Assembly: GCF_019797845.1 (NCBI RefSeq) | Contig: NZ_CP081864.1 | Span: 4,278,001-4,342,000 of the forward strand | DNA: 64,000 bases | Reading direction: 5' to 3' | Source: Symbiopectobacterium purcellii | GTDB taxonomy: Bacteria; Pseudomonadota; Gammaproteobacteria; Enterobacterales; Enterobacteriaceae | Part shown: in pieces, positions 1 to 64,000 of the stretch | How positions within the stretch are numbered: the first letter of the stretch is position 1 | Layout of the letters: every line of letters starts with the position of its first letter | Position numbers and translations under genes: made by a program | Notes under the pieces: model-generated | Told to the model about the DNA's origin: nothing | Databases searched by the model: none | Seen by the model: only the letters and a program-made list of their open reading frames with translations

Positions 1-100
1 CGACGCGTAGCTACACGCTTCGACAAACTCTCAAAACGCTTCGCATCATTCGTTGCGCTCGCTGCTGCATTCGTCTGGCTGTGTTAATTGTCAACAGCCC
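1..100 (+). mobile_element. 3' end of an IS5-family (IS427-like) element, cut by the window edge
   Basis: The first 87 bases encode the last residues of a transposase, ending in the motif FVWLC. They match the C-terminus of the complete copy at 43318-44164. The terminal inverted repeat (GTCAACAGCCC) ends at base 100 and is followed by CTAG. The full copy at the right end of the island is also flanked by CTAG. The element is in the opposite orientation to that copy, so the two 3' ends face each other across about 43 kb. The upstream part lies outside the window. Confidence 0.85.
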
Positions 101-174
101 CTAGTACAGATAATTTTATCTGCAAAATCAAACTCTGGTTAGGTTTTTCGAGGTGCCCGATCGTAAAAATTTTT

Positions 175-468
175 CTAGCATCGCTTCCGCAGGGTAAAAT
201 AATCTTTTGACTGCTTGGTATTTCTGATGAAGGCATTCTGCTCCATATCAAAATACATGGCATCCAGTTCATTACCTGGGAAACCGTGTTCATCAACAAC
301 ATCTCGATAAATCCAGACAATTTGTGATATATGAGTATTGCAGCTTTTATCACTTTTATGTACAAAAAGCATCTCTTGGTTGGCAGCTGAATAATTACCA
401 ACAGTCATTTCAAGTAATGCTCTTGAGTTTGGTTTAACGTGCATAATCATATTAGCGACGCCATTCAC
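175..468 (-). CDS. hypothetical protein, 97 aa
   Basis: An open frame of 97 residues lies just inside the left IS end. It has a balanced composition with internal acidic and aromatic residues (for example IVWIYRDVVDEHG), which looks more protein-like than the overlapping 105-residue frame in another phase. It shows no signal peptide, membrane segment or motif I recognise. It sits between the IS5-family end and an IS91-like remnant, so it may be an orphaned cargo gene or a fragment. There is no convincing Shine-Dalgarno sequence. The function is unknown and I am only moderately sure it is expressed. Confidence 0.35.
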   Translation of the reverse strand: MNGVANMIMHVKPNSRALLEMTVGNYSAANQEMLFVHKSDKSCNTHISQIVWIYRDVVDEHGFPGNELDAMYFDMEQNAFIRNTKQSKDYFTLRKRC

Positions 469-618
469 TAGTCGTTCGTGAAACCGGCGGTTAAAATTTA
501 ACCACCGGTTGATTCGTATGCTACAGGGTCAGTCGCCGCTCCGCAGACTGGTGATGATTTGTGCTTTTCTTGGTCATTTCTTAGGCTGCCAGCGAGCAAA
601 AGGCGTAGCTTCCCTGTA

Positions 619-1350
619 TCAGGCCGGAATATACCTCATCAGACTGATCTCCCGTGCGTGGGTTTTCAGCCCCTGCACATTCAGGCCCGCCACTGCACGG
701 CGGTATACCATTCGACCGCCGCAAAGTATGCATTCGAACGGGTCACGCCGCAGGAACTGCTTACTCATCTGCGCATAGCACACCTTTACCACCGGTGCCG
801 GTTTATCCATCCCCAGTGCACGGTACACCTGCGGCAGTTTCTCTCCGCACACCCGGTTGGCCAGAAAACCAAAATAGCGCACCATACGGAAGAACTTCTC
901 CGGGATGTGCTGCTTCAGGCGACCCACGATGTCCCGCTGCGTCAGTGTTTCCGTCGCCTGCTGGCCCGTATTGTGGTCGTGGTAGCGGAAGCTCAGCGTG
1001 GCACCGCCGGCATAGTGTTCCAGTCGGGAGCCCGCTATCGGCGGCTTTTTCAGGTAACGACCCAGGTATTTCACGGTGTTTTTACCCCCGGCTGTCTTTT
1101 TTGACATGTACACATGCCAGTAATCGCCCCCGGCGGTCAGTACCAGGCTGCGCCATTGTGATTCGGTGGTGATATGCGACAGGGTGGGCGGCAGCGCGAT
1201 GCCTTCAGACCAGACGCTCAGCAGTAACTGCCGCATATTCCACATCCAGCGGGCGCGCATGGCGTCCTTACGGAAGCTGATTTTTTTTTTCCACTTTCCG
1301 TACTCATCGATCCCGCCGCAGGTGACGGAGACGTGGACATGGCTCTGCCG
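619..1350 (-). pseudogene. IS91-family transposase, C-terminal fragment
   Basis: The frame encodes the C-terminal part of a rolling-circle (Y2, HUH) transposase of the IS91 family. The motifs HVHVSVTCGGI, then KKTAGGKNTVKYLGRYLKKP, are characteristic, as is a C-terminal CxxCGGRM zinc-binding-like motif. The frame stays open upstream through a run of ten A residues to about 1350, where it is cut by an IS903-like remnant, so the N-terminal relaxase half is missing. IS91 transposases nick single-stranded DNA and move by rolling-circle replication. This copy cannot be functional. Bases 480-618 probably hold the terminal, non-coding end of the element. Confidence 0.8.
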
Positions 1351-1956
1351 CTGTGCTATCGGACTACTCGCTGTTCAGCAGACGGGCAAAGAACGTCAGC
1401 ATCAGCATAAAAACGCCAAGGCGTGGTGAAATCTCGCATCTGGTCATCGATGCTACCGGTCTGAAGGTTTTTGGCGAAGGCGAATGTAAAGTCAGGCAGC
1501 ATGGGGCTGACAGACGAAGAGTGTGGCGCAAGCTTCATCTGGCCGCAGACGGTTCTTAGGACGCCCGTTAGTGCCACTCAGCGTTGCTGAGGAAAAAAAT
1601 CAGGCCTTTAATCCCGCCCCGAAGTGGGGCGCAATACTGGCCGGGCAAGTACCATAAGCATAACCATGCGGTGGCGAATCAGCATCTGAGGGAGAGTAAT
1701 GACGTCTGGTAAAAGAAAGTGGGTTATCACAGTAGTTGGGTGGCAGAAACAGCGATGTTGCGTATCAAAACCCTGCTGGTCGGTGATTTCAGGCTGGAGG
1801 ACTATGACGCACAGCTAGGTGAAGCAATGGAGCTGTCAACGCGCTGAACCGGATGACGTTGTTGGGTATGCTACACAGCGTCAGGGTCGCATAACAGGTA
1901 TAGCAGCGGGAACCCATCCTGTCGTGTCGGCTAACTCTGATTTATTCAACAAAGCC
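1351..1956 (+). pseudogene. IS5-family (IS903-like) transposase remnant
   Basis: Translated pieces match the IS903-group transposases at 40303-41226 and 41884-42807: SDYSLFSRRAKNVSISIKTP, then LVIDATGLKVFGEGE, then the DDE-region tail [15 protein letters not shown]. The reading frame is broken by stops and small deletions, including a large internal deletion after the first catalytic Asp region. The right end keeps the terminal repeat ATTTATTCAACAAAGCC, ending at 1956. A close relative of the same element lies in inverse orientation at 4149-4511, so the segment between them is bracketed by inverted IS ends. Confidence 0.8.
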
Positions 1957-2125
1957 CTCTGATGCAGAAAACCGGCCGGTAGGCCAGTCCCTGTCGCTCA
2001 TTAGCTGGTTATTCCATCCCTGGTCTTTGAGATTTTCTGTGGCAAATTTCAGCCGAAACAGGTCCGATTGCTCGGTTACCTCGCCGGGGCTTTGAAGTTC
2101 TGGAGCGCCTGCCTGTCAGCAGGGA

Positions 2126-2905
2126 TCAGTAATAATTGCCGTGCCGGTAATCCCATGAGGGATAAATCTCTGACATGAAGGCCATCACGCGATGAACATC
2201 TAGTCCCCGGCGAATCACTACAGGACAGGGAGATATGCCGCGTCTTCCCTCCTGCGGCGGAACCAGTTTTCCCTCAGCATCCACCATTGACACCATCACC
2301 CCCTGTTCATGGCGGTTTTCTGTAGTTTTGTCCGGCTGGATTGACCTGACGTAATCATCTCCCTCAATTATCAAGTCTGCTGCAGATTCAATACGTACCC
2401 CTATCCCTGAGACCAGGCCCCGGTTTCCTTTGCCTGACGGATTCGCCGAGCTGGCGAATGTCAGCATGCCATGGTTTTCCCAGAGTGCACGAGCAAGGTA
2501 CTCACCAGGTGCCCCAAACCGGAGCACGAAGCAGCTGGTCCCGCGGCTGTCTGTCATCAGGGCTTCAGCGCCATCCTGTGGAATATATTTCAGCGCGTCA
2601 TCCCGCCACGGCAGAATACATCCCAGCAGCACGTCAGCTGTATCATGCGACCGGTACAGCCTTTCCGTTTCCTGATTCATCTGTGCCAGCATTTTCAGTT
2701 GTTCCTGGGATCCACACAGGACCACGCCGGGTTTATTCCGGCTGCGCTCCTTGGCATCAAATTTCCTCTCAAGGCCAGCCGTGTCCGTGGCCAAGATGAT
2801 ATAGCCGACTTTAGTGGGGCTGACGACAAGCCCCCCCCCACGCTTCAGAATGGTAACGGCTTCAGGGTGTAGACCTCCGTTCCAGTGTACGGTTTTCTCT
2901 CTCAC
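2126..2905 (-). CDS. YrdC/Sua5-domain protein (threonylcarbamoyl-AMP synthase-like)
   Basis: This 259-residue protein has the YrdC/Sua5/YciO fold signature. An N-terminal segment (KRGGGLVVSPTKVGYI) is followed by the nucleotide-binding KxR motif (AKERSRNKPGVVL), and later by SSANPSGKGN. In TsaC/Sua5 these residues bind ATP and bicarbonate/threonine to make L-threonylcarbamoyladenylate for tRNA t6A. A paralogue in an island is more likely accessory, perhaps modifying another substrate; that is inference. The GTG start at 2905 has a GGAG nine bases upstream. It follows the papain-like gene on the same strand with 54 bp between them, so the two are probably co-transcribed. It is longer than housekeeping TsaC (about 190 aa). 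Confidence 0.8.
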   Translation of the reverse strand: MREKTVHWNGGLHPEAVTILKRGGGLVVSPTKVGYIILATDTAGLERKFDAKERSRNKPGVVLCGSQEQLKMLAQMNQETERLYRSHDTADVLLGCILPWRDDALKYIPQDGAEALMTDSRGTSCFVLRFGAPGEYLARALWENHGMLTFASSANPSGKGNRGLVSGIGVRIESAADLIIEGDDYVRSIQPDKTTENRHEQGVMVSMVDAEGKLVPPQEGRRGISPCPVVIRRGLDVHRVMAFMSEIYPSWDYRHGNYY

Positions 2906-2959
2906 AGGAATGTTCTCCGGGGGGATTTTATTTTAAGCGAACATCGGTTATCCTATATC

Positions 2960-3775
2960 TCAGTTTCTCACTGTGTAGATAACCCAGAAATCGCTTGCCA
3001 GATGAGGATGGATCATATAGTCATAGGGCATTAAGAAATATCCTTTTTCCCCGACGCTAGCTCCCCATGAGTTGCGTATACGGAAAAGCTGCGTGCGGTC
3101 ATCATATCCGACGCACAGGACTGCATGCCCCCCGACAGGCCGGTCTTTCTGCTCTGGCATCGGGATTTGTGTGGGCGGAGGTATAGTACCATTCAGCCAG
3201 CTGTCATAAACGGTGAATCCGAACACAAACGGCGTGCCGCCGGCAAGACAGTTTTTCAGGTGAGATATATCCTGCCGGACGCGCTCATATCGGGTAATCA
3301 CATACCTGGACGCCTCCTGATAGCAGGAAGAATTGGGTTTCTTCCTCGCGGGAGCGCCCGACGGAAAGGCCCCGCCGTCATGTGCTGGCGGAGTGTCATC
3401 ATAAGGCCATTTTTTTTCCGGGCAGACGCCGATTTTATGCAGTGCCTTTATCCCGTCGCGCAGCATCGCTCCTGCGTCATAATCAACACTGCCCTCAATA
3501 ACGCGTTCGTTATAGTATATGAACAGGCGTGAGGGAGTAAAGTCAGGTGATTCGCCGTTAACGGCCCTTTCATACTGCACGGCACCTGCCAGGGCATTTG
3601 CCGTGCAGGAGCCGATCCGGCCTTGGTCATAAACCGAAAAAGTTGGCGTCAGGTCAACCACCGGTGGCAGCTTATGCATCAGGGTTTCATCAGGGCGGTA
3701 ATGAACGTCGCGAATATCCGGAATGTCAGGTACATATCCCAGCCGGGATATCATTCTTCGGGTGATTTTTTCCAC
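2960..3775 (-). CDS. papain-like (C1A) cysteine protease
   Basis: This 271-residue protein is of peptidase family C1. The catalytic Cys sits in DQGRIGSCTANA with the oxyanion Gln just before it, the His in GGHAVLCVGYDD and the Asn in RNSWGASVGEKGYF, in the canonical order. No signal peptide or pro-region is evident, so it appears cytosolic or is exported by another route. The GTG start at 3775 follows a strong AGGAGG five bases upstream. It is the first gene of a two-gene unit with the YrdC-domain gene. Bacterial papain-like proteins include toxins, effectors and peptide-maturation proteases; no partner here decides between these. Confidence 0.85.
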   Translation of the reverse strand: MEKITRRMISRLGYVPDIPDIRDVHYRPDETLMHKLPPVVDLTPTFSVYDQGRIGSCTANALAGAVQYERAVNGESPDFTPSRLFIYYNERVIEGSVDYDAGAMLRDGIKALHKIGVCPEKKWPYDDTPPAHDGGAFPSGAPARKKPNSSCYQEASRYVITRYERVRQDISHLKNCLAGGTPFVFGFTVYDSWLNGTIPPPTQIPMPEQKDRPVGGHAVLCVGYDDRTQLFRIRNSWGASVGEKGYFLMPYDYMIHPHLASDFWVIYTVRN

Positions 3776-3852
3776 AAGTTCCTCCTGTCAGCATCAGCCG
3801 CAAAAAAAATGGTTAACAATATCATCCGGTACTTCATTGAAAGGTTGCGGTA

Positions 3853-3921
3853 TATACTCGATTAACTTGAAGTTGCATTTTTCAGCGTCTGAAAAATGCA
3901 ACTTCAAGTTAATCGAGTATA
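3853..3921. repeat. perfect 33-bp palindrome of two IS630 right ends
   Basis: Two identical 33-bp arms flank a 3-bp centre (CGT). Each arm equals the right terminal sequence of the complete IS630 at 5228-6338, beginning TATACTCGATTAACTTG. The left end of that IS is different (TATACTCGTCGTCATTG), so this is a right-end/right-end head-to-head junction and not a simple solo end. The rest of 3776-4148 shows no gene. It holds the promoter region of the protease gene and an 83-bp inverted-repeat segment at 4064-4146. Confidence 0.9.
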
Positions 3922-4063
3922 ACTATTTCATCCTCAGCGAGCTGAGCATAAAGCCATCAGCACGCCCCTGTCCAGATCCGACATCATCACCATGTTTTAC
4001 GGGGCACATGCATCGTTCCTGACAATTACTACAGTCGCGATATTGTCAATAATATTATGTACT

Positions 4064-4146
4064 GAGTACCTCGAAAAATCTAGGCCTCTTCATTTTTTAT
4101 TTTTAAAAACGCTCATTTATCAAATTTAAGGTTTTTCTAGGTGCCC
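4064..4146. repeat. short inverted-repeat segment (MITE-like)
   Basis: The segment starts GAGTACCTCGAAAAATCT and ends AGGTTTTTCTAGGTGCCC. These ends are imperfect inverted repeats of about 18 bp around an AT-rich centre. The right-end sequence occurs once more with a single mismatch at 141-158, at the other end of this IS-rich stretch. The parent element is not identified. Confidence 0.45.
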
Positions 4147-4148
4147 AA

Positions 4149-4721
4149 GGCTTTGCTGAATAAATCAGAGTTAACCGACAGGATGGGCTCTCGCTGCTAC
4201 ACCTGTTATGCGATCCTGACGCTGTGTAGCATACCCAACAACGTCATCCGGTTCAGCGCGTTGACCATCGCCATTGCTTCACCTAGCTGTGCGTCATAGT
4301 CCTCCAGCCTCAAATCACCGACCAGCAGGGTTTTGATACGCAACATCGCTGTTTCTGCCACCCAACGCCGGTGATAACCCACTTTCTTTTTCCAGACGTC
4401 ATTACTCCCCCTCAGATGCTGATTCGCCACCGCATGGTTACGCTTATGGTACTTGTCCGGCCAGTATTGCGCCCCACTTCGGGGCGGGATTAGAGGCCTG
4501 ATTTTTTTCCTAAGCTCACGTATTTCAATTTGTTCCGGAGTAATGGGAGAGGCTTTAGGTGTTTTTCCCTGACGCTCATCACGCAACTGCTTAACCCATC
4601 GCGTCATTGTAGAAAGGCCGACGTCCATAGCGCTGGCTGCATCTGCCACGGTGTAGTTCTGGTCAACGACCAGTTGAGCGGATTCGCGTTTAAACTCAGC
4701 GCTGAAATTTCTTTTTTTCAT
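4149..4721 (-). pseudogene. chimeric transposase: IS3-family OrfA N-terminus fused to IS903-like C-terminus
   Basis: A single open frame (4206-4721, 171 aa) starts as an IS3-family Orf[19 protein letters not shown] with its helix-turn-helix and the ELRKK leader of the leucine-zipper region. At about 4500-4511 it switches, in frame, into the C-terminal third of an IS903-group transposase ([15 protein letters not shown] to the end). Both parents carry AGGAAAAAAATC-like sequence at this point, so the junction probably formed through this microhomology. The IS903-like terminal repeat ends at 4149. The product has neither a complete DDE domain nor OrfB and is not expected to transpose. The ATG at 4721 is the usual OrfA start. 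Confidence 0.8.
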
Positions 4722-4787
4722 TGAGGCACCTATAATGTTATGAGGTGAGCATATCACCTCTGTTCAGATGGCCAAATTCAGTAAACC

Positions 4788-5090
4788 ACTACAGTCAGCA
4801 GGAAAACAGCCTGGCTGTGGATGCAACAGGCGATCGACAGAGCCCGGGAAGAGGGAATTGAATTTGCGCTCCCGGCCATCAATCCAAAGACGCTACGGCA
4901 CAGTTTTGCCATGCATCTGTTTTTCAACCACGTGCCGCCGAAAGTCGTCCAGGCCTATATGGGGTATGAACGCTATGAAAGCACGGAGGTGTATCTGAAG
5001 ATTTTTGCGCTGGACGTGGCGCCACAGCTGGGTGTCACATTTTCGCTGGATCACCGTTATTACAGCCATCTTTTGACACTAAATGAATGA
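4788..5090 (+). pseudogene. tyrosine recombinase (ResD-like), C-terminal fragment
   Basis: The open frame encodes the C-terminal catalytic part of a tyrosine recombinase. TLRHSFAMHL holds the Arg-His box, followed by VVQAYMGYERYESTEVYLKIF, which contains the nucleophile Tyr region. The spacing and the tail FALDVAPQLGVTF resemble plasmid ResD/D-protein resolvases that resolve plasmid multimers. The frame is open leftwards into the IS3-type end with no start codon, so about two thirds of the protein is missing. The 3' end overlaps a perfect inverted repeat. It probably marks an old plasmid segment in the island. Confidence 0.7.
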
Positions 5091-5121
5091 CTTATATATT
5101 ACATAAGTCATTCATTTAGTG
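5077..5121. repeat. perfect 19-bp inverted repeat
   Basis: CACTAAATGAATGACTTAT is followed by a 7-base loop (ATATTAC) and its exact reverse complement. The left arm contains the last codons of the recombinase fragment. No T-run follows, so it is a poor intrinsic terminator. It could be a resolution or terminal site of a lost element. Bases 5122-5227 hold no gene. Confidence 0.75.
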
Positions 5122-5227
5122 TTCTGCCGTCAAAAAAATGGTGGTGGCCATTGCTTGCTGGTTAGTTAAAAAATGCACTACACTTGTAATTACATTTGAA
5201 GTGCGTGCATAATAACTGTACACAATA

Positions 5228-6338
5228 TATACTCGTCGTCATTGAAGATGCTTGATTTTCCATGAGCAAGCTCCATTTAAATGGTATGAACATTAATCTT
5301 ACTCAAGAGAAAAAACTAAAGCTCAGCAATCTCCACAGGGAAAGTCGTGACCGTCTTGTATGCGATCGGATACGGTGTGTTCTTTTGTGCGCCGATGGCT
5401 GGACGCCGGAAATGATTGCACGTTCGCAACTTATTCACCAAATTCACCAAACCACGGTACGTCGTCACCTCCATGACTGGCTAAATGGTGAGAAACTTGC
5501 GCCTGAAAATGGCGGCTCTGATAGCCATCTCAGCGAAGAGCAAACCGCTGAACTTATCACATACCTGACGAACAATCTTCTCCGTACCACACAGGCTATC
5601 ATTGAACAGGTTGTTGATTGGTGGGGTATCCGCTACACCGTTCCGGGCATGACTAAGTGGCTGCACCGTAACGGCTTCAGTTACAGAAAGCCTGTGGGCA
5701 TCCCGCATAAATTCAGTGCAGAAGCACAGCGGGCATTTGTGGAAAAATACCACGAGTTGAAACAAAAAGCCGGTGACGATGAACCCATCCTGTTTATCGA
5801 TGGCGTGCACCCAACACAGGGAACAAAACTGGCATATGGCTGGATGCCCGCTGGAAAAAAATCTCAGCCAGTGGAAACCACCGGCAGCCGTACCCGGTTG
5901 AACATCATGGGGGCCTTGAACCTGAACGACATCGCCAGTACGGTGGTTCGGGAGTACGACAGCATCAACAGTCTCAATATCGCCCGCTTTTTTATCGCTA
6001 TCCGGGAAACTTACCCGATAAGGAAGAAAGTGCATATCATCCTCGACGGAGCCGGTTATCACCGAGCGGATCTGGTGAAAGAGTGGGCGTATGTGATGAA
6101 TATCGACCTCCACTATTTGCCGCCATACAGCCCAAATCTGAACCCGATAGAAAGACTGTGGAAAGTGATGAATGAACAGGTGCGGAATAACCGCTACTTT
6201 GCTTCACCAAAGGTGTTTCGGGAGAAAATACACCACTTTTTCGACAATATATTACCGGGATTGGCCGGCGCCTTGTCGCGCCGGATTAATGACAATTTTC
6301 AGACGCTGAAAAATGCAACTTCAAGTTAATCGAGTATA
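5228..6338 (+). mobile_element. IS630-family insertion sequence, apparently complete
   Basis: The element is about 1.1 kb and is bounded by imperfect terminal repeats starting TATACTCG at the left and ending CGAGTATA at the right. Each end is flanked by TA, as expected for IS630/Tc1-mariner-type insertion at TA. It carries one intact transposase gene. Its right end lies only 98 bp before the start codon of the first inverse autotransporter, so it has replaced most of that gene's original upstream region. Confidence 0.85.
5262..6329 (+). CDS. IS630-family transposase
   Basis: This 355-residue protein has an N-terminal helix-turn-helix region and a winged-helix segment (GMTKWLHRNGFSYRKP). The DDE domain has catalytic Asp in LFIDGVH, Asp in ILDGAGYH and Glu in NPIERLWKVMNE, the last embedded in the IS630 hallmark LPPYSPNLNPIE. 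The length is normal for the family and the frame is intact, so the enzyme could be active. It cuts and pastes the element at TA dinucleotides. The ATG at 5262 is the first start inside the left terminal repeat. Confidence 0.93.
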   Translation: MSKLHLNGMNINLTQEKKLKLSNLHRESRDRLVCDRIRCVLLCADGWTPEMIARSQLIHQIHQTTVRRHLHDWLNGEKLAPENGGSDSHLSEEQTAELITYLTNNLLRTTQAIIEQVVDWWGIRYTVPGMTKWLHRNGFSYRKPVGIPHKFSAEAQRAFVEKYHELKQKAGDDEPILFIDGVHPTQGTKLAYGWMPAGKKSQPVETTGSRTRLNIMGALNLNDIASTVVREYDSINSLNIARFFIAIRETYPIRKKVHIILDGAGYHRADLVKEWAYVMNIDLHYLPPYSPNLNPIERLWKVMNEQVRNNRYFASPKVFREKIHHFFDNILPGLAGALSRRINDNFQTLKNATSS

Positions 6339-6436
6339 ATTTATTTTCTCTCGCGATTATTCCGCCTGCAACCTCCTAAGGGGGAGGTGGCTTGTTTGTT
6401 CGGTTTCTCTCAGTACTGGGTTCAGAAAAACACTAC

Positions 6437-9400
6437 ATGAAACATATACCCCCGGCTCAACCTGCGAATGCTGTTGCCTCCCCGGGTCTGCGCCGTCTGG
6501 TCTGGCTTAACATCGCGGTCCAGGCCGCCTTTCCGTTAGCGGTGGCCTTCACCCCGGTGATGGCGGGAGCTGGTGAGCAGCATTTTCTGCAGCAGCCTGC
6601 GCCACTGTCCTCACAGCGTACGCAGGTGTATACCCTGGGCGCCGGCGAGACCGCCGCTTCTGTTGCAAAAAAATACCACCTGACTCTGGAGCAACTGCGT
6701 GAGCTTAATCAGTTCCGTACCTTCGCACACGGCCTGAACGGCCTGCGGCCCGGGGATGACGTGGACGTGCCGGTGGTGATGAGGAAAGATAAAGAAACAT
6801 CATTAACCGCTTCCTCCGTGGATGCATCCGGTACCGCTGGCAATAACGCCCGGGAGTCCGCAGGCCGTGATGAAGGCGATGAGCAGGAGCAGAAGGTGGC
6901 CGGATATACCTCTCAGGCCGGGAGTTTCCTGGCCGGCAGCGCGAAAAGTGATGCAGCCGCTTCCATGGCCCGCGGTATGGCCACGGGTGAAGCCGGTGGC
7001 GCACTTCAGCAGTGGCTGAGTCATTTTGGTACCGCCCGCGTGCAGCTGGACGCGGATAAAAACTTCTCCCTGAAGAACTCGCAGTTTGACCTGCTGATGC
7101 CGCTGTATGACCAGGGGATGACCTGGTGTTCGCCCAGGGCAGCCTGCACCGGACCGACAGCCGGACTCAGGCCAACCTCGGTGCGGGCCTGCGTCACTTC
7201 ACCCCCACATACATGCTGGGCGGAAACCTGTTCGGGGACTACGACCTTTCCCGGGACCATGCGCGTATGGGGGCCGGTCTTGAGTACTGGCGTGACTTCC
7301 TGAAGCTGGGTGTCAACGGTTACATGCGTCTGACGGGCTGGAAGGACTCCCCGGACCTGGCCGACTACCAGGAGCGGCCGGCAAACGGCTGGGATGTCCG
7401 GGCGCAGGCGTGGGTGCCGTCCCTGCCGCAGCTGGGCGGAAAGCTGACGTACGAGCAGTACTACGGCAAAGAGGTCGCCCTGTTCGGGGTTGACAACCGC
7501 CAGAAGGATCCGCATGCAATCACGGCCGGGGTTAACTATACGCCTGTTCCGCTGATTACCCTGGAGGCAGAGCAGCGTCAGGGCCAGTCAGGTAAAAGCG
7601 ACACGCGATTCACCGTGGACATGAAATACCAGCTTGGGGTGCCGTGGCGTAATCAGGTGGACCCGGATGCTGTGGCGGCCATGCGCAGTCTTACGGGCAG
7701 CCGGTATGACCTGGTGGAGCGCAACAATAATATTGTGCTGGAGTATCGCAGGAAAGATGCAATACGACTGCATACAGTGGACCTGATTACCGGCCATGCC
7801 GGTGAGCAGAAATCCCTGGGGGTGTCGGTGACCAGCACGTACGGGCTGTCCCGCATTGACTGGGATGCCTCATCCCTGACCGCTGCCGGCGGTAAAGTTG
7901 TGCAGAACGGCGGGGATTACGCGGTGGTGCTCCCGGCATATCAGACCGCGGCTCAGGCGGTGAACACGTACACCGTCAGCGGTGTGGCGGTGGACACGAA
8001 GGGCAACCACTCTGAGCGGAGTGACACTCAGGTGACGGTGCAGGCGCCGGAGGTGAATAAACAGCACAGTACCTTCACCCCGGTGAGCAGCGTGCTGCCG
8101 GCGGACGGAAAGAGCACGCAGGTACTTACCCTGACGCTGCGGGATGAAAATAATCAGGCGGTGGATATTGATGTGAAGGATATCAGCCTGCAAGACAGTA
8201 CGCTGAAAAGTGCCGCAGTATCGGCCCTGACACGAAAATCTGCCGGTGTGTACACCGTCACGGTGACGGCGGGCACGGACAATGAGAATGTGACGCTGAC
8301 GCCGTCGGTAAGTGGCGTCACCCTGTCGCCGGCGGGGGTGACCATCAGCACGCCTGATGCGGACCAGTCGCAGTTCTCGGCGAGTTCGGAGACCATTGTG
8401 GCTGACAACACTGCCACCTCGGCACTGACGCTGGTTGCGAAGGATGCCCGGGGTAATTCTCTTACGGGCCTGAAGGACAGTCTGACGTTCGTGGTAACGG
8501 ACGGCAACGGTAAGGCACCGGCCAGCGGTGTTATCACGGAAAGCGCCATCACGGAGAGCGGTACAAAAGGGACATACACGGCGACCCTGAAGGGGGTCGC
8601 GGCAGGTAAATATACTGTTGTACCGCAATTCAATGGTACGGCCCTGGGTAGTCTGAGTGCGACAGTGACGCTCACGGCGGCCACACCGGCGCAGGCGACG
8701 TCGGCCATTAACGCTGACGCCACCACCTACGTCTCCGGTGCGGACATGCTCATCACCGTGACGCTGAAGGATGCACAGAGTAATGCGGTGACCGGGCAGC
8801 AAGCGGCCCTGACCAGCACTTCGGTGACGGTGGCGAACGCGACGCTGAAGTCGGGCAGCAGCTGGAAGGACAACGGCGACGGGACGTACACGGCAACGTA
8901 CACGGCCACCACGGCGGGGACGGACCTGAAGGCGAAGGTGAAGGCTTCAGGCTGGAGCGGCGCGGCGGCGTCTGAGGCGTATGCCATCACAGAACCTGTC
9001 ACGATAAAGCACGTCTCGGTAAATGGTTACACCTTTGAAAAAGACGCCGGCTTCCCGACCACGGGCTTTAAAGGGGCTGAATTTACCCTTGAACTGAGCA
9101 GCGGCAGCGCCTCTGATTATGACTGGACAACAGATGCGCCATCCTGGGTATCGGTGAGCGCAGGGGTGGTGAGCTTTACGGGCCAGGGAACAGGAGACAA
9201 GGTTACCATCACGGGCACGCCGAAAAGCGGCGGTAGGGCAATAGCCTACTCGTTCACCCTGGGCAGCTGGTTTATTAATAATGGTGGCGCATACATGAAC
9301 TGGACTGATGGCGCGGCATACTGCGCTGCACTGTCCGGCTACGGACAGCCAACGGTGCAGCAGCTTAACGGCGGTGGCAGTCTTTCCCGTGGTACCCGCG

Positions 9401-9594
9401 GCACTCTGGGCGGACTGTGGAGTGAGTGGGGAAATTTGAATAAATACACAGGCGCGGGTTTCTCCGGCAGCTATTACTGGTCGTCGGAGCAGAAGAGCAG
9501 CGGCAGCCACTACGACGTCAGCCTGAACGATGGCTACGTCCTCAGCTTCAACGACTACAACACGGACGTCGTGGTGTGTCGTCAGGGTCTTTAG
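6437..9594 (+). pseudogene. inverse autotransporter adhesin 1 (DGR target), one frameshift
   Basis: This is an intimin/invasin-type outer-membrane adhesin. An N-terminal signal region is followed by a LysM-like domain (VYTLGAGETAASVAKKYHL) that binds peptidoglycan and by the conserved 12-strand beta-barrel. Ig-like Big_1/invasin repeats come next, then a C-terminal C-type-lectin-like domain ending in VR1. A base is missing at about 7113-7117 (CAGGGGATGACC; the second copy is in frame there). The gene therefore reads as two pieces, 6437-7117 frame and 7126-9594; with one base restored it encodes 1052 residues. The exposed end of inverse autotransporters binds host or partner-cell receptors. 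IS630 lies 98 bp upstream and may disturb its promoter. Confidence 0.85.
9451..9588 (+). repeat. DGR variable repeat 1 (VR1)
   Basis: This 138-bp stretch at the 3' end of adhesin 1 is colinear with the template repeat at 10371-10508, without gaps. They differ at 17 positions, of which 15 are A in the template. The two exceptions are one C to T and one T to G. The last 26 bases, including GTGGTGTGTCGTCAGGG, are identical and form the expected initiation-of-mutagenic-homing region. Encoded residues such as WSSEQ and VVCRQG are constant, while template Asn codons have become Ser, Tyr, Asp, Leu, Phe and Val. Confidence 0.93.
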
Positions 9595-9647
9595 CATTTA
9601 GTCTTTAATTTTTAACCTTTGGTTTTTTATTTTTAATTGCTTTTACC

Positions 9648-9673
9648 CTCCCCCCGCGTTCCCGCGGTGGGAG
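9648..9673 (+). other. GC-rich hairpin just after VR1
   Basis: CTCCCCCCGCG and CGCGGTGGGAG pair at 10 of 11 positions around a 4-base loop (TTCC). No T-run follows, so it is not a typical intrinsic terminator. Hairpin or cruciform structures shortly after the VR stimulate retrohoming in the Bordetella phage DGR. This one lies about 60 bp past the end of VR1, further away than in that phage. The assignment is inferred. Confidence 0.5.
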
Positions 9674-9687
9674 TCTGAGGAGAATGA

Positions 9688-10183
9688 ATGATGGAGATAA
9701 AGGAGAGGCTGGCGCTGAGTGCCCGTCCGGGAAAGCTTACGCTTATCCGGGAGGGCATGTTCCTGAAATGCTACCAGCAGTCGTTGTTTTTACTGATGCA
9801 TTCCGTATATCCGGATATCAAAGTTACCGGACGCAGGATAAAAAAGCTCGGCGGGCAGGCTGTATTCAGCGGCGGCTTTCCTGAGGCGGTGCTGGCAAAG
9901 GTCCTGCCGGAGGCACAGTTCACCGACTGGGGTGCCGAAGCTGACACAGATAATATTGACGAGGTCGCATATCAGTCATGGCTTACCGCACTCCCCCTGG
10001 CGGAAGATAAGGGTGGGGGTGATGTGACGTCCGACAGGCAATCAGCCCCCCCCTGTACTGAGCGAGGAGGAATGTCACTTTCTGGACAGCTGGCAGCCAG
10101 GGCTGTTCCCGTCGTCGGTGGATGCAGGGTTCATTCAGGGTCTGAAGGTCCGGAGAAAAAACAATAACGGTCAGGTGGCCTGA
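9688..10183 (+). pseudogene. DGR-associated accessory gene of unknown function, frameshifted at a C8 tract
   Basis: A small gene lies between VR1 and TR. The first part (from ATG 9688, GAGGAG upstream) reads LRE-type helical sequence such as REGMFLKCYQQSLFLLMHSV. At 10046-10053 a run of eight C throws it out of frame. With seven C the frame continues into LSEEECHFLDSWQPGLFP and ends at 10183, giving 164 residues. The downstream frame is confirmed by a second copy at 24090-24299 with nearly the same C-terminus. I do not recognise the family. It is not the Avd protein, which is encoded at 11861. Its position suggests a role in retrohoming or in adhesin display, but this is inference. Confidence 0.7.
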
Positions 10184-10370
10184 CAGCGCAGCGGCACGGA
10201 TGGTGCGCAATGGGTCGCGCCGTTAAGGCGACGCGAAAACGCGCCATGAAAGAAGACCGGCCTGCTTCACGTTTTCCGGTACCAGGGAAAGCGTTATTAA
10301 GGGGTGAACGTCGCAAGGCGGTAAACCGGCGGTATCAGAAAGCAGGCATTTGTGAGGGAGTCTGTTGTGT

Positions 10371-10508
10371 GGCGCGGGTTTCTCCGGCAACAACAACTGG
10401 TCGTCGGAGCAGAAGAGCAGCGGCAACCACTACTACGTCAACCTGAACAATGGCAACGTCAACAGCAACAACGACAACAACACGAACAACGTGGTGTGTC
10501 GTCAGGGT
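10371..10508 (+). repeat. DGR template repeat (TR)
   Basis: This 138-bp intergenic sequence matches VR1 and VR2 without gaps but is unusually rich in AAC triplets; in the VR frame it would read runs of Asn. Asn codons (AAC/AAT) are the hallmark of DGR templates, because randomising the two A positions reaches many residues and avoids stops. It lies 782 bp after VR1 in the same orientation and 84 bp from the 3' end of the convergent reverse transcriptase gene. The RNA copied by the RT would come from the + strand, opposite to the RT gene. Confidence 0.93.
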
Positions 10509-10591
10509 GTTCTTGCCATCCTTGCCGCTGCGCCGTCAGGCTACAGATACAGATAACATACTTTTGTTTCAGATAAGAACTGATGGTGCGT

Positions 10592-11868
10592 TTATCCGGC
10601 ATGAACGGACAGATGCTGGCCGGCAACCCAGTCCTGCATACAGCATTTTTTGATGCGCATGGAGGTATATTGCGGGCCATTCGGCAGCATGTATCCTGTC
10701 AGCAGGCCTCCATGGCGACGCCAGATATCTCTGCGCAGACGAAAATGCGTGGCGTGCTTCATCATGCCGTAATAGCTGTTAATCACGCCCTGCATACGCT
10801 GCAACAGGGCCAGCTCAGGAAGTAATGAGCCGGTATCAGCCAGGCACATCCACTCAGGCCTGGCGGCGATATGTGCTGCGGGGTGCCTGGACGAGCCGGA
10901 CAGCAGGTTGTTAAAAAAACGCAGCCAGGCCACCAGTTTCGTGATGTTGCGTTTTCTGAGGTGCAGATAGTGGGGGTAAACCCGGTACCCCAGGTAATCG
11001 GCTCCCTGATGGCAGGCCTGCAGGGTTTGTTTGTGAGGGTGAAGTGTAAGCTCCAGCTCTTCCTGCATAAAATGCCTGATGGCCTGCCGGTATCGGGAGA
11101 GTTGCGCCGTTGAGCTGCCAAACAGGATGAGGTCATCCATATAGCGGACATATCCCTTAATCCGCAGGGTGTGCTTTATATAATGGTCGAGGGGGGGGCC
11201 ATAAACAACCCGGCCAGCATCTGACTGGACGCAGACCCGAGTGGAAGTCCCCTGTCAGGTCCTGCCGCAAGCAGAGTTTTGTGTGCGGGAATGCTGTCCA
11301 GCAAAAGGCGGTCACCGCTGATAGTGAAGGTATTTGCTGGTGCTGCATACCGGATGCTTTTTTCCAGTATATCGCGGATTTGTGTCCGCAACGGATGCGA
11401 AGACATATAGCGGGTCATCAGCGTATCGCATTGCCGGAGAAGCGCTGAATGCGGGATGCTGTTGAAGAAGTTCTGAACATCGAGTTGCAGATAGTACCCG
11501 TTTCCGGGGCGGCGCATGAACGTCTGTGCACGGTAAACGGCAGCCAGTACTCCGCGACCTCGCCGGTTCGCATATGTGTCGTCAATAAGCACCCTTTCAA
11601 CAAAAGGGGTCAGGTGATACACAAGCCAGTTCTGCGCCAGCCGGTCCCGAAAGGCAGGAGCATAAATCTCACGGAGCTTAGGGTCAGTGACGGCGAACCG
11701 TGTGTAGGGTGATGGTGTGTATGAGTGTGAGAATATGTCGGCTGCGAGCTGACGACAGGTACGGGAGACCGTTTCCATGCTTGCAGATTTTTGGATACTG
11801 CGTTGCGTCAGCGTAACGCAGTGAAGAAGTTGATAATGAATTTGTTCTGGAGTAAAGACAGTGTCCAC
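10592..11868 (-). pseudogene. DGR reverse transcriptase, out of frame at a C8 tract
   Basis: The N-terminal half reads typical DGR-RT sequence: a fingers region (YTRFAVTDPKLREIYAPAFRDRLAQNWL), YLQLDVQNFFNSI with the first catalytic Asp, and GLPLGSASSQ. The last is the DGR-type SQ version of motif 4. The C-terminal half holds the active site YMDD (VRYMDDLILFGSS) and LHPHKQ. The halves are separated by a run of eight C on the coding strand (11191-11198), which causes premature stop. Nine C would restore a 425-residue protein, and six C a 424-residue one with a closer match to the usual LDHYIKH spacing. The GTG start at 11868 overlaps the start of avd by eight bases on the other strand. The enzyme copies TR RNA with adenine-specific errors. 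Confidence 0.9.
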
Positions 11869-12262
11869 GTTTAAACAACCCCTGGTTTACGATGCGCTGC
11901 TGCTTTTGTACCGCACGTACTGGGTGACGCACCGACACCTCCCGCGGGCATTCCGGATGACGACCGGAGAGGCTATTTTACAGGAAATCACCGACTGCAT
12001 TAAGCAGGTGATACTGGCAAATAATGTGGATAAACAGGATGCCGGACAGCGCAGTCAGTCAGTGCAGCATCTGGGATGTACAAGAGCTTCGCTTGTTGTT
12101 ATCAGGGGGCTTCTGACGCTGGGATGGGGAATGACATTTATTGCTCATGGTGCTTTTATGCGGCTGACGACGTTACTGGATTCAGCCGAGAAGCAGATTA
12201 CGCGCTGGCAGGGTTGGTTTATGCGTCGTGATGCGGGGAGTGGCACATTACATGAACAATGA
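11861..12262 (+). CDS. avd: accessory variability determinant (Avd-like) protein
   Basis: This 133-residue protein has the Avd/S23-like four-helix pattern. It includes the conserved LPRAFRMTTGEAILQEI segment at about residues 27-43 and a final amphipathic helix with basic residues (EKQITRWQGWFMRR). Avd pentamers bind the DGR reverse transcriptase and template RNA and are needed for mutagenic homing. The GTG start at 11861 follows GGAG at eight bases. The gene is divergent from the RT gene, and their starts overlap by eight bases. This is the only core DGR protein gene here that is intact. The assignment rests on helical pattern, motif and position. Confidence 0.75.
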   Translation: MSTFKQPLVYDALLLLYRTYWVTHRHLPRAFRMTTGEAILQEITDCIKQVILANNVDKQDAGQRSQSVQHLGCTRASLVVIRGLLTLGWGMTFIAHGAFMRLTTLLDSAEKQITRWQGWFMRRDAGSGTLHEQ

Positions 12263-12756
12263 TGTACTGCTGATAGTGCTGACGGAGGACCGCTGGCTGT
12301 ACGCAGGACTGGCGGCGCTGATGCCGGAAATGGTCTGCCGTCTGTCGGGATTTTTAGCACATCGCCAGCCGAGGGTGGTGAGGGTTGCACGGCATATCAT
12401 TATCGTGGTGGACAGCCGGATACTTTTTCGGGGGGAGTGGTCAGGCATTCAGGCGCAGCAGGCCGGATGCCCGCGTCACCGCCCCGGGACTGACGCTGAC
12501 GGAGCGTCGTCTTCTGCCGCTTTTTTTATCAGGGGCCAGTGTGCCGCTGCTGTCGAAACTGACGGGAAAGCCGCTACAGACGCTGTACTCACACCGGCAT
12601 AAAATTCTATCGAATACGGGATTCAGACAACTGGCATTTTTAAAGTTTGTGTATGAGCGAAACGGGGGACTGCCGGGCGTTCCGGGGCTGGAACGCTCTG
12701 ATGACACGATGCCACAGAAACAGGAAGAGGAGGAGACAGGCGAATGTACCGTATAA
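12252..12756 (+). pseudogene. LuxR-type helix-turn-helix regulator, frameshifted
   Basis: The ATG at 12252 opens a frame with a receiver-like N-terminal region (NNDVLLIVLTEDRWLYAGLAALM). In another frame, from about 12440, follows a LuxR-family HTH: LTLTERRLLPLFLSGASVPL, then LSKLTGKPLQTLYSHRHKIL. One extra base near the G6 run at 12430-12435 explains the shift; removing it gives about 167 residues. The gene overlaps the end of avd and the start of the DUF1187 gene, so all three are probably one transcript. LuxR-type regulators often sit beside surface-structure genes. A role in adhesin or DGR expression is inferred from position only. Confidence 0.65.
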
Positions 12757-13000
12757 CTGCAGTCATCCACAAGGCAGGAGGCGCGCCGGTCTTATGGACG
12801 TATTACTCAGCGCGCCGGCTGACGCAGACGCAGTGTGAAAATATGTTGTCGCGGGGAAAAGTCACGGGTTTAGGGTCAGGCTGACGGAGTTTTGCTGCGA
12901 GAAGGCGGAGAATAAGGTGAGGGTCATTCAGGCGGCAGCGCAACCGGAAACCGTGGATGTGACAGAGTATGCAACAGCTGAAATGGTGAGCAGGTCATGA
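12744..13000 (+). pseudogene. DUF1187-family small protein, frameshifted
   Basis: The start MYRITAVIHKAGGAPVLW, followed by the SARRLTQTQCENML pattern, fits the DUF1187 family known from prophages and islands of enterobacteria; its function is unknown. The frame stops at 12884. One base added in the GGTTTAGG region lets it continue as FRVRLTEFCCEKAENKV to 13000, giving 85 residues. The ATG has GAGGAG upstream and overlaps the end of the LuxR-type gene. Bases 13001-13098 contain only a small hairpin (CGCCCT/AGGGCG) and no gene. Confidence 0.6.
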
Positions 13001-13098
13001 ACACCACCGGAACGGCGAAGCCATGACGCTCGCCCTGTAAGGGCGCTATTGTTCATGGGGTTCTACGCCGGAACCCCAGATTTTTCCGTTCGCCAAAA

Positions 13099-13713
13099 TT
13101 ATCCCCGGTTGAGCAGCTTTATGCCGTCAGCGCGCAGTTGACCATCCGGGGATATGTGGCGGTACAGCGTTTGTCGGGTTATCCCCAGCTCCTGGCATAA
13201 TGTACTGACTTTCGTCTCTGGCCGTCCCATTGATGCCATTGCCAGTCGCAATTTTATTGGCGTCATTTTGTAAGGCCGTCCGCCGTTCCTCCCGCGGGCT
13301 CTTGCTGAAGCAAGGCCTGCAGTCGTTCGCTCGGCAATCAGTTCGCGCTCAAACTCGGCCAGTGCGGCAAAGATCCCAAAAACAAGCTTGCCGGCAGCTG
13401 TCGTGGTATCGATAGTTGCTCCGTGACCGGTCAGTACCTTCAGGCCTATCCCGCGTCCGGTAAGGTCATGCACCGTATTAATGAGATGACGAAGGTCGCG
13501 ACCGAGTCGATCCAGTTTCCATACAATCAGGGTGTCATCTGGCCGCAGGGCTTTCAGACAGGCAATAAGTCCAGGGCGATCTTCTCGCTTGCCTGATGCC
13601 CGGTCTTCATAAAGATGGGCAGCGTCAACGCCGGCAGCGATCAGCGCATCACGCTGTAAATCATTCGCCTGAGAACCATCTGCTTTTGATACCCGCATAT
13701 AACCAATTAACAT
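13099..13713 (-). CDS. serine recombinase (resolvase/invertase family)
   Basis: This 204-residue protein starts MLIGYMRVSKADGSQ. The nucleophilic Ser lies in YMRVS, and the arginines of the active site are in [12 protein letters not shown]. There is a long E helix (AALAEFERELIAERT) and a C-terminal helix-turn-helix (VSTLCQELGITRQTLYRHI). It resembles Tn3-type resolvases and Hin/Gin invertases equally well in length. No inverted crossover pair or res site is evident next to it. The upstream side is cut 24 bp before the start by IS66, so its original promoter and recombination site may be gone. The frame is intact. Confidence 0.85.
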   Translation of the reverse strand: MLIGYMRVSKADGSQANDLQRDALIAAGVDAAHLYEDRASGKREDRPGLIACLKALRPDDTLIVWKLDRLGRDLRHLINTVHDLTGRGIGLKVLTGHGATIDTTTAAGKLVFGIFAALAEFERELIAERTTAGLASARARGRNGGRPYKMTPIKLRLAMASMGRPETKVSTLCQELGITRQTLYRHISPDGQLRADGIKLLNRG

Positions 13714-13767
13714 TTTACACCTGTCACATATCCGTTCGTAAGCGTCACATTCAGACCGTATTGACGC

Positions 13768-15345
13768 TTATGCAGAGGTGAGATCGGTTTTCCACGGCAG
13801 CAGGTCGCGCAGCCGGTTCACCGGCCAGTCCTGGATATGTCCCAGGACATATCGCAGCCACGCCTCCGGCTCCACACCATTCAGTCGGCAGGTGCCGATC
13901 AGCGAGTACAGCACTGCCGCACGCTCTCCACCCGCATCCGAACCGGCGAACAGCCAGTTTTTCCGGCCCAGGGCAACGCCACGCAGCGCGTTCTCCGCGA
14001 TGTTGTTGTCTATCTCCGCCCAGCCGTTGTTGCAGTACAGGTTTAACGCGTCCCACTGCTTCAGCAGGTAGGCGAACGCCTTCGCTGTATCCGAGTGGCG
14101 CGACAGCATCTTCATCTGCCCCTGTATCCAGTCATAAAGGGACTGCATCAGTGGAACCGTCTGCTCTTTTCGTACCGCCAGTCGCTCATCTGCCGGGCTG
14201 CCGCGTATCTCCGCCTCGATGGCATACAGCTTACCGATGCGCTTCAGCGCTTCGGTGGTGATGTCGGTCGGTGTCCGGGCATGCACATCGTGGATTTTTC
14301 TCCGCGCATGGGCCATGCAGGTCGCTTCCGTGATGCGGCCGTCTTCGTACAGCGCGTTGTAGCCTCCGTACGCGTCCGCCTGCAGGATACCGCTGTACCC
14401 CGCAAGGTGTTGCTGTGGATGTACACCTTTCCGGTCCGGAGAGTACGCGAACCACACCGCCGGCGGGAGCTGTGACCCCGCGTTGCGGTCATCCCGCACG
14501 TACACCCACAGCCGGGCCGTGCGGGTTTTACCGCTGCCCGGCTCCTGCACCGGCACAGGGATATCGTCGGTATGCACCTTTCCCGGCATCAGTACGTACT
14601 GGCGCAGCAGGTCGTACAGCGGCTCCAGCAGCTCGCTGACCGCACCCGACCAGCGCCCCAGCGTGGCACGACTCAGCTCAACACCCTGACGACGGTATAT
14701 CTCTGACTGACGGTAGTGGGGTGTGTGCTCTGCGAACTTCGCCGTGACGATGCGTGCCAGCAGACCGGGACCCGCATAGCTGCGCTCGATGGGTTTTGAC
14801 GGCATGGGAGCCTGAACGATGTGGTCACAGCTACAGCAGGCCCGTTTTGGCCGCTGCGTTTCGATGACCTTAAAGGCGCTGATGATAAGCTCCAGCTGCT
14901 CCGATACGTCGCACCCCAGTGCGCTGAGTTCGCCGCCGCATGCCGGACAGGCTGTTTCTGCCGGCCACAGCGTGCGGGTTTCGCGGGAAAGCGATGCCGG
15001 CAGCGGTTTGCGGGCGGAAGACTGACGCAGTGGCTGCGGGAGTACCGGGTCATGCTGCTCGCCCAGCACCTCCGCCATCTCCTCCTGCAGGGCGCTGATG
15101 CGCTCCTCCGCCTCGCGGACCTGGCGCTGCGTTTTCTCACGCAGCTTTTCGGAGCTTTTGCCGAACTGCATGCGCTGCAGCTTAGCGACCAGCGCCTTCA
15201 GGCGGTTGATTTCGCTGGCATAGGCCGCCACTCGCTGTGAGAGCAGACGATTATACTCCGCCATTTTGCGGATGGTGGTCTGCTGCTCCAGCAGCAGTGC
15301 CCTGAGCCGGGCATTTTCATCAGGGTATGAGGTGTCCATAACCAT
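13768..15345 (-). CDS. tnpC: IS66 transposase TnpC
   Basis: This 525-residue DDE transposase has a leucine-zipper N-terminus ([20 protein letters not shown]), a zinc-finger-like segment ([12 protein letters not shown] then CCSCDH), and the DDE core. Asp lies in [11 protein letters not shown] and in [14 protein letters not shown]. The C-terminal Glu is in [20 protein letters not shown]. The length and order are normal for the IS66 family. It is the last gene of the element's operon, 13 bp after tnpB, and catalyses strand transfer. Confidence 0.93.
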
Positions 15346-15358
15346 ACTCTACAGCAGG

Positions 15359-15712
15359 TTATATGCGTATTCCAGGTCGTTCCGTCCGCTGCGGGTGCCT
15401 CCAGTTAATGCCTTCCAGCAGCATGGACAGCTGCGCCGGCGTCAGGTGGACCTTACCGTCGCGGGTCGCCGGCCAGACGAAGTGACCACGCTCCAGGCGT
15501 TTGGTGAACAGGCACAGACCGTCCCGGTCCGCCCAGAGTACCTTTATCATGTCGCCGCGACGCTCCCGAAAGATAAACAGATGCCCGCTGAACGGGTCAT
15601 CCCGTAACGTGTTCTGCACCCTGGAGGCAAGGCCATTGAAGCCGTTGCGCATGTCCGTCACGCCGGCAACCAGCCAGATGCGTGAGCCCGCAGGGAGTGA
15701 TATAACCGGCAT
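15359..15712 (-). CDS. tnpB: IS66 accessory protein TnpB
   Basis: This 117-residue protein carries the IS66 Orf2 (TnpB) signature: RIWLVAGVTDMRNGFNGLA, then SGHLFIFRERRGDMIKVL and LERGHFVWP. It is required with TnpA for efficient IS66 transposition; its biochemical role is unknown. Its start overlaps the end of tnpA by 55 bp, which suggests translational coupling, as is usual in this family. The frame is intact. Confidence 0.92.
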   Translation of the reverse strand: MPVISLPAGSRIWLVAGVTDMRNGFNGLASRVQNTLRDDPFSGHLFIFRERRGDMIKVLWADRDGLCLFTKRLERGHFVWPATRDGKVHLTPAQLSMLLEGINWRHPQRTERPGIRI

Positions 15713-16356
15713 TCTCCCTGCATTTCCCGGATAAGCATCTGCAGCAGCTCTGGCGTCAGCTTTCCACTGATACGCAGCGTACCAGCGGGCAGAAGCAGTT
15801 CGCAGCAGGGAGACTCTTCCGCAGAGGGTGTCAGCGGGCTCACCGACCTTTCGGTAGCGGTCAGCGTCACGGGGAGCAGTGCTGGCGTGCTGGCCGGAGT
15901 TCCCGACAACTCCTGCTGATAACGACGCCGCCAGTTGAACGGGAGATTGTCGTTAATGTTATTTTCACGGGCAAGCTGTGCCACGCTGACGCCGGGTTGC
16001 ATTGACTGCGCCACCAGAGCGATTTTGAAGTCGCGGGGGAAGTTGGGACGTCGTGGTCGTTTGCGGGCAACAGGGATTTCACAGGGAGCAGTGGCTACGG
16101 GAAGACCGGACGATTTTCGGGAGTTCTGCCGGTAAAGGCGTTTATCCAGGTTTTTTGGGTTGATTCGTGGCGGCAAAGGCCAGGACAGACCGGCCTTCCT
16201 GAAGCGAACAAAGAGATCGCAGGCCGTGGTTTTGGGGATGCCTAACCGGCGTCCGGCCTCAATGCGCGGTAATTTTTCTTCAAAGTGGAGGCGAAGTACC
16301 TCGAGAAGCCATGTCCTGTGTTTCACGCGATAATGTCCATTAAAAATGATGGACAC
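15658..16356 (-). CDS. tnpA: IS66 accessory protein TnpA
   Basis: This 232-residue protein has an N-terminal helix-turn-helix-like region (EAGRRLGIPKTTACDLFVRF) and a second DNA-binding segment typical of IS66 Orf1 (PNFPRDFKIALVAQSMQPGV). It is followed by the SVAQLARENNINDNLPFNWR motif. It is the first gene of the element, transcribed from just inside the right terminal repeat, and overlaps tnpB. It probably binds the IS ends. No frame damage is seen, so the element may still be mobile. Confidence 0.88.
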   Translation of the reverse strand: MSIIFNGHYRVKHRTWLLEVLRLHFEEKLPRIEAGRRLGIPKTTACDLFVRFRKAGLSWPLPPRINPKNLDKRLYRQNSRKSSGLPVATAPCEIPVARKRPRRPNFPRDFKIALVAQSMQPGVSVAQLARENNINDNLPFNWRRRYQQELSGTPASTPALLPVTLTATERSVSPLTPSAEESPCCELLLPAGTLRISGKLTPELLQMLIREMQGECRLYHSLRAHASGWLPA

Positions 16357-16392
16357 TATTTTCCCGAAACCGGAGTCTGCTGCACAGACGGT

Positions 16393-16518
16393 CTAAATGT
16401 GACGCTTACCGTAAACCTGCAATTCGGCAATCATGAAATCATCGCCAAACAGGTACGGTAAAAAGGACAGACGATCAGACTCTTCCACATTCAGGATTGC
16501 AGATTTTACATAGTGCAT
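16393..16518 (-). pseudogene. klcA: KlcA/ArdB antirestriction protein, N-terminal remnant
   Basis: The ATG at 16518, preceded by GGAGGG, starts a frame with VEESDRLSFLPYLFGDDFMI followed by AELQVY. This matches the conserved N-terminal block of KlcA/ArdB antirestriction proteins, which protect incoming plasmid DNA from type I restriction. After about 35 residues the frame runs into the IS66 terminal repeat and stops. IS66 therefore interrupted the gene, and the rest is not found on the other side of the IS. It is one of several plasmid leading-region genes in 16.4-22.4 kb. Confidence 0.7.
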
Positions 16519-16717
16519 GGTTTCCCTCCGGACTTTCATGTGCTGCGGCACCGACCGCACACGACACGGCGATAACAGAGGTTGGTTTTCACCCAAAAGG
16601 CCCGGAAGCGGGCCGGGTGGACGCGGAGCCTGCACGGGGACTTCCTTATTCGCTCTGGACTTCCTGCGCCGGCAGGCAGACAAGGGAGAGTCTCCCCTCC
16701 CCTGACGCTCCGGCTCG

Positions 16718-17482
16718 TCACGCCTGAGAATTGACGGCGCGGACCTCTCTCACCACGTCCCCTAAAACGCGGCGATCAAGCCAGCGACGGACCGGATTGT
16801 CTGTAAAACGGAGCAGATCGGTCATAACGCCTGCGCCCTCAATGTTTTCCTCCCGCTCGTTAACCAGCGTGAGCAGGACCGGGCAGAATCGCGCATCGCG
16901 TACCAGAATGGCGTCGAGGACCTGATCCAGCCTGTCGGTCTCGCTTTCGTCCAGCCAGTTGTCATGGTCGTACTCGTCGGCCAGCAACCGCCAGTCACCG
17001 AAGCGCCTGTCCATCAGGCGTGGGGCGGAAGACGGAACCATCGCGGCGGCGATGCGCTTCGTATCCCGGCGAACGATTTCCGCTATCTGGTCGAGGGAGG
17101 CTTTCAGAAAGGTCAGCAGGTCGTCGCATTCCGCCGCCGTCAGCCACTCCTGCGCGTATGGCAGCCGGATAACCTGACAATCTGCCAGTCTCTCCGGATG
17201 CGGATATGCCTGCGCCGGAAAGAGATACAGACGCGCGGGGGTTCCCGCCAGCCGCCGGGCACTGGCGGTTAACAACTCCGCCCGGCCATACGTGAGAGGC
17301 TGGCAAAGGTGCGTCGTCAGCGACAGGATTTCCGCGCCACTGATAGAGCCGCAGGCGGTCAGCCAGCCGGGTACAGTTTCCGGCGCGACGGGTGTCATAT
17401 CAATGGCGGCGGGCCAGCCAGCCTGACGCAGCAGCCGGTCGCCATGGTGCAGAATAAGGGCGTTAAGGGTTTCTTTTTTCAT
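16718..17482 (-). CDS. hypothetical protein of a plasmid leading region, 254 aa
   Basis: An intact 254-residue frame from ATG 17482 (27 bases inside the longest possible frame). It is acidic, soluble-looking and has no signal peptide or membrane helix. Composition and codon use are the same as those of its neighbours on the same strand. I do not recognise a motif; sequences such as RLMDRRFGDWRLLADEYDHD show no known active site. It lies between klcA/ardB and a DUF1380-like gene, the kind of context seen in the first-transferred region of F-like plasmids. A role in plasmid establishment is inference from position. Confidence 0.65.
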   Translation of the reverse strand: MKKETLNALILHHGDRLLRQAGWPAAIDMTPVAPETVPGWLTACGSISGAEILSLTTHLCQPLTYGRAELLTASARRLAGTPARLYLFPAQAYPHPERLADCQVIRLPYAQEWLTAAECDDLLTFLKASLDQIAEIVRRDTKRIAAAMVPSSAPRLMDRRFGDWRLLADEYDHDNWLDESETDRLDQVLDAILVRDARFCPVLLTLVNEREENIEGAGVMTDLLRFTDNPVRRWLDRRVLGDVVREVRAVNSQA

Positions 17483-17539
17483 CGTTCTTGTCTCTCTGTC
17501 GGGTAACATCGCCCCGCAACATCGCGGGGCGGTCTGTTG

Positions 17540-17953
17540 TCAGCGTTTCAGTAATGCGCGCACTTTCGCCATATCAGCCAGACGGCGCATCACGCTGTCC
17601 GGCACCGGATGGTTATCATCCCGGGCGGCCCATTCCCGGCGCCACAATGCCTGTTCGGCGGTAGTCAGCAGGGTTTCAAGCAATTCAACCGGCACCTCCT
17701 GCCCGATCTCTTTCACCTGGTTTATCAGCACCATCACCGCACAGGCAGACACTCCGGACTCAAGCTGCTGTTCTTCTGGTATTTCGTCTATTCGCTCAAG
17801 AATGGTTCTTGTATCCTGCTCAGAAACGACATACTCCATTCCTTCTGCCAGCGCCTGGATATCTACCGGGGACCAGATAATAAGATTCAAAGGTGTCTCA
17901 GCGGGGTATTGCTCACTCAGCATCCGGCAAAGTTGTTCACGGGTTCCGTACAT
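17540..17953 (-). CDS. DUF1380-like protein
   Basis: This 137-residue protein starts MYGTREQLCRMLSEQYPAE. It resembles the DUF1380 family found in the leading regions of F-like conjugative plasmids; the function is unknown. The central part (LNLIIWSPVDIQALAEGM) and the C-terminal WRREWAARDDNHPVPDSVM block fit that family. It has no export signal. It follows the next gene by 9 bp and precedes the 254-aa gene by 57 bp on the same strand, so it is probably part of one operon starting at the methylase gene. Confidence 0.65.
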   Translation of the reverse strand: MYGTREQLCRMLSEQYPAETPLNLIIWSPVDIQALAEGMEYVVSEQDTRTILERIDEIPEEQQLESGVSACAVMVLINQVKEIGQEVPVELLETLLTTAEQALWRREWAARDDNHPVPDSVMRRLADMAKVRALLKR

Positions 17954-17962
17954 GTTCTCTCC

Positions 17963-18184
17963 TTAGTCCTGAAAGCTTATGTCGAGCATCAGAGCGATAT
18001 TGAATGCCTCATCCATCAGGACGCTAAGACGCCGCAGGCTTATTCCGGCAAGCCGCTCCGGCAGTCCGTCATGCCGGTAGTGATACGTATCTTCCAGCAC
18101 TTTCAGGGTGGTTTTCAGGTCACACAGGTTGTTGGCCAGCCCGGCCATGTTGCGTCGCAATGCTTCGTGTCCGTCGTAGTTCAT
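17963..18184 (-). CDS. hypothetical plasmid protein, 73 aa
   Basis: This small helical protein starts with MNYDGHEALRRNMAGLANNL. Its ATG overlaps the stop codon of the methylase gene (TGATG), so it is translationally coupled to it. I do not recognise the family. Small helical proteins of this kind are common in the leading regions of conjugative plasmids. The longer frame that starts at 18205 lies inside the methylase gene and is less likely. Confidence 0.6.
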   Translation of the reverse strand: MNYDGHEALRRNMAGLANNLCDLKTTLKVLEDTYHYRHDGLPERLAGISLRRLSVLMDEAFNIALMLDISFQD

Positions 18185-18852
18185 CACGCCGCCTCCGGGA
18201 GCCATTCATCGTTCGCCGCTGGGGTATTGACGGCCGCCAGTCGCTTGGTTCCCGCTCTGTGGTACTGCGCCAGCATTTCGATGCCGATATAGCGGCGTCC
18301 GGCGCGGTATGCCGCCACACAGGTAGAGCCGCTCCCGGCAAATGGATCTAACACGATGGCTCCGGGAGGTGTGAAGGATTCAATCAGCGGTTGCAGGCTG
18401 GTCACAGGCTTCTCTGTCGGGTGATGGCGATTACCGCTGTATTTCCAGCCGAGCACATCCGGCAGCGGGTTTTCCGGCAGACGCGGGCGGCCTTTTGCCA
18501 GCAGGTAGGCGCATTCGTGGCGGTAGCCGACATAGGCCGCTTTGGACGAGTAGGTTTTGGTGAACACCAGATGACCGACGATACGGAACCCCGCCGCCTT
18601 CCAGGCCGCGATATAGCGATCGGCGCTATTCCAGCCGTAGAAACTCACCATCAGCGCATCCTTTTTCAGCACGCGATACATCTGATGACAGGCCGGTTGC
18701 AGCCACTCGTCAGTGATATCGCCTGCGATGGTGCGCCCGGAACGGTCACGAAACCCCACCAGATACGGCGGGTCGGTCAGTATGAAATCAACGGCAGTGT
18801 CAGGAAACGCAGACATGATTTGGACGCAATCGCCCAGGACAAATCGGGACAT
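18184..18852 (-). CDS. DNA methyltransferase (DPPY type)
   Basis: This 222-residue protein starts MSRFVLGDCVQIM and has the catalytic motif DPPY (ILTDPPYLVGF) early. The S-adenosylmethionine site FxGxG (VLDPFAGSGSTCVAAY) comes late, the beta-class order of N6-adenine or N4-cytosine methylases. No partner restriction gene is present, so it is a solitary methylase. Close relatives in plasmid leading regions are thought to protect entering DNA. The frame is intact. Upstream (18853-19201) I see no gene, only GC-rich sequence with hairpins that probably holds promoters. Confidence 0.88.
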   Translation of the reverse strand: MSRFVLGDCVQIMSAFPDTAVDFILTDPPYLVGFRDRSGRTIAGDITDEWLQPACHQMYRVLKKDALMVSFYGWNSADRYIAAWKAAGFRIVGHLVFTKTYSSKAAYVGYRHECAYLLAKGRPRLPENPLPDVLGWKYSGNRHHPTEKPVTSLQPLIESFTPPGAIVLDPFAGSGSTCVAAYRAGRRYIGIEMLAQYHRAGTKRLAAVNTPAANDEWLPEAA

Positions 18853-19201
18853 GATAAAGACTCCTCGGTCACAGGGGCGTCAGGAGGTGGCCGGTACGGC
18901 CACCGTTCCCTGCTGCCCGAGGCCTGTACGCCGTGCACGGAAACGGGTCAGGCCGACCGTGGAATAACGAACCGGCCTCTTTTCGCCGGTGAGCTTATGC
19001 CGCGAAAGCGGCTTGAAGGGCCATCCCTGTGCGCAGCGCCGGGGGAATGTCTGAATGAACTTTCCCTGGCGTGCGATAAACGGCCCGTCCCGTAGACTTC
19101 CGGGCACGGCACACTGGCATCGGGCAGTGGTAACTGCCCGCGCAGCGAAACAAAGAGGAGCGTTGCGACATCCTTATTGGTTTAACAGGGGGACATCACC
19201 A

Positions 19202-19233
19202 ATGAGTGAACTAAAGGGCTACAGGATATTGCG
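19202..19233 (+). pseudogene. start of an unidentified plasmid gene cut by IS21
   Basis: An ATG with GGGGGA nine bases upstream starts MSELKGYRI and runs straight into the IS21 end. Too few residues remain for identification. The sequence on the other side of IS21 codes for a ParB-like C-terminus and does not look like the same gene, so a deletion probably accompanied the insertion. Confidence 0.4.
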
Positions 19234-19330
19234 TGCGTATTCGCATGCGATCGATCATCGATTCGCATCTAAGGTCGATCACGTTTTCGCATCGTAATCG
19301 ATCACCCGGGAACCTAACTTTTTTATCGTT

Positions 19331-20086
19331 TTAGCGTGTTTCTTCTGTGCTTTCCACTGCCGGGCTATTTTTCCTTAATGATTCTCCCTGAAGCTCCAGT
19401 CTGTGAGCGTTGTGGATCAGCCGATCCAGGAAGGCATCTGCCGCCGTCGGGTTTTCCATCACACCGTACCATTGCTCCACCGGCAACTGGCTTATCAGGA
19501 TCGTGCTGGTTTGCCCATATCGGTCTTCCGTTATTTCCAACAAGTCATTGCATTGCCGCGTTGTGATAACTTCAAGACCGAGGTCGTCCAAGATAAGAAG
19601 CTCTATTTTTTGAAGCTGTTTCAGTTGCTTAAGCCAGCTGCCGTCCAGTCGCCCCTGCTCAAGCTGATCCAGCAGCCGACCCATACGCCAGTATTGGACG
19701 CTTCTCTTTTGGCGGCACGCCTGCTCGCCCAGCGCACAACCTACCCAGCTTTTGCCGCTGCCAGTTGGCCCTGTTATCAGGATATTCTTGCTGTGGGTGA
19801 TGTAATGCCCGTTCAGAAGCTCGCGCATCTGTTCGGCCTTTAACCCTCGGGAGACCGGATAGTACATACCCTCAGGGGTTGCACTGTGGCGCAACCGTGC
19901 CTGCTTTCTCAACCGCCCAACACGGCTGTTTTCACGATTCAGTAGCTCTTCTTCGACAAGCAGCCCCAGGCGTTCTGCGAACCCCAGCTCATTGTATGTA
20001 CCAGGTGCCTCACGCTGGCGTATCATGCCATCGGCCATTGCCGACAGCTTCAGCGTTCTAAGTTTGGTTAGCAGGTCATCAGTCAT
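19331..20086 (-). CDS. istB: IS21 helper ATPase IstB
   Basis: This 251-residue AAA+ protein has Walker A (ITGPTGSGKSWVGCAL), Walker B (LLILDDLGLE) and a later sensor region. IstB forms oligomers on target DNA and licenses the IstA transposase. The gene follows istA by 14 bp. Length and motifs are normal and the frame is intact. The N-terminal segment (KLRTLKLSAMADGMIRQREA) is the usual IstB leader. Confidence 0.94.
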   Translation of the reverse strand: MTDDLLTKLRTLKLSAMADGMIRQREAPGTYNELGFAERLGLLVEEELLNRENSRVGRLRKQARLRHSATPEGMYYPVSRGLKAEQMRELLNGHYITHSKNILITGPTGSGKSWVGCALGEQACRQKRSVQYWRMGRLLDQLEQGRLDGSWLKQLKQLQKIELLILDDLGLEVITTRQCNDLLEITEDRYGQTSTILISQLPVEQWYGVMENPTAADAFLDRLIHNAHRLELQGESLRKNSPAVESTEETR

Positions 20087-20100
20087 AACGACTCCCTTTT

Positions 20101-21672
20101 TCAGTGGTAATATTTTGGACCACGCAGATTCTCGTGCTCCAGTGGAAGCTGTAACTCTCTATTTTCTTTAACTGTTTCTCCGATGCCCTCCCTGTTATGA
20201 CGCAGCAGATTCTCGATAAAACGCCTTTCCGGATGGTTCAACCCACAGGCCTTGTCACAGGCTTTTTCCAGCCGTTCAGCACCGTATTTTTTCTGGAGCG
20301 ACAGTAGGCCGAGAACAGCCCGATAAGCCTGCTCAGGATGATTCTTCGCGTTTAGCATCGCTTCCACCACCTGCCGGGTCGCCTTGCCGGTTCTCGCGGC
20401 ATTATCCAGCAGCTTTTCAGGTGTCCAGCAGCTGTGCCCGCGGTGATTGACCGGCATGTGTGCCGGATTCGTGCTGTGGCTGTACTGCCGATCGCTGCGA
20501 GGGTGCTGAGCCACGCAGCGGCCCTTATGCCAGGCCTGGACCAACGTCTGACCCGCTTTTACCGACAGCCTTTCACCAACCAGCTCATGGGGAACGGAGT
20601 ACCAGTGGCGGTCGTATTCGACGTGATAGTCAGGAGCAACCTTCACCGCACGGTATTCGGTGTATTCATAGGGCATAGCTGGCAACGGCTGCAGGCACGG
20701 CGCATCGAGCAGCGCAAAGCGCTGCGCTCGGCTCTGGCCCCCATAACCTTTCATTGGCCGGTTATTCAGCTCGGTCATCAGCTCACGGAGCCTGACGTTG
20801 AGCGCATGCATTGTATGGAAGGTTTCATTGCGTATTCGCGCCAGGAGCCACCTTTCGACCAGCAGGACGCCGTTTTCCTCTTTGGCCTTGTCTTTCGGTT
20901 TGTAGGGTCTGGCTGGCATCACTACCGTGCTGTAATGCGAGGCCAAAGACTGATAGCTGTCGTTGATGACCGGCTCGTAGCGATCTGCTTTGCTCACCGC
21001 GCTACGCAGATTATCGGGTACCAGCAGGGCTGGAACGCCGCCGAGGAAGGTCAGGCAGTGGCTGTTAGCATTGAGCCAGCTCATCATGTCCTGACCGGGG
21101 CAGGCTTCTACATAGGTATAATTTGACGCTCCCATGACAGCGACGAAGATGGCGACCCGGCGCACATTTCCCGTATCGGGGTCGGATACCGGCACCGTGG
21201 GCCCGCAGAAGTCGATGAACAGCCTCTCACCGGCACGGTGGGTCTGGCGCATCGAGCGTTTCTGGCATTTCTTCCATTGGCGATAACAACGGCAGAACTG
21301 AGAGTAGCCCAGCGCCATTTCTCCGGTTTCGGTGCTGTATTCTATCCACAACAGCTGCCTGGTAACCCCTGGCCGTCTTAACTCGGTATCGATATACAGC
21401 CAGTCTGGCGCGATAAGCTCCGAGGTGCGCATTCTGCGGGTGGGGAACAGCATCTTTTCCAGTTTTTCTGGCAAGAGCGCATCAGGCAATGGCCACGACA
21501 GCGATGCGGCGGTAAAACGGGATAGCACCTCATAAACTGTGGAAGGGCTGACCCTAAGAGCAGCGGCGATGGTGCGATTAGACTGGTTGCACTCAAATTT
21601 GAGTTTGAAGATCTGAAGACAAGTCTCCATGGGACTCCTGCTTTTTCTCTTTCTGGCCATCGTTATCTCCAT
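20101..21672 (-). CDS. istA: IS21 transposase IstA
   Basis: This 523-residue protein has an N-terminal helix-turn-helix (NRTIAAALRVSPSTVYEVLSR) and a retroviral-integrase-type DDE core. Asp lies in RLFIDFCGPTVPV and in ALLVPDNLRSAVS, and Glu in KDKAKEENGVLLVERW. A C-terminal beta domain follows. It catalyses cut-and-paste transposition together with IstB. The frame is intact, so the element may be active. Confidence 0.94.
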   Translation of the reverse strand: MEITMARKRKSRSPMETCLQIFKLKFECNQSNRTIAAALRVSPSTVYEVLSRFTAASLSWPLPDALLPEKLEKMLFPTRRMRTSELIAPDWLYIDTELRRPGVTRQLLWIEYSTETGEMALGYSQFCRCYRQWKKCQKRSMRQTHRAGERLFIDFCGPTVPVSDPDTGNVRRVAIFVAVMGASNYTYVEACPGQDMMSWLNANSHCLTFLGGVPALLVPDNLRSAVSKADRYEPVINDSYQSLASHYSTVVMPARPYKPKDKAKEENGVLLVERWLLARIRNETFHTMHALNVRLRELMTELNNRPMKGYGGQSRAQRFALLDAPCLQPLPAMPYEYTEYRAVKVAPDYHVEYDRHWYSVPHELVGERLSVKAGQTLVQAWHKGRCVAQHPRSDRQYSHSTNPAHMPVNHRGHSCWTPEKLLDNAARTGKATRQVVEAMLNAKNHPEQAYRAVLGLLSLQKKYGAERLEKACDKACGLNHPERRFIENLLRHNREGIGETVKENRELQLPLEHENLRGPKYYH

Positions 21673-21841
21673 TTCAGTAGAAACTGCGAATGGAGAGGAG
21701 GTTAAAAGAGTTAAGTCCCGGAGTGATCGATACGACGCGAATTAGTGATCGACCTTAGATGCGAATCGGTGATCGATCTTTCATGCGAAATCGTGATCGA
21801 TTGTCATGCGAATCACTGATCGATCACGATGCGAATATGCA

Positions 21842-22437
21842 CTTGTGAACGTACACTTGCCGTAGCGGCTGAACTGACCAAAAAGTCGCAAACCGCTTTA
21901 GCGTTAATGGTTCATCGACTGGCTATCAAGACATTTGGGAAAATTCAATATAACTCCCCGATCAGCGGAGCGTTAGAAGTTAAATTAAACTATATGATGC
22001 GAGATGCGCCGGGAAGTGAAAATAGTATTGCGGTTACTGCATTAAATGAATCTCGAGCTAAGTGGGAGTCTCTCTTACCTGCTGGCTGGGAGACTGATTT
22101 TACGCTTATGACCTGCTTCAGTACCGAGCAGTTACTGGATCTACAAGCTTTTTGCGTTGCGGTAAGTCTTGATGGTTCCATCTACCAATACAATAAAGAG
22201 CATGAAAGTAATCTGATGCAGTTAGAAAACGCTATGCATTTTGACATTCATTCTTACTGGAAACCCCAAGCAGATAATTTCTGGAAGCGTTTAAAAAAGG
22301 ATTCTATGTTGGATCAGTTGTCCCAAGCTGGTGTTGTCATTAAAGCTGAAGAATTTCTGGCTTTAAAAAAGGGTGATGCCGCCAAACGTGCAGAAGATTT
22401 AATCAGTAATATTCAGTGGGTACCTGAGTTTATGTAA
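21842..22437 (+). pseudogene. ParB-like plasmid leading-region protein (YubM-like), C-terminal fragment
   Basis: The frame is open from the IS21 end with no native start. The text LTKKSQTALALMVHRLAIKTFG and the later LLDLQAFCVAVSLDG resemble the C-terminal part of the large ParB/Spo0J-domain protein of F-like leading regions. So do the SYWKPQADNFWKRLKKDSM block and the end, ISNIQWVPEFM. The ParB nuclease domain itself is missing, lost to IS21. AT content is higher than in the surrounding IS. It supports the view that 16.4-22.5 kb derives from the first-transferred region of a conjugative plasmid. Confidence 0.65.
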
Positions 22438-22447
22438 CGGTCTTTAT

Positions 22448-22471
22448 AAGGCGGCTGTATTGCCGCCTTTT
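22448..22471 (+). terminator. intrinsic terminator after the ParB-like fragment
   Basis: AAGGCGGC and GCCGCCTT form a perfect 8-bp stem around a 6-base loop, followed by a short T stretch. It lies 10 bp after the stop codon at 22437. The stretch 22472-22599 up to the IS256 holds a minus-strand open tail (ending at 22505) that I cannot identify. Confidence 0.75.
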
Positions 22472-22599
22472 AAGACGGATTGAGTGCTTTTATCGCTGGT
22501 TCAGTTATTTTTTCAACGGGATCCTGATATGGTTATGCCCGGCTTTGTCTTCCTCGTTATGGGCTTTACCGGCAAAAAGGCAGCAGCGTTCAAGGAAGC

Positions 22600-23977
22600 G
22601 AGTTATGCTCATTTCTGGTGTATGAGGTTTTAGAGAGGGTTGCGTATCCTGCTGATTGATTTCGTGGATGATTTCAACAACAGCGAGATGATACGCCATG
22701 AAAAAGTCTACCCTACAGGTCTCCGCAGAACCAGATATTACCGGTGCTCCCTTGCATGAACTCATCCGTAATGGTGCCAGACAACTGATAGCTGCCGCCG
22801 TTGAGGCTGAGCTCGAAGCCATGCGGCAACAACATGCTGAACGTCGTCTTGACGATGGGCGTCATGCCGTCGTCCGTAACGGGTATTTGCCACAGAGAAC
22901 CATACAGACGGGTATTGGCGATGTTGAAGTTAAAGTGCCTAAGGTCAGAGCTCGCAGCGGCAACGGAATAGGCTTCAACAGCGCGTTGCTACCGCCTTAT
23001 CTGAAACGTGCAACAAGCGTCGAAGCGTTGCTACCATGGCTGTACCTGCGAGGCATATCCACCGGTGATTTTCACGAAGCCCTGAAGGCGCTTCTCGGTG
23101 AAAAAGCCAATGGGCTCTCTGCCAGTACCATCAGCAGACTGAAACAGCAATGGCTCGAAGAGCACAGGCAATGGTGCCTGCGTGATTTAAGCGATACGCG
23201 CTACGTTTATTGCTGGGCCGATGGCATAGACAGCCATGTCAGGCAAGATGATCGCCTTTGCCTGCTGGTCATTATCGGCGTCACTGAGCATGGACGTAAG
23301 GAGCTGGTTGCAGTCGAAGATGGTTATCGAGAGTCAGAAGCCAACTGGGCCGAACTCCTCAATGGCCTGCGAGCACGTGGCCTAACCGTATCTCCCAAGC
23401 TGGCTACGGGAGACGGTGCCCTTGGTTTTTGGAATGCCATGGCAAAGATATATCCCGGACACGCAGCACCAACGCTGTTGGGTGCACAAAACGGCTAATG
23501 TGCTGGCTTCACTCCCCAAAGCCATGCAACCGAAAGTTAAGGCTGAGCTGCGGGAGGTCTGGCTAGCAGAGAGCCGCGATGCCGCTAATGAAGCCTTTGA
23601 TGTTTTGTTGGCAAGGTTTTCAGCGAAGTCTCCTGCAGCGATGAAGAAGCTGGAGAAAGATCGAGAAGAACGGCTGGCATTTTACGACTTTCCGGCAGAG
23701 CACTGGGCGTCAATAAGAACGACAAATCCGATTGAATCGGCTTTTGCGACTGTGAGACTACGAAGTAGACGCGCGAAGCACTGTGGTTCGAGAGAAACCA
23801 CCCTGTCAATGGTATTGAAGCTGCTTCAGTCTGCTCAGAAAAGCTGGAACCGGCTAAGAGGATTTGACCTGCTGACCCTGGTGGTAAACAACATCCAATT
23901 TAAGGATGGAGAACAGATTCACGAAGCATCAGAGCGGAACGTAGCCTGATCGCCATACACCGATTTGCTAATAACTC
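22600..23977 (+). mobile_element. IS256-family element with a broken transposase
   Basis: The element is about 1.38 kb. Its ends are recognisable as related inverted sequences, GAGTTATgctcatttctGGTGTATG at the left versus the reverse complement of the right end. The right limit is supported because sequence homologous to the DGR region (10.1-10.3 kb) stops exactly there. No matching flanking duplication was found. Its insertion removed the part of the second DGR cassette that would hold a TR. Confidence 0.75.
22698..23949 (+). pseudogene. IS256-family transposase, one frameshift
   Basis: The protein of this mutator-type DDE family starts MKKSTLQVSAEPDITG and includes PKVRARSGNGIGFN and YCWADGIDSHVRQDD with catalytic Asp. 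At about 23458 an extra G (CCCGGACACG) shifts the frame. The remainder continues in the next frame as QRCWVHKTANVLASLP and ends with the Glu-containing RTTNPIESAFATVRLR. Without the extra base it would be 416 residues. The two halves overlap perfectly in homology, so a single indel is responsible. Transposition from this copy alone is unlikely. Confidence 0.9.
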
Positions 23978-24089
23978 ACGCTTTCCCTGGTGTCGGAAAA
24001 ACGTGAAGCAGGCCGGTCTTCTTTCATGGCGCGTTTTCGCGTCGCCTTAACGGCGCGACCCATCGCGCACCACCTGCGCCGCTGCGCTG

Positions 24090-24299
24090 TCAGACCACCT
24101 GACCGTTATTATTTTTCCGCCGGGCCTTCAGCCCCTGAATGAAACCCGCGTCCACCGATAACGGAAACAGACCCGGCTGCCAGCTGTCCAGAAAACGGCA
24201 GTCTTCCCCGCTCAGGATGGGGTGGTCCAACTACCCGCCAGGCATAACGCCTCCCCCTACGTTATCTCCCACCAGAGAGAGCGCGGCAAGCCAGGACTG
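24090..24299 (-). pseudogene. remnant of a second DGR accessory gene
   Basis: On the minus strand, directly after the stop codon of adhesin 2, reading frames give QSWLAALSL and then LSGEDCRFLDSWQPGLFPL, followed by GFIQGLKARRKNNNGQVV. These match the C-terminal half of the gene at 9688-10183, whose end is GLKVRRKNNNGQVA. The N-terminal half and the normal intergenic spacer, including the hairpin, are deleted, and an in-frame TAG interrupts it. Homology with 10184-10300 continues beyond the stop up to the IS256 end. This shows that adhesin 2 once had the same gene order downstream as adhesin 1. Confidence 0.8.
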
Positions 24300-24310
24300 A
24301 AAAGCTAAAG

Positions 24311-24448
24311 ACCCTGACGACATACAACGTCGTGCATGTCTCTGTCGTCGCCGTTGTTGACGTAGCCATAGTGCAGGCTGACGTAGTAGTGGTAGCCACT
24401 GCTCTTCTGCTCCGACGACCAGCTGCTGTAGCTGGAGAAAGCCGCGCC
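24311..24448 (-). repeat. DGR variable repeat 2 (VR2)
   Basis: This 138-bp stretch at the 3' end of adhesin 2 is colinear with TR. It differs at 23 positions, of which 15 are A in TR and 8 are not (for example G to C, C to T, G to T). VR1 has only two non-adenine differences, so VR2 was most likely written from a related but different template. The terminal GTCGTCAGGGT and the WSSEQKSSG core are conserved. It encodes Tyr, Ser, His, Asp and Gly at template Asn positions. Confidence 0.88.
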
Positions 24449-25487
24449 GGAGTAGTTAAGTAGATTACCCCACTCATTCCACAATGCTCCTGTGCTGCGG
24501 ACTTGCGTTGCGGTATAGCCCGAATGCAGGATCATCTGTGCGACAGTCGGCAGACTGTAACCTGGCCGCGAGCTGCAGTACTTATTTGCGGCAGACCAGT
24601 TCAATAGGGTCGAACCGTTATTTATGAACCAGCTGTTGAGGGTGAAACTGTATTCGATGGTGTTCCCCGAGCCACTGGTTGGTTTGCCCGTGATAGTGAC
24701 TTTGCTGCCCGTGCCCGTACCGGTGAACTTCACTACCCCGTTTGTCACCGAGACCCAGCTGGCATCGGATGCCCAGGTGTAGTCCGAAGCTGAACCGGTC
24801 GTTAAGTTCAGTGTGAAGCTTGCCCCTGTGAGCCCGGTGGTCGGAAATCCAGCGTCTTTTTCGAACGTGTAACCATTTACAGTAACATCCTTCAGCGCGG
24901 GACTTTCCGTAATGGCATACGCCCCAGACTCTGTCTTTTCGCTCCAGTCGCTCAGCTTCAGCGCCGCCTTCAGGTTCGCGCCCGCCGTCACCGCCGTGTA
25001 GGTGCCGGTGTAGGTCCCGTCACCGTTATCCTGCCAGCTGCTGCCCGACTTCAGCGTCGCGTTCGCCACCGTCACCGAAGTGCTGGTCAGGGCCGCTTGC
25101 TGCCCGGTCACCGCATTACCCTGTGCATCCTTCAGCGTCACGGTGATGAGCATGTCCGCACCGGAGACGTAGGTGGTGGCGTCAGCGTTAATGGCCGACG
25201 TGGCTTGCGCCGGTGTGGCCGCCGTAATGGCATACGCCTCAGACTCTGTCTTTTCGCTCCAGTCGCTCAGCTTCAGCGCCGCCTTCAGGTTCGCGCCCGC
25301 CGTCACCGCCGTGTAGGTGCCGGTGTAGGTCCCGTCACCGTTATCATGCCAGCTGCTGCCCGACTTCAGCGTTGCGTTCTGCACGGTCACCGCCTCCGCC
25401 GTCAGCGAGGACGATGCCCCGGTCACCGCGTTGCCCTGCGCGTCCTTCAGCGTCACCGTGACCGTCATGTCCGCGCCGGACACGTAG

Positions 25488-26117
25488 GTGGTGGCATCGG
25501 TTTTAATGGCAGAGCCCGCCTGCACCGCGCTGCCCGCCGTGATGGCATACACCTCAGACGCCGCCGCGCCGCTCCAGCCTGAAGCCTTCACCTTCGCCTT
25601 CAGGTCCGTCCCCGCCGTGGTGGCCGTGTACGTTGCCGTGTACGTCCCGTCGCCGTTGTCCTTCCAGCTGCTGCCCGACTTCAGCGTTGCGTTCTGCACG
25701 GTCACCGCCTCCGCCGTCAGCGAGGACGATGCCCCGGTCACCGCGTTGCCCTGCGCGTCCTTCAGCGTCACCGTGACCGTCATGTCCGCGCCGGACACGT
25801 AGGTGGTGGCATCGGTTTTAATGGCAGAGCCCGCCTGCACCGCGCTGCCCGCCGTGATGGCATACACCTCAGACGCCGCCGCGCCGCTCCAGCCTGAAGC
25901 CTTCACCTTCGCCTTCAGGTCCGTCCCCGCCGTGGTGGCCGTGTACGTTGCCGTGTACGTCCCGTCGCCGTTGTCCTTCCAGCTGCTGCCCGACTTCAGC
26001 GTTGCGTTCTGCACGGTCACCGCCTCCGCCGTCAGCGAGGACGATGCCCCGGTCACCGCGTTGCCCTGCGCGTCCTTCAGCGTCACCGTGACCGTCATGT
26101 CCGCGCCGGACACGTAG
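25488..26117 (-). repeat. two identical 315-bp tandem repeats in adhesin 2
   Basis: Units 25488-25802 and 25803-26117 give the same translation on both strands, so they are identical or nearly so at the DNA level. Each encodes one 105-residue Ig-like domain (TYVSGADMTVTVTLKDAQGN...KASGWSGAAASEVYAIT). Diverged copies flank them on both sides. Such perfect tandem repeats allow domain number to change by recombination, altering the length of the stalk. Confidence 0.9.
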
Positions 26118-28427
26118 GTGGTGGCATCGGTTTTAATGGCAGAGCCCGCCTGCACCGCGCTGCCCGCCTTCAGCGTCACCGTCGCGCTCAGGCTCCCGAT
26201 GACCGTTCTGTTGTATTCTGGCACGATGGTGTATCTGCCCGACGCCGCTCCCTTCAGGGTTGCCGTGTAGGTCCCTTTTGTGCTGCTCTCCACGATGGGG
26301 CTTTCCGTGAGGGCTCCGCCTGCCGCCTTACCGCTGCTGTCTTTTGCCGTGAATGTCAGGCTGTCCTTCAGGCCCGTCAGGGCGTTACCCTGCGCGTCCT
26401 TCGCGACCAGCGTCAGCGTGGAAACGGCCGTGTTGTCAGCCACAATAGTCTCCGGGCCTGCCGTGAATACCGACTGCCCGCCATCGGGCAGGGTACTGAC
26501 GACGGTCACTCTGGCCGGGGACAGCGCGATACCACCGACCACCGGCGTCAGGGTCACAGTTTCGTTATCCGTTCCTGCTGTTACCGTCACGGTGTAGACC
26601 CCGGGGGATTTCCGGGTCAGCGCCGATACCGCAGCGCTTTTCCGCGTGCTGCTGTTCAGGCTGATGTCTTTTACGTCCAAATCCACAGGCTGGTTATTGC
26701 CGTCCCGCAGCGTCAGGGTCAGCACCTGCACGCTTTTCCCGTCCGCCGGCACCACGCTGCTCTCCGGCGTAAAGGTTGAGGCTCCTTTGTCGACCTCCGG
26801 TGCCTGCACCATCACCTGAGTGTCACTCCGGTCAGAACGGTTGCCCTTTACGTCCACCGCCACACCGCTGACGGTGTACGTGTTCACCGCCTGCGTCGCG
26901 TTCTGGTACGCCGGGAGTACCACCGCGTAACTTCCGCCATCCTGCACGACCCTCCCGCCAGCCGCGCTCAGTGCCTGTGCATCCCAGTCAATACGGGACA
27001 GTCCGTACGTGCTGGTCACGGAGACGCCAAGCGACTTCTGCTCCCCGGGGTGTCCCGTCACCAGGCCTGCCGTGTGCAGGCGAATGACCTCTTTCTTACG
27101 GTACTCCAGCACGATATTGTTGTTGCGCTCCACCAGGTAGGTCATACCGGCTGCCCGACAGGCTGCGCATGGCGGCCACCGACGTCGGGTCGACCTGGGT
27201 TCGCCACGGCACCCCGAGCTGGTAATTCATGCCCATCGTCAGGCGGGTGTCACTTTTCCCTGACTGCCCCTGACGCCGCTCTGCCCCCAGGGTAATCAAC
27301 GGCACCGGCGTGTAGTTAATCCCGACGGTGATGGCGTGCGGGTTTTTCTGCCGGGCGTCCACCCCGAACAGAGCCACTTCGTTACCGTAGTACTGCTCAT
27401 ACGTCAGCTTACCGCCCAGTTGAGGGAGGGACGGCATCCAGCCCTGCGCCCGGACGTCCCAGCCGTTGGCCGGACGCTCCTGATAGTCAACCAGGTCCGG
27501 AGAGTCCTTCCACCCTGTCAGGCGCATGTAACCGTTGGCACTCAGCTTCAGGAAGTTGCGCCAGTACTCAACACCGGCGCCGGCACGCGCATGGTCGCGT
27601 GACAGGTCATAGTCACCGAACAGGTTCCCTCCCAGCATGTAGGTGGGAGTAAAATGTCGCCACCCGGCACCGAGATTAGCCTGGGTCCGGCTGTCAGTAC
27701 GGTGCAGGCTGCCCTGGGTGAACATCAGGTTATCGCCCTGGTCATACAAGGGCATCAGCAGGTCGAACTGCGAGTTTTTCAGGGAGAAGTTTTTGTCTGC
27801 GTCCAGCTGCACGCGGGCGGTCCCAAAATGACTCAGCCACTGCTGAAGGGTCCCGCCAACCTCGCCGGTGGCCATACCGCGGGCCATGGAAGCGGCGGCA
27901 TCACTTTTTGCGCTGCCCGCCAGGAAACTCCCGGCCCGTGTGGCGTAGCCTGCGACCTGCTGCGCCTGCATGTCTTCGTTATTCTGACCGGGAACTGAGG
28001 TTGCAGGGGCATCATCCCAGCGCACTTCCGGAAGCGGTGCCACCGGAACATCCAGTTCATCACCTGGCTGCAGGTGGTCAAAGCCACGCGCGAAAGTGCG
28101 GAACTGGTTGAGCTCACGCAGTTGCCCGAGAGACAGATGGTATTTTCTGGCAACGGAGGTGACGGTCTCACCCGCACTCAGTGTGTAGACCTGCGTACGC
28201 TGCGCGGATAATGGCGCGGGCTGCCGCAGAAAATGCTGCTCACTTGCTACCGCCATCAACGGGGTGAAAGTGGTGGCCAGCGGGAAGGTCGCCTGGAGCA
28301 CTATGTTAAACCAGGCCAGCCGGCGCAGGCCCAGGGAGAAGGCAGCATCCGCAGGCGGATGTGATGAGTGTGAATGTTTCATGTTTATTTACCCAGTACA
28401 AAAAAAACAAAAGAATTATCCAAATAC

Positions 28428-28613
28428 TCAACGGGCAGGCACGCAGCAACCGCTGGCACAATCCTCGTGTCGCATCCAATTCAGGAAGGTAAAGGTATTA
28501 TAAGGGTTAATCGATGTATAGGCAAAAGCAATCAATAGGGTGCATATAATTGTCACAAACGATAAATTAATCATGAATTGATCGCCCAGGCCGATCGAAA
28601 TTTCTGGAGCCAT
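28428..28613 (-). CDS. possible small membrane protein, 61 aa
   Basis: A short frame 45 bp upstream of adhesin 2 on the same strand contains one strongly hydrophobic segment (MINLSFVTIICTLLIAFAYT), then a polar tail with three cysteines. There is no good Shine-Dalgarno sequence. It could be a leader gene or chance. The rest of 28383-28809 is AT-rich and probably holds the adhesin promoter; nothing else is identified there. Confidence 0.25.
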   Translation of the reverse strand: MAPEISIGLGDQFMINLSFVTIICTLLIAFAYTSINPYNTFTFLNWMRHEDCASGCCVPAR

Positions 28614-28809
28614 TGTTTTTTTGTTTAAAAAGCAAAAGCTAAGCAGCTTTATTTAAATAAAGGCAACAAAATCAGGGCGGATTGTTACGCACTACAAACA
28701 TCTTCGCGCATCGGGATAACATTTATTTTACCCATTTGTTTATAGAATATTTAATGAAGCCTCCAATAAAGGGAACTGTTGTATAATAATGGGCTTTTAA
28801 GGTTATCTC

Positions 28810-28964
28810 ATGGCCAGCGTTAACATTCATTGTCCCCGTTGTCAGTCTGCTCAGGTGTATCGCCATGGTCAGAACCCTAAGGGGATGACAGATTTCGCTG
28901 CCGTGACTGTCACCGTGTGTTTCAGCTCAGTTATGCTTATGAAGCACGTAAGCCGGCTGTTAAA
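28810..28964 (+). pseudogene. IS1-family InsA-like remnant
   Basis: The start MASVNIHCPRCQSAQVYRHG has the CxxC zinc-finger pattern of IS1 InsA proteins. One base is missing near 28885: the alternative frame continues DRFRCRDCHRVFQLSYAYEA, completing the second CxxC. The fragment then ends exactly at the Tn3 terminal repeat, so a Tn3-type element inserted into or recombined with this IS. Confidence 0.75.
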
Positions 28965-29002
28965 GGGGTCTGACGCTCAGTGGAACGAAAACTCACGTTA
29001 AG
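28965..29002. repeat. 38-bp Tn3 terminal inverted repeat
   Basis: The sequence begins GGGGTCTGACGCTCAGTGG and ends CTCACGTTAAG at 29002. This is the known 38-bp end of Tn3/Tn2. It lies on the tnpR side of the remnant, where Tn3 would carry bla; bla is absent. Laboratory vectors carry the same end, but here it is followed by natural tnpR and tnpA sequence. Confidence 0.9.
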
Positions 29003-29083
29003 ATGTTTTGACCATGAAAAGGCAAAGCAGCGAGGGAATCGACTAATAGAAAGGATCCTTCAGAGATCCTTGCATCACAATCT

Positions 29084-30075
<992 letters not shown>

Positions 30076-30757
30076 ATGCCCGTCGATTTTCTGACCACTG
30101 AGCAGACTGAAAGCTATGGCCGGTTCACCGGTGAACCAGATGAGCTTCAGCTGGCCCGCTATTTTCATCTTGATGAGGCAGACAAGGAATTTATCGGAAA
30201 AAGTAGAGGCGATCACAATCGTCTGGGAATTGCCCTGCAAATAGGGTGCGTGCGTTTTCTGGGTACCTTTCTCACCGATATGAATCATATTCCTTCGGGC
30301 GTCCGGCATTTTATCGCCAGACAGCTCGCTATCCACGATATCACCGTGCTGGCAGAGTATGGTCAGAGAGAAAATACCCGTCGTGAGCATGCCACGCTGA
30401 TACGTAAGCATTATGATTATCGTGAATTTGCCTGGCCCTGGACTTTTCGTCTTACCCGTCTTTTATATACACGGGGCTGGATAAGCAACGAACGTCCGGG
30501 ACTGCTTTTCGACCTGGCGACAGGATGGCTGGTGCAGCACCGAATTATTCTACCAGGAGCTACCACGTTGACCCGGCTGATTTCAGAGGTAAGGGAAAAG
30601 GCAACGCTGCGTCTGTGGAGCAGGCTGGCAATGATACCGTCTGTCGTGCAGCGTTTACAACTGGAGACGCTACTGGGCCCCGCAGCTTCCGGTCGCCTGT
30701 CTTTGCTGGAATCACTGAAAAAAGGTCCGGTGATCATCAGTGGCCCAGCGTTTTCGG
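30076..30757 (+). pseudogene. tnpA: Tn3 transposase TnpA, N-terminal quarter
   Basis: The frame starts MPVDFLTTEQTESYGRFTGE and follows Tn3 TnpA closely to LLESLKKGPVIISGPAF, about 227 residues of roughly 1000. There it leaves the family sequence and stops at 30765. The DDE domain and the other terminal repeat are absent, so the transposon is not autonomous. The start lies directly after the res interval, with GGGAGG upstream. The breakpoint joins plasmid backbone DNA. Confidence 0.9.
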
Positions 30758-30769
30758 TCTGTTGAAAAA

Positions 30770-30985
30770 ATGATAGACAAAGTAATTGATTTACTTTTAT
30801 TTAATGAAGGGTGTCCCGGTATATGGGAATACGAAGTTGCGGAACGCATAGGGCGATATCTGGTTAAGCAAGCCCCTAAAGACGAGGAATTAACGGATAA
30901 CGGTATCGTTGAATGCGCTGTTAAAATTACAAGAAACTGGATTGAAGTTGATGGAAGAACATTTAATCCACTTTTTATATATTGA
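30770..30985 (+). CDS. hypothetical protein, 71 aa
   Basis: The frame reads MIDKVIDLLLFNEGCPGIWE and continues with an acidic, helix-rich sequence ending FNPLFIY. Upstream codons belong to the TnpA junction, so ATG 30770 is chosen. I do not recognise it. It precedes a strong bidirectional terminator and may be the tail of a plasmid gene or a small immunity-like protein. Confidence 0.45.
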   Translation: MIDKVIDLLLFNEGCPGIWEYEVAERIGRYLVKQAPKDEELTDNGIVECAVKITRNWIEVDGRTFNPLFIY

Positions 30986-31020
30986 TCGCTTCACTTTTTT
31001 CTGATTATAACTCTCACCCT

Positions 31021-31053
31021 AAAAAACACGTACATTTGTACGTGTTTTGTTTG
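31021..31053. terminator. bidirectional intrinsic terminator
   Basis: AAAACACGTAC and GTACGTGTTTT form an 11-bp perfect stem with loop ATTT, with A-runs before and T-runs after. It lies 35 bp after the stop of the preceding small gene and separates the Tn3-side from the plasmid genes. Confidence 0.8.
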
Positions 31054-31139
31054 ATTTCCCCCCCCCAGTTATCTATATAATTAAGCGTATGACTTAGATG
31101 AAGTCATAACTATAAAGGCCCGTCGGCCAGGAGTCATAA

Positions 31140-31418
31140 ATGCAATTCACAACCTTTCTTGCCAAACATTTCGATATTGAAATCGAAACAGAATTTTATC
31201 CATCAAGCGAAACTAACCTCACGAACATCTGGCTCTATGAAAAAGGCGAAGATGTTGAACCTGTATTAATTTTGAAGCAGGTATTCAACGTTGCTAATGC
31301 ATGGCGTATTGGGAACGTGTATTCAAACCTTGAGCATGGCGCTCAAACGACGGAAATGAAATTCCGGCAATTAGTGAAATCAGGAAAGGTATATAACAAA
31401 GGAGACAAAGATAACTAA
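31140..31418 (+). CDS. hypothetical plasmid protein, 92 aa
   Basis: This 92-residue soluble-looking protein starts MQFTTFLAKHFDIEIETEFY. It is preceded by GGCCAGGAGTCATAA, where AGGAG is a good ribosome site. It has no known motif. It is the first of three consecutive small plus-strand genes before the strong terminator at 32075, probably one transcript. The function is unknown. Confidence 0.55.
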   Translation: MQFTTFLAKHFDIEIETEFYPSSETNLTNIWLYEKGEDVEPVLILKQVFNVANAWRIGNVYSNLEHGAQTTEMKFRQLVKSGKVYNKGDKDN

Positions 31419-31500
31419 CAATGAAAAGTTGAAAGCCAATCTGCGCTAACAGACTGGCTTTCTGTGCCATCAATTACCACATACGCGAGAGATAATTAAT

Positions 31501-31632
31501 ATGACCAACGAGATTCTACAGGTAGCCCAAAAGCTTGTAAACAAGCAAGCGGTACGTATTCCGGCGATGAAAATGCATCAATGGGATGAGCTGAAATGGT
31601 GGGTTGATTACCTGCAAGGCTATGCGCTTTAA
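31501..31632 (+). CDS. hypothetical small protein, 43 aa
   Basis: The frame MTNEILQVAQKLVNKQAVRI ends KWWVDYLQGYAL. GAGAGATAATTA precedes the ATG. It is amphipathic and Trp-rich at the end. It is too short for family assignment, but its composition and position between two similar small genes suggest a real plasmid gene. It could be a regulator or an antitoxin-like peptide; nothing here decides. Confidence 0.4.
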   Translation: MTNEILQVAQKLVNKQAVRIPAMKMHQWDELKWWVDYLQGYAL

Positions 31633-31697
31633 AAGCAACGAGGTCTGCCGCTTCATATGAAGCGGCAATGACGGGATCAAGGCACGAGATTAATGCA

Positions 31698-32054
31698 ATG
31701 GATGAGTTAGAAATACTGCAAACATGGTTGGAAGATAACGTGGCATGTGGCACGGAAATTCAATTTTCTGATGATGTGGGTTCTGCGGAGCTGCTACCCG
31801 CTGTATGCGGTGCAGTTGAATCACTGAAAAGCGAAATAATATCTATTCAGTTCGCCGCCCCTGATGGTAAGGCGTACAGTTTTGAGCGCGGCATTATCTG
31901 TGTGCGTGATGATCATGCGGTGGAGAATGGCCCCGGCCCGTTCGTTTTGTACTGCAAATATGATGTACAGAAATACGGGAAACCCACGTTAATAAGCCTT
32001 TGGGATCAGATTCAAAATGTAACCGAAACAGGCGATTCGGGCCTTTACCAGTAG
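31698..32054 (+). CDS. hypothetical plasmid protein, 118 aa
   Basis: The ATG at 31698 gives MDELEILQTWLEDNVACGTE; an in-frame start at 31668 is also possible. The protein is acidic, with a central FAAPDGKAYSFERGIICVRD and no membrane segment. I do not recognise it. It ends 20 bp before a strong terminator and closes the small-gene cluster. Confidence 0.5.
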   Translation: MDELEILQTWLEDNVACGTEIQFSDDVGSAELLPAVCGAVESLKSEIISIQFAAPDGKAYSFERGIICVRDDHAVENGPGPFVLYCKYDVQKYGKPTLISLWDQIQNVTETGDSGLYQ

Positions 32055-32074
32055 TAGGCTCATTCTGACGCGAA

Positions 32075-32097
32075 CGCGGGCCACGGCCCGCGTTTTT
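32075..32097 (+). terminator. strong intrinsic terminator
   Basis: CGCGGGCC / GGCCCGCG stem (8 bp, 2-base loop), followed by TTTTT. It terminates the small-gene cluster read from the left. Confidence 0.88.
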
Positions 32098-32539
32098 GCT
32101 TTTGCTGTCTGGCCGGGAACGCGCCGGTGGCGCTTTGTCCCCGTTTACGCACAACCCTCCGTCGCGCCCTTCCGGGCGCTTGCCGCTCCCGTTCGCCAGG
32201 GGGCTGGATGGCCCCCTGGCTCACTGGCTGGGTGGGATGTGGAAAACGGGGACAATCCCTTTTTCAGGTGTACCGGCGCTAAGCGTTCTCGCTGCGCTCC
32301 CCCGCTAAGCCCCCGGAAATCACGCCCAGGTCGCCGCGTTGCGTCACCCTGGCCGCTCACCGGGGCAAGGCCGGTAGAATACCTGTCGCGTCGTCTGAAG
32401 GGCTGTATGGGCTTAGCAGGGCGGGGGGAGGGGTAACGTGTGTCCGGGGAATTGTACCGTCCTGTCGGACGGGCTGCGGCGGTTTTGCATTATGGTTCTC
32501 CTACCCCATAGAGTGCCGCCTTTCATGCGCTTTGCGCAT
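32098..32539. other. GC-rich plasmid intergenic region, no gene identified
   Basis: It contains several hairpins: CGCCC/GGGCG near 32170, CAGGGGGC/GCCCCCTG near 32200 and CCGTCC/GGACGG near 32460. Short open frames here are in repeat-rich GC sequence without ribosome sites. It could hold a replication or incompatibility region, but no iterons, primer RNA or Rep gene are recognisable. Confidence 0.35.
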
Positions 32540-32565
32540 AAAAAAAGCCCGCGTTGCGGCGGGCC
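32540..32565 (-). terminator. intrinsic terminator of hicAB
   Basis: On the minus strand a GCCCGC/GCGGGC stem is followed by a run of seven T. It lies 29 bp beyond the hicB stop codon. Confidence 0.8.
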
Positions 32566-32593
32566 AAAGTGAGTTGATTAAGGAAGGTTGTTG

Positions 32594-33001
32594 TTATGCG
32601 GTTTTTTGCAACTCGCGACGGGCCAGATCTGCGATAAACCCGCTGCGAGAGCCATAATCCTTGTTTACCGCTACATACTGATCAATTCGAGATAACAGAT
32701 TTTGCGGTAACGTTATGTTTAACTTGACGGCTTTGCCGTCATATCTTGATAAATCGATCTCAACAAAGGCCCAAAATCCGCCTTGGCAATCCTCATCATT
32801 CAGATGGGCTTTGACGTTCTGCGCTTGCGGTAACGCCCTGCCCTTTTCTGCCTGAAACTCTAGATGGGCATCGATGGCGGCGTATGCATCAGCGATCGCA
32901 CCATCAATATCGGCACCGGCAAAGAACACCCCTTGGATATCCGGCGCGAATCCTGAGAAACTACCGCTGTCTGCCTGATGGAGATAGATCGGAAATTTCA
33001 T
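32594..33001 (-). CDS. hicB: HicB antitoxin
   Basis: This 135-residue HicB protein has an N-terminal RNase-H-like domain (MKFPIYLHQADSGSFSGFAPDI, the D and G pattern of HicB). A C-terminal ribbon-helix-helix DNA-binding domain follows (VKLNITLPQNLLSRIDQYVA...SRSGFIADLARREL). It neutralises the HicA mRNA interferase and represses the operon. It follows hicA on the same strand with 51 bp between. The frame is intact, while hicA is frameshifted, so it may now act only as a free antitoxin or repressor. Confidence 0.9.
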   Translation of the reverse strand: MKFPIYLHQADSGSFSGFAPDIQGVFFAGADIDGAIADAYAAIDAHLEFQAEKGRALPQAQNVKAHLNDEDCQGGFWAFVEIDLSRYDGKAVKLNITLPQNLLSRIDQYVAVNKDYGSRSGFIADLARRELQKTA

Positions 33002-33052
33002 GTTTTACTCCTAGCTGGCTTAATAAAGGGCGCGCTGAGCGCGCCGCTTGGA

Positions 33053-33228
33053 TTACATCTGTTTGAGAATTTTCGCGAGAGTACCCTTCGCTACGTCCTT
33101 CTCTGGATGGGGAACCGTAATGTGATAATCCTTACCGTCTTTAACGAAAATATGGTGACTTCCTTTCACACGATCCAACACCCACCCGTTTATCTCTAAC
33201 AACTTCATGAGTTCTCTGCTGCTCAATC
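33053..33228 (-). pseudogene. hicA: HicA toxin, frameshifted by a TG insertion
   Basis: A TTG start at 33228 with AGGAGAGG upstream begins SSRELMKLLEINGWV, the normal HicA N-terminus. Then two extra bases (GGGTGTGTTGG instead of GGGTGTTGG) shift the frame to an early stop. The downstream part continues in another frame as DRVKGSHHIFVKDGKDYHIT, containing the catalytic His of HicA, and then VPHPEKDVAKGTLAKILKQM. Without the extra TG the gene encodes 57 residues, the usual length. HicA cuts mRNA in a ribosome-dependent way; this copy should be inactive. Confidence 0.82.
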
Positions 33229-33381
33229 ACCTCTCCTTTGTTATCAACTCAGGTACTATTATACCCACCAATAACCACCGGTCAACTATTTTGTAGGTAT
33301 TGGTGGGTATGATTTTATCGCATGTGCAAGACAAGCATCTTCGCTACAATAGAACTGTGTTTTTATACAGTTTGGTGCGTC

Positions 33382-33639
33382 ATGGGTAGAAAGGATACGA
33401 ATTATCAGATCGTTTACCGTGGGGAAACGCTTAACCGATTTATAAGCGGTGGCTGGGTGTTTTTCCAACGCGGTAAGGAGTACGGCGGCGGGTTCTGGTT
33501 TGGCCGCACGTATGAAGACTGTTTTTGGTTGGAGTTCGAAAGACCTACATCACTTTATGAGGGGGTGAAATACATCGTGTTGTATGAGGGTCAGCAGGCG
33601 CACAGTCAGGTCTTTGATGATGATTTCAATCTCACCTAA
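33382..33639 (+). CDS. hypothetical plasmid protein, 85 aa
   Basis: The ATG at 33382 starts MGRKDTNYQIVYRGETLNRF. The protein is rich in aromatic residues and Gly (WVFFQRGKEYGGGFWFGRTY), with no signal peptide. I do not recognise it. It is transcribed divergently from hicAB, and a hairpin with GTCAC/GTGAC follows the stop at about 33652-33668. The first ATG of the open frame at 33322 is less likely because the sequence before 33382 looks like intergenic DNA. Confidence 0.5.
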   Translation: MGRKDTNYQIVYRGETLNRFISGGWVFFQRGKEYGGGFWFGRTYEDCFWLEFERPTSLYEGVKYIVLYEGQQAHSQVFDDDFNLT

Positions 33640-33797
33640 TGGCAAAAAAAAAGTCACTCTATGGTGACTTAGTAGTGAACTAACACGGTGTTCCCTGGTG
33701 TTTTTCGCTACTATTGCACTATATAGGCACTATCTGCAACCAGTTTATTGTCTCTTGCAGCAATTTACACTACCTCAATTTCTATGAGGAAGAGTGT

Positions 33798-33992
33798 ATG
33801 GCTGAACCATTTTTGAAGAACCGCCGCCGGTTTACATCATCACTGGCAAATGAGCTTGTGCCGCTTTTCGATGCCCTAGCCGCAAAAACGCGCATACCGA
33901 AAAGTCGCCTGCTGGATGAGGCGATCAGTGATCTTTTGGTGAAACACGGCGTGCCAGCAATTGATGTGAAATCCAAATCGTCACAAGACTGA
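33798..33992 (+). CDS. ribbon-helix-helix domain protein, 64 aa
   Basis: MAEPFLKNRRRFTSSLANEL leads into a ribbon-helix-helix-like core (LVPLFDALAAKTRIPKSRLLDEAISDLLVKHG). Such small proteins act as plasmid copy-number or partition repressors. GAGGAAGAG lies just before the ATG at 33798. It is followed by a long intergenic region before ssb, where an operator or origin could lie. A regulatory role is inference from the fold. Confidence 0.6.
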   Translation: MAEPFLKNRRRFTSSLANELVPLFDALAAKTRIPKSRLLDEAISDLLVKHGVPAIDVKSKSSQD

Positions 33993-34557
33993 ATTGTCTC
34001 CAGCTGACGGGGGAGAATTCATCGCCTCCGTCCGATTTTTTTCAATTCTGAATTTTAGCCATAAAAATAACTATTTGTTTTTAATAATAATGATTGCTTG
34101 CTATGTGAGTCCTGCAAGCGGTGAGCCAGCTGCAGGCCACCATTCTGGTCGTTAAAATAGTCTTAGTGACCTCGGATGTAATCCCGACTGTATACTTCTA
34201 TTCTGATTTTCTTGATGCTATGATATTTCAAGTAAACAAATTAATTTTTTCCTGCGTTGTAACTACACAGTTATGACCGGCGGAAGCTTATGCATAATCC
34301 TGTTGTGTATGGAATACGTACATACACACCGTAGTCAATGTAAAACTAGCAGTCGTATTTTCCAACAACGCTTTTATGCTGCTGCGTGTCGTCATTTAGA
34401 CGAATAATTTCTACTTTATCCTATAAATTCCTCTAGTTAATTTTATTTCCCGTATAGGCGCTACCTGTAATAGGCAGTGCCTGCTTTCTCGCGCCGCAAA
34501 TAAGCGGCTAATCAATGAACTGGTACATCAGGCGATGTAGCCATAAGGAGATCTATC
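33993..34557. other. AT-rich intergenic region before ssb, possible origin or control region
   Basis: These 565 bp hold no supported gene. The sequence is AT-rich and contains short dyads (for example GTACATAC near 34318) but no clear iterons, LexA box or replication primer. It presumably carries the ssb promoter. I cannot demonstrate a replication origin here, and no Rep gene is present in the segment. Confidence 0.35.
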
Positions 34558-35043
34558 ATGGCATCACGAGGCGTTAACAAAGTAATTCTTGTCGGCAACC
34601 TTGGACAAGATCCTGAGATCCGCTACATGCCGAATGGGGGCGCTGTAGCCAACCTTACACTCGCCACGTCAGAAAGCTGGCGTGACAAGCAGACCGGAGA
34701 AACCAAAGAAAAGACGGAGTGGCATCGCGTGGTGCTGTTCGGCAAGCTGGCAGAAGTGGCAGGCGAATACTTGCGCAAAGGATCACAGGTCTATATTGAG
34801 GGCTCGCTACAGACGCGCAAATGGACAGATCAGGCCGGGGTGGATAAATACACTACTGAAGTGATAGTAAACATAGGTGGCACCATGCAGATGCTGGGCG
34901 GGCGTCAGCAGAACGCGGGAAATAATAGTGGATGGGGTCAGCCGCAGCAGCCGCAGAGTGGCAATCAGGAAGCTGCCGGTCAGCCGAACTCGCAGGCTAA
35001 CAATACGCCCCCTGTAGACTTTGAAGATGATATCCCGTTTTGA
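34558..35043 (+). CDS. ssb: plasmid single-stranded DNA-binding protein
   Basis: This 161-residue SSB has the OB fold N-terminal domain ([20 protein letters not shown]...[20 protein letters not shown]). A Gln/Asn/Gly-rich linker follows, then the acidic tip DFEDDIPF that binds partner proteins. It is a plasmid-type paralogue, common on mobile plasmids, where it coats entering single strands. AAGGAG lies seven bases before the ATG. It is directly followed by the next small gene (stop then ATG with no gap). Confidence 0.95.
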
Positions 35044-35235
35044 ATGATGAGCGACGGCATCTGTAGAGATTATTTCGAATCAGCTGAAAACTGCGTAATA
35101 TCCAGAAAACGCGCCCTGTACGAACTTGAAACGCATAATTTGAGTGATCCTGAAGATATTGCTGATTTTTATCGCGAACTGGGAGATCTTGATATATACA
35201 GGGCGCAGGATGTTTTGCGTTGGCTGGGATATTAG
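35044..35235 (+). CDS. hypothetical protein, 63 aa, coupled to ssb
   Basis: The ATG follows the ssb stop codon without a gap, so it is translationally coupled. The acidic, helical protein starts MMSDGICRDYFESAENCVIS and ends QDVLRWLGY. I do not recognise it. Coupling to ssb suggests a role in plasmid DNA handling, but no motif supports this. A small hairpin (TGCCCGTAGGGCA) follows. Bases 35236-35468 hold no supported gene. Confidence 0.5.
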   Translation: MMSDGICRDYFESAENCVISRKRALYELETHNLSDPEDIADFYRELGDLDIYRAQDVLRWLGY

Positions 35236-35468
35236 ATGCCCGTAGGGCATGTAAGGCGCGAAAAGAAGTTGCAGAGAACTTGAACGCTGAATCGCGCCGA
35301 TACCCCTAAAAAAGGGCTTGTATAACGCGCTGTCGTGCGCTCGCGCCCCCTGATAAGCCGCTTTGCGAAGCCTCAGTATTTTCAGCGATGAAGCAAGTTA
35401 ACGGTCGGAGACAAAAGAAAAAGGAAGCGATTTCATGGGAACTGCAAAATTCACAGTTCCCATTATAA

Positions 35469-36032
35469 TCATTTTCTAAACTTGTTACGCTCATTATCGG
35501 GCAGCGTCATGATAATGTTTTGCTGCTCCTGATAAGCGTTAAATATGCCAACGCTTCTCTGTTCCCAACTTTTTGATTGAAGATATAAAGTAGTCATACC
35601 GAAGCCACAAGCTAAGATAACCAGTATCGTGATTGCTGCCATTAAGTAGCACAGCTTTTTATACTGATTGCCAAAGTATGAAGGAAACCTTTGCAGCGTT
35701 TCCTGCAGGTTGAGTGCAAATCTCTCAGTTTTGCGAATTTCATTGCTGATTGCTTTAGAAAATAACTCTTCAATTACAGCGCTAGTCTCTTTGTTAAGCT
35801 TTTCAACCTGCATTTCAGAGACAGCTTTCAAGCTGCTTTGAGTCTCTTGCTGAAGGGATTGCGAGGTTTTTTCCGCCTCTTCTACTGCATTAGCGATCAG
35901 CTCTAAAGACTCCCGAAGGGAGCCTTTCAAATTTGCAGGAATCTTCTTAATTTCGTCATGTACTGCGCCTATATCACCTAATAGCTCGATAATAAGGGCA
36001 TCACGGGCGGTTCTAGGATTGTCAGTGAGCAT
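35469..36032 (-). CDS. StbC-like plasmid membrane protein
   Basis: This 187-residue protein has a long helical, coiled-coil-like N-terminal part (ESLELIANAVEEAEKTSQSL...KLNKETSAVIEELF). One transmembrane segment follows near residue 135 (LCYLMAAITILVILACGFGM), then a short C-terminal tail. It is the last gene of a three-gene minus-strand operon with the ParA-like and DNA-binding genes, spaced 11 bp from the former. This matches the stbABC arrangement next to oriT in mobilizable and conjugative plasmids. The assignment is by position and topology. Confidence 0.6.
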   Translation of the reverse strand: MLTDNPRTARDALIIELLGDIGAVHDEIKKIPANLKGSLRESLELIANAVEEAEKTSQSLQQETQSSLKAVSEMQVEKLNKETSAVIEELFSKAISNEIRKTERFALNLQETLQRFPSYFGNQYKKLCYLMAAITILVILACGFGMTTLYLQSKSWEQRSVGIFNAYQEQQNIIMTLPDNERNKFRK

Positions 36033-36043
36033 AGTTTAACCTA

Positions 36044-36751
36044 TTATGCGAAAAGTGATTCATATACTTCATCAAGATTACGTTTAACGCTTTTTGACAG
36101 TGCTTTTAAACCGTGCATGTCAGCCCACTGATTTCTTTCTTTCTCAGAGGCTTCACGGTTGGTACGAAGCATCGCTTTATAATCATTTGAATCGTTAAGA
36201 ATAGTATTGATTGTCAACCCTTTTACTGAAAGCGCATCGAAGAGTTCTGTTTCCCAAATAGCACATTTAGGGTTTGCTATAAAGTTTTTTTCTTTTTTGC
36301 AAAATCTCATTACATACGGAAATTCATCCGTAACGTCTGCTGATACACGGTTAAACACGACGCGAATTTTATCGGTTGGGATGCCAATTTGTGCAAGGGT
36401 ATCAACCATAGAGATTGTTTCCTTTTGTTCTTTGGTTCCACTTGTTACAGGTATGATGAAATAATCAATTTCTTCGTGGGAATCATCGAATTTAACCATG
36501 TTACTCATAAATTCTTCGATGTTTGATGCGCCAACGTCGATAATAGCATTTTCTTGAAGCATCATTTTTTTGAAGAGTTCGCGGAATTTATTTCCTTTCA
36601 TCTTTTCAACATCAATACCTAACGAAGCTGCCGTTTCGTTGATTGACTCGATTGCAAATATAGGTGCGTTATCCATGCGCGGAGCAAACAGATGAGCAGC
36701 CAATGTTGTTTTACCTACAGTACCGGTCCAGTTAAGAATAGCAATGATCAT
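36044..36751 (-). CDS. StbB-like ParA-family ATPase
   Basis: This 235-residue P-loop ATPase of the ParA/MinD class has a Walker A variant in MIIAILNWTGTVGKTTLAAH. A second motif is in AIIDVGASNIEEFMSNM, and a third in VVFNRVSADVTDEFP. ATG 36751 follows GGAG at about six bases and lies two bases after the stop of the upstream gene, so it is coupled to it. In R388-type systems StbB balances conjugation against plasmid positioning. The longer frame that starts at 36775 overlaps the previous gene and is less likely. Confidence 0.75.
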   Translation of the reverse strand: MIIAILNWTGTVGKTTLAAHLFAPRMDNAPIFAIESINETAASLGIDVEKMKGNKFRELFKKMMLQENAIIDVGASNIEEFMSNMVKFDDSHEEIDYFIIPVTSGTKEQKETISMVDTLAQIGIPTDKIRVVFNRVSADVTDEFPYVMRFCKKEKNFIANPKCAIWETELFDALSVKGLTINTILNDSNDYKAMLRTNREASEKERNQWADMHGLKALSKSVKRNLDEVYESLFA

Positions 36752-36752
36752 T

Positions 36753-37160
36753 TTAATCTCCATCTTTAAGGTCATCTAAATCAATGGGGCGATTACGCAA
36801 CTTTCTGAGATCGCCTGGATTACTGACTTTCTTCTGCGTCGCGATGTTTTGTTTATCTTCTTTACCTGCTTCCTGAACTTTATCAGCGCTGGTAATACTA
36901 TTTTTCTTCGCTATTTTATTTTCAGTGAGTTCAATTTTTCGGCGGGTTCTGCCGTACATATTTGACGCGGTACGAGCATCAAATGTAATGCCAGTTTCCT
37001 GCTTCATGACCTCTACGATTTTCTCCCAGGAGACTATCTCCTTTACCTGAGTCAGGTCGCCATAGTAAGCGTTAAAAGCTGCTTGCTTGCTCTTTATGCC
37101 GGGATTCCTAAGCAGATCGAGCAGGCCGCTCAGCTTTTGCTTTATAAAATCATCCATCAA
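36753..37160 (-). CDS. StbA-like DNA-binding protein
   Basis: This 135-residue protein has an N-terminal helical DNA-binding-like region (SWEKIVEVMKQETGITFDAR, then TASNMYGRTRRKIEL) and a charged, disordered C-terminal part. It resembles StbA, which binds direct repeats beside oriT and controls segregation. Its promoter side faces the region 37161-37443, which contains repeated GTGTGT/GATGNNA-like motifs. It is the first gene of the stb-like operon, divergent from mobC. Confidence 0.65.
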   Translation of the reverse strand: MMDDFIKQKLSGLLDLLRNPGIKSKQAAFNAYYGDLTQVKEIVSWEKIVEVMKQETGITFDARTASNMYGRTRRKIELTENKIAKKNSITSADKVQEAGKEDKQNIATQKKVSNPGDLRKLRNRPIDLDDLKDGD

Positions 37161-37443
37161 TGCCCCCGTTTGCTAGTTGATGTGTGAAATGTAGGTGATT
37201 TATGTGTGTGTCAACTGCTAGTGATGAAATGTGTATGAATAGTGATGGTGTTTGTATGATTTGGTATTTGCATAATGGTGCATTGTGTGTGATGAAAACC
37301 GCTGCCCAATGAGACAAGGGCACGTTCCCGATTGTATACGAGATGGCAAGCCATCCCGTATACAACCGACGCGCCAAAGGGGGCCCCCCCTTTGAAACCC
37401 CCGCTGCGCGGGCTGAAACTTCGTTGATTATCAGGGCTTATTT
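37161..37443. other. probable oriT region between stb-like and mob operons
   Basis: The interval lies between divergent stb-like and mob genes. It contains an imperfect 15-bp inverted repeat at 37332-37365, with TTGTATACGAGATGG against CCATCCCGTATACAA, a 4-base loop and one mismatch. An AT-rich stretch with repeated TGTGTG / GTGATG motifs lies next to the stbA-like gene. The layout is that of MOBP-type origins of transfer. The nick site was not identified. Confidence 0.65.
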
Positions 37444-37791
37444 ATGTCGGCTAAAAAAACCAAAGACAGAGTTCTCACTTGTCGCGTTTCTAATGAAGAT
37501 TTCGAAAAGCTGGAGCAAATGATTGCTGAAGCTGGTATGTCTAAGTCTGAATATTTCCGCGACGTAGTTATTAATCGTAAAGCTGAAATCAACGTAGTCG
37601 TCAAAGATATGCAGTCTTTGATATTTTACTACAATAAAGCCAGCAATAATCTCAACCAAATAGCTCACAAAGCAAATTCAGCACATCTTGAGAATAGAAT
37701 GTCTGACAGTCTTTATGGCCGAATTCTTAATGCTCTTATAGATATTCGAACTCTTTTATTAAGAGGTGTTGACGATGCTGATAAGAGTTAG
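37444..37791 (+). CDS. mobC: MobC-like relaxosome accessory protein
   Basis: This 115-residue protein has an N-terminal ribbon-helix-helix domain (RVLTCRVSNEDFEKLEQMIAEAGMSKSEYFRD). A helical part follows with the MobC-type NKASNNLNQIAHKAN motif. It binds oriT and helps the relaxase open and nick DNA. It lies directly downstream of the oriT candidate and overlaps the relaxase start by 17 bp. The frame is intact. Confidence 0.85.
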   Translation: MSAKKTKDRVLTCRVSNEDFEKLEQMIAEAGMSKSEYFRDVVINRKAEINVVVKDMQSLIFYYNKASNNLNQIAHKANSAHLENRMSDSLYGRILNALIDIRTLLLRGVDDADKS

Positions 37792-38774
37792 TGGATATAA
37801 CTCAGGTGTAAAGGAGTATCTGGAAGAAGGCGTAAAAAACGGCAGGGATTATTCTAGGGATGAACTTGATGAACGTGTGGTTTTAGAAGGAGATTTAAAT
37901 CTTACGGATAGAGTTTACAAATCGATTACTGATAGAGGACAAAATCGTTATACCACATTTACTCTTTCATTCAGAGAGGATGAGATTCCTAACCATGTTA
38001 TGCAATCGATCACTAAAGAGTTTCGTGAGTTCATTATGTATGCATACGAGGAAGAGGAATACAACTTTTATGCCGAGGCTCATCTACCAAAATTAAAAGA
38101 GGTGTATGATAAAAGAACCGGAGAGAAAATTGAAAGAAAACCTCATATACATATAGTTGTCCCTAAGGTTAATCTTCTATCGGGAAGAGTGAATGATATC
38201 ATTGGAGATCATGATAGCACAGAAAAATATCTTGAAGCATTTCAGGAGTACATTAATCAAAAATATACCCTTGCGTCACCGCGTGAACACGTTCGTGTAA
38301 ATCCTTATAATTCAGCAGATGTTCTATCAAGATATAAGGGTGATGATTTTAGAGGGAAGAATCGTGAGTTTAAGCAGAGTTTGGTCAAGGAAGTTATCGA
38401 TTCTGACATAAGGACGCGTCAGGGTTTTTACAGCGCCGTATCTAAGTATGGCGAAATCAGGATTCGTAATCAGGGAAAGGAAGACGAATATATTGCTGTC
38501 AAACTGCCAGGGGATGAGAAGTTTACAAACCTAAAAGAAACCATCTTTCACGATAGTTTTATAATGGATAGAAAACTCGCTAAACCACCTTTAGCCAAAC
38601 ATGTTATTTCTGACCGTCTGCATGAGTGGCCAATGCGCTCTAAAGAAATTAAATACGTTGCAAAAGCAAGTAAATCGTTTAGAAATGACTATTACAGTCA
38701 TTCCGACCTAAATGAAAAAATAAAAATACTTGGAGTCGAACAATTACGGTTTTACGAAAAATTTGGAGGTCAAC

Positions 38775-39437
38775 ATGAGTTACACCCTTCCGAGTGGTCG
38801 GGCAGTTACGAGCGAAGTTCTACTGAAACTCGAAGAGGACAACATGCCGGGGCTACCCATAGCTTGCAAGGTATGTCCCGCAGCGATGTGGCAACTGACA
38901 GGGAAACCAGAGGCACCACAGGCGCGGTGTTTCTGCCGGGTAATGCATGTGTTTACGTGGAGCAGCCAGCAGCAGGAGGAAATCATAGACTGCGATCTGA
39001 TTTATATGTCGGAGGAACAAGCGGAACAGAAGCGGATCGAGAAGGAACAGAAGCAGTCAGACAAAGACGACAGGGAACGCAGGAAGGACCAGGAGAAACT
39101 AGAGAAAGAGATACGGGCTATTCAGAGGGAGAATCGCAGACAGGAACGCGAAGAGAAGGCGGCGAGGGACAAGCAGGATCGCGAACAGAAACAACAACAG
39201 CGGAAGGACGAGAAGGCACAGGAGCTGGCAGTGAAAGCCGAGAGGGCGCGCCTCCGGGAAGAGAAGAGACAACAGAAGTTGACACCAACCCCAGTCCCAC
39301 AAGATACACCGCCGACGCATACCCAAACGACAGAGGAAGTATCGAATCATATAGATACACCGGCGTTCCAGAATTGGGCAGAAGTGACTCAAATTTCTCA
39401 ATCAGAGGAGGATCAGGACCAGGAAATAAACAGCTAG
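38775..39437 (+). CDS. MobB-like protein nested inside the relaxase gene
   Basis: This 220-residue frame lies entirely within the relaxase gene in another phase. Its ATG is preceded by TTTGGAGGTCAAC, a strong ribosome site. The N-terminal part has four cysteines in a C-x2-C and C-x-C pattern (ACKVCPAAMW...ARCFCRVMHVF), suggesting metal binding. The rest is a highly charged coiled coil (EEQAEQKRIEKEQKQ...REEKRQQK) ending acidic. Mobilization operons of ColE1-type plasmids also nest mobB inside mobA. The relaxase text opposite it is low-complexity, as expected when the other frame is constrained. Confidence 0.75.
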   Translation: MSYTLPSGRAVTSEVLLKLEEDNMPGLPIACKVCPAAMWQLTGKPEAPQARCFCRVMHVFTWSSQQQEEIIDCDLIYMSEEQAEQKRIEKEQKQSDKDDRERRKDQEKLEKEIRAIQRENRRQEREEKAARDKQDREQKQQQRKDEKAQELAVKAERARLREEKRQQKLTPTPVPQDTPPTHTQTTEEVSNHIDTPAFQNWAEVTQISQSEEDQDQEINS

Positions 39438-40247
39438 GCATTCCTGTTTATGCACGAAACCCACGCAAGAGCGCCGATGTAAGCGCGGTTGAACGCAACT
39501 CGATCAGGCTTTTCAGCGAACCATCTAATACATCAACGACCAAGCGAACCCAGGTGCGGCTCATTAAGCGCCTAATGCCCAAACCACCTAAAAATGCTTC
39601 CTATGTAGCCGCCTGCTTGCAGCGGCGTCAGGAGCAAACCGAACTTTCCAGCCCACAGCGAAGTGCTCTCTATCGGGCTGACCAGAAATATTTTGAAACT
39701 CGACGCGCAATCATTAGCGATAAGCGGCTGAGTAACAGAGATAAAACTCAATTTCTATCCGTTCTCACGTTTGAACGGCTCAAAGCACATCTGCTTATAA
39801 AACAGCCGCAAGGCAACAACCAGCACGAGGACTATGTAATGAGCAGTGAAAATATCAAGAGTAAAATAAAGCCGGAAACTAAGTACCGGAATACAGTCAG
39901 CGGAGCAGAAGAAGCTGAGCGGGGGCCACAGGATGCAAAAGAGCGTTTCCGCAAGCTTAGTCAGCAACTTGAGCATGATCTAGGCGAGCGTAGCCTACGT
40001 GAAAAGGTGCGTATTATTACGGCTGCAGATCTTTATACACGCAAGTCAAAGTTAAGCGACAACGTTCATTATCTCGATAACACCTCCCATAAAACATTAT
40101 TTATCGATACAGGTAAAACCATTGCAGTAAGTAAGCATGGGCTGAATGAATCTGCAGTAGCTGTTGCACTTGAGCTGGCAAAGGAGAAATTCGGCAGTAC
40201 GTTGACGGTTAAAGGTACGGAAACATTCAAAAACACTGCTATAGAGG

Positions 40248-41301
40248 GGCTTTGTTGAATAAATCAGAACTTGTGACTACAGCTCCCCTAGCAGATCGAT
40301 TGTTATGCGATCCGGATGCTGTTCGGCATGCCTAACAGCGTCATTTTGTTAAGCGCTTTGACCATCGCCATTGCCTCACCTACCTGCGCATCATAGTCAC
40401 GTAGACTTAGATGATCGCCCAGAAGCGTTTTGAACCGGAATATCGCTGTTTCAGCCACTGAGCGTCTATGATAGCCCACTTTCTTTTTCCAGACATCGTT
40501 ACTGCCGCTTAGACGCTGATCCGCAACCGCGTGATTACGCTCATGGTATCGGTCTGGCCAATATTGCGCACCACGTCGTGGAGGAATAAGAGGCTTTATC
40601 CTCTTCCTCAGCAGCACATCATGACAGTAGCGGGTATCGTAAGCGCCGTCAGCCGACGCTTCCCTGATTTTCCGGTGGGTCTGGTTTATCAGGCCCGGTA
40701 GAGCCTGAGCATCAGTCGTGCCGCTGAGTGACAAATCAGCACAGATAATTTCATGCGTCACACTGTCTGTGGCCAGATGCAGCTTACGCCACACCCGCCG
40801 TCTTTCTGCACCATGCTGCCGGACTTTCCATTCGCCTTCGCCAAAGACCTTCAGGCCGGTTGCGTCAATGACCAGATGGGAGATTTCACCACGGGTCGGC
40901 GTTTTTATGCTGATTTTAACGGTCTTTGCTCGCTTGCTGAGCAGCGAGTAGTCTGGGCATCTTAGCGGCAGCCCCATCAGTTTAAAAATGGAGTCAACGA
41001 AGCCCTGTAAAGCCCTTAGCGAAAGGCCAAACACGCGTTTCATCATCAGAACAGTGGTGATAGCCATATCTGAGTAGTGACGCGGCCGGCCACGCCGTTC
41101 AGGCGTTGTTTTCTCCGTCCATGCAGAAACGGACGACTCATCCAGCCATATTGTCAGAGACCCGCGCAGCTTGAGAGCTTTGTTGTACGTAGACCAGTTG
41201 GTGATTTTAAATTTTTGCTTTGCCATGGGGTGCAGATGTTGAAATGACGGTAGTGATCTGAGCAGATGCTCACCTAAAAGTTCTATTTATTCAACAAAGC
41301 C
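40248..41301 (-). mobile_element. IS5-family (IS903-like) element, copy A
   Basis: The element is 1054 bp with terminal repeats GGCTTTGTTGAATAAAT. It is flanked by the perfect 9-bp duplication CTATAGAGG (40239-40247 and 41302-41310), as usual for the IS903 group. It is inserted in the C-terminal third of the relaxase gene. Copy B, 507 bp further on, is in the opposite orientation. Confidence 0.97.
40303..41226 (-). CDS. IS903-like transposase, copy A
   Basis: This 307-residue DDE transposase is of the IS5 family, IS903 group. An N-terminal segment (WSTYNKALKLRGSLTIWLDE) is followed by the core: Asp in HLVIDATGLKVFGEGEW, Asp in EASADGAYDTRYC, and Glu in RRSVAETAIFRFKTLLGD. It is identical in translation to copy B. 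The frame is intact, so the element is likely mobile, in keeping with recent insertion. Confidence 0.95.
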   Translation of the reverse strand: MAKQKFKITNWSTYNKALKLRGSLTIWLDESSVSAWTEKTTPERRGRPRHYSDMAITTVLMMKRVFGLSLRALQGFVDSIFKLMGLPLRCPDYSLLSKRAKTVKISIKTPTRGEISHLVIDATGLKVFGEGEWKVRQHGAERRRVWRKLHLATDSVTHEIICADLSLSGTTDAQALPGLINQTHRKIREASADGAYDTRYCHDVLLRKRIKPLIPPRRGAQYWPDRYHERNHAVADQRLSGSNDVWKKKVGYHRRSVAETAIFRFKTLLGDHLSLRDYDAQVGEAMAMVKALNKMTLLGMPNSIRIA

Positions 41302-41808
41302 CTATAGAGGTTGTGGCACAAAAAGGGCTAGATATTCACTTCACCGATAAAGAAATGAATCGCCGCCTGGTTGAGCGTAAAAATGAGTTGGCCATTGAGC
41401 GTGAAGGACAGTCTTTTAGTGCCCATCCGTTACCAACTGCTGACGCTGAAGTGCAACGAATACTTTCGGACCCGGCAATGCGCCGCCTGTATATGAGTGA
41501 TGAGCAGAAGCAGCGTGAGTGGAACGCTACGCCCGAACAGTATGAGGATGTCCGGGCTAAAATCAGCGGGGAAATTGAGGTCCGCATTCGTGAACGGATA
41601 GCCGCTCAGCCGGTGGCCGTGCAATCCAACGCTACAGCTGCAGATAAACCAACTCATATCAAACATGAAGGCGTGTTGCTGGAACATGGGAGCGCTCCTT
41701 ACAACTTTAAGCCTGATATGACAAAGCCCGAAGGAGAGCGCGACGACAGTTATTACGTCAAGCTTCAGGGAAATAATGGAAAAGAAAAAGTGGTTTGGGG
41801 CGTCACTC

Positions 41809-42862
41809 GGCTTTGTTGAATAAATAGAACTTTTAGGTGAGCATCTGCTCAGATCACTACCGTCATTTCAACATCTGCACCCCATGGCAAAGCAAAAATT
41901 TAAAATCACCAACTGGTCTACGTACAACAAAGCTCTCAAGCTGCGCGGGTCTCTGACAATATGGCTGGATGAGTCGTCCGTTTCTGCATGGACGGAGAAA
42001 ACAACGCCTGAACGGCGTGGCCGGCCGCGTCACTACTCAGATATGGCTATCACCACTGTTCTGATGATGAAACGCGTGTTTGGCCTTTCGCTAAGGGCTT
42101 TACAGGGCTTCGTTGACTCCATTTTTAAACTGATGGGGCTGCCGCTAAGATGCCCAGACTACTCGCTGCTCAGCAAGCGAGCAAAGACCGTTAAAATCAG
42201 CATAAAAACGCCGACCCGTGGTGAAATCTCCCATCTGGTCATTGACGCAACCGGCCTGAAGGTCTTTGGCGAAGGCGAATGGAAAGTCCGGCAGCATGGT
42301 GCAGAAAGACGGCGGGTGTGGCGTAAGCTGCATCTGGCCACAGACAGTGTGACGCATGAAATTATCTGTGCTGATTTGTCACTCAGCGGCACGACTGATG
42401 CTCAGGCTCTACCGGGCCTGATAAACCAGACCCACCGGAAAATCAGGGAAGCGTCGGCTGACGGCGCTTACGATACCCGCTACTGTCATGATGTGCTGCT
42501 GAGGAAGAGGATAAAGCCTCTTATTCCTCCACGACGTGGTGCGCAATATTGGCCAGACCGATACCATGAGCGTAATCACGCGGTTGCGGATCAGCGTCTA
42601 AGCGGCAGTAACGATGTCTGGAAAAAGAAAGTGGGCTATCATAGACGCTCAGTGGCTGAAACAGCGATATTCCGGTTCAAAACGCTTCTGGGCGATCATC
42701 TAAGTCTACGTGACTATGATGCGCAGGTAGGTGAGGCAATGGCGATGGTCAAAGCGCTTAACAAAATGACGCTGTTAGGCATGCCGAACAGCATCCGGAT
42801 CGCATAACAATCGATCTGCTAGGGGAGCTGTAGTCACAAGTTCTGATTTATTCAACAAAGCC
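41809..42862 (+). mobile_element. IS5-family (IS903-like) element, copy B
   Basis: The element is 1054 bp, the same as copy A but inverted. It is flanked by the perfect 9-bp duplication GCGTCACTC (41800-41808 and 42863-42871). The duplication differs from that of copy A, so the two insertions are independent. It interrupts the relaxase gene a second time. Confidence 0.97.
41884..42807 (+). CDS. IS903-like transposase, copy B
   Basis: This 307-residue transposase is identical in translation to copy A, with the same DDE residues. Its start ATG lies 75 bp inside the left terminal repeat. Two identical inverted copies so close together could recombine and flip the 507 bp between them, which contain part of the relaxase. 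Confidence 0.95.
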   Translation: MAKQKFKITNWSTYNKALKLRGSLTIWLDESSVSAWTEKTTPERRGRPRHYSDMAITTVLMMKRVFGLSLRALQGFVDSIFKLMGLPLRCPDYSLLSKRAKTVKISIKTPTRGEISHLVIDATGLKVFGEGEWKVRQHGAERRRVWRKLHLATDSVTHEIICADLSLSGTTDAQALPGLINQTHRKIREASADGAYDTRYCHDVLLRKRIKPLIPPRRGAQYWPDRYHERNHAVADQRLSGSNDVWKKKVGYHRRSVAETAIFRFKTLLGDHLSLRDYDAQVGEAMAMVKALNKMTLLGMPNSIRIA

Positions 42863-43173
42863 GCGTCACTCTTGAAAGTGCTGTACAGGCCCTTGAAATC
42901 GGTGAGCGTGTAAGCCTTACGAACATGGGTAAAGAGACGGTAAAATGGGAGCAAAAACTTGCTAATGGTCAAACAGAGATGAGATCGGGAGAACGGGTTG
43001 CTTGGGAGGGACAGCCCCTTGATCGGGAGGTTGAAGTCTATGAGACGCAACAGCACCAGGATTATGAGCAATACCAGTCGTTTGAAAGCGATGGGCCTTC
43101 GGTAGCATAAATTAACTGAAACGCTGGCCAGTGAACGAGGCTGGCCAGCTTAAAGGTTTCAATGGAGTGGGAT

Positions 43174-43242
43174 ATGCATAGAAGTAAACAGGACTTGCTC
43201 TTGCAACTGCGTCGGTACAAAAGCATAGATACTTGTGCGTAA
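43174..43242 (+). pseudogene. Hha/YmoA-like remnant, 22 codons
   Basis: After the relaxase stop and a hairpin (CTGGCC/GGCCAG), an ATG with GGAG upstream reads MHRSKQDLLLQLRRYKSIDT and then stops. This resembles the N-terminus of Hha-family nucleoid modulators (LMRLRRCQTIDT in Hha), which plasmids often carry next to mob or tra genes. Beyond it the sequence does not continue the family, so the gene is truncated about 75 bp before the right-hand IS. Confidence 0.5.
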
Positions 43243-43317
43243 GGCCATCGTTTCCCTGACGGTCAATCACGACGACTCACGCCCATAATTAACGTGATTT
43301 TTCGTCTGCCCCCCTAG

Positions 43318-44164
43318 GGGCTGTTGACAATTAACACAGCCAGACGAATGCAGCAGCGAGCGCAACGAATGATGCGAAGCGTTTTGAGAGTTTGTCGAAG
43401 CGTGTAGCTACGCGTCGAAATTGCTTGATACGGCAAAAGAAACGTTCGATCAAATTGCGTGAAGCGTAAAGATGTTTGTCCAGTGGGCGTTGCTCACGGC
43501 GATTCTCTTTGCTGGGGATGACAGCCTGAATGCCTACCGACTCCAGATATTGTAGAATCACATTCGTATCGTAGGCTTTGTCTGCAGCCAAGCTTGAAGG
43601 TTTCAATTCACCAAGTAAAGGCAATGCTTCTCTGGTGTCGCTCTTTTGACCACCAGTCAAACTAAAACGGGCAAGCATGCCCAGCCCATCAACCAGAGCG
43701 TGAATCTTGGTTGTCAATCCCCCGCGAGAACGACCAATCGACTGGTCACCGTTTTTTTGGGAGCGCCCGCTGCATGCTGATGAACCCGTACGATAGTGCT
43801 GTCGATGAAGATTTCCTCGAAATCGGCATCGCCCGCAAGTTCAGCAAAAACGGAATGCCATATTTCTGCCCGTGACCATCTGGCAAAGCGTTTGTACACA
43901 CTGTTCCAGAGTCCGAAATCGGGTGGTAAATCTCTCCATGGGCTTCCAGTTCGGGCGATCCATAAAACCGCTTCGACAAAAAGCCGATTATCTGCTGCTG
44001 TTCGTCCCGGATCCGAATCCTTTCCCGGCAAAAACGGGCTAATCCGTTCGTATTGGTCATCACTGAGCATCAATCTTGGCATTCTGCTTTTCCAAAAAAG
44101 ACAGAATGTAAACAGATTCTTTTACAAAAAAACAGGTTCTTGGCGATGATTGTCAACAGGCCCT
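43318..44164 (-). mobile_element. IS5-family (IS427-like) element at the right end of the island
   Basis: The element is 847 bp, with ends GGGCTGTTGACAAT and ATTGTCAACAGGCC, and is flanked by CTAG on both sides. It is the full-length relative of the partial copy at 1-100, in opposite orientation. It lies 76 bp from the 3' end of cysE and forms the boundary between island and chromosomal core genes. Confidence 0.9.
43331..44082 (-). CDS. IS427-like transposase made by frameshifting (two overlapping frames)
   Basis: Frame A (43714-44082) starts MPRLMLSDDQYERISPFLPG and contains the first Asp (IFIDSTIVRVHQHAAG). Frame B (43331-43717) contains LAADKAYDTN with the second Asp and RNLIERFFCRIKQFRR with the Glu. 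They are joined at CCC followed by seven A and C, a classical slippery site. A -1 shift there gives one protein of 250 residues, the usual arrangement for this IS group. The C-terminus ends FVWLC, as in the partial left copy. Confidence 0.9.
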
Positions 44165-44240
44165 AGATCAGCTGAATATTCCGATAATATGCGATAGATG
44201 TAGGGATAATCATTTGAAAAATTGCCTGCGAGAGGAAAAC

Positions 44241-45062
44241 TCAAATCCCATCGCCGTACTCAAATCCCCGATTGATGCCGTTGAAGTATTGATCCATGTC
44301 CATCGCGGGTTTGTCGCTTTCCGGACGCCCCACAATGCGCGCTGGTACACCCGCCGCCGTGGTATGTGCCGGAATCGGTTGCAACACCACGGAGCCCGCA
44401 CCAATTTTTGCGCCGCGCCCAACTTCAATGTTGCCGAGGATCTTGGCACCTGCGCCGATCATGACCCCTTCACGGATCTTGGGATGGCGATCACCGCTGG
44501 TTTTCCCGGTCCCACCCAAAGTGACAGATTGCAGGATAGACACGTCATTTTCCACCACCGCCGTCTCGCCGATCACAATGCCGGTGGCATGATCGAGCAT
44601 GATCCCACAGCCAATGGTCGCAGCCGGGTGGATATCGACGCCAAACGACACCGAAATCTGGTTCTGAAAATAAATGGCCAGCGCTTTACGCCCCTGATAC
44701 CAGAGCCAATGACCAATGCGGTAGGCCTGAAGCGCATGAAATCCTTTCAGATAAAGTAGCGGCGTAGAGTATTTATCCACTGCCGGGTCACGCTGACATA
44801 CCGCGCGAATATCGCACGCGGCCGACAGAATCATCTGCGGGTCGGCACGGTAGGCTTCTTCCACCACTTCGCGAATGGCAATCGCGGGCATGATGGAATT
44901 TGCCAACTTGTTCGCCAGCATATAACTCAATGCGCTGCCCAGATTTTCATGTTTCAGCAATGTGGCATGAAAAAAGCTGGCCAACATCGGTTCGCAATCA
45001 GCCAGCGACCGGCCTTCTGCTTTGATATTTGCCCACACCAATTCCAATTCATCAGTCGACAT
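44241..45062 (-). CDS. cysE: serine O-acetyltransferase
   Basis: This 273-residue protein, the same length as in E. coli, acetylates L-serine with acetyl-CoA, the first step of cysteine synthesis. The N-terminal helical domain is followed by a left-handed beta-helix of hexapeptide repeats, with catalytic DHATGIVIGE and the glycine loop GTGKTSGDRHPKI. The C-terminal tail FEYGDGI binds CysK and is intact although the IS begins only 76 bp beyond. The start at 45062 (MSTDELELVW) has GGGAG upstream. It follows gpsA in the usual secB-gpsA-cysE order. The gene normally downstream (trmL) is displaced by the island. Confidence 0.97.
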   Translation of the reverse strand: MSTDELELVWANIKAEGRSLADCEPMLASFFHATLLKHENLGSALSYMLANKLANSIMPAIAIREVVEEAYRADPQMILSAACDIRAVCQRDPAVDKYSTPLLYLKGFHALQAYRIGHWLWYQGRKALAIYFQNQISVSFGVDIHPAATIGCGIMLDHATGIVIGETAVVENDVSILQSVTLGGTGKTSGDRHPKIREGVMIGAGAKILGNIEVGRGAKIGAGSVVLQPIPAHTTAAGVPARIVGRPESDKPAMDMDQYFNGINRGFEYGDGI

Positions 45063-45229
45063 TGCTTCACTCCCCTGCCGCACCGTTCATTGCGATGCGC
45101 TGACACGTTGCATTTATTGTTATCGCCCATCACGCTCGCCAAAGACTCGCGTAGCCGCCAGCATACGATATAAAAGCCAAAAAACGCCAGAAGACCAGCG
45201 TCACCGTTGGCCTCAAGGATAACGTTATA

Positions 45230-46249
45230 TTATTCGCGCTCGCTTTCGTCTTTGCGCGTTCTACCAAGCAGGGTAAGCGCCGCTTCGCGCGCGGCCTTGC
45301 CACAGTATAAAACCTGCCACAGTTGTTCACTGATGGGCATTTCTACCCCATGACGCTGCGCCAACGCCAGCACCTCTTTGGTATTGCGATAACCTTCCAC
45401 CACCTGACCAATCTGGTCCTGAGCGCTGTGTACATCCAGCCCCTGCCCCAGCATCATGCCAAAGCGGCGGTTACGGGATTGGTTATCGGTACAGGTCAAT
45501 ACCAGATCGCCCAACCCAGCCATTCCCATAAACGTGGCGGGGTCAGCCCCGAGCGCCACGCCAAGCCGCGTCATTTCCGCTAGCCCACGCGTGATGAGCG
45601 CCGTGCTCGCATTGGCACCAAAGCCAATGCCATCGGACATGCCAGCACCAATAGCAATCACATTTTTTACCGCGCCGCCAAGCTGAACACCGATAAGATC
45701 GGGGTTACTGTAGACGCGAAAACTCTTGCCACAGTGCAGCAACGTTTGCAGATCGTCAGAAAACGTTTTGTCTGTCGCGGCCAGCGCAATAGCGGTGGGT
45801 AATCCCGCCGCGAGTTCTTTTGCGAACGTCGGGCCAGAAATCACCGCCAGAGGAATCTCTTCACCTAATGCTTCCCGCGCCACATCTTGCAACAAGCGTC
45901 CGGTTTCTGCCTCCAGCCCTTTTGTCGCCCACACCAAGCGCGCATCGGCACGCAGCAGCGGTTTTAACTGACGCAGCACGTCACCAAACACATGGCTCGG
46001 CACCACCACCAAAATATCGCGACTTGCCGCCAGCGCCTGCGCTAAATCAGACTCGAGGTGCAGGGTATCGGGGAAAGGCACATCCGGCAGGAACGCCTGA
46101 TTACACCGGGCGGCCTGCAACGTCTGGATGTGCGCAGGATCGTGTCCCCACAGCACCACAGAGTGACCATTGCGGGCTAGCGTAATCGCCAGAGCGGTGC
46201 CGTACGAACCGGCACCGATCACTGTCATGGAAGCATTCGCTGTGCTCAT
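45230..46249 (-). CDS. gpsA: NAD(P)H-dependent glycerol-3-phosphate dehydrogenase
   Basis: This 339-residue cytosolic enzyme reduces dihydroxyacetone phosphate to sn-glycerol 3-phosphate for phospholipid synthesis. The N-terminal Rossmann motif is [20 protein letters not shown], and the catalytic Lys region is [17 protein letters not shown]. The helical C-terminal domain has [20 protein letters not shown]. The start overlaps the secB stop codon (TGATG), so the two are translationally coupled. It has normal length and an intact frame. Confidence 0.97.
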
Positions 46250-46734
46250 CAGGCATCCAGGCGCGGCGCGCCGTTTTCACCTTCTGCGGGCTGCCCTTCC
46301 GTTTGCTGTTGCAGATAGTTCATGAACAGCGCATCGAAGTTCACCGGCGCCAGATTCAACTGCGGGAATGTACCGCGTGTCACCATGCTGGTCACACATT
46401 CACGCGCGTACGGGAACAGAATGTTCGGGCAGTAAGCGCCCAGGCAATGTGCCAGTTGCGTGCCTTCCAGACCGCCAACGGTGAAAATACCCGCTTGCTG
46501 AACTTCACATAGGAATGCGGTATTTTCGCCCAGCGTCGAGGTTACCGTTACGCGCAGCACAACTTCATACACGTCTTCCGCCAGTTGGCTGGACGCCGTA
46601 TCCAGATCCAGTTTAACTTCCGGTTGCCAATCTTGTTGAAATACCTGAGGGGCGTTCGGTGCTTCAAAAGAGACATCCTTGGTGTAAATACGTTGAATCT
46701 GAAAAGTCATTTCGGCGGAGTTTTGTTCGGACAT
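46249..46734 (-). CDS. secB: protein-export chaperone SecB
   Basis: This 161-residue protein starts [20 protein letters not shown]. The body has the conserved [20 protein letters not shown] and [20 protein letters not shown] motifs. It forms a tetramer that keeps preproteins unfolded and delivers them to SecA, and is probably important here for outer-membrane proteins such as the adhesins of the island. The longer frame starting at 46824 has no support. In E. coli grxC lies next to it; here the 173 bp upstream contain no glutaredoxin gene. Confidence 0.96.
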
Positions 46735-46907
46735 GTTGGCTAATACCTTTAATGTTAACGTTTTTAATGCGCCGCATTCACAGTATGGCTGCGGACGCCA
46801 ATGTGTGCATTTAAAATCGAACAATGCGCGCAGGGAACCTGCGCCTGGTTACAACCTAGCATACCTTTACGGCATGCTTTAAAGACATTCGGCTTGAGCC
46901 ATCGCGC

Positions 46908-47339
46908 TTATTTGCCCTGCACCAGCGGAAGATTTTCACCGCTCCAGCCGGACAGGCCATCTTTCAGAACAGACACGCGTTCAAAACCGGCTTTTAATAA
47001 ATGGTCGGCGGACTCACGTGAGCTGATACCGTTCACACAAACGACAATCACAGGGCGCGCTTTGTGCTTCTCCAACTCGCCCAGACTGCCATTCTTGATG
47101 TCGTTAGGCAGCAGGTTGATGGCGTTGGCAATGTGGCCACGACGGAAATCATCACGGTTGCGCAAATCAACGATAACCGCTTCTTCTTTATTGATAAGTT
47201 GAATGGCTTCGCCACGCGCGATTTCTTTCACCTTGGAAAGCTTACTTTTCACGGTCATGACAATAACGGCAACCAACAGTGCAACCCAGCCGATACTCAT
47301 AATCGGATGCCTGCTTACGAACGACATAATCTCTTGCAT
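46908..47339 (-). CDS. yibN: membrane-anchored rhodanese-like protein YibN
   Basis: This 143-residue protein has an N-terminal membrane segment ([20 protein letters not shown]), followed by a rhodanese domain. The active-site loop Cys lies in [17 protein letters not shown]. It is a sulfurtransferase-like protein, and in E. coli it is linked to membrane-protein insertion. It is normally near secB and is separated from it here by an intergenic gap without grxC. The frame is intact. Confidence 0.92.
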
Positions 47340-47671
47340 GGGGGGTAACAGCTCCCGAATCAGTTAATCAACAAAAATCAAGGTTTCTGAGTATACCTAT
47401 ACGGTACAGCAATTACAGCCTGTAACAACCAGTAAGCCGCTAAACTGTAACTCTATCTGTGGCATGAATCAGAAAAATCGTAGCGACCGCCGCTAACGGT
47501 TGTGCCATTTTATGCGTAATACACCCTTTTTATCTATGCTTGATGCAGTTCATCCTGTGTAAACCTTACCCAAGATGCGCACCTCTGCAATATGTTCGTT
47601 CATTACCGGAAAGAGAAAAGCGCGGTAGGATGACTGGTCAGGGGCTGCCCATCGTGAAATAATCCCTCGTT
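47340..47671. promoter_or_regulatory. divergent promoter region yibN / envC
   Basis: These 332 bp without a gene separate divergent yibN and envC. In E. coli gpmM occupies the place before envC, but it is absent here. The stretch presumably holds both promoters; candidate -10 sequences such as TATACT near 47390 are visible, but none is assigned with certainty. Confidence 0.4.
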
Positions 47672-48988
47672 ATGAATAAGAAAGCGTCAGTGGTCTCGCC
47701 CCGAGTACCATGCAAAGTGCCAGCTCAGGATTCACGCTCAGGCAAATCGCCGCTGCATGCGCTGCTCGCGCTATATATCAGCGCGGTTTGCGTTGGGGCT
47801 TTTGCGTGGCCGACGCTCGGGCTCGGTGCCGATAATCAGCAACAGCTCAAGACGCTGCAACAGGATATCGCGGAGAAGGAAAAACGCGTTCAAGAGCAGA
47901 AACAGCAGCGCAGCACGCTGCTCAGCCAGTTGCAACAGCAAGAACAATCCATCGCCCGGGCCAGTCATCAACTGCGTGACACCACGGGAACGCTTGCCAC
48001 ACTGAGCGAAGAGCTTAAAGCGCTGGCGGCCTCCATCACCAAACTTGAAAGCCAAAGCAAGCAGCAGGAAGCGTTGCTGGCACGCCAATTAGACGCGGCT
48101 TTTCGTCAGGGTCAACACAACGGCTTGCAACTGATTCTCAGCGGCGAAGAGAGCCAGCGCAGCGAGCGCATTTTGGCCTACTTTGGTTACCTGAATGAAG
48201 CGCGTCAGCAAAACATCGCTGAGTTGCAACACACCCGCACCGAGCTCGCCGCGCAGAAACGGCAGGTAGAGCAGAAGCAAGCCACGCAGAAAACGCTGCT
48301 CGCCGAGCAGCAGACGCAGCAAAAGGCGTTAGAGCAAGCGCGGGGCGAACGTAAACAAACCCTCTCCACCCTGGAAAGTTCGCTGGAAAAAGATCAGCAG
48401 CAACTGACAGAATTACGACAGAATGAAACACGCCTGCGTGACCAGATTGCCCGCGCTGAACGCGAAGCCAAAGCGCGAGCCGAACGCGAAGCGCGCGAGG
48501 CGGCCAAGGTGCGTGAGCGTGAAGAACAGGCCAAACGCAGCGGCAGCCGTTACCAACCTTCAGAAAGTGAGCGTTCACTTATGGCGCGCACTGGCGGGTT
48601 GGGCCAACCCGCAGGTCAGGCTATCTGGCCCGTGAGAGGACGGGTTGAACACCGTTTTGGCGAGCCATTGCAGGGCGAATTGCGCTGGAAAGGATTGGTG
48701 ATCGCCGCACCAGAGGGCACCGATGTCAAAGCCATTGCCGATGGCACGGTGCTGATGGCGGATTGGCTGCAAGGCTATGGACTGGTTGTGGTGTTGCAGC
48801 ACGGCAAGGGAGACATGAGCCTCTATGGCTATAACCAGAGCGCACTGGTGTCGGTTGGCGCACAGGTGAAAGCCGGACAACCGATCGCACTGGTAGGCAC
48901 CAGCGGCGGTCAAAGCCAGCCGGCACTCTATTTTGAAATCCGCCGTCAAGGTCAGGCAGTCAACCCACAACCGTGGTTAGGGAAATAA
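47672..48988 (+). CDS. envC: murein hydrolase activator EnvC
   Basis: This 438-residue periplasmic divisome protein has an N-terminal signal or membrane segment (ALLALYISAVCVGAFAWPTL). A long coiled coil follows (QQLKTLQQDIAEKEKRVQEQ... to about residue 270) that binds FtsEX. The C-terminal LytM (M23-like) domain starts near residue 325. The LytM site is degenerate (VLQHGKGDMSLYGY in place of the Zn-binding HxH), as expected for EnvC, which activates AmiA and AmiB without cutting murein itself. yibQ follows after a short gap. Confidence 0.94.
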   Translation: MNKKASVVSPRVPCKVPAQDSRSGKSPLHALLALYISAVCVGAFAWPTLGLGADNQQQLKTLQQDIAEKEKRVQEQKQQRSTLLSQLQQQEQSIARASHQLRDTTGTLATLSEELKALAASITKLESQSKQQEALLARQLDAAFRQGQHNGLQLILSGEESQRSERILAYFGYLNEARQQNIAELQHTRTELAAQKRQVEQKQATQKTLLAEQQTQQKALEQARGERKQTLSTLESSLEKDQQQLTELRQNETRLRDQIARAEREAKARAEREAREAAKVREREEQAKRSGSRYQPSESERSLMARTGGLGQPAGQAIWPVRGRVEHRFGEPLQGELRWKGLVIAAPEGTDVKAIADGTVLMADWLQGYGLVVVLQHGKGDMSLYGYNQSALVSVGAQVKAGQPIALVGTSGGQSQPALYFEIRRQGQAVNPQPWLGK

Positions 48989-49013
48989 CAGGAAAACCAT
49001 TTTGCTGATACCG

Positions 49014-49949
49014 ATGTTACGAAAAGTACGCCGTCCGCTTCTCTTCACCTTGTTATTGGCATTGAGTTCATGGGCGATGGCAGGAAAGCTGTCGATCGTG
49101 ATTGATGATTTCGGCTATCGGCCCCACAACGAAAACCAGATACTGGCGATGCCAACCGCCATCTCCATTGCGGTGTTACCGAACGCGCCCTATGCCCGTG
49201 ACATGGCAGTAAAGGCTCACCAGCAAGGTCGCGAGATATTGATCCACCTGCCGATGGCGCCGATGGGAAAGCAGCCACTCGAAAAAGACACGCTGCGCCC
49301 GGAGATGAGCAGTGAAGAGATCGAACGTATTATCCGTCAGGCGGTTAATAACGTCCCTTACGCGGTCGGGTTAAATAATCATATGGGCAGCGCCATGACC
49401 TCCAGCCTGCCGGGCATGCAAAAGGTGATGCAGGCGCTCAACGCTTATCAGCTCTACTTTCTTGACAGCATGACCATCGGCAGCAGCCAATCCATTCCGG
49501 CTGCTGCCGGCACGCACGTCAAGGTTATCAAGCGTAAGGTCTTTTTAGACGATACCCAGAATGAGGCGGATATTCGCACCCAGTTCAATCGGGCAGTGCA
49601 ACTGGCACGCCGTACCGGTTCCGCCATTGCCATCGGGCACCCGCACCCTGCGACCATCAAAGTACTGCAACAGATGTTGCCCACGCTGGATACCGATATC
49701 GTTCTGGTGCGCCCCAGTCAGTTGTTGAATGAGCCGGTTCACTACCAGACGCTGCCTTACGAACCTCGCCCAGCGCAACCGGCACGTAAACCGTTCCGCA
49801 AACCGCAGTTGTGTACCATTAAGCAGCCATTACCACCGGTGGGTAACGAGGTCTTCTTGAAACTGATTGGGGAGAGCTTACGTGACAGTGCGCCGGTGCA
49901 GTTTATTGAGCAGCGCTGGCACACCTGGGTGACATCCAGGGAAAAATAA
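49014..49949 (+). CDS. yibQ: divergent polysaccharide deacetylase family protein YibQ
   Basis: This protein of about 311 residues has a signal peptide (MLRKVRRPLLFTLLLALSSW) and a DUF610/divergent polysaccharide-deacetylase domain. Motifs include LSIVIDDFGY with paired Asp, LPMAP, GLNNHMGSAMTSS and AIAIGHPHPATI. It is predicted to be periplasmic, and its substrate is unknown. It follows envC closely and is probably co-transcribed. ATG 49014 is chosen; an in-frame TTG at 49002 is also possible. It ends 41 bp before the convergent tdh stop, with GC-rich sequence (CGCGCCC...GGGCGCG, 49955-49980) that can form a terminator. Confidence 0.92.
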   Translation: MLRKVRRPLLFTLLLALSSWAMAGKLSIVIDDFGYRPHNENQILAMPTAISIAVLPNAPYARDMAVKAHQQGREILIHLPMAPMGKQPLEKDTLRPEMSSEEIERIIRQAVNNVPYAVGLNNHMGSAMTSSLPGMQKVMQALNAYQLYFLDSMTIGSSQSIPAAAGTHVKVIKRKVFLDDTQNEADIRTQFNRAVQLARRTGSAIAIGHPHPATIKVLQQMLPTLDTDIVLVRPSQLLNEPVHYQTLPYEPRPAQPARKPFRKPQLCTIKQPLPPVGNEVFLKLIGESLRDSAPVQFIEQRWHTWVTSREK

Positions 49950-49990
49950 ATGTGTCGCGCGCCCTGGCCTCGGGGCGCGCTATGATGCCG

Positions 49991-51016
49991 TTAATCCCAG
50001 TGCAAAATCACCTTGCCGGATTGCCCAGAGCGCATCACATCAAAGCCCTGCTGAAAGTCATCTATTGGAAAGTGATGAGTGATAATCGGCGTTAAATCGA
50101 GGCCCGATTGGATTAATGACGCCATTTTGTACCAGGTCTCGAACATCTCCCGCCCGTAGATTCCTTTGATTGTCAGCCCTTTGAAAATCACTTCGCTCCA
50201 ATCAACCATCATCGGCTCCGGCGGGATACCAAGCAGCGCGACCCGTCCGCCGTGGTTCATGGCATGCAACAACGCGTGCATCGCGGCTGGCGCACCGGAC
50301 ATTTCCAGACCCACATCAAACCCTTCACGCATCCCCAGCGACAACATGACATCCGCCAGCGTCTCTTGCGCCACATTCACCGCACGCGTAACACCCATTT
50401 TGCGCGCCAGTTCCAGTCGATATTCATTGACGTCGGTGATCACCACATGGCGTGCCCCCACGTGGCGGCATATCGCTGCCGCCATAATGCCGATGGGCCC
50501 AGCACCAGAGATCAGCACATCTTCACCGACCATATCGAACGACAACGCGGTGTGCACGGCATTGCCAAAAGGGTCGAAAATAGCGGCCAACTCATCAGAG
50601 ATCCCATCGGGGATAGGGAACGCATTAAACGCCGGGATCACCAGATATTCGGCAAAGGCACCGGGGCGATTCACACCAACGCCGATAGTGTTACGGCAAA
50701 GGTGACGCCGCCCCGCGCGGCAATTACGGCAAAAACCGCAGGTGATATGCCCCTCTCCTGCCACGCGATCGCCGATCAGAAAACCACTGACCTCCTGACC
50801 AATGGCGACGATTTCACCCACATATTCATGCCCGACGATCATAGGAACGGGGATGGTCCTTTGCGACCAGCTATCCCAGTTGTAAATATGCACATCCGTA
50901 CCGCAAATCGCCGTTTTGCGGATCTTGATCATGATGTCGTTGTGACCCACCTCTGGCAACGGCGCATCCATCATCCAGATACCGGGTTCCGACTTCAGTT
51001 TGGCGAGTGCTTTCAT
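49991..51016 (-). CDS. tdh: L-threonine 3-dehydrogenase
   Basis: This 341-residue medium-chain Zn-dependent dehydrogenase oxidises L-threonine to 2-amino-3-ketobutyrate with NAD. The catalytic Zn site is in [15 protein letters not shown] and GHEYVGEI, and structural Zn Cys residues are in [15 protein letters not shown]. The Rossmann motif is [12 protein letters not shown]. The ATG at 51016 gives the E. coli length. It lies 13 bp after kbl, forming the kbl-tdh operon. The frame is intact. Confidence 0.97.
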
Positions 51017-51029
51017 GCGTTTCCCTCCG

Positions 51030-52226
51030 TTAGCTGACGACACCAAGGCGTTTCCCAACCCGAATAAAGGCGGCCACGGCATGTTCTATCTGCTCTGTGG
51101 TGTGCGCGGCCGACATCTGCGTGCGAATGCGCGCTTGCCCTTGCGGCACCACGGGATAGAAGAAGCCGGTGACGTACACGCCTTCACGCTGCATGGCCAG
51201 CGCAAAATCTTGCGCCAGCCGCGCATCACCCAGCATCACCGGGATTATGGCGTGATCGGAACCTGCCAGCATAAATCCAGCAGCCGTCATGCGCTGACGG
51301 AACAGCGCGGCGTTTTTCCACAGTTGCTCACGCAGTGCATCACCCTGTGCCAGCAAATCCAACACGGCAATGGACGCCGTGACAATTGCCGGGGCCAGCG
51401 AGTTGGAAAACAGGTAAGGACGGGAGCGTTGGCGCAACCAATCAATCACCGGTTTACGCGCAGCAACATAGCCACCGGACGCCCCGCCCAGCGCTTTGCC
51501 CAACGTACCGGTCAGAATATCGACGCGCCCCATGACATCGCAGTATTCATGAGAACCTCGCCCCTGCTTGCCAACAAATCCCACCGCATGCGAGTCATCC
51601 ACCATCACCAGCGCACCATAACGCTCTGCCACATCGCAAATGCCTTTCAGGTTGGCGATCACACCATCCATTGAAAAGACGCCGTCGGTTGCCACCATCA
51701 GCGTGCGAGCGCCTTCCGCTTTTGCCTTTTGCAACTGCGCTTCCAGTTGCTGCATGTCGTTATTGTCATAGCGATAGCGACGCGCTTTGCACAACCGGAC
51801 ACCATCAATGATCGAGGCGTGATTCAGCGCATCGGAGATAATGGCATCGTCATCGCCCAGCAGGGTTTCGAACAGGCCACCGTTAGCGTCAAAACAGGAG
51901 GAGTAGAGGATGGCATCTTCCATGCCGAGGAAATCCGCCAGCTTATGCTCCAGCGTTTTATGGATATCTTGCGTGCCGCAAATAAAACGCACGGACGCCA
52001 TGCCGAAGCCGTGGCTGTCCAACCCCGCTTTCGCTGCCGCAATCAGGGTTGGGTGGTCAGCCAGCCCCAGATAGTTGTTGGCGCAGAAATTCAGCAAAGG
52101 GCCGCCGTCGGCCACCTCGATATCCGCACGTTGCGCAGTAGTGATAATCCTTTCTTCTTTAAACAGACCGTCGGTTCGTGCCGCCATCAGTTGCGCGGAG
52201 AGACGCTGATAAAACGATGCAGGCAT
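51030..52226 (-). CDS. kbl: 2-amino-3-ketobutyrate coenzyme A ligase
   Basis: This 398-residue PLP enzyme of the alpha-oxoamine synthase family splits 2-amino-3-ketobutyrate with CoA to glycine and acetyl-CoA. The PLP Lys is in [35 protein letters not shown] binds the cofactor ring, and [10 protein letters not shown] is the N-terminal family motif. The start at 52226 ([10 protein letters not shown]) gives the usual length. It is the first gene of the operon with tdh and divergent from hldD. Confidence 0.97.
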
Positions 52227-52469
52227 GATGTCACTCCTTTGTGTAAGCCCGTACACAGCTTAATCAATCCTGTTTATTACGGTGACAGATAACGCCACAG
52301 AATCTGAAAAATGCCAGCCGGGTCACGACATGCCACAACACCGCCTCGGTAAAACCTTGCGGCAGCGCAAAATGGTGTACTGTCTGTCGTGCAACGAAAT
52401 GTTATGATAGCAGTCATAAATAGTGTGGAGCGTGGTGCTTCACCCACGAGATTTACAAGGGTTACTCCC

Positions 52470-53402
52470 ATGATCATCGTCACAGGCGGAGCCGGCTTTA
52501 TCGGCAGCAATATTGTTAAATCATTAAATGACATCGGTTATCGAGACATTTTGGTGGTGGATAACCTGAAAGACGGCACCAAGTTTGTCAATCTGGTCGA
52601 TCTGGACATTACCGATTACATGGACAAGGAAGACTTCATCGCCAGTATCGTTGCAGGCGACGATCTGGGCGATATCGATGCCATCTTCCATGAAGGTGCA
52701 TGCTCCTCCACCACGGAGTGGGACGGCAAGTACATGATGGACAATAACTATCAGTACTCGAAAGAGGTGCTGCACTATTGTCTGGAACGTAGCATCCCGT
52801 TCCTGTATGCCTCTTCCGCCGCCACGTATGGTGGGCGCACCAGCGATTTTATTGAAGAACGTCAATACGAACAGCCGCTGAACGTTTACGGCTATTCCAA
52901 ATTCCTGTTCGACCAGTACGTGCGCGACATTCTGCCGCAAGCAGACTCGCAGATTTGCGGCTTCCGCTACTTTAACGTCTACGGTCCGCGCGAAGGGCAC
53001 AAAGGCAGCATGGCAAGCGTCGCGTTTCATCTGAATAATCAGATCAATCAGGGCGAAAATCCGAAACTGTTCTCCGGCAGTGAAAATTTCCAACGTGACT
53101 TTATCTATGTTGGTGATGTGGCTGCGGTTAACCTGTGGTTCTGGCAGCACGGTGTTTCCGGTATTTTCAACTGCGGTACGGGCCGTCCTGAGTCGTTCCA
53201 GGCTGTCGCCGATGCCGTGTTGGATTTCCACCAGAAAGGTCAGGTGGAATACATTCCTTTCCCTGAAAAACTGAAAGGCCGTTATCAGGCCTTCACGCAA
53301 GCCGATTTGACCAAACTGCGCGCAGCGGGCTATGACAAGCCCTTTAAAACGGTAGCTGAAGGTGTCAGCGACTACCTGACCTGGCTGAACCGCTCCGCGT
53401 AA
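52470..53402 (+). CDS. hldD: ADP-L-glycero-D-manno-heptose 6-epimerase
   Basis: This 310-residue short-chain dehydrogenase-type epimerase makes the ADP-L,D-heptose used for the LPS inner core. The NADP site is [19 protein letters not shown], and the catalytic YxxxK is [12 protein letters not shown]. It also has the [11 protein letters not shown] and [14 protein letters not shown] signatures. The ATG at 52470 is the start of the mature E. coli-length protein; the frame upstream from 52389 is intergenic. A candidate -10 (TATGAT) lies near 52402. It heads the waaF-waaC-waaL group. Confidence 0.97.
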
Positions 53403-53529
53403 ACGCCACAACAATGTGCGGCCGCACGCCGGTATGGCCGCACGTTCCCGGTAAGCAGCAGGCACTGGATGGCATCCTTCGATGGCATTTTTCTGGCCGC
53501 CAAGCAACAGAACATAAAAGATAAACGCT

Positions 53530-54579
53530 ATGAAAATCCTGGTGATTGGCCCATCGTGGGTGGGTGACATGATGATGTCCCACAGCCTGTATCGTTCGCT
53601 CAAAGCACAGTATCCGGATGCACAGATTGATGTCATGGCGCCAGCCTGGTGCCGTCCGCTGTTGGACCGGATGCCGGAAATCCGTCAGGCGCTGGCAATG
53701 CCGCTTGGTCACGGGGCGCTGGCGCTGGGTGAACGTAGGCGTTTAGGGGTGTCGTTGCGTGAGCAAGGTTACGATCGTGCCTATGTGCTGCCGAACTCGT
53801 TTAAATCCGCGCTGGTGCCTTTCTTTGCGAAGGTGCCAACGCGCACCGGTTGGCGCGGCGAAATGCGTTATGGCTTACTGAACGATGTGCGGATATTGGA
53901 CAAAACCGCGTTTCCCCTGATGGTGCAGCGCTATGTCGCTCTGGCCTATCCACGCGACCAGATTCACCGTGCTGAAGATCTTCCGCAGCCGCTGTTATGG
54001 CCGCAGCTACAGGTTGCACAGGCAGAAATCGACGCCGTGCTCCCCGCGTTTGATTTAGTAAGTGAGCGCTCACTTATTGGTTTCTGCCCCGGCGCTGAAT
54101 TTGGTCCCGCCAAGCGCTGGCCGCACTATCACTATGCCAGTCTGGCACAAACGCTGATCGAACGCGGTCATCAGGTTGTACTGTTCGGCTCAGCCAAGGA
54201 TAACGAGGCGGGAGAAGCGATACGCGATACGTTACCCGAACCGCTGCGCGCCTTTTGCACCAATCTGGCAGGCAAAACATCACTGGATCAAGCCGTGGTG
54301 CTGATCGCCGCCTGCCACGCTGTGGTCAGCAATGACTCCGGATTAATGCACGTGGCCGCCGCGCTAAACCGCCCTCTGGTGGCACTCTACGGCCCCAGCA
54401 GTCCGGATTTCACACCACCGTTGTCACATCAGGCCAACGTTATCCGCTTGATTACCGGCTATCATCGCGTGCGTAAAGGCGATGGTGAGCAGGGATATCA
54501 CCAAAGCCTGATTGATATTCAACCCGAGCGCGTGTTGGAAGCCTTGACGCCTTACCTCCAGACACAGGAACATCGCTAA
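53530..54579 (+). CDS. waaF: ADP-heptose:LPS heptosyltransferase II
   Basis: This 349-residue GT9 enzyme adds the second heptose to the LPS inner core at the cytoplasmic face. The N-terminal motif is ILVIGPSWVGDMMMSHSLYR, with the later PGAEFGPAKRWPHYHYASLA. The nucleotide-sugar site is SNDSGLMHVAAALNRPLVALYGPSSP. The length is as in E. coli (348). Its stop overlaps the waaC start (TAATG), so the genes are coupled. It begins 127 bp after hldD. Confidence 0.97.
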   Translation: MKILVIGPSWVGDMMMSHSLYRSLKAQYPDAQIDVMAPAWCRPLLDRMPEIRQALAMPLGHGALALGERRRLGVSLREQGYDRAYVLPNSFKSALVPFFAKVPTRTGWRGEMRYGLLNDVRILDKTAFPLMVQRYVALAYPRDQIHRAEDLPQPLLWPQLQVAQAEIDAVLPAFDLVSERSLIGFCPGAEFGPAKRWPHYHYASLAQTLIERGHQVVLFGSAKDNEAGEAIRDTLPEPLRAFCTNLAGKTSLDQAVVLIAACHAVVSNDSGLMHVAAALNRPLVALYGPSSPDFTPPLSHQANVIRLITGYHRVRKGDGEQGYHQSLIDIQPERVLEALTPYLQTQEHR

Positions 54580-55598
54580 TGCGGGTGCTGATCGTTAAAA
54601 CCTCTTCCATGGGCGATGTCTTGCACACGCTGCCTGCCTTGACGGACGCCATGCGCATCATCCCCAATTTGCAGTTCGACTGGGTGGTGGAAGAAGGGTT
54701 TGCCCAGATCCCTACCTGGCACGTCGCCGTTGACCGTGTGATCCCGGTTGCCATCCGCCGTTGGCGTAAAAGCTGGTTCAGCGCAGAAACACGGCGTGAA
54801 CGCGCGCAATTTAAGCAACAACTGCGAGAACGCCAGTACGATGCGGTCATTGACGCTCAGGGCTTGCTGAAAAGTGCACTGTTAGTCACACGTCTCGCGC
54901 GTGGGAAAAAGCATGGTTTAGACAGCAGCAGCGCGCGTGAGCCGCTGGCCAGTATTTTCTATAACTATCAGCACCGCATTGCACGCCAGCAACACGCAGT
55001 CGAGCGCATTCGTGAACTTTTCGCGGCCAGCCTGAGCTATCGCAAGCCCAGTGAGCGAGGGGACTACGGTATTGCCCAGCATTTTCTGACAGCACCGTCG
55101 GAAGATGCCGGACGCTATCTGGTATTTCTGCACGCCACCACCCGTGATGAAAAACATTGGCCCGAATCTCACTGGCTCGCCCTGATCGCCAGCCTGCAAT
55201 CGTCAGGATTGCGCATCAAACTCCCCTGGGGCGCAGAACATGAACACCAGCGTGCGCAGCGCCTTGCCGCTGATTTTCCACACGTCGACGTGTTACCACG
55301 CCTGAGTTTGCAGCAGGTGGCCGCCGTGCTGGCGGAAGCACAGGCGGTGGTATCCGTCGATACCGGTCTAAGTCACCTGACGGCGGCATTGGATCGCCCC
55401 AACATCACACTCTATGGCCCTACTGACCCTGGGCTTATTGGTGGGTATGGGCTCAATCAGGTGGTAGAACAATCTGAAAATCATCACATGAGCGCTATCT
55501 CTGCCGATGCGATCCGGCAAAAGCTGTCAGAGTTGGTAGACTTACAGCCTCTCGACGCGATCTCCCCGCACACACCGGTGCAAAACGCGCTTCCGTAA
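54579..55598 (+). CDS. waaC: ADP-heptose:LPS heptosyltransferase I
   Basis: This 339-residue GT9 enzyme transfers the first heptose to Kdo2-lipid A. It has MRVLIVKTSSMGDVLHTLPA, the mid-domain YLVFLHATTRDEKHWPESHW and the donor site SVDTGLSHLTAALDRPNITLYGPTDP. It is about 20 residues longer than E. coli WaaC, by a C-terminal extension (ELVDLQPLDAISPHTP). It is coupled to waaF by a one-base overlap. The frame is intact. Confidence 0.97.
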   Translation: MRVLIVKTSSMGDVLHTLPALTDAMRIIPNLQFDWVVEEGFAQIPTWHVAVDRVIPVAIRRWRKSWFSAETRRERAQFKQQLRERQYDAVIDAQGLLKSALLVTRLARGKKHGLDSSSAREPLASIFYNYQHRIARQQHAVERIRELFAASLSYRKPSERGDYGIAQHFLTAPSEDAGRYLVFLHATTRDEKHWPESHWLALIASLQSSGLRIKLPWGAEHEHQRAQRLAADFPHVDVLPRLSLQQVAAVLAEAQAVVSVDTGLSHLTAALDRPNITLYGPTDPGLIGGYGLNQVVEQSENHHMSAISADAIRQKLSELVDLQPLDAISPHTPVQNALP

Positions 55599-55678
55599 AG
55601 GTTTGCGCCGGGGCTACACTCATGCCATCCCTGATGGTCGGGATAACGGGGATAGCCCTTGCTACGTGACTCAATGCT

Positions 55679-56956
55679 ATGTTGAATGATTTAAGATACC
55701 GCTGGGCAAAATACCCCGCGGTAAGCGCCTCGTTAACTACAAATACGCTGTTTCCAGGGTGCATGCTGACTCTGGCCGTCATGCCGTTTAGCACCATCAT
55801 CGCCGGATGGCTGTTTTATTTGACCGGGGTGTCTGCGGCTCTGTATGTGGTTACCCATGTGAAACCGATCTTAGCCGCAAAACGGCTGTTGATATTGCCT
55901 CTGTTGTTGCTACTAATGGGCTGCCTCAACCTCGTTTGGTTTTCACTTTACTATCAACCCGACACACTTTTTACCGATGTCTACGCCGCCTATCGCACCG
56001 CCGGGCATGCGGCGATTCTCGGTGCATTTATTCTGTTAGCCGCATGCCACTTGCCACATAAAAACCAGCCTATCTTGCAAGTTGGCTCCCTGGCAGTCTG
56101 CATAATGACGCTGGCTTATGCGCTATTTCAGTCCGTTTTTCACGATATACACCGTGTAAGCCTGATCTTTGGTCCGGCAACCAGCGCAGCCTATTTTATG
56201 ACGTTTATCGGTGCCTTGAGTGCGCAGGCATTACTCACGCTTACTGTGCGCTACAAATATTACCTCTATTTACTCCATTTCTTGCTGGTAACCAGTGCCA
56301 TCATCCTGACCCAGACACGGGCGGCCATTTTTGTTTATCCACTGGTTGGGGCGATGATCCTGTTATCAGAAGTGCGTCATAGTAGCCGTAAATTGCTTAA
56401 GGGCGTACTGGGCTCCCTCGTAACGCTAACGCTCTGCGTTGCGCTGTTCCACGACACGATCCATAAACGCACCAACGATTTGATCAATGACATGCGCAGC
56501 TACAGCCAGAACAACAGTCAAACCTCGGTAGGCGCACGGTTTGCCATGGTGCAATCCGGCATGGATGCAGGGCTTGTTGCACCGTTCGGGCAATCCGCCG
56601 AGCAGCGCGCGGAAGATATCACCGCCCTCGCACAGCAGACGCCAGCCATGAAAGGGGCGGTGAGCTACTTGAACGTGCATCTCCATAACGATGTCATTGA
56701 GGCTTTTTCACTGAAAGGCTGGCCCGGCGCACTACTGATTATTTTGTTTTATGTCGCACTCTCTTATTTTTCGATTTTTGTGCTGCGCAGCCACTTCTCC
56801 ATTGCGCTGTTATTTGCCTTACTTATGTTTGGCTTGAGTGATGTCATTCTCTTTGCTCGAGATATGTTGATGGCATGGCTGATCACGTTCTGCCTTGGCA
56901 TGACGCTGACGGGAAAATGGACCCGTCCCCCCAGCACAGACGCCCCCTCAACCTAA
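55679..56956 (+). CDS. waaL: O-antigen ligase WaaL
   Basis: This 425-residue inner-membrane protein has about 12 hydrophobic segments and a large periplasmic loop (about residues 265-345). The Wzy_C-type signatures are [14 protein letters not shown] and the loop motif [20 protein letters not shown], containing the catalytic-type His and Glu. It joins undecaprenyl-linked O antigen to the lipid A core. Sequence is weakly conserved between genera, so assignment rests on topology, the motifs and the place between waaC and waaQ. It starts 80 bp after waaC. Confidence 0.88.
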
Positions 56957-57067
56957 CGTAATTATCGCTGTGAGAGGCATACAGCTTTTAGTACCATAGC
57001 GATATAAAATAGTAGAGCGTGTGTATTTATTTACGTTACGCCTGATAACAATCCGGAGAATAGCGCG

Positions 57068-57106
57068 CAGTCCACTGGTAGCTGGAAAGCCAGGGGCGGT
57101 AGCGTG
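57068..57106 (+). promoter_or_regulatory. JUMPstart element with ops site (RfaH recruitment)
   Basis: These 39 bp match the JUMPstart consensus. CAGTCCACTGGTAGCTGG is followed by AAGCCAGGGG, and the 12-base ops core GGCGGTAGCGTG lies at 57095-57106. RNA polymerase pauses at ops and recruits RfaH, which prevents termination in long surface-polysaccharide operons. It lies in the 5' leader of waaQ, 41 bp before the chosen start, and should control the waaQ-G-P-B... operon. The sequence match is direct; RfaH control is from the known role. Confidence 0.95.
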
Positions 57107-57146
57107 GTCATTTTCTGGTTTAAGTGCGTTAACTGAAGGAAAGCGA

Positions 57147-58229
57147 GTGAGCCTCAAAACCCTGACCTATAACCGGATCTTGATCGTAAAGCTGCGTTTT
57201 CATGGGGATATGCTGCTGACAACGCCGCTTATCAGCACGTTAAAAGCGCGCTACCCAGAGGCTGCTATTGATGTGCTGCTCTACGAGGACACCATTCCCA
57301 TTCTTTCCAGGCACCCGGATATCCACCGGTTATACGGTTTGAAAAGAAAAACCGCTGGCGCCATGGAGAAAATCAGTGACTTTCTCACCATGCGCAACAC
57401 TCTCAAACGCAACCGCTATGACCTGATTGTGAATCTGGCCGACCAATGGCCAATAGCGCTGCTGATTAAATCATTGAACTGCCCTTACAGCCTCTCCATC
57501 CAACGAGGAGGAGCCCGGCAGTCGCTATGGCGCGCCTGTTTCACCCGCTGTCTGGAACCAACGGGGCAGCATATCGTTGAGCAGAACTTCTCTTTGCTCG
57601 CCCCTCTGGATGTGCCAGAGGAAGACAGGGCACGGCCGCTGTCGCTGCACTATGGCCCGGAAGATGCTGAACGCGTTTTTGCTCTCGCGCCTGAGTTAAC
57701 AGCAACTCCTTATGTGGTCATTCAGCCGACGGCCAGACAGTATTTCAAATGCTGGGATAACGATAAATTTGCGCAGGTCATTGACCATCTGAAACAGCAA
57801 GGGCTAGAGGTCGTCCTTACCTGCGGCCCTGGTGCCGAAGATTTGGCGGTGGTGAATGAGATCCACACCCTGTGCGAATGCAAACCTACCCTGTCACTTG
57901 CCGGTAAAACGCATTTTCTCGAACTGGCAGCGTTGATCGACAAAGCCGTACTTTATATCGGCGTCGACTCAGCCCCCATGCATATGGCGGCAGCGCTCGC
58001 GACGCCAACGGTTTGTCTGTTTGGGCCAACGGATCACCGTAAATGGAGCCCCTGGTCAGATAACCATATTGTTCTGTGGGCAGGGGACTACACCGCAATG
58101 CCTGAAAGAGAACATCTCGATAGAAATAAAAAATATCTTTCGTGTATCCCAGCTCGGGACGTTATTCACGCCGCAGAAAAGTTGCTGGCCTGCACTACGG
58201 GTGCTCCACTAAATACCGCAGAAAGATAA
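57147..58229 (+). CDS. waaQ: LPS core heptosyltransferase III-like protein WaaQ
   Basis: This 360-residue GT9 enzyme adds the branching heptose to heptose II. Motifs are RILIVKLRFHGDMLLTTPLI, VIQPTARQYFKCWDNDKFA and the donor site GVDSAPMHMAAALATPTVCL followed by FGPTDHRKWSPW. The GTG at 57147 with AAGGAAA upstream is chosen. The frame open from 57021 would run through the JUMPstart leader. It is the first gene of an RfaH-type operon, with waaG 10 bp after it. Confidence 0.93.
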   Translation: MSLKTLTYNRILIVKLRFHGDMLLTTPLISTLKARYPEAAIDVLLYEDTIPILSRHPDIHRLYGLKRKTAGAMEKISDFLTMRNTLKRNRYDLIVNLADQWPIALLIKSLNCPYSLSIQRGGARQSLWRACFTRCLEPTGQHIVEQNFSLLAPLDVPEEDRARPLSLHYGPEDAERVFALAPELTATPYVVIQPTARQYFKCWDNDKFAQVIDHLKQQGLEVVLTCGPGAEDLAVVNEIHTLCECKPTLSLAGKTHFLELAALIDKAVLYIGVDSAPMHMAAALATPTVCLFGPTDHRKWSPWSDNHIVLWAGDYTAMPEREHLDRNKKYLSCIPARDVIHAAEKLLACTTGAPLNTAER

Positions 58230-58239
58230 GGAATTTTGC

Positions 58240-59364
58240 ATGAATATTGCCTTCTGCTTGTATAAATATTTCCCGTTTGGCGGTTTGCAACGCGATTTTC
58301 TCAGTATTGCTCAGGCTTGTGTAAGGCAGGGTCACCGCGTGCGCGTGTATGTCTTGTCCTGGCAGGGAGAAGAGCCAGAAAATCTTGAGATCATTTTGGT
58401 GCCCACGGTGGGTATTAGCAATAACACGCGGCATCAGCGCTACAGTGAATGGGTGCAACACCATCTGCAATTACACCCTGCCGATCGCGTGGTGGGGTTT
58501 AACAAAATGCCGGGACTGGATTTTTATTACGCCGCCGATGTGTGCTATGCAGAAAAAGTCGAGCAGGAGAAAGGATTTTTCTATCGCTTAACGCCGCGCT
58601 ATAAGCACTACGCCGCTTTTGAAAAAGCGGTGTTCAGCCCGGATGTGAAAACCAAAATGCTGATGCTGACTCAGCGCCAGATTGCAGATTTTAAAAAACA
58701 TTATGGTACGCAGGATGCGCGTTTCCTGATCCTACCGCCGGGCATTGCGCTGGACAGAAAATATGACCAGCAGACACCCGGCGTTCGCCAAACCTTTCGT
58801 CATGTGCAAAATATCCCAGAAAACGCTCTGGTACTGCTGCAAGTCGGCTCAGATTTCAAGCGCAAGGGCGTCGAGCGTAGCCTGCGCGCCGTTGCCAGCC
58901 TGCCGGAAGACCTGCGGAAAAAAGTCGTGTTCCTGGTTGTTGGCCAAGATAAACCCGACCGTTATCAGACGCTGGCGGGTCAGTTAGGGATTGATAAACA
59001 GGTGCGTTTTTTCGCGGGGCGTAGCGATGTTCCTGATTTTATGGCCGCCGCAGACGTGCTCCTCCATCCTGCACATCAGGAGGCCGCTGGCATTGTGCTC
59101 CTTGAAGCGATTACTGCCGGGCTACCGGTTATCGTGACGGAAGTCTGTGGCTACGCGTTCCATATTGATAAGGCACAAGCGGGCCAGGTTATCGCCTCCC
59201 CCTTCAGTCAGGAAGCGCTGAACGCTGCGCTGCACAAGGCATTGGGACAAACGGAAACCTTGCATCACTGGTCGGAGAATGCCCGGCATTATGCCGATAC
59301 GGAAGATCTTTACAGCTTACCGGAAAAAGCCGCCCTGCTGATTTCGGGCCAGGATCGTCACTAA
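58240..59364 (+). CDS. waaG: LPS glucosyltransferase I
   Basis: This 374-residue GT4 enzyme adds the first outer-core glucose to heptose II. The N-terminal motif is MNIAFCLYKYFPFGGLQRDF, with a mid-domain LLQVGSDFKRKGVERSLRAV. The donor site is LLHPAHQEAAGIVLLEAITA, with the ExxxxxxxE pattern. The length is as in E. coli. The stop is directly followed by the waaP start. The frame is intact. Confidence 0.97.
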   Translation: MNIAFCLYKYFPFGGLQRDFLSIAQACVRQGHRVRVYVLSWQGEEPENLEIILVPTVGISNNTRHQRYSEWVQHHLQLHPADRVVGFNKMPGLDFYYAADVCYAEKVEQEKGFFYRLTPRYKHYAAFEKAVFSPDVKTKMLMLTQRQIADFKKHYGTQDARFLILPPGIALDRKYDQQTPGVRQTFRHVQNIPENALVLLQVGSDFKRKGVERSLRAVASLPEDLRKKVVFLVVGQDKPDRYQTLAGQLGIDKQVRFFAGRSDVPDFMAAADVLLHPAHQEAAGIVLLEAITAGLPVIVTEVCGYAFHIDKAQAGQVIASPFSQEALNAALHKALGQTETLHHWSENARHYADTEDLYSLPEKAALLISGQDRH

Positions 59365-60174
59365 ATGAAAAGTGTCATTACGTTAAAAGAGCCGTTCGCC
59401 TCACTCTGGCAGAAACACGACCCGTTTGAAGAAGTCAAAAAACTGGATGGAGAAGTCTTTCGCGCATTAGAGAGCCGTAAAACATTACGTTTTACCTTGG
59501 CCGGACGTTCGTGGTTTATCAAAATACATCGCGGCACGGCATTGAAAGAGGCCCTAAAAAACCTGTTTTCATTGCGCCTTCCCGTATTGGGCGCCGATCG
59601 CGAATGGAACGCGATTCACCGCTTGCGCGATCTCGGTGTAGACACCATGACAGGTGCCGCATTTGGCCAGCGGGGAGTAAACCCGCTACAGCGCGAATCT
59701 TTTATCATTACTGAGGATTTAAGCCCAGCCATCAGTCTGGAAGATTATTGCGCCAACTGGCCGCAAAATCCGCCAATGCATGCCGAAAAACGGCGACTGA
59801 TTCGCCGTGTGGCTGAAATGGTGAGAAAGATGCATGCCGGCGGCGTTAATCATCGCGATTGCTACATTTGCCATTTCTTGCTACGCCAGCCTTACCAGCC
59901 AACTGATGAACAATTTACACTTTCGGTTATTGATCTGCATCGGGCGCAACTCCGCAAGCGTGTTCCGCTGAGATGGCGTAATAAAGATCTTATCGGCCTC
60001 TATTTCTCCTCACTCGATATTGGACTGAGCAAACACGATCTTTTGTTTTTCCTGAAGATCTATTTTGATCATCAACCATTACGTACTACGCTGCGTCAGG
60101 AACAAGCGCTATTTCACGAAGCGTTTACCAAAGCAGAAAAGATTCGAGAGAGAACGGAGCGTAAGGCACTTTAA
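59365..60174 (+). CDS. waaP: LPS core heptose I kinase
   Basis: This 269-residue protein-kinase-like enzyme phosphorylates heptose I of the inner core, which stabilises the outer membrane. The catalytic loop is [14 protein letters not shown] and the metal-binding Asp is in [19 protein letters not shown]. The N-terminal beta lobe has [20 protein letters not shown]. It begins directly after waaG and ends 20 bp before the next glycosyltransferase. The length is normal. Confidence 0.97.
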
Positions 60175-60194
60175 CCCGAGCCCTGAATAACATT

Positions 60195-61277
60195 ATGAAT
60201 ATAGTTTTCGTCGGTGAGGCCACATCCGGTTTCGGCGGGATTGAAACCGTAATAAAAAAAGTCACCCGCTTTCTGGAAAGTGACCAAGACACTAAAAACA
60301 CCTATACCCTGTATTTCCTCTGCCGCGATAACCGCATGGATAAAGCCTGGTTGGAAGGAAAGCACTTTATTTGCCATCATTCCGCCATCAAGATCTCCTT
60401 TCTGCGTCGAATGAGTCACGCGTTTGCGCTGGCGCGCTTCATTAAACAGAACCAACCGGATACAGTTATTGCTTTTGATGCACCATCCTGCCGCATTGCG
60501 GCACAAGCGATCCGTCACAGCAAGAAAACGCTGCCGCTAATTTCATGGCTGCACTACTCACTCGATCATAAAAAACATGCTGCACAGGCACTGGTCGCAG
60601 ATCATCACTTGGCTATCAGCTCCGGTATCAAGCAGCAATTAATAAAGCGCGGTGTTCCTGCCGAACGCATCTCTGTGATTTTCAATCCGGTCACGCCACA
60701 AACCATTGTCATCCCTCGCCCCGCACAGGGCGAAAATGCGGTGTTTATTTATGTGGGCCGACTGAAGTTTGAAGGGCAAAAACGCCTGAAAGACATGCTG
60801 GATGCCTTTGCTGGCGTAACGGGCAAGTGGGAATGCCATTTTATTGGTGATGGATCAGATGCCGAGACGTGTAAAGCCTATGCGCAGCAACTCGGAATTC
60901 ATCAACAGACACATTGGCATGGCTGGCAGGCAGACCCTTGGGGTTACATTCAGAACCATATCAAAACCGTTTCTGCGTTTGTCATGAGTTCCGCCTTTGA
61001 AGGGCTCCCGATGACACTGCTCGAAGCCATGTCCTATGGTATCTATTGTGTGAGCAGTGACTGTCCGTCTGGGCCGGGAGATATCATTCACAATGGGGTT
61101 AATGGGCAGCTATATCCCGTGAGGGATTTGAATAAGTTACAAGCTATTCTCTCTTCCATTATTGTGAGTAGAGAAATATCTGATGTAAAAACAATAAAAG
61201 CCTCCATTCATGATTTTTATGATGATAACTATTATCGCACCTTTAAAAAGGTCATAACTACAGCATCACAAAAATAA
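60195..61277 (+). CDS. waaB: LPS outer-core glycosyltransferase, WaaB-like (GT4)
   Basis: This 360-residue GT4 protein starts MNIVFVGEATSGFGGIETVI. Its donor-binding domain reads FIYVGRLKFEGQKRLKDMLD and SSAFEGLPMTLLEAMSYGIY, followed by CVSSDCPSGPGDII. It resembles WaaB, the UDP-galactose:(glucosyl)LPS alpha-1,6-galactosyltransferase; the actual sugar cannot be read from sequence. It is in the waaQ operon, 20 bp after waaP. GC content starts to fall here towards the 3' genes. Confidence 0.85.
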   Translation: MNIVFVGEATSGFGGIETVIKKVTRFLESDQDTKNTYTLYFLCRDNRMDKAWLEGKHFICHHSAIKISFLRRMSHAFALARFIKQNQPDTVIAFDAPSCRIAAQAIRHSKKTLPLISWLHYSLDHKKHAAQALVADHHLAISSGIKQQLIKRGVPAERISVIFNPVTPQTIVIPRPAQGENAVFIYVGRLKFEGQKRLKDMLDAFAGVTGKWECHFIGDGSDAETCKAYAQQLGIHQQTHWHGWQADPWGYIQNHIKTVSAFVMSSAFEGLPMTLLEAMSYGIYCVSSDCPSGPGDIIHNGVNGQLYPVRDLNKLQAILSSIIVSREISDVKTIKASIHDFYDDNYYRTFKKVITTASQK

Positions 61278-61307
61278 TTAAATTGAACAACGTAAAATGG
61301 TGAAAGC

Positions 61308-62327
61308 ATGTATTTTACCCCTCAAACAGTGATTATCAATAAGCTGATTTTAAACGAAAATATATCGTTAGACGCGTCGAAAAAAACGCTAGACGTCGCC
61401 TATGGAATTGACAAAAATTTCATTTTTGGTTGCGGGATATCTATAGCATCTATTTTACTGAACAATAAGCAAACAAATTTTACATTTCATGTTTTCACTG
61501 ATTTTTTTGATAAAAAAAATAGAGAAGAATTCACTAAACTAAGTCATCAATACAATACTCAAATCATAATTTACATTGTGAATTGCGACGAACTAAAGTC
61601 ACTTCCCAGCACCAAGAATTGGTCTTACGCCACATACTTCAGATTTATCATTGCCGACTATTTTTACGAAATAAAAGACAAAATTCTTTATCTCGATGCC
61701 GATATCATCTGTAACGGCAACGTAGATGAATTAGTTGAACTAGAACTGGACAACCATCTTGCCGCGGTAGTAACTGAAGGCGAGAACCCTTGGTGGACCA
61801 AGCGGGCGCAAGCGCTGGGAGATGATCGAATCAGCGCAGGTTATTTTAATGCAGGCTTTCTGTTGATCAATGTTGCTCAATGGGGAAAAGAAGATATTAG
61901 TCGTCAAGCCATGACGTTGCTTGACAATGATGAGATCAAAAATAGAATTTCTTTTTTAGATCAAGACATTCTAAATATGCTGTTTGTTGATAAAGTTTTG
62001 TTCCTTTCAAAGAAATACAATAACCAATATAGCATTAACTACGAACTAAATAAAAATAAAGACACAACACACTTTATTACAGACAACGTCATCTTTATTC
62101 ATTATATCGGGCCAACAAAACCTTGGCATGAATGGGCTGATTATCCTAACAGTCACTATTTTCAAATCGCGAAATCGCATTCTCCTTGGGAAAATTCACC
62201 GCTGGAAAAAGCAAGATCGTCAAATCAACTAAGATACTGCGCCAAACATTATGCTCATAAAGGGAATATATTTCCATCGTTGATGAGCTACGCTAAGTAT
62301 TTTACGAAGAAATTACTAGCCCGATAA
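61308..62327 (+). CDS. LPS alpha-1,3-galactosyl/glucosyltransferase (GT8, WaaI/WaaO-like)
   Basis: This 339-residue GT8 enzyme starts with a conserved region (LDVAYGIDKNFIFGCGISIA). The DxD metal and donor site is KILYLDADIICNGNVDELVE. The C-terminal Glyco_transf_8C-type domain has IHYIGPTKPWHEWADYPNSH. Such enzymes add the second or third hexose of the outer core. The region is AT-rich compared with waaF-waaP, typical of variable outer-core genes acquired by exchange. It starts 30 bp after the WaaB-like gene. Confidence 0.87.
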   Translation: MYFTPQTVIINKLILNENISLDASKKTLDVAYGIDKNFIFGCGISIASILLNNKQTNFTFHVFTDFFDKKNREEFTKLSHQYNTQIIIYIVNCDELKSLPSTKNWSYATYFRFIIADYFYEIKDKILYLDADIICNGNVDELVELELDNHLAAVVTEGENPWWTKRAQALGDDRISAGYFNAGFLLINVAQWGKEDISRQAMTLLDNDEIKNRISFLDQDILNMLFVDKVLFLSKKYNNQYSINYELNKNKDTTHFITDNVIFIHYIGPTKPWHEWADYPNSHYFQIAKSHSPWENSPLEKARSSNQLRYCAKHYAHKGNIFPSLMSYAKYFTKKLLAR

Positions 62328-62345
62328 TTACGCAAGAGAGTGAAT

Positions 62346-63332
62346 ATGTATTTTGATAAATCAGCCATTGTAGAGCGAACGGTTGATATTATTGGTAACA
62401 ATTCAGCGGTCACGTTCTTTAATATCGCCTATGGCATAGATAAAAAATTTATGTTAGGTGCCGCTATTTCCGCAACGTCAATTGTCATCAATACTACTGT
62501 CCCGTTGGCATTTCATTTTTTCACAGACTATATTGACAGTGAGACCATATCCCGCTTTGAAGCCATGGCGAATCGGCATCATGTTAATATTCACATCTAT
62601 AAAGTCAATACCACGTTATTAGCTGATCTGCCACAAGATAAATGGCCTTGCTCTGCGTATTTTCGCCTTATAGCCTTTGATTATCTTACAGAGAAGCTAG
62701 ATACCTTGCTGTATCTTGATGCTGATGTGATGTGTAAGAACAACCTGGCAGAATTATCCACTCTCGATTTTAAAACTAACATATGCGCAGTAGTACCAGA
62801 TATTAGTACCATCCAGGAACAATGTGCACTTCGCTTAGAAAACCCAGCAATGAAGACTGATTACTTCAATTCAGGCGTAATGTTTACGCACCTGAAAAAC
62901 TGGACAGCGAATCAACTCACAGCAAGAACGCTGGCGTTTATTAAAGAAAACACAACACTAAAATATCCAGATCAAGATGCTCTTAATATTCTGTTGTGTG
63001 GCAAAACAATTCTCTTACCGCGAAAGTTCAATTGTATCTACAGTATCAAAAGCGAGCTTCAAGATAAGACACACCTAAAATTTAAAAAAATTATTAATGA
63101 CGAAAGTGTATTTATCCATTATGTCGGTACGACAAAACCGTGGAGCGCATGGGGACAATATCCATCAACGGTTTATTTTCAAACCGCCTACAAGGCATCC
63201 GCATGGCATGATGTCAAACTGCTAACGCCAGCAAATGCATTACAATGGAAGAAAAAATCTAAGCATGCATTTAGAAAATATCACTTTCTGGATGGTATTC
63301 TCGCTAGAATTGCCTATTACTATTTAAAATAA
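62346..63332 (+). CDS. LPS outer-core GT8 glycosyltransferase (WaaJ/WaaR-like)
   Basis: This protein of about 328 residues is a paralogue of the preceding one: FFNIAYGIDKKFMLGAAISA, the DxD site TLLYLDADVMCKNNLAELST, and the C-terminal FIHYVGTTKPWSAWGQYPST. It probably adds the next hexose of the outer core; donor and linkage are unknown. An in-frame GTG at 62340 is also possible, but ATG 62346 with AGAGAG upstream is chosen. It is AT-rich like its neighbours. Confidence 0.87.
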   Translation: MYFDKSAIVERTVDIIGNNSAVTFFNIAYGIDKKFMLGAAISATSIVINTTVPLAFHFFTDYIDSETISRFEAMANRHHVNIHIYKVNTTLLADLPQDKWPCSAYFRLIAFDYLTEKLDTLLYLDADVMCKNNLAELSTLDFKTNICAVVPDISTIQEQCALRLENPAMKTDYFNSGVMFTHLKNWTANQLTARTLAFIKENTTLKYPDQDALNILLCGKTILLPRKFNCIYSIKSELQDKTHLKFKKIINDESVFIHYVGTTKPWSAWGQYPSTVYFQTAYKASAWHDVKLLTPANALQWKKKSKHAFRKYHFLDGILARIAYYYLK

Positions 63333-63355
63333 TTTTTCACTCCAGAGAATATTTT

Positions 63356-64000
63356 ATGAATATCTACTTTATTGAGTGGAATGCTAATTATGAAAAATTA
63401 ATGCTTGCAAATTTATCAGAACTTGGCATAAAAGAAAAAAACAATGTGATGAAACACTTCACAAAAAACAATATTAAATTAAAAAAACTCGGCATCAGCA
63501 ACAAATTATTCGTAAAAATACATCATTTCCTAAAGCTGCGAGAAATTAAGCACGATGATTTGATTATTTGCAATGGCTTTAGTGTTTTAGGCTGTCTGGA
63601 TTTAATAAAAAGCATCGACTGCAAGAAGGTGTTGATCATTCGTGATACCATCGTTCATCTTGAAAAAGGGATGAAAGAAAATAAAAAATGGCTCCTTCCA
63701 AAAGATGAATTCATCAATACCGTTCGGGATCAATTTGATATAATCTATAGCTTCGATCCTGATGACTGCAAAAATTTCAATTTAACCTTTCTAAATCAAT
63801 TTTTACCCTACACGAACAAAAATGTCTCGGATATTTTGAAAGACACAAATTCAACACTATCGAATGAGAAATCGTGCTTTTTTATTGGTGAATATAGAAA
63901 GGAAAGAGAAACTTATCTTTATGAAATTCATGATTGTTTAAACAGTGTCAATTACCAAGCTGATTTTTATTTATTCGACAAGAAAAAACAATCTAAGAAT
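63356..64000 (+). CDS. unidentified LPS-cluster gene, partial at window edge
   Basis: The ATG at 63356 with CCAGAGA upstream opens a frame that runs past the end of the window (215 codons seen). It starts MNIYFIEWNANYEKLMLANL and includes KKVLIIRDTIVHLEKGMKEN and FDIIYSFDPDDCKNFNLTFL. The IxSFDPDD segment is reminiscent of GT-B-type transferases of LPS clusters, but I cannot name a family. It is very AT-rich. It lies 23 bp after the second GT8 gene, so it is probably part of the same operon and acts in outer-core synthesis. Confidence 0.6.
   Translation, partial: MNIYFIEWNANYEKLMLANLSELGIKEKNNVMKHFTKNNIKLKKLGISNKLFVKIHHFLKLREIKHDDLIICNGFSVLGCLDLIKSIDCKKVLIIRDTIVHLEKGMKENKKWLLPKDEFINTVRDQFDIIYSFDPDDCKNFNLTFLNQFLPYTNKNVSDILKDTNSTLSNEKSCFFIGEYRKERETYLYEIHDCLNSVNYQADFYLFDKKKQSKN

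What the first reader, a model, noticed from the sequence alone, without database searches (positions are those of the whole stretch)
9451..12262. A diversity-generating retroelement with VR, TR, reverse transcriptase and Avd
A 138-bp intergenic, AAC-rich sequence (10371-10508) is a gapless match to the 3' end of the adhesin gene (9451-9588). They differ at 17 positions, 15 of them A in the template. Beside it lie a reverse transcriptase with the DGR-type GLPLGxxxSQ and YMDD motifs and an Avd-like four-helix gene. Together these are the defining parts of a DGR. DGRs are rare in Enterobacterales as far as I know.
Basis: partly seen in the sequence, partly recalled or inferred. Interest (0 to 1): 0.95.

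Follow-up and report, generated by a model that had tools for sequence, protein, structure and literature searches.

The report
Retroelement that rewrites an invasin-type adhesin
This bacterial chromosome carries a diversity-generating retroelement whose template copy differs from the tip of an invasin-like surface adhesin almost only at the template's adenines, so the adhesin's predicted binding surface has likely been rewritten on purpose, although the reverse-transcriptase gene reads as broken in this assembly and current activity is untested.

The parts
6392..7303 (+). 5' frame of adhesin 1: LysM and start of the inverse-autotransporter beta-domain
   Evidence: Pfam IAT_beta 1e-9, LysM 5e-4 (just below cut-off)
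7126..9594 (+). 3' frame of adhesin 1: rest of IAT beta-domain, Invasin_D3, Invasin_D4, C-terminal tip with VR1; the frame breaks from the 5' part near 7.1 kb
   Evidence: Pfam IAT_beta 2.6e-88, Invasin_D3 1.9e-35, Invasin_D4 9.3e-6 (just below cut-off)
8995..9591 (+). tip predicted to fold like the C-terminal Ig-like plus C-type-lectin-like domains of invasin and intimin
9451..9588 (+). VR1
   Evidence: 15 of 17 mismatches at TR adenines
9648..9673 (+). G+C-rich hairpin 59 bases past VR1; possible IMH-type hairpin or a terminator
   Evidence: DNA fold; role untested
9688..10167 (+). conserved accessory ORF of unknown function; its 3' part departs from relatives' frame near a C run at about 10050
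   Evidence: homologues beyond RT in 10 of 12 relatives of the RT clade; break
10168..10370 (+). TR leader, 201 of 203 bases identical to Cedecea
10371..10508 (+). TR (template repeat)
10592..11140 (-). C-terminal piece of the reverse transcriptase (YMDDL; first ATG at 11140, profile match reaches 11203)
   Evidence: RVT_1 0.0014, below cut-off; PHROG RT 1.1e-21; tree
11176..11868 (-). N-terminal piece of the reverse transcriptase (GLPLGSASSQ); frames meet between 11191 and 11203
   Evidence: RVT_1 5e-9; PHROG RT 3.7e-39; tree
11861..12262 (+). Avd gene
   Evidence: PHROG 3206 Avd protein of DGR 1.8e-8; protein 98% identical to Cedecea
24305..27145 (-). 3' frame of adhesin 2 (Ig-like repeats by eye, and tip with VR2)
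   Evidence: ORF list
27096..28382 (-). 5' frame of adhesin 2 (IAT beta-domain by eye, from likeness to adhesin 1); frame breaks near 27.1 kb
   Evidence: ORF list
24311..24448 (-). VR2
   Evidence: 23 mismatches to TR, 15 at A
23978..24300 (-). remnant of the accessory ORF and TR leader beside VR2, without TR or RT: a decayed second cassette
   Evidence: 83% identity over 324 columns to 9972-10294; one TR and one RT place in the genome

Best explanation
This is an inverted-type diversity-generating retroelement whose 138-base template differs from the 3' end of an invasin-type adhesin gene at 17 sites, 15 of them template adenines, and which has likely overwritten the adhesin's predicted C-type-lectin-like tip by adenine-mutating reverse transcription of the template. 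Shown by sequence: TR, VR1, VR2, Avd, RT in two pieces, TR on the strand opposite RT, adenine-focused differences, and silent-site homogenisation of VR. Inferred: TR RNA is made from the plus strand, the RT with Avd copies it with errors at A, the cDNA replaces VR, and the variants change what the adhesin binds. The sequenced isolate may be unable to do this now, because the RT reads as frame-broken; that break may be real or a sequence error.
For: TR/VR and A-bias. RT in the DGR clade: best PDB profile hit is 8ub7 (named 'Reverse transcriptase'; that this is the BPP-1 phage DGR enzyme is recalled) at 153.9 bits; next come 5hhl at 79.5 (named 'Retron-type reverse transcriptase'; a group II intron enzyme by recall) and 7uim at 78.9 (group II); chains named after particular retrons reach at most 31.2. 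In the tree the window pieces and Cedecea lie in a 14-row clade (SH-aLRT 100) inside a 28-row DGR-type group (87). Avd. Template copying: window vs Cedecea pre-VR dS 0.688, dN 0.175; VR dS 0.035, dN 0.235. Recent diversification in relatives: L053 vs L020 pre-VR 0 synonymous and 1 non-synonymous change in 143 codons, VR about 30 non-synonymous in 43 codons; L055 vs L045 0 and 4 against 0 and 21. Adhesin family: at 15 TR-Asn sites mean entropy 3.31 bits against 1.89 at 31 other VR sites and 1.52 at 143 pre-VR sites; 886 of 950 residues there can be reached from AAC by changes at its two A, against 1689 of 1970 at other VR sites and 1264 of 1554 at 25 highly variable (H 2.5 bits or more) pre-VR sites. 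RT pieces show constraint, dN/dS 0.16 and 0.38 against Cedecea.
Against: RT, accessory ORF and both adhesins are frame-broken as assembled. 8 of 23 VR2 differences are not at A, and VR2 lacks the tidy downstream hairpin. Avd falls below the NCBIfam and Pfam cut-offs. The best NCBIfam model for both RT pieces is group II maturase, far below its cut-off (57.9 and 28 against 300 bits). The TR/VR finders required at least 70% and 75% of mismatches at the template base, so their per-locus ratios are selected; the Cedecea and relative VR places used came from them. The dN/dS of the accessory ORF is 0.62, a weak constraint. No RNA, cDNA or population data.
Confidence: 0.9

Rival explanations
1. A truly dead DGR relic: the RT, the accessory ORF and both adhesins have decayed in this strain, and the VRs are fossils of past activity.
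For: Four frame-broken genes in the locus; the VR2 copy has no TR or RT beside it; 8 non-A changes in VR2; IS-type genes around it.
Against: VR1 carries only 2 non-A changes, one of which is an A site in the Cedecea TR; the RT N-piece is 96% identical to an open Cedecea RT and both pieces show dN/dS 0.16-0.38; other genes of this assembly are split too (2 of 7 ACR_tran loci, against 0 of 8 and 0 of 7 in two congeners), so the breaks may be sequence errors.
Confidence: 0.4
2. The frame breaks are assembly or base-calling errors and the DGR is intact in the living strain.
For: Two breaks sit at G/C runs (RT about 11191-11203, accessory ORF about 10050); split RND genes and 3 MFS matches with in-frame stops elsewhere in G000, none among the listed rows of two congeners.
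Against: The break in adhesin 2 is not at a homopolymer; the window lies among many IS-type genes, where real decay is common; the MFS table was cut off before its end.
Confidence: 0.5
3. The RT is phase-variable through its G/C run, switching diversification on and off.
For: The frame break lies at a G/C run.
Against: The long run is not conserved in the open Cedecea copy; other genes of this genome are also split. Length variation at the run was not tested.
Confidence: 0.05
4. No retroelement: VR-like patterns come from recombination among adhesin genes plus selection on a lectin-like binding surface.
For: 66 database tips are hypervariable at the same sites, and I did not establish which of them sit beside an RT; two plasmid loci with related adhesins had no TR, RT, Avd or accessory ORF within 6 kb.
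Against: It does not explain changes centred on template adenines with silent sites kept, nor a neighbouring non-coding TR with a DGR-clade RT and Avd.
Confidence: 0.04

Closest known systems
'Inverted' (Group 4) DGRs: Shewanella baltica OS155, Vibrio sp. RC586, Photobacterium angustum S14 (Schillinger et al. 2012, PMC3521204; outline, sections 8 and 15 and passages seen)
   [quoted passage not shown] long repeats; RT in the same clade as a S. baltica plasmid RT (OS117); plasmid-borne kin; the accessory ORF is present in the S. baltica OS117 locus too
   Different: target here is an invasin-type inverse autotransporter in an Enterobacteriaceae-like genome; a second VR in a second adhesin; RT frame-broken in this assembly. 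The accessory ORF was not named in the passages and sections I saw
Bordetella phage BPP-1 DGR (mtd-avd-TR-brt)
   Same: TR/VR, adenine mutagenesis, RT and Avd homologues, lectin-like target fold (architecture recalled, in part from passages; RT match)
   Different: RT convergent with TR; different target; the accessory ORF stands between target and TR
Invasin (Yersinia) and intimin (E. coli) adhesins
   Same: IAT beta-domain, Ig-like stalk, predicted C-terminal tip
   Different: here the C-terminal lectin-like domain holds a VR; I know of no DGR beside classical inv or eae (recalled, not searched)
Legionella collagen-like protein C-terminal domain (8q4e)
   Different: weaker match than invasin; different stalk (collagen-like)

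Membership tests
Diversity-generating retroelement | near-identical TR and VR, VR in the 3' end of a target gene | tested here: met
Diversity-generating retroelement | TR/VR differences at TR adenines | tested here: met
   VR1 15 of 17, Cedecea 18 of 19, VR2 15 of 23
Diversity-generating retroelement | RT of the DGR clade with (I/V/L)GxxxSQ | tested here: met
   GLPLGSASSQ; tree; PDB profile; motif described in PMC3521204 section 8
Diversity-generating retroelement | accessory factor Avd (common, not universal) | tested here: met
   PHROG 3206 E 1.8e-8; below cut-off in NCBIfam and Pfam
Diversity-generating retroelement | IMH and hairpin past VR | tested here: inconclusive
   G+C-rich hairpin tens of bases past VR1 and in relatives, some terminator-like; not tidy past VR2; IMH itself not tested
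Diversity-generating retroelement | mutagenic retrohoming observed | not testable with these tools
   needs live cells; footprint only
Active DGR in this isolate | open RT reading frame | tested here: not met
   two frames meeting at 11191-11203 in this assembly; open copy in Cedecea
Inverted (Group 4) DGR | RT on the strand opposite TR, VR and target | tested here: met
   window, and 9 of 9 relatives of the clade with a TR/VR pair
Inverted (Group 4) DGR | RT clusters with the published inverted RTs | tested here: met
   S. baltica OS117 plasmid RT in the same 13-row clade, SH-aLRT 98; OS155 itself scores alike but was not in the tree, nor were Vibrio RC586 and P. angustum
Inverse autotransporter (invasin/intimin) | IAT beta-domain and Ig-like/lectin-like passenger | tested here: met
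   (adhesin 1)
Inverse autotransporter (invasin/intimin) | single open gene | tested here: not met
   adhesin 1 and adhesin 2 each in two frames in this assembly; 53 of 67 tip homologues, own included, carry the beta-domain in one protein
Group II intron or retron RT | RT groups with these classes | tested here: not met
   lower PDB scores; sub-cut-off NCBIfam hits

The most novel reading that the evidence does not exclude
Enterobacterales carry an invasin/intimin-type adhesin repertoire whose receptor-binding lectin-like tips are written by a plasmid-travelling inverted DGR, with a dedicated cassette protein of unknown function; the C-type-lectin-like tip of invasin and intimin would then belong to the same evolutionary pool as DGR variable domains, and related tips without an RT beside them, as in the Escherichia albertii plasmid, would be frozen products of past DGR writing.
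Probability: 0.35. Interest if true: 0.85.

Novelty: new variant of a known kind. Interest (0 to 1): 0.74.

Why it matters
If the mechanism runs in living relatives, some Enterobacterales can vary the tip of an invasin-type adhesin far faster than ordinary mutation would allow. That joins two well-studied subjects, intimin/invasin adhesion and DGRs, and gives a testable system in cultured bacteria. It also offers a possible source for the sequence diversity seen in related adhesin tips.

Tried and rejected
Accessory ORF as a MutS-like protein: suggested by eye, not supported. No Pfam hit, only two weak single-member hits, no PDB profile hit at E 10 (one search gave one, a cytochrome, at E 0.57), poor model, pLDDT 53. 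The Avd profile in the PDB gave no chain named Avd (best a designed protein, E 0.006). No RNA family over threshold in 1-40 kb. In 9.4-12.3 kb, 1 promoter-like site against 1.9 expected; 6 terminator-like sites against 2.6 expected, none used here. No near DNA match of 9241-12262 in E. coli genomes or plasmids and no distant match of 9000-10600 in E. coli genomes; those collections may leave out the window's own genome. One scan of viral contigs with the RT N-piece found nothing; an RT alignment found 23 loci. Genus: 0 of 4 congeners has this RT clade; one weak hit (L005) is an RT of another group. PADLOC hits are generic RT matches. The fold lists (best 50 each) name no known DGR target protein; that is not read as evidence against the fold. 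Phage records with distant RT matches: 64.

Literature, open-licence papers only: 'diversity-generating retroelement' with 'inverse autotransporter' 0 papers; with invasin or intimin, two phage papers among the 20 of 290 shown, the other 18 without the DGR term; shown each, none with the DGR term; with phase variation or homopolymeric, one DGR paper among 20 shown; with Enterobacterales 2 papers; with Yersinia 18 papers, 15 listed; some searches were listings too. PMC8144416: passages only, main text with no 'Enterobact', 'invasin' or 'autotransporter'. PMC6642488: passages only, no 'Enterobacter' or 'invasin'.

Rows dropped or labelled: in the tree, 30 DGR-type loci were listed and 25 entered; L022, L034, L036, L038 and L039 were dropped because the motif filter found no RT frame. 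Of the 25 rows labelled DGR_TRVR, 6 (L024, L025, L043, L046, L047, L048) gave no TR/VR pair; L043, L046 and L047 end before the target. The 22 'other' rows are L005 and a choice from the loci; L075 among them has an SQ motif and falls with the DGR rows. A7 used 37 of the 67 proteins.
Full report
What is there. The window lies at 4278001-4342000 of a single 4,942,431-base contig. TR (10371-10508, plus) and VR1 (9451-9588, plus) match over 138 bases without a gap; 15 of 17 mismatches fall on the 43 template adenines, P 2.9e-7. In frame, the template reads as many AAC (Asn) codons set in a fixed scaffold, and the A changes fall at codon positions 1 and 2 only. A search of the whole genome with TR gives three places: TR, VR1 and VR2 at window 24311-24448 minus. 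VR2 differs from TR at 23 sites, 15 at A, P 2.4e-4, with 8 at other bases.

The genes. RT: minus strand, two pieces, 11868-11176 and 11140-10592 by first start codon; profile matches show the frames meeting at 11191-11203. Avd: 11861-12262 plus. Accessory ORF: 9688-10167 plus, no family. Adhesin 1: IAT beta-domain and invasin D3 by Pfam, D4 just below cut-off, in two frames. Adhesin 2 carries VR2, also in two frames. Beside VR2 lies a remnant (23978-24300) of the accessory ORF and TR leader; the genome holds one TR and one RT place. So a second cassette has decayed there, and any rewriting of VR2 now would have to use the TR 14 kb away.

Is it a DGR? The RT profile built from ten homologues scores 153.9 bits on PDB 8ub7; next are 5hhl at 79.5, named 'Retron-type reverse transcriptase' (a group II intron enzyme by recall), and 7uim at 78.9, group II; chains named after particular retrons reach 31.2. 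That 8ub7 is the BPP-1 enzyme is recalled. In a 49-row tree the two window pieces and the Cedecea RT sit in a 14-row clade (SH-aLRT 100), within 22 rows (99) and 28 rows (87) of DGR-type RTs; 21 of the 22 other RTs fall outside, and the one inside, L075, has an SQ motif. RT homologues found with the N-piece are few: 24 at E 1e-3 in 5.8 billion clustered proteins, by a word-based search of limited reach.

Relatives and architecture. Cedecea neteri NBRC 105707 holds the same cassette with an open RT frame of 430 aa. Of the 12 relatives in the 14-row clade, 9 gave a TR/VR pair, all with RT opposite TR and target: mismatches at template A 18/19 (L006), 18/20 (L020), 19/19 (L044), 18/18 (L045), 12/12 (L052), 19/20 (L053), 17/17 (L054), 18/18 (L055) and 16/16 (L056) (one search shows the L044 pair untrimmed at 19 of 21). 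The finder demanded 75% or more, so these ratios are selected. The other three (L043, L046, L047) end before the target. A homologue of the accessory ORF stands beyond RT in 10 of 12, in two of which (L043, L046) the contig then ends; L047 ends earlier, and L056 has IS30-type genes there. Relatives lie on plasmids of Yersinia hibernica, Shewanella baltica, Vibrio vulnificus and Aeromonas caviae. This is the 'inverted' DGR type of Schillinger et al. 2012 (PMC3521204, section 15). In Yersinia hibernica the VR lies in a separate 395-codon stop-to-stop frame, about 2.4 kb by my arithmetic from the inverse autotransporter gene, so joining tip and beta-domain in one gene is not universal.

Footprint of template copying. 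Window vs Cedecea: the 143 codons before VR have dS 0.688 and dN 0.175; the 46 VR codons have dS 0.035 and dN 0.235. Silent sites in VR are thus at least as close as those in RT and Avd (dS 0.05-0.11) although the adjoining tip has drifted far. The same holds for VR1 vs VR2 (pre-VR dS 2.3, near saturation; VR 0.17). Near-identical pairs show it freshly: L053 (Y. hibernica plasmid) vs L020 (a viral-contig record), pre-VR 0 synonymous and 1 non-synonymous, VR about 30 non-synonymous in 43 codons; L055 (Vibrio plasmid) vs L045 (a genome of the window's order), 0 and 4 against 0 and 21. The leader and TR are the parts most like Cedecea, 201/203 and 136/138, against RT 1227/1275, Avd 394/402 and accessory ORF 450/476, as expected of a template RNA.

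State in this isolate. The RT and accessory ORF break at G/C runs; the break in adhesin 2 is not at a homopolymer, and that in adhesin 1, near 7.1 kb, was not placed exactly. G000 has 2 split genes among 7 ACR_tran loci against 0 of 8 and 0 of 7 in two congeners, and three MFS matches with in-frame stops against none in the listed rows of the congeners (that table was cut off). So either the assembly has errors or the genome is decaying; the tools cannot decide. Relatives with an open RT exist. VR1 carries almost only A changes, which suggests that any loss of RT would be recent (the argument of PMC3521204, section 8).

How common. RT of this type at E 1e-20 in 3 of 392 genomes of the family, own included. 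At E 1e-60, 7 of 394 of the order, of which 6, own included, belong to the 14-row clade, and 4 of 369 of the class, of which only the window's own belongs to it. Own genus: none of 4 others. The locus is thus rare and patchy in these samples, and likely carried in by mobile DNA; it sits among IS-type and plasmid-type genes.

Verdict. A real DGR of the inverted type, confirmed with independent evidence of template copying; new in its target and host group as far as the searches reach; activity in this isolate unproven.

Noticed in passing
window 1-44000: A plasmid-like island with many IS-type genes (IS630-type transposase, resolvases, DUF1380, DNA methylase, HicB-like antitoxin; by eye also relaxase-, SSB- and ParA-like ORFs) next to what looks like a cysE/gpsA and LPS-core chromosomal region (names by eye).
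   Followed up: partly
G000 C1:2906833-2909780 and 3178051-3181082: Two ACR_tran (RND pump) genes are split in this assembly while two congeners have none split: indel errors or genome decay.
   Followed up: partly
window 25488-26117: Adhesin 2 contains Ig-like repeats so alike that the same antisense ORF appears twice in tandem, 315 bases apart.
   Followed up: no
protein P0043 (named from Salmonella Senftenberg, 106 members): Its first 35 residues match the accessory ORF before diverging: a possible remnant of this cassette in Salmonella.
   Followed up: no
L053 11122-17021 (Yersinia hibernica pCFS1934): An inverse autotransporter and two SinI-family genes lie upstream of a separate VR-bearing frame that the gene table does not list; possibly a several-gene version of the same adhesin system.
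   Followed up: partly
window 22698-23949: A transposase beside VR2 (IS256-like by eye) is split into two frames.
   Followed up: no
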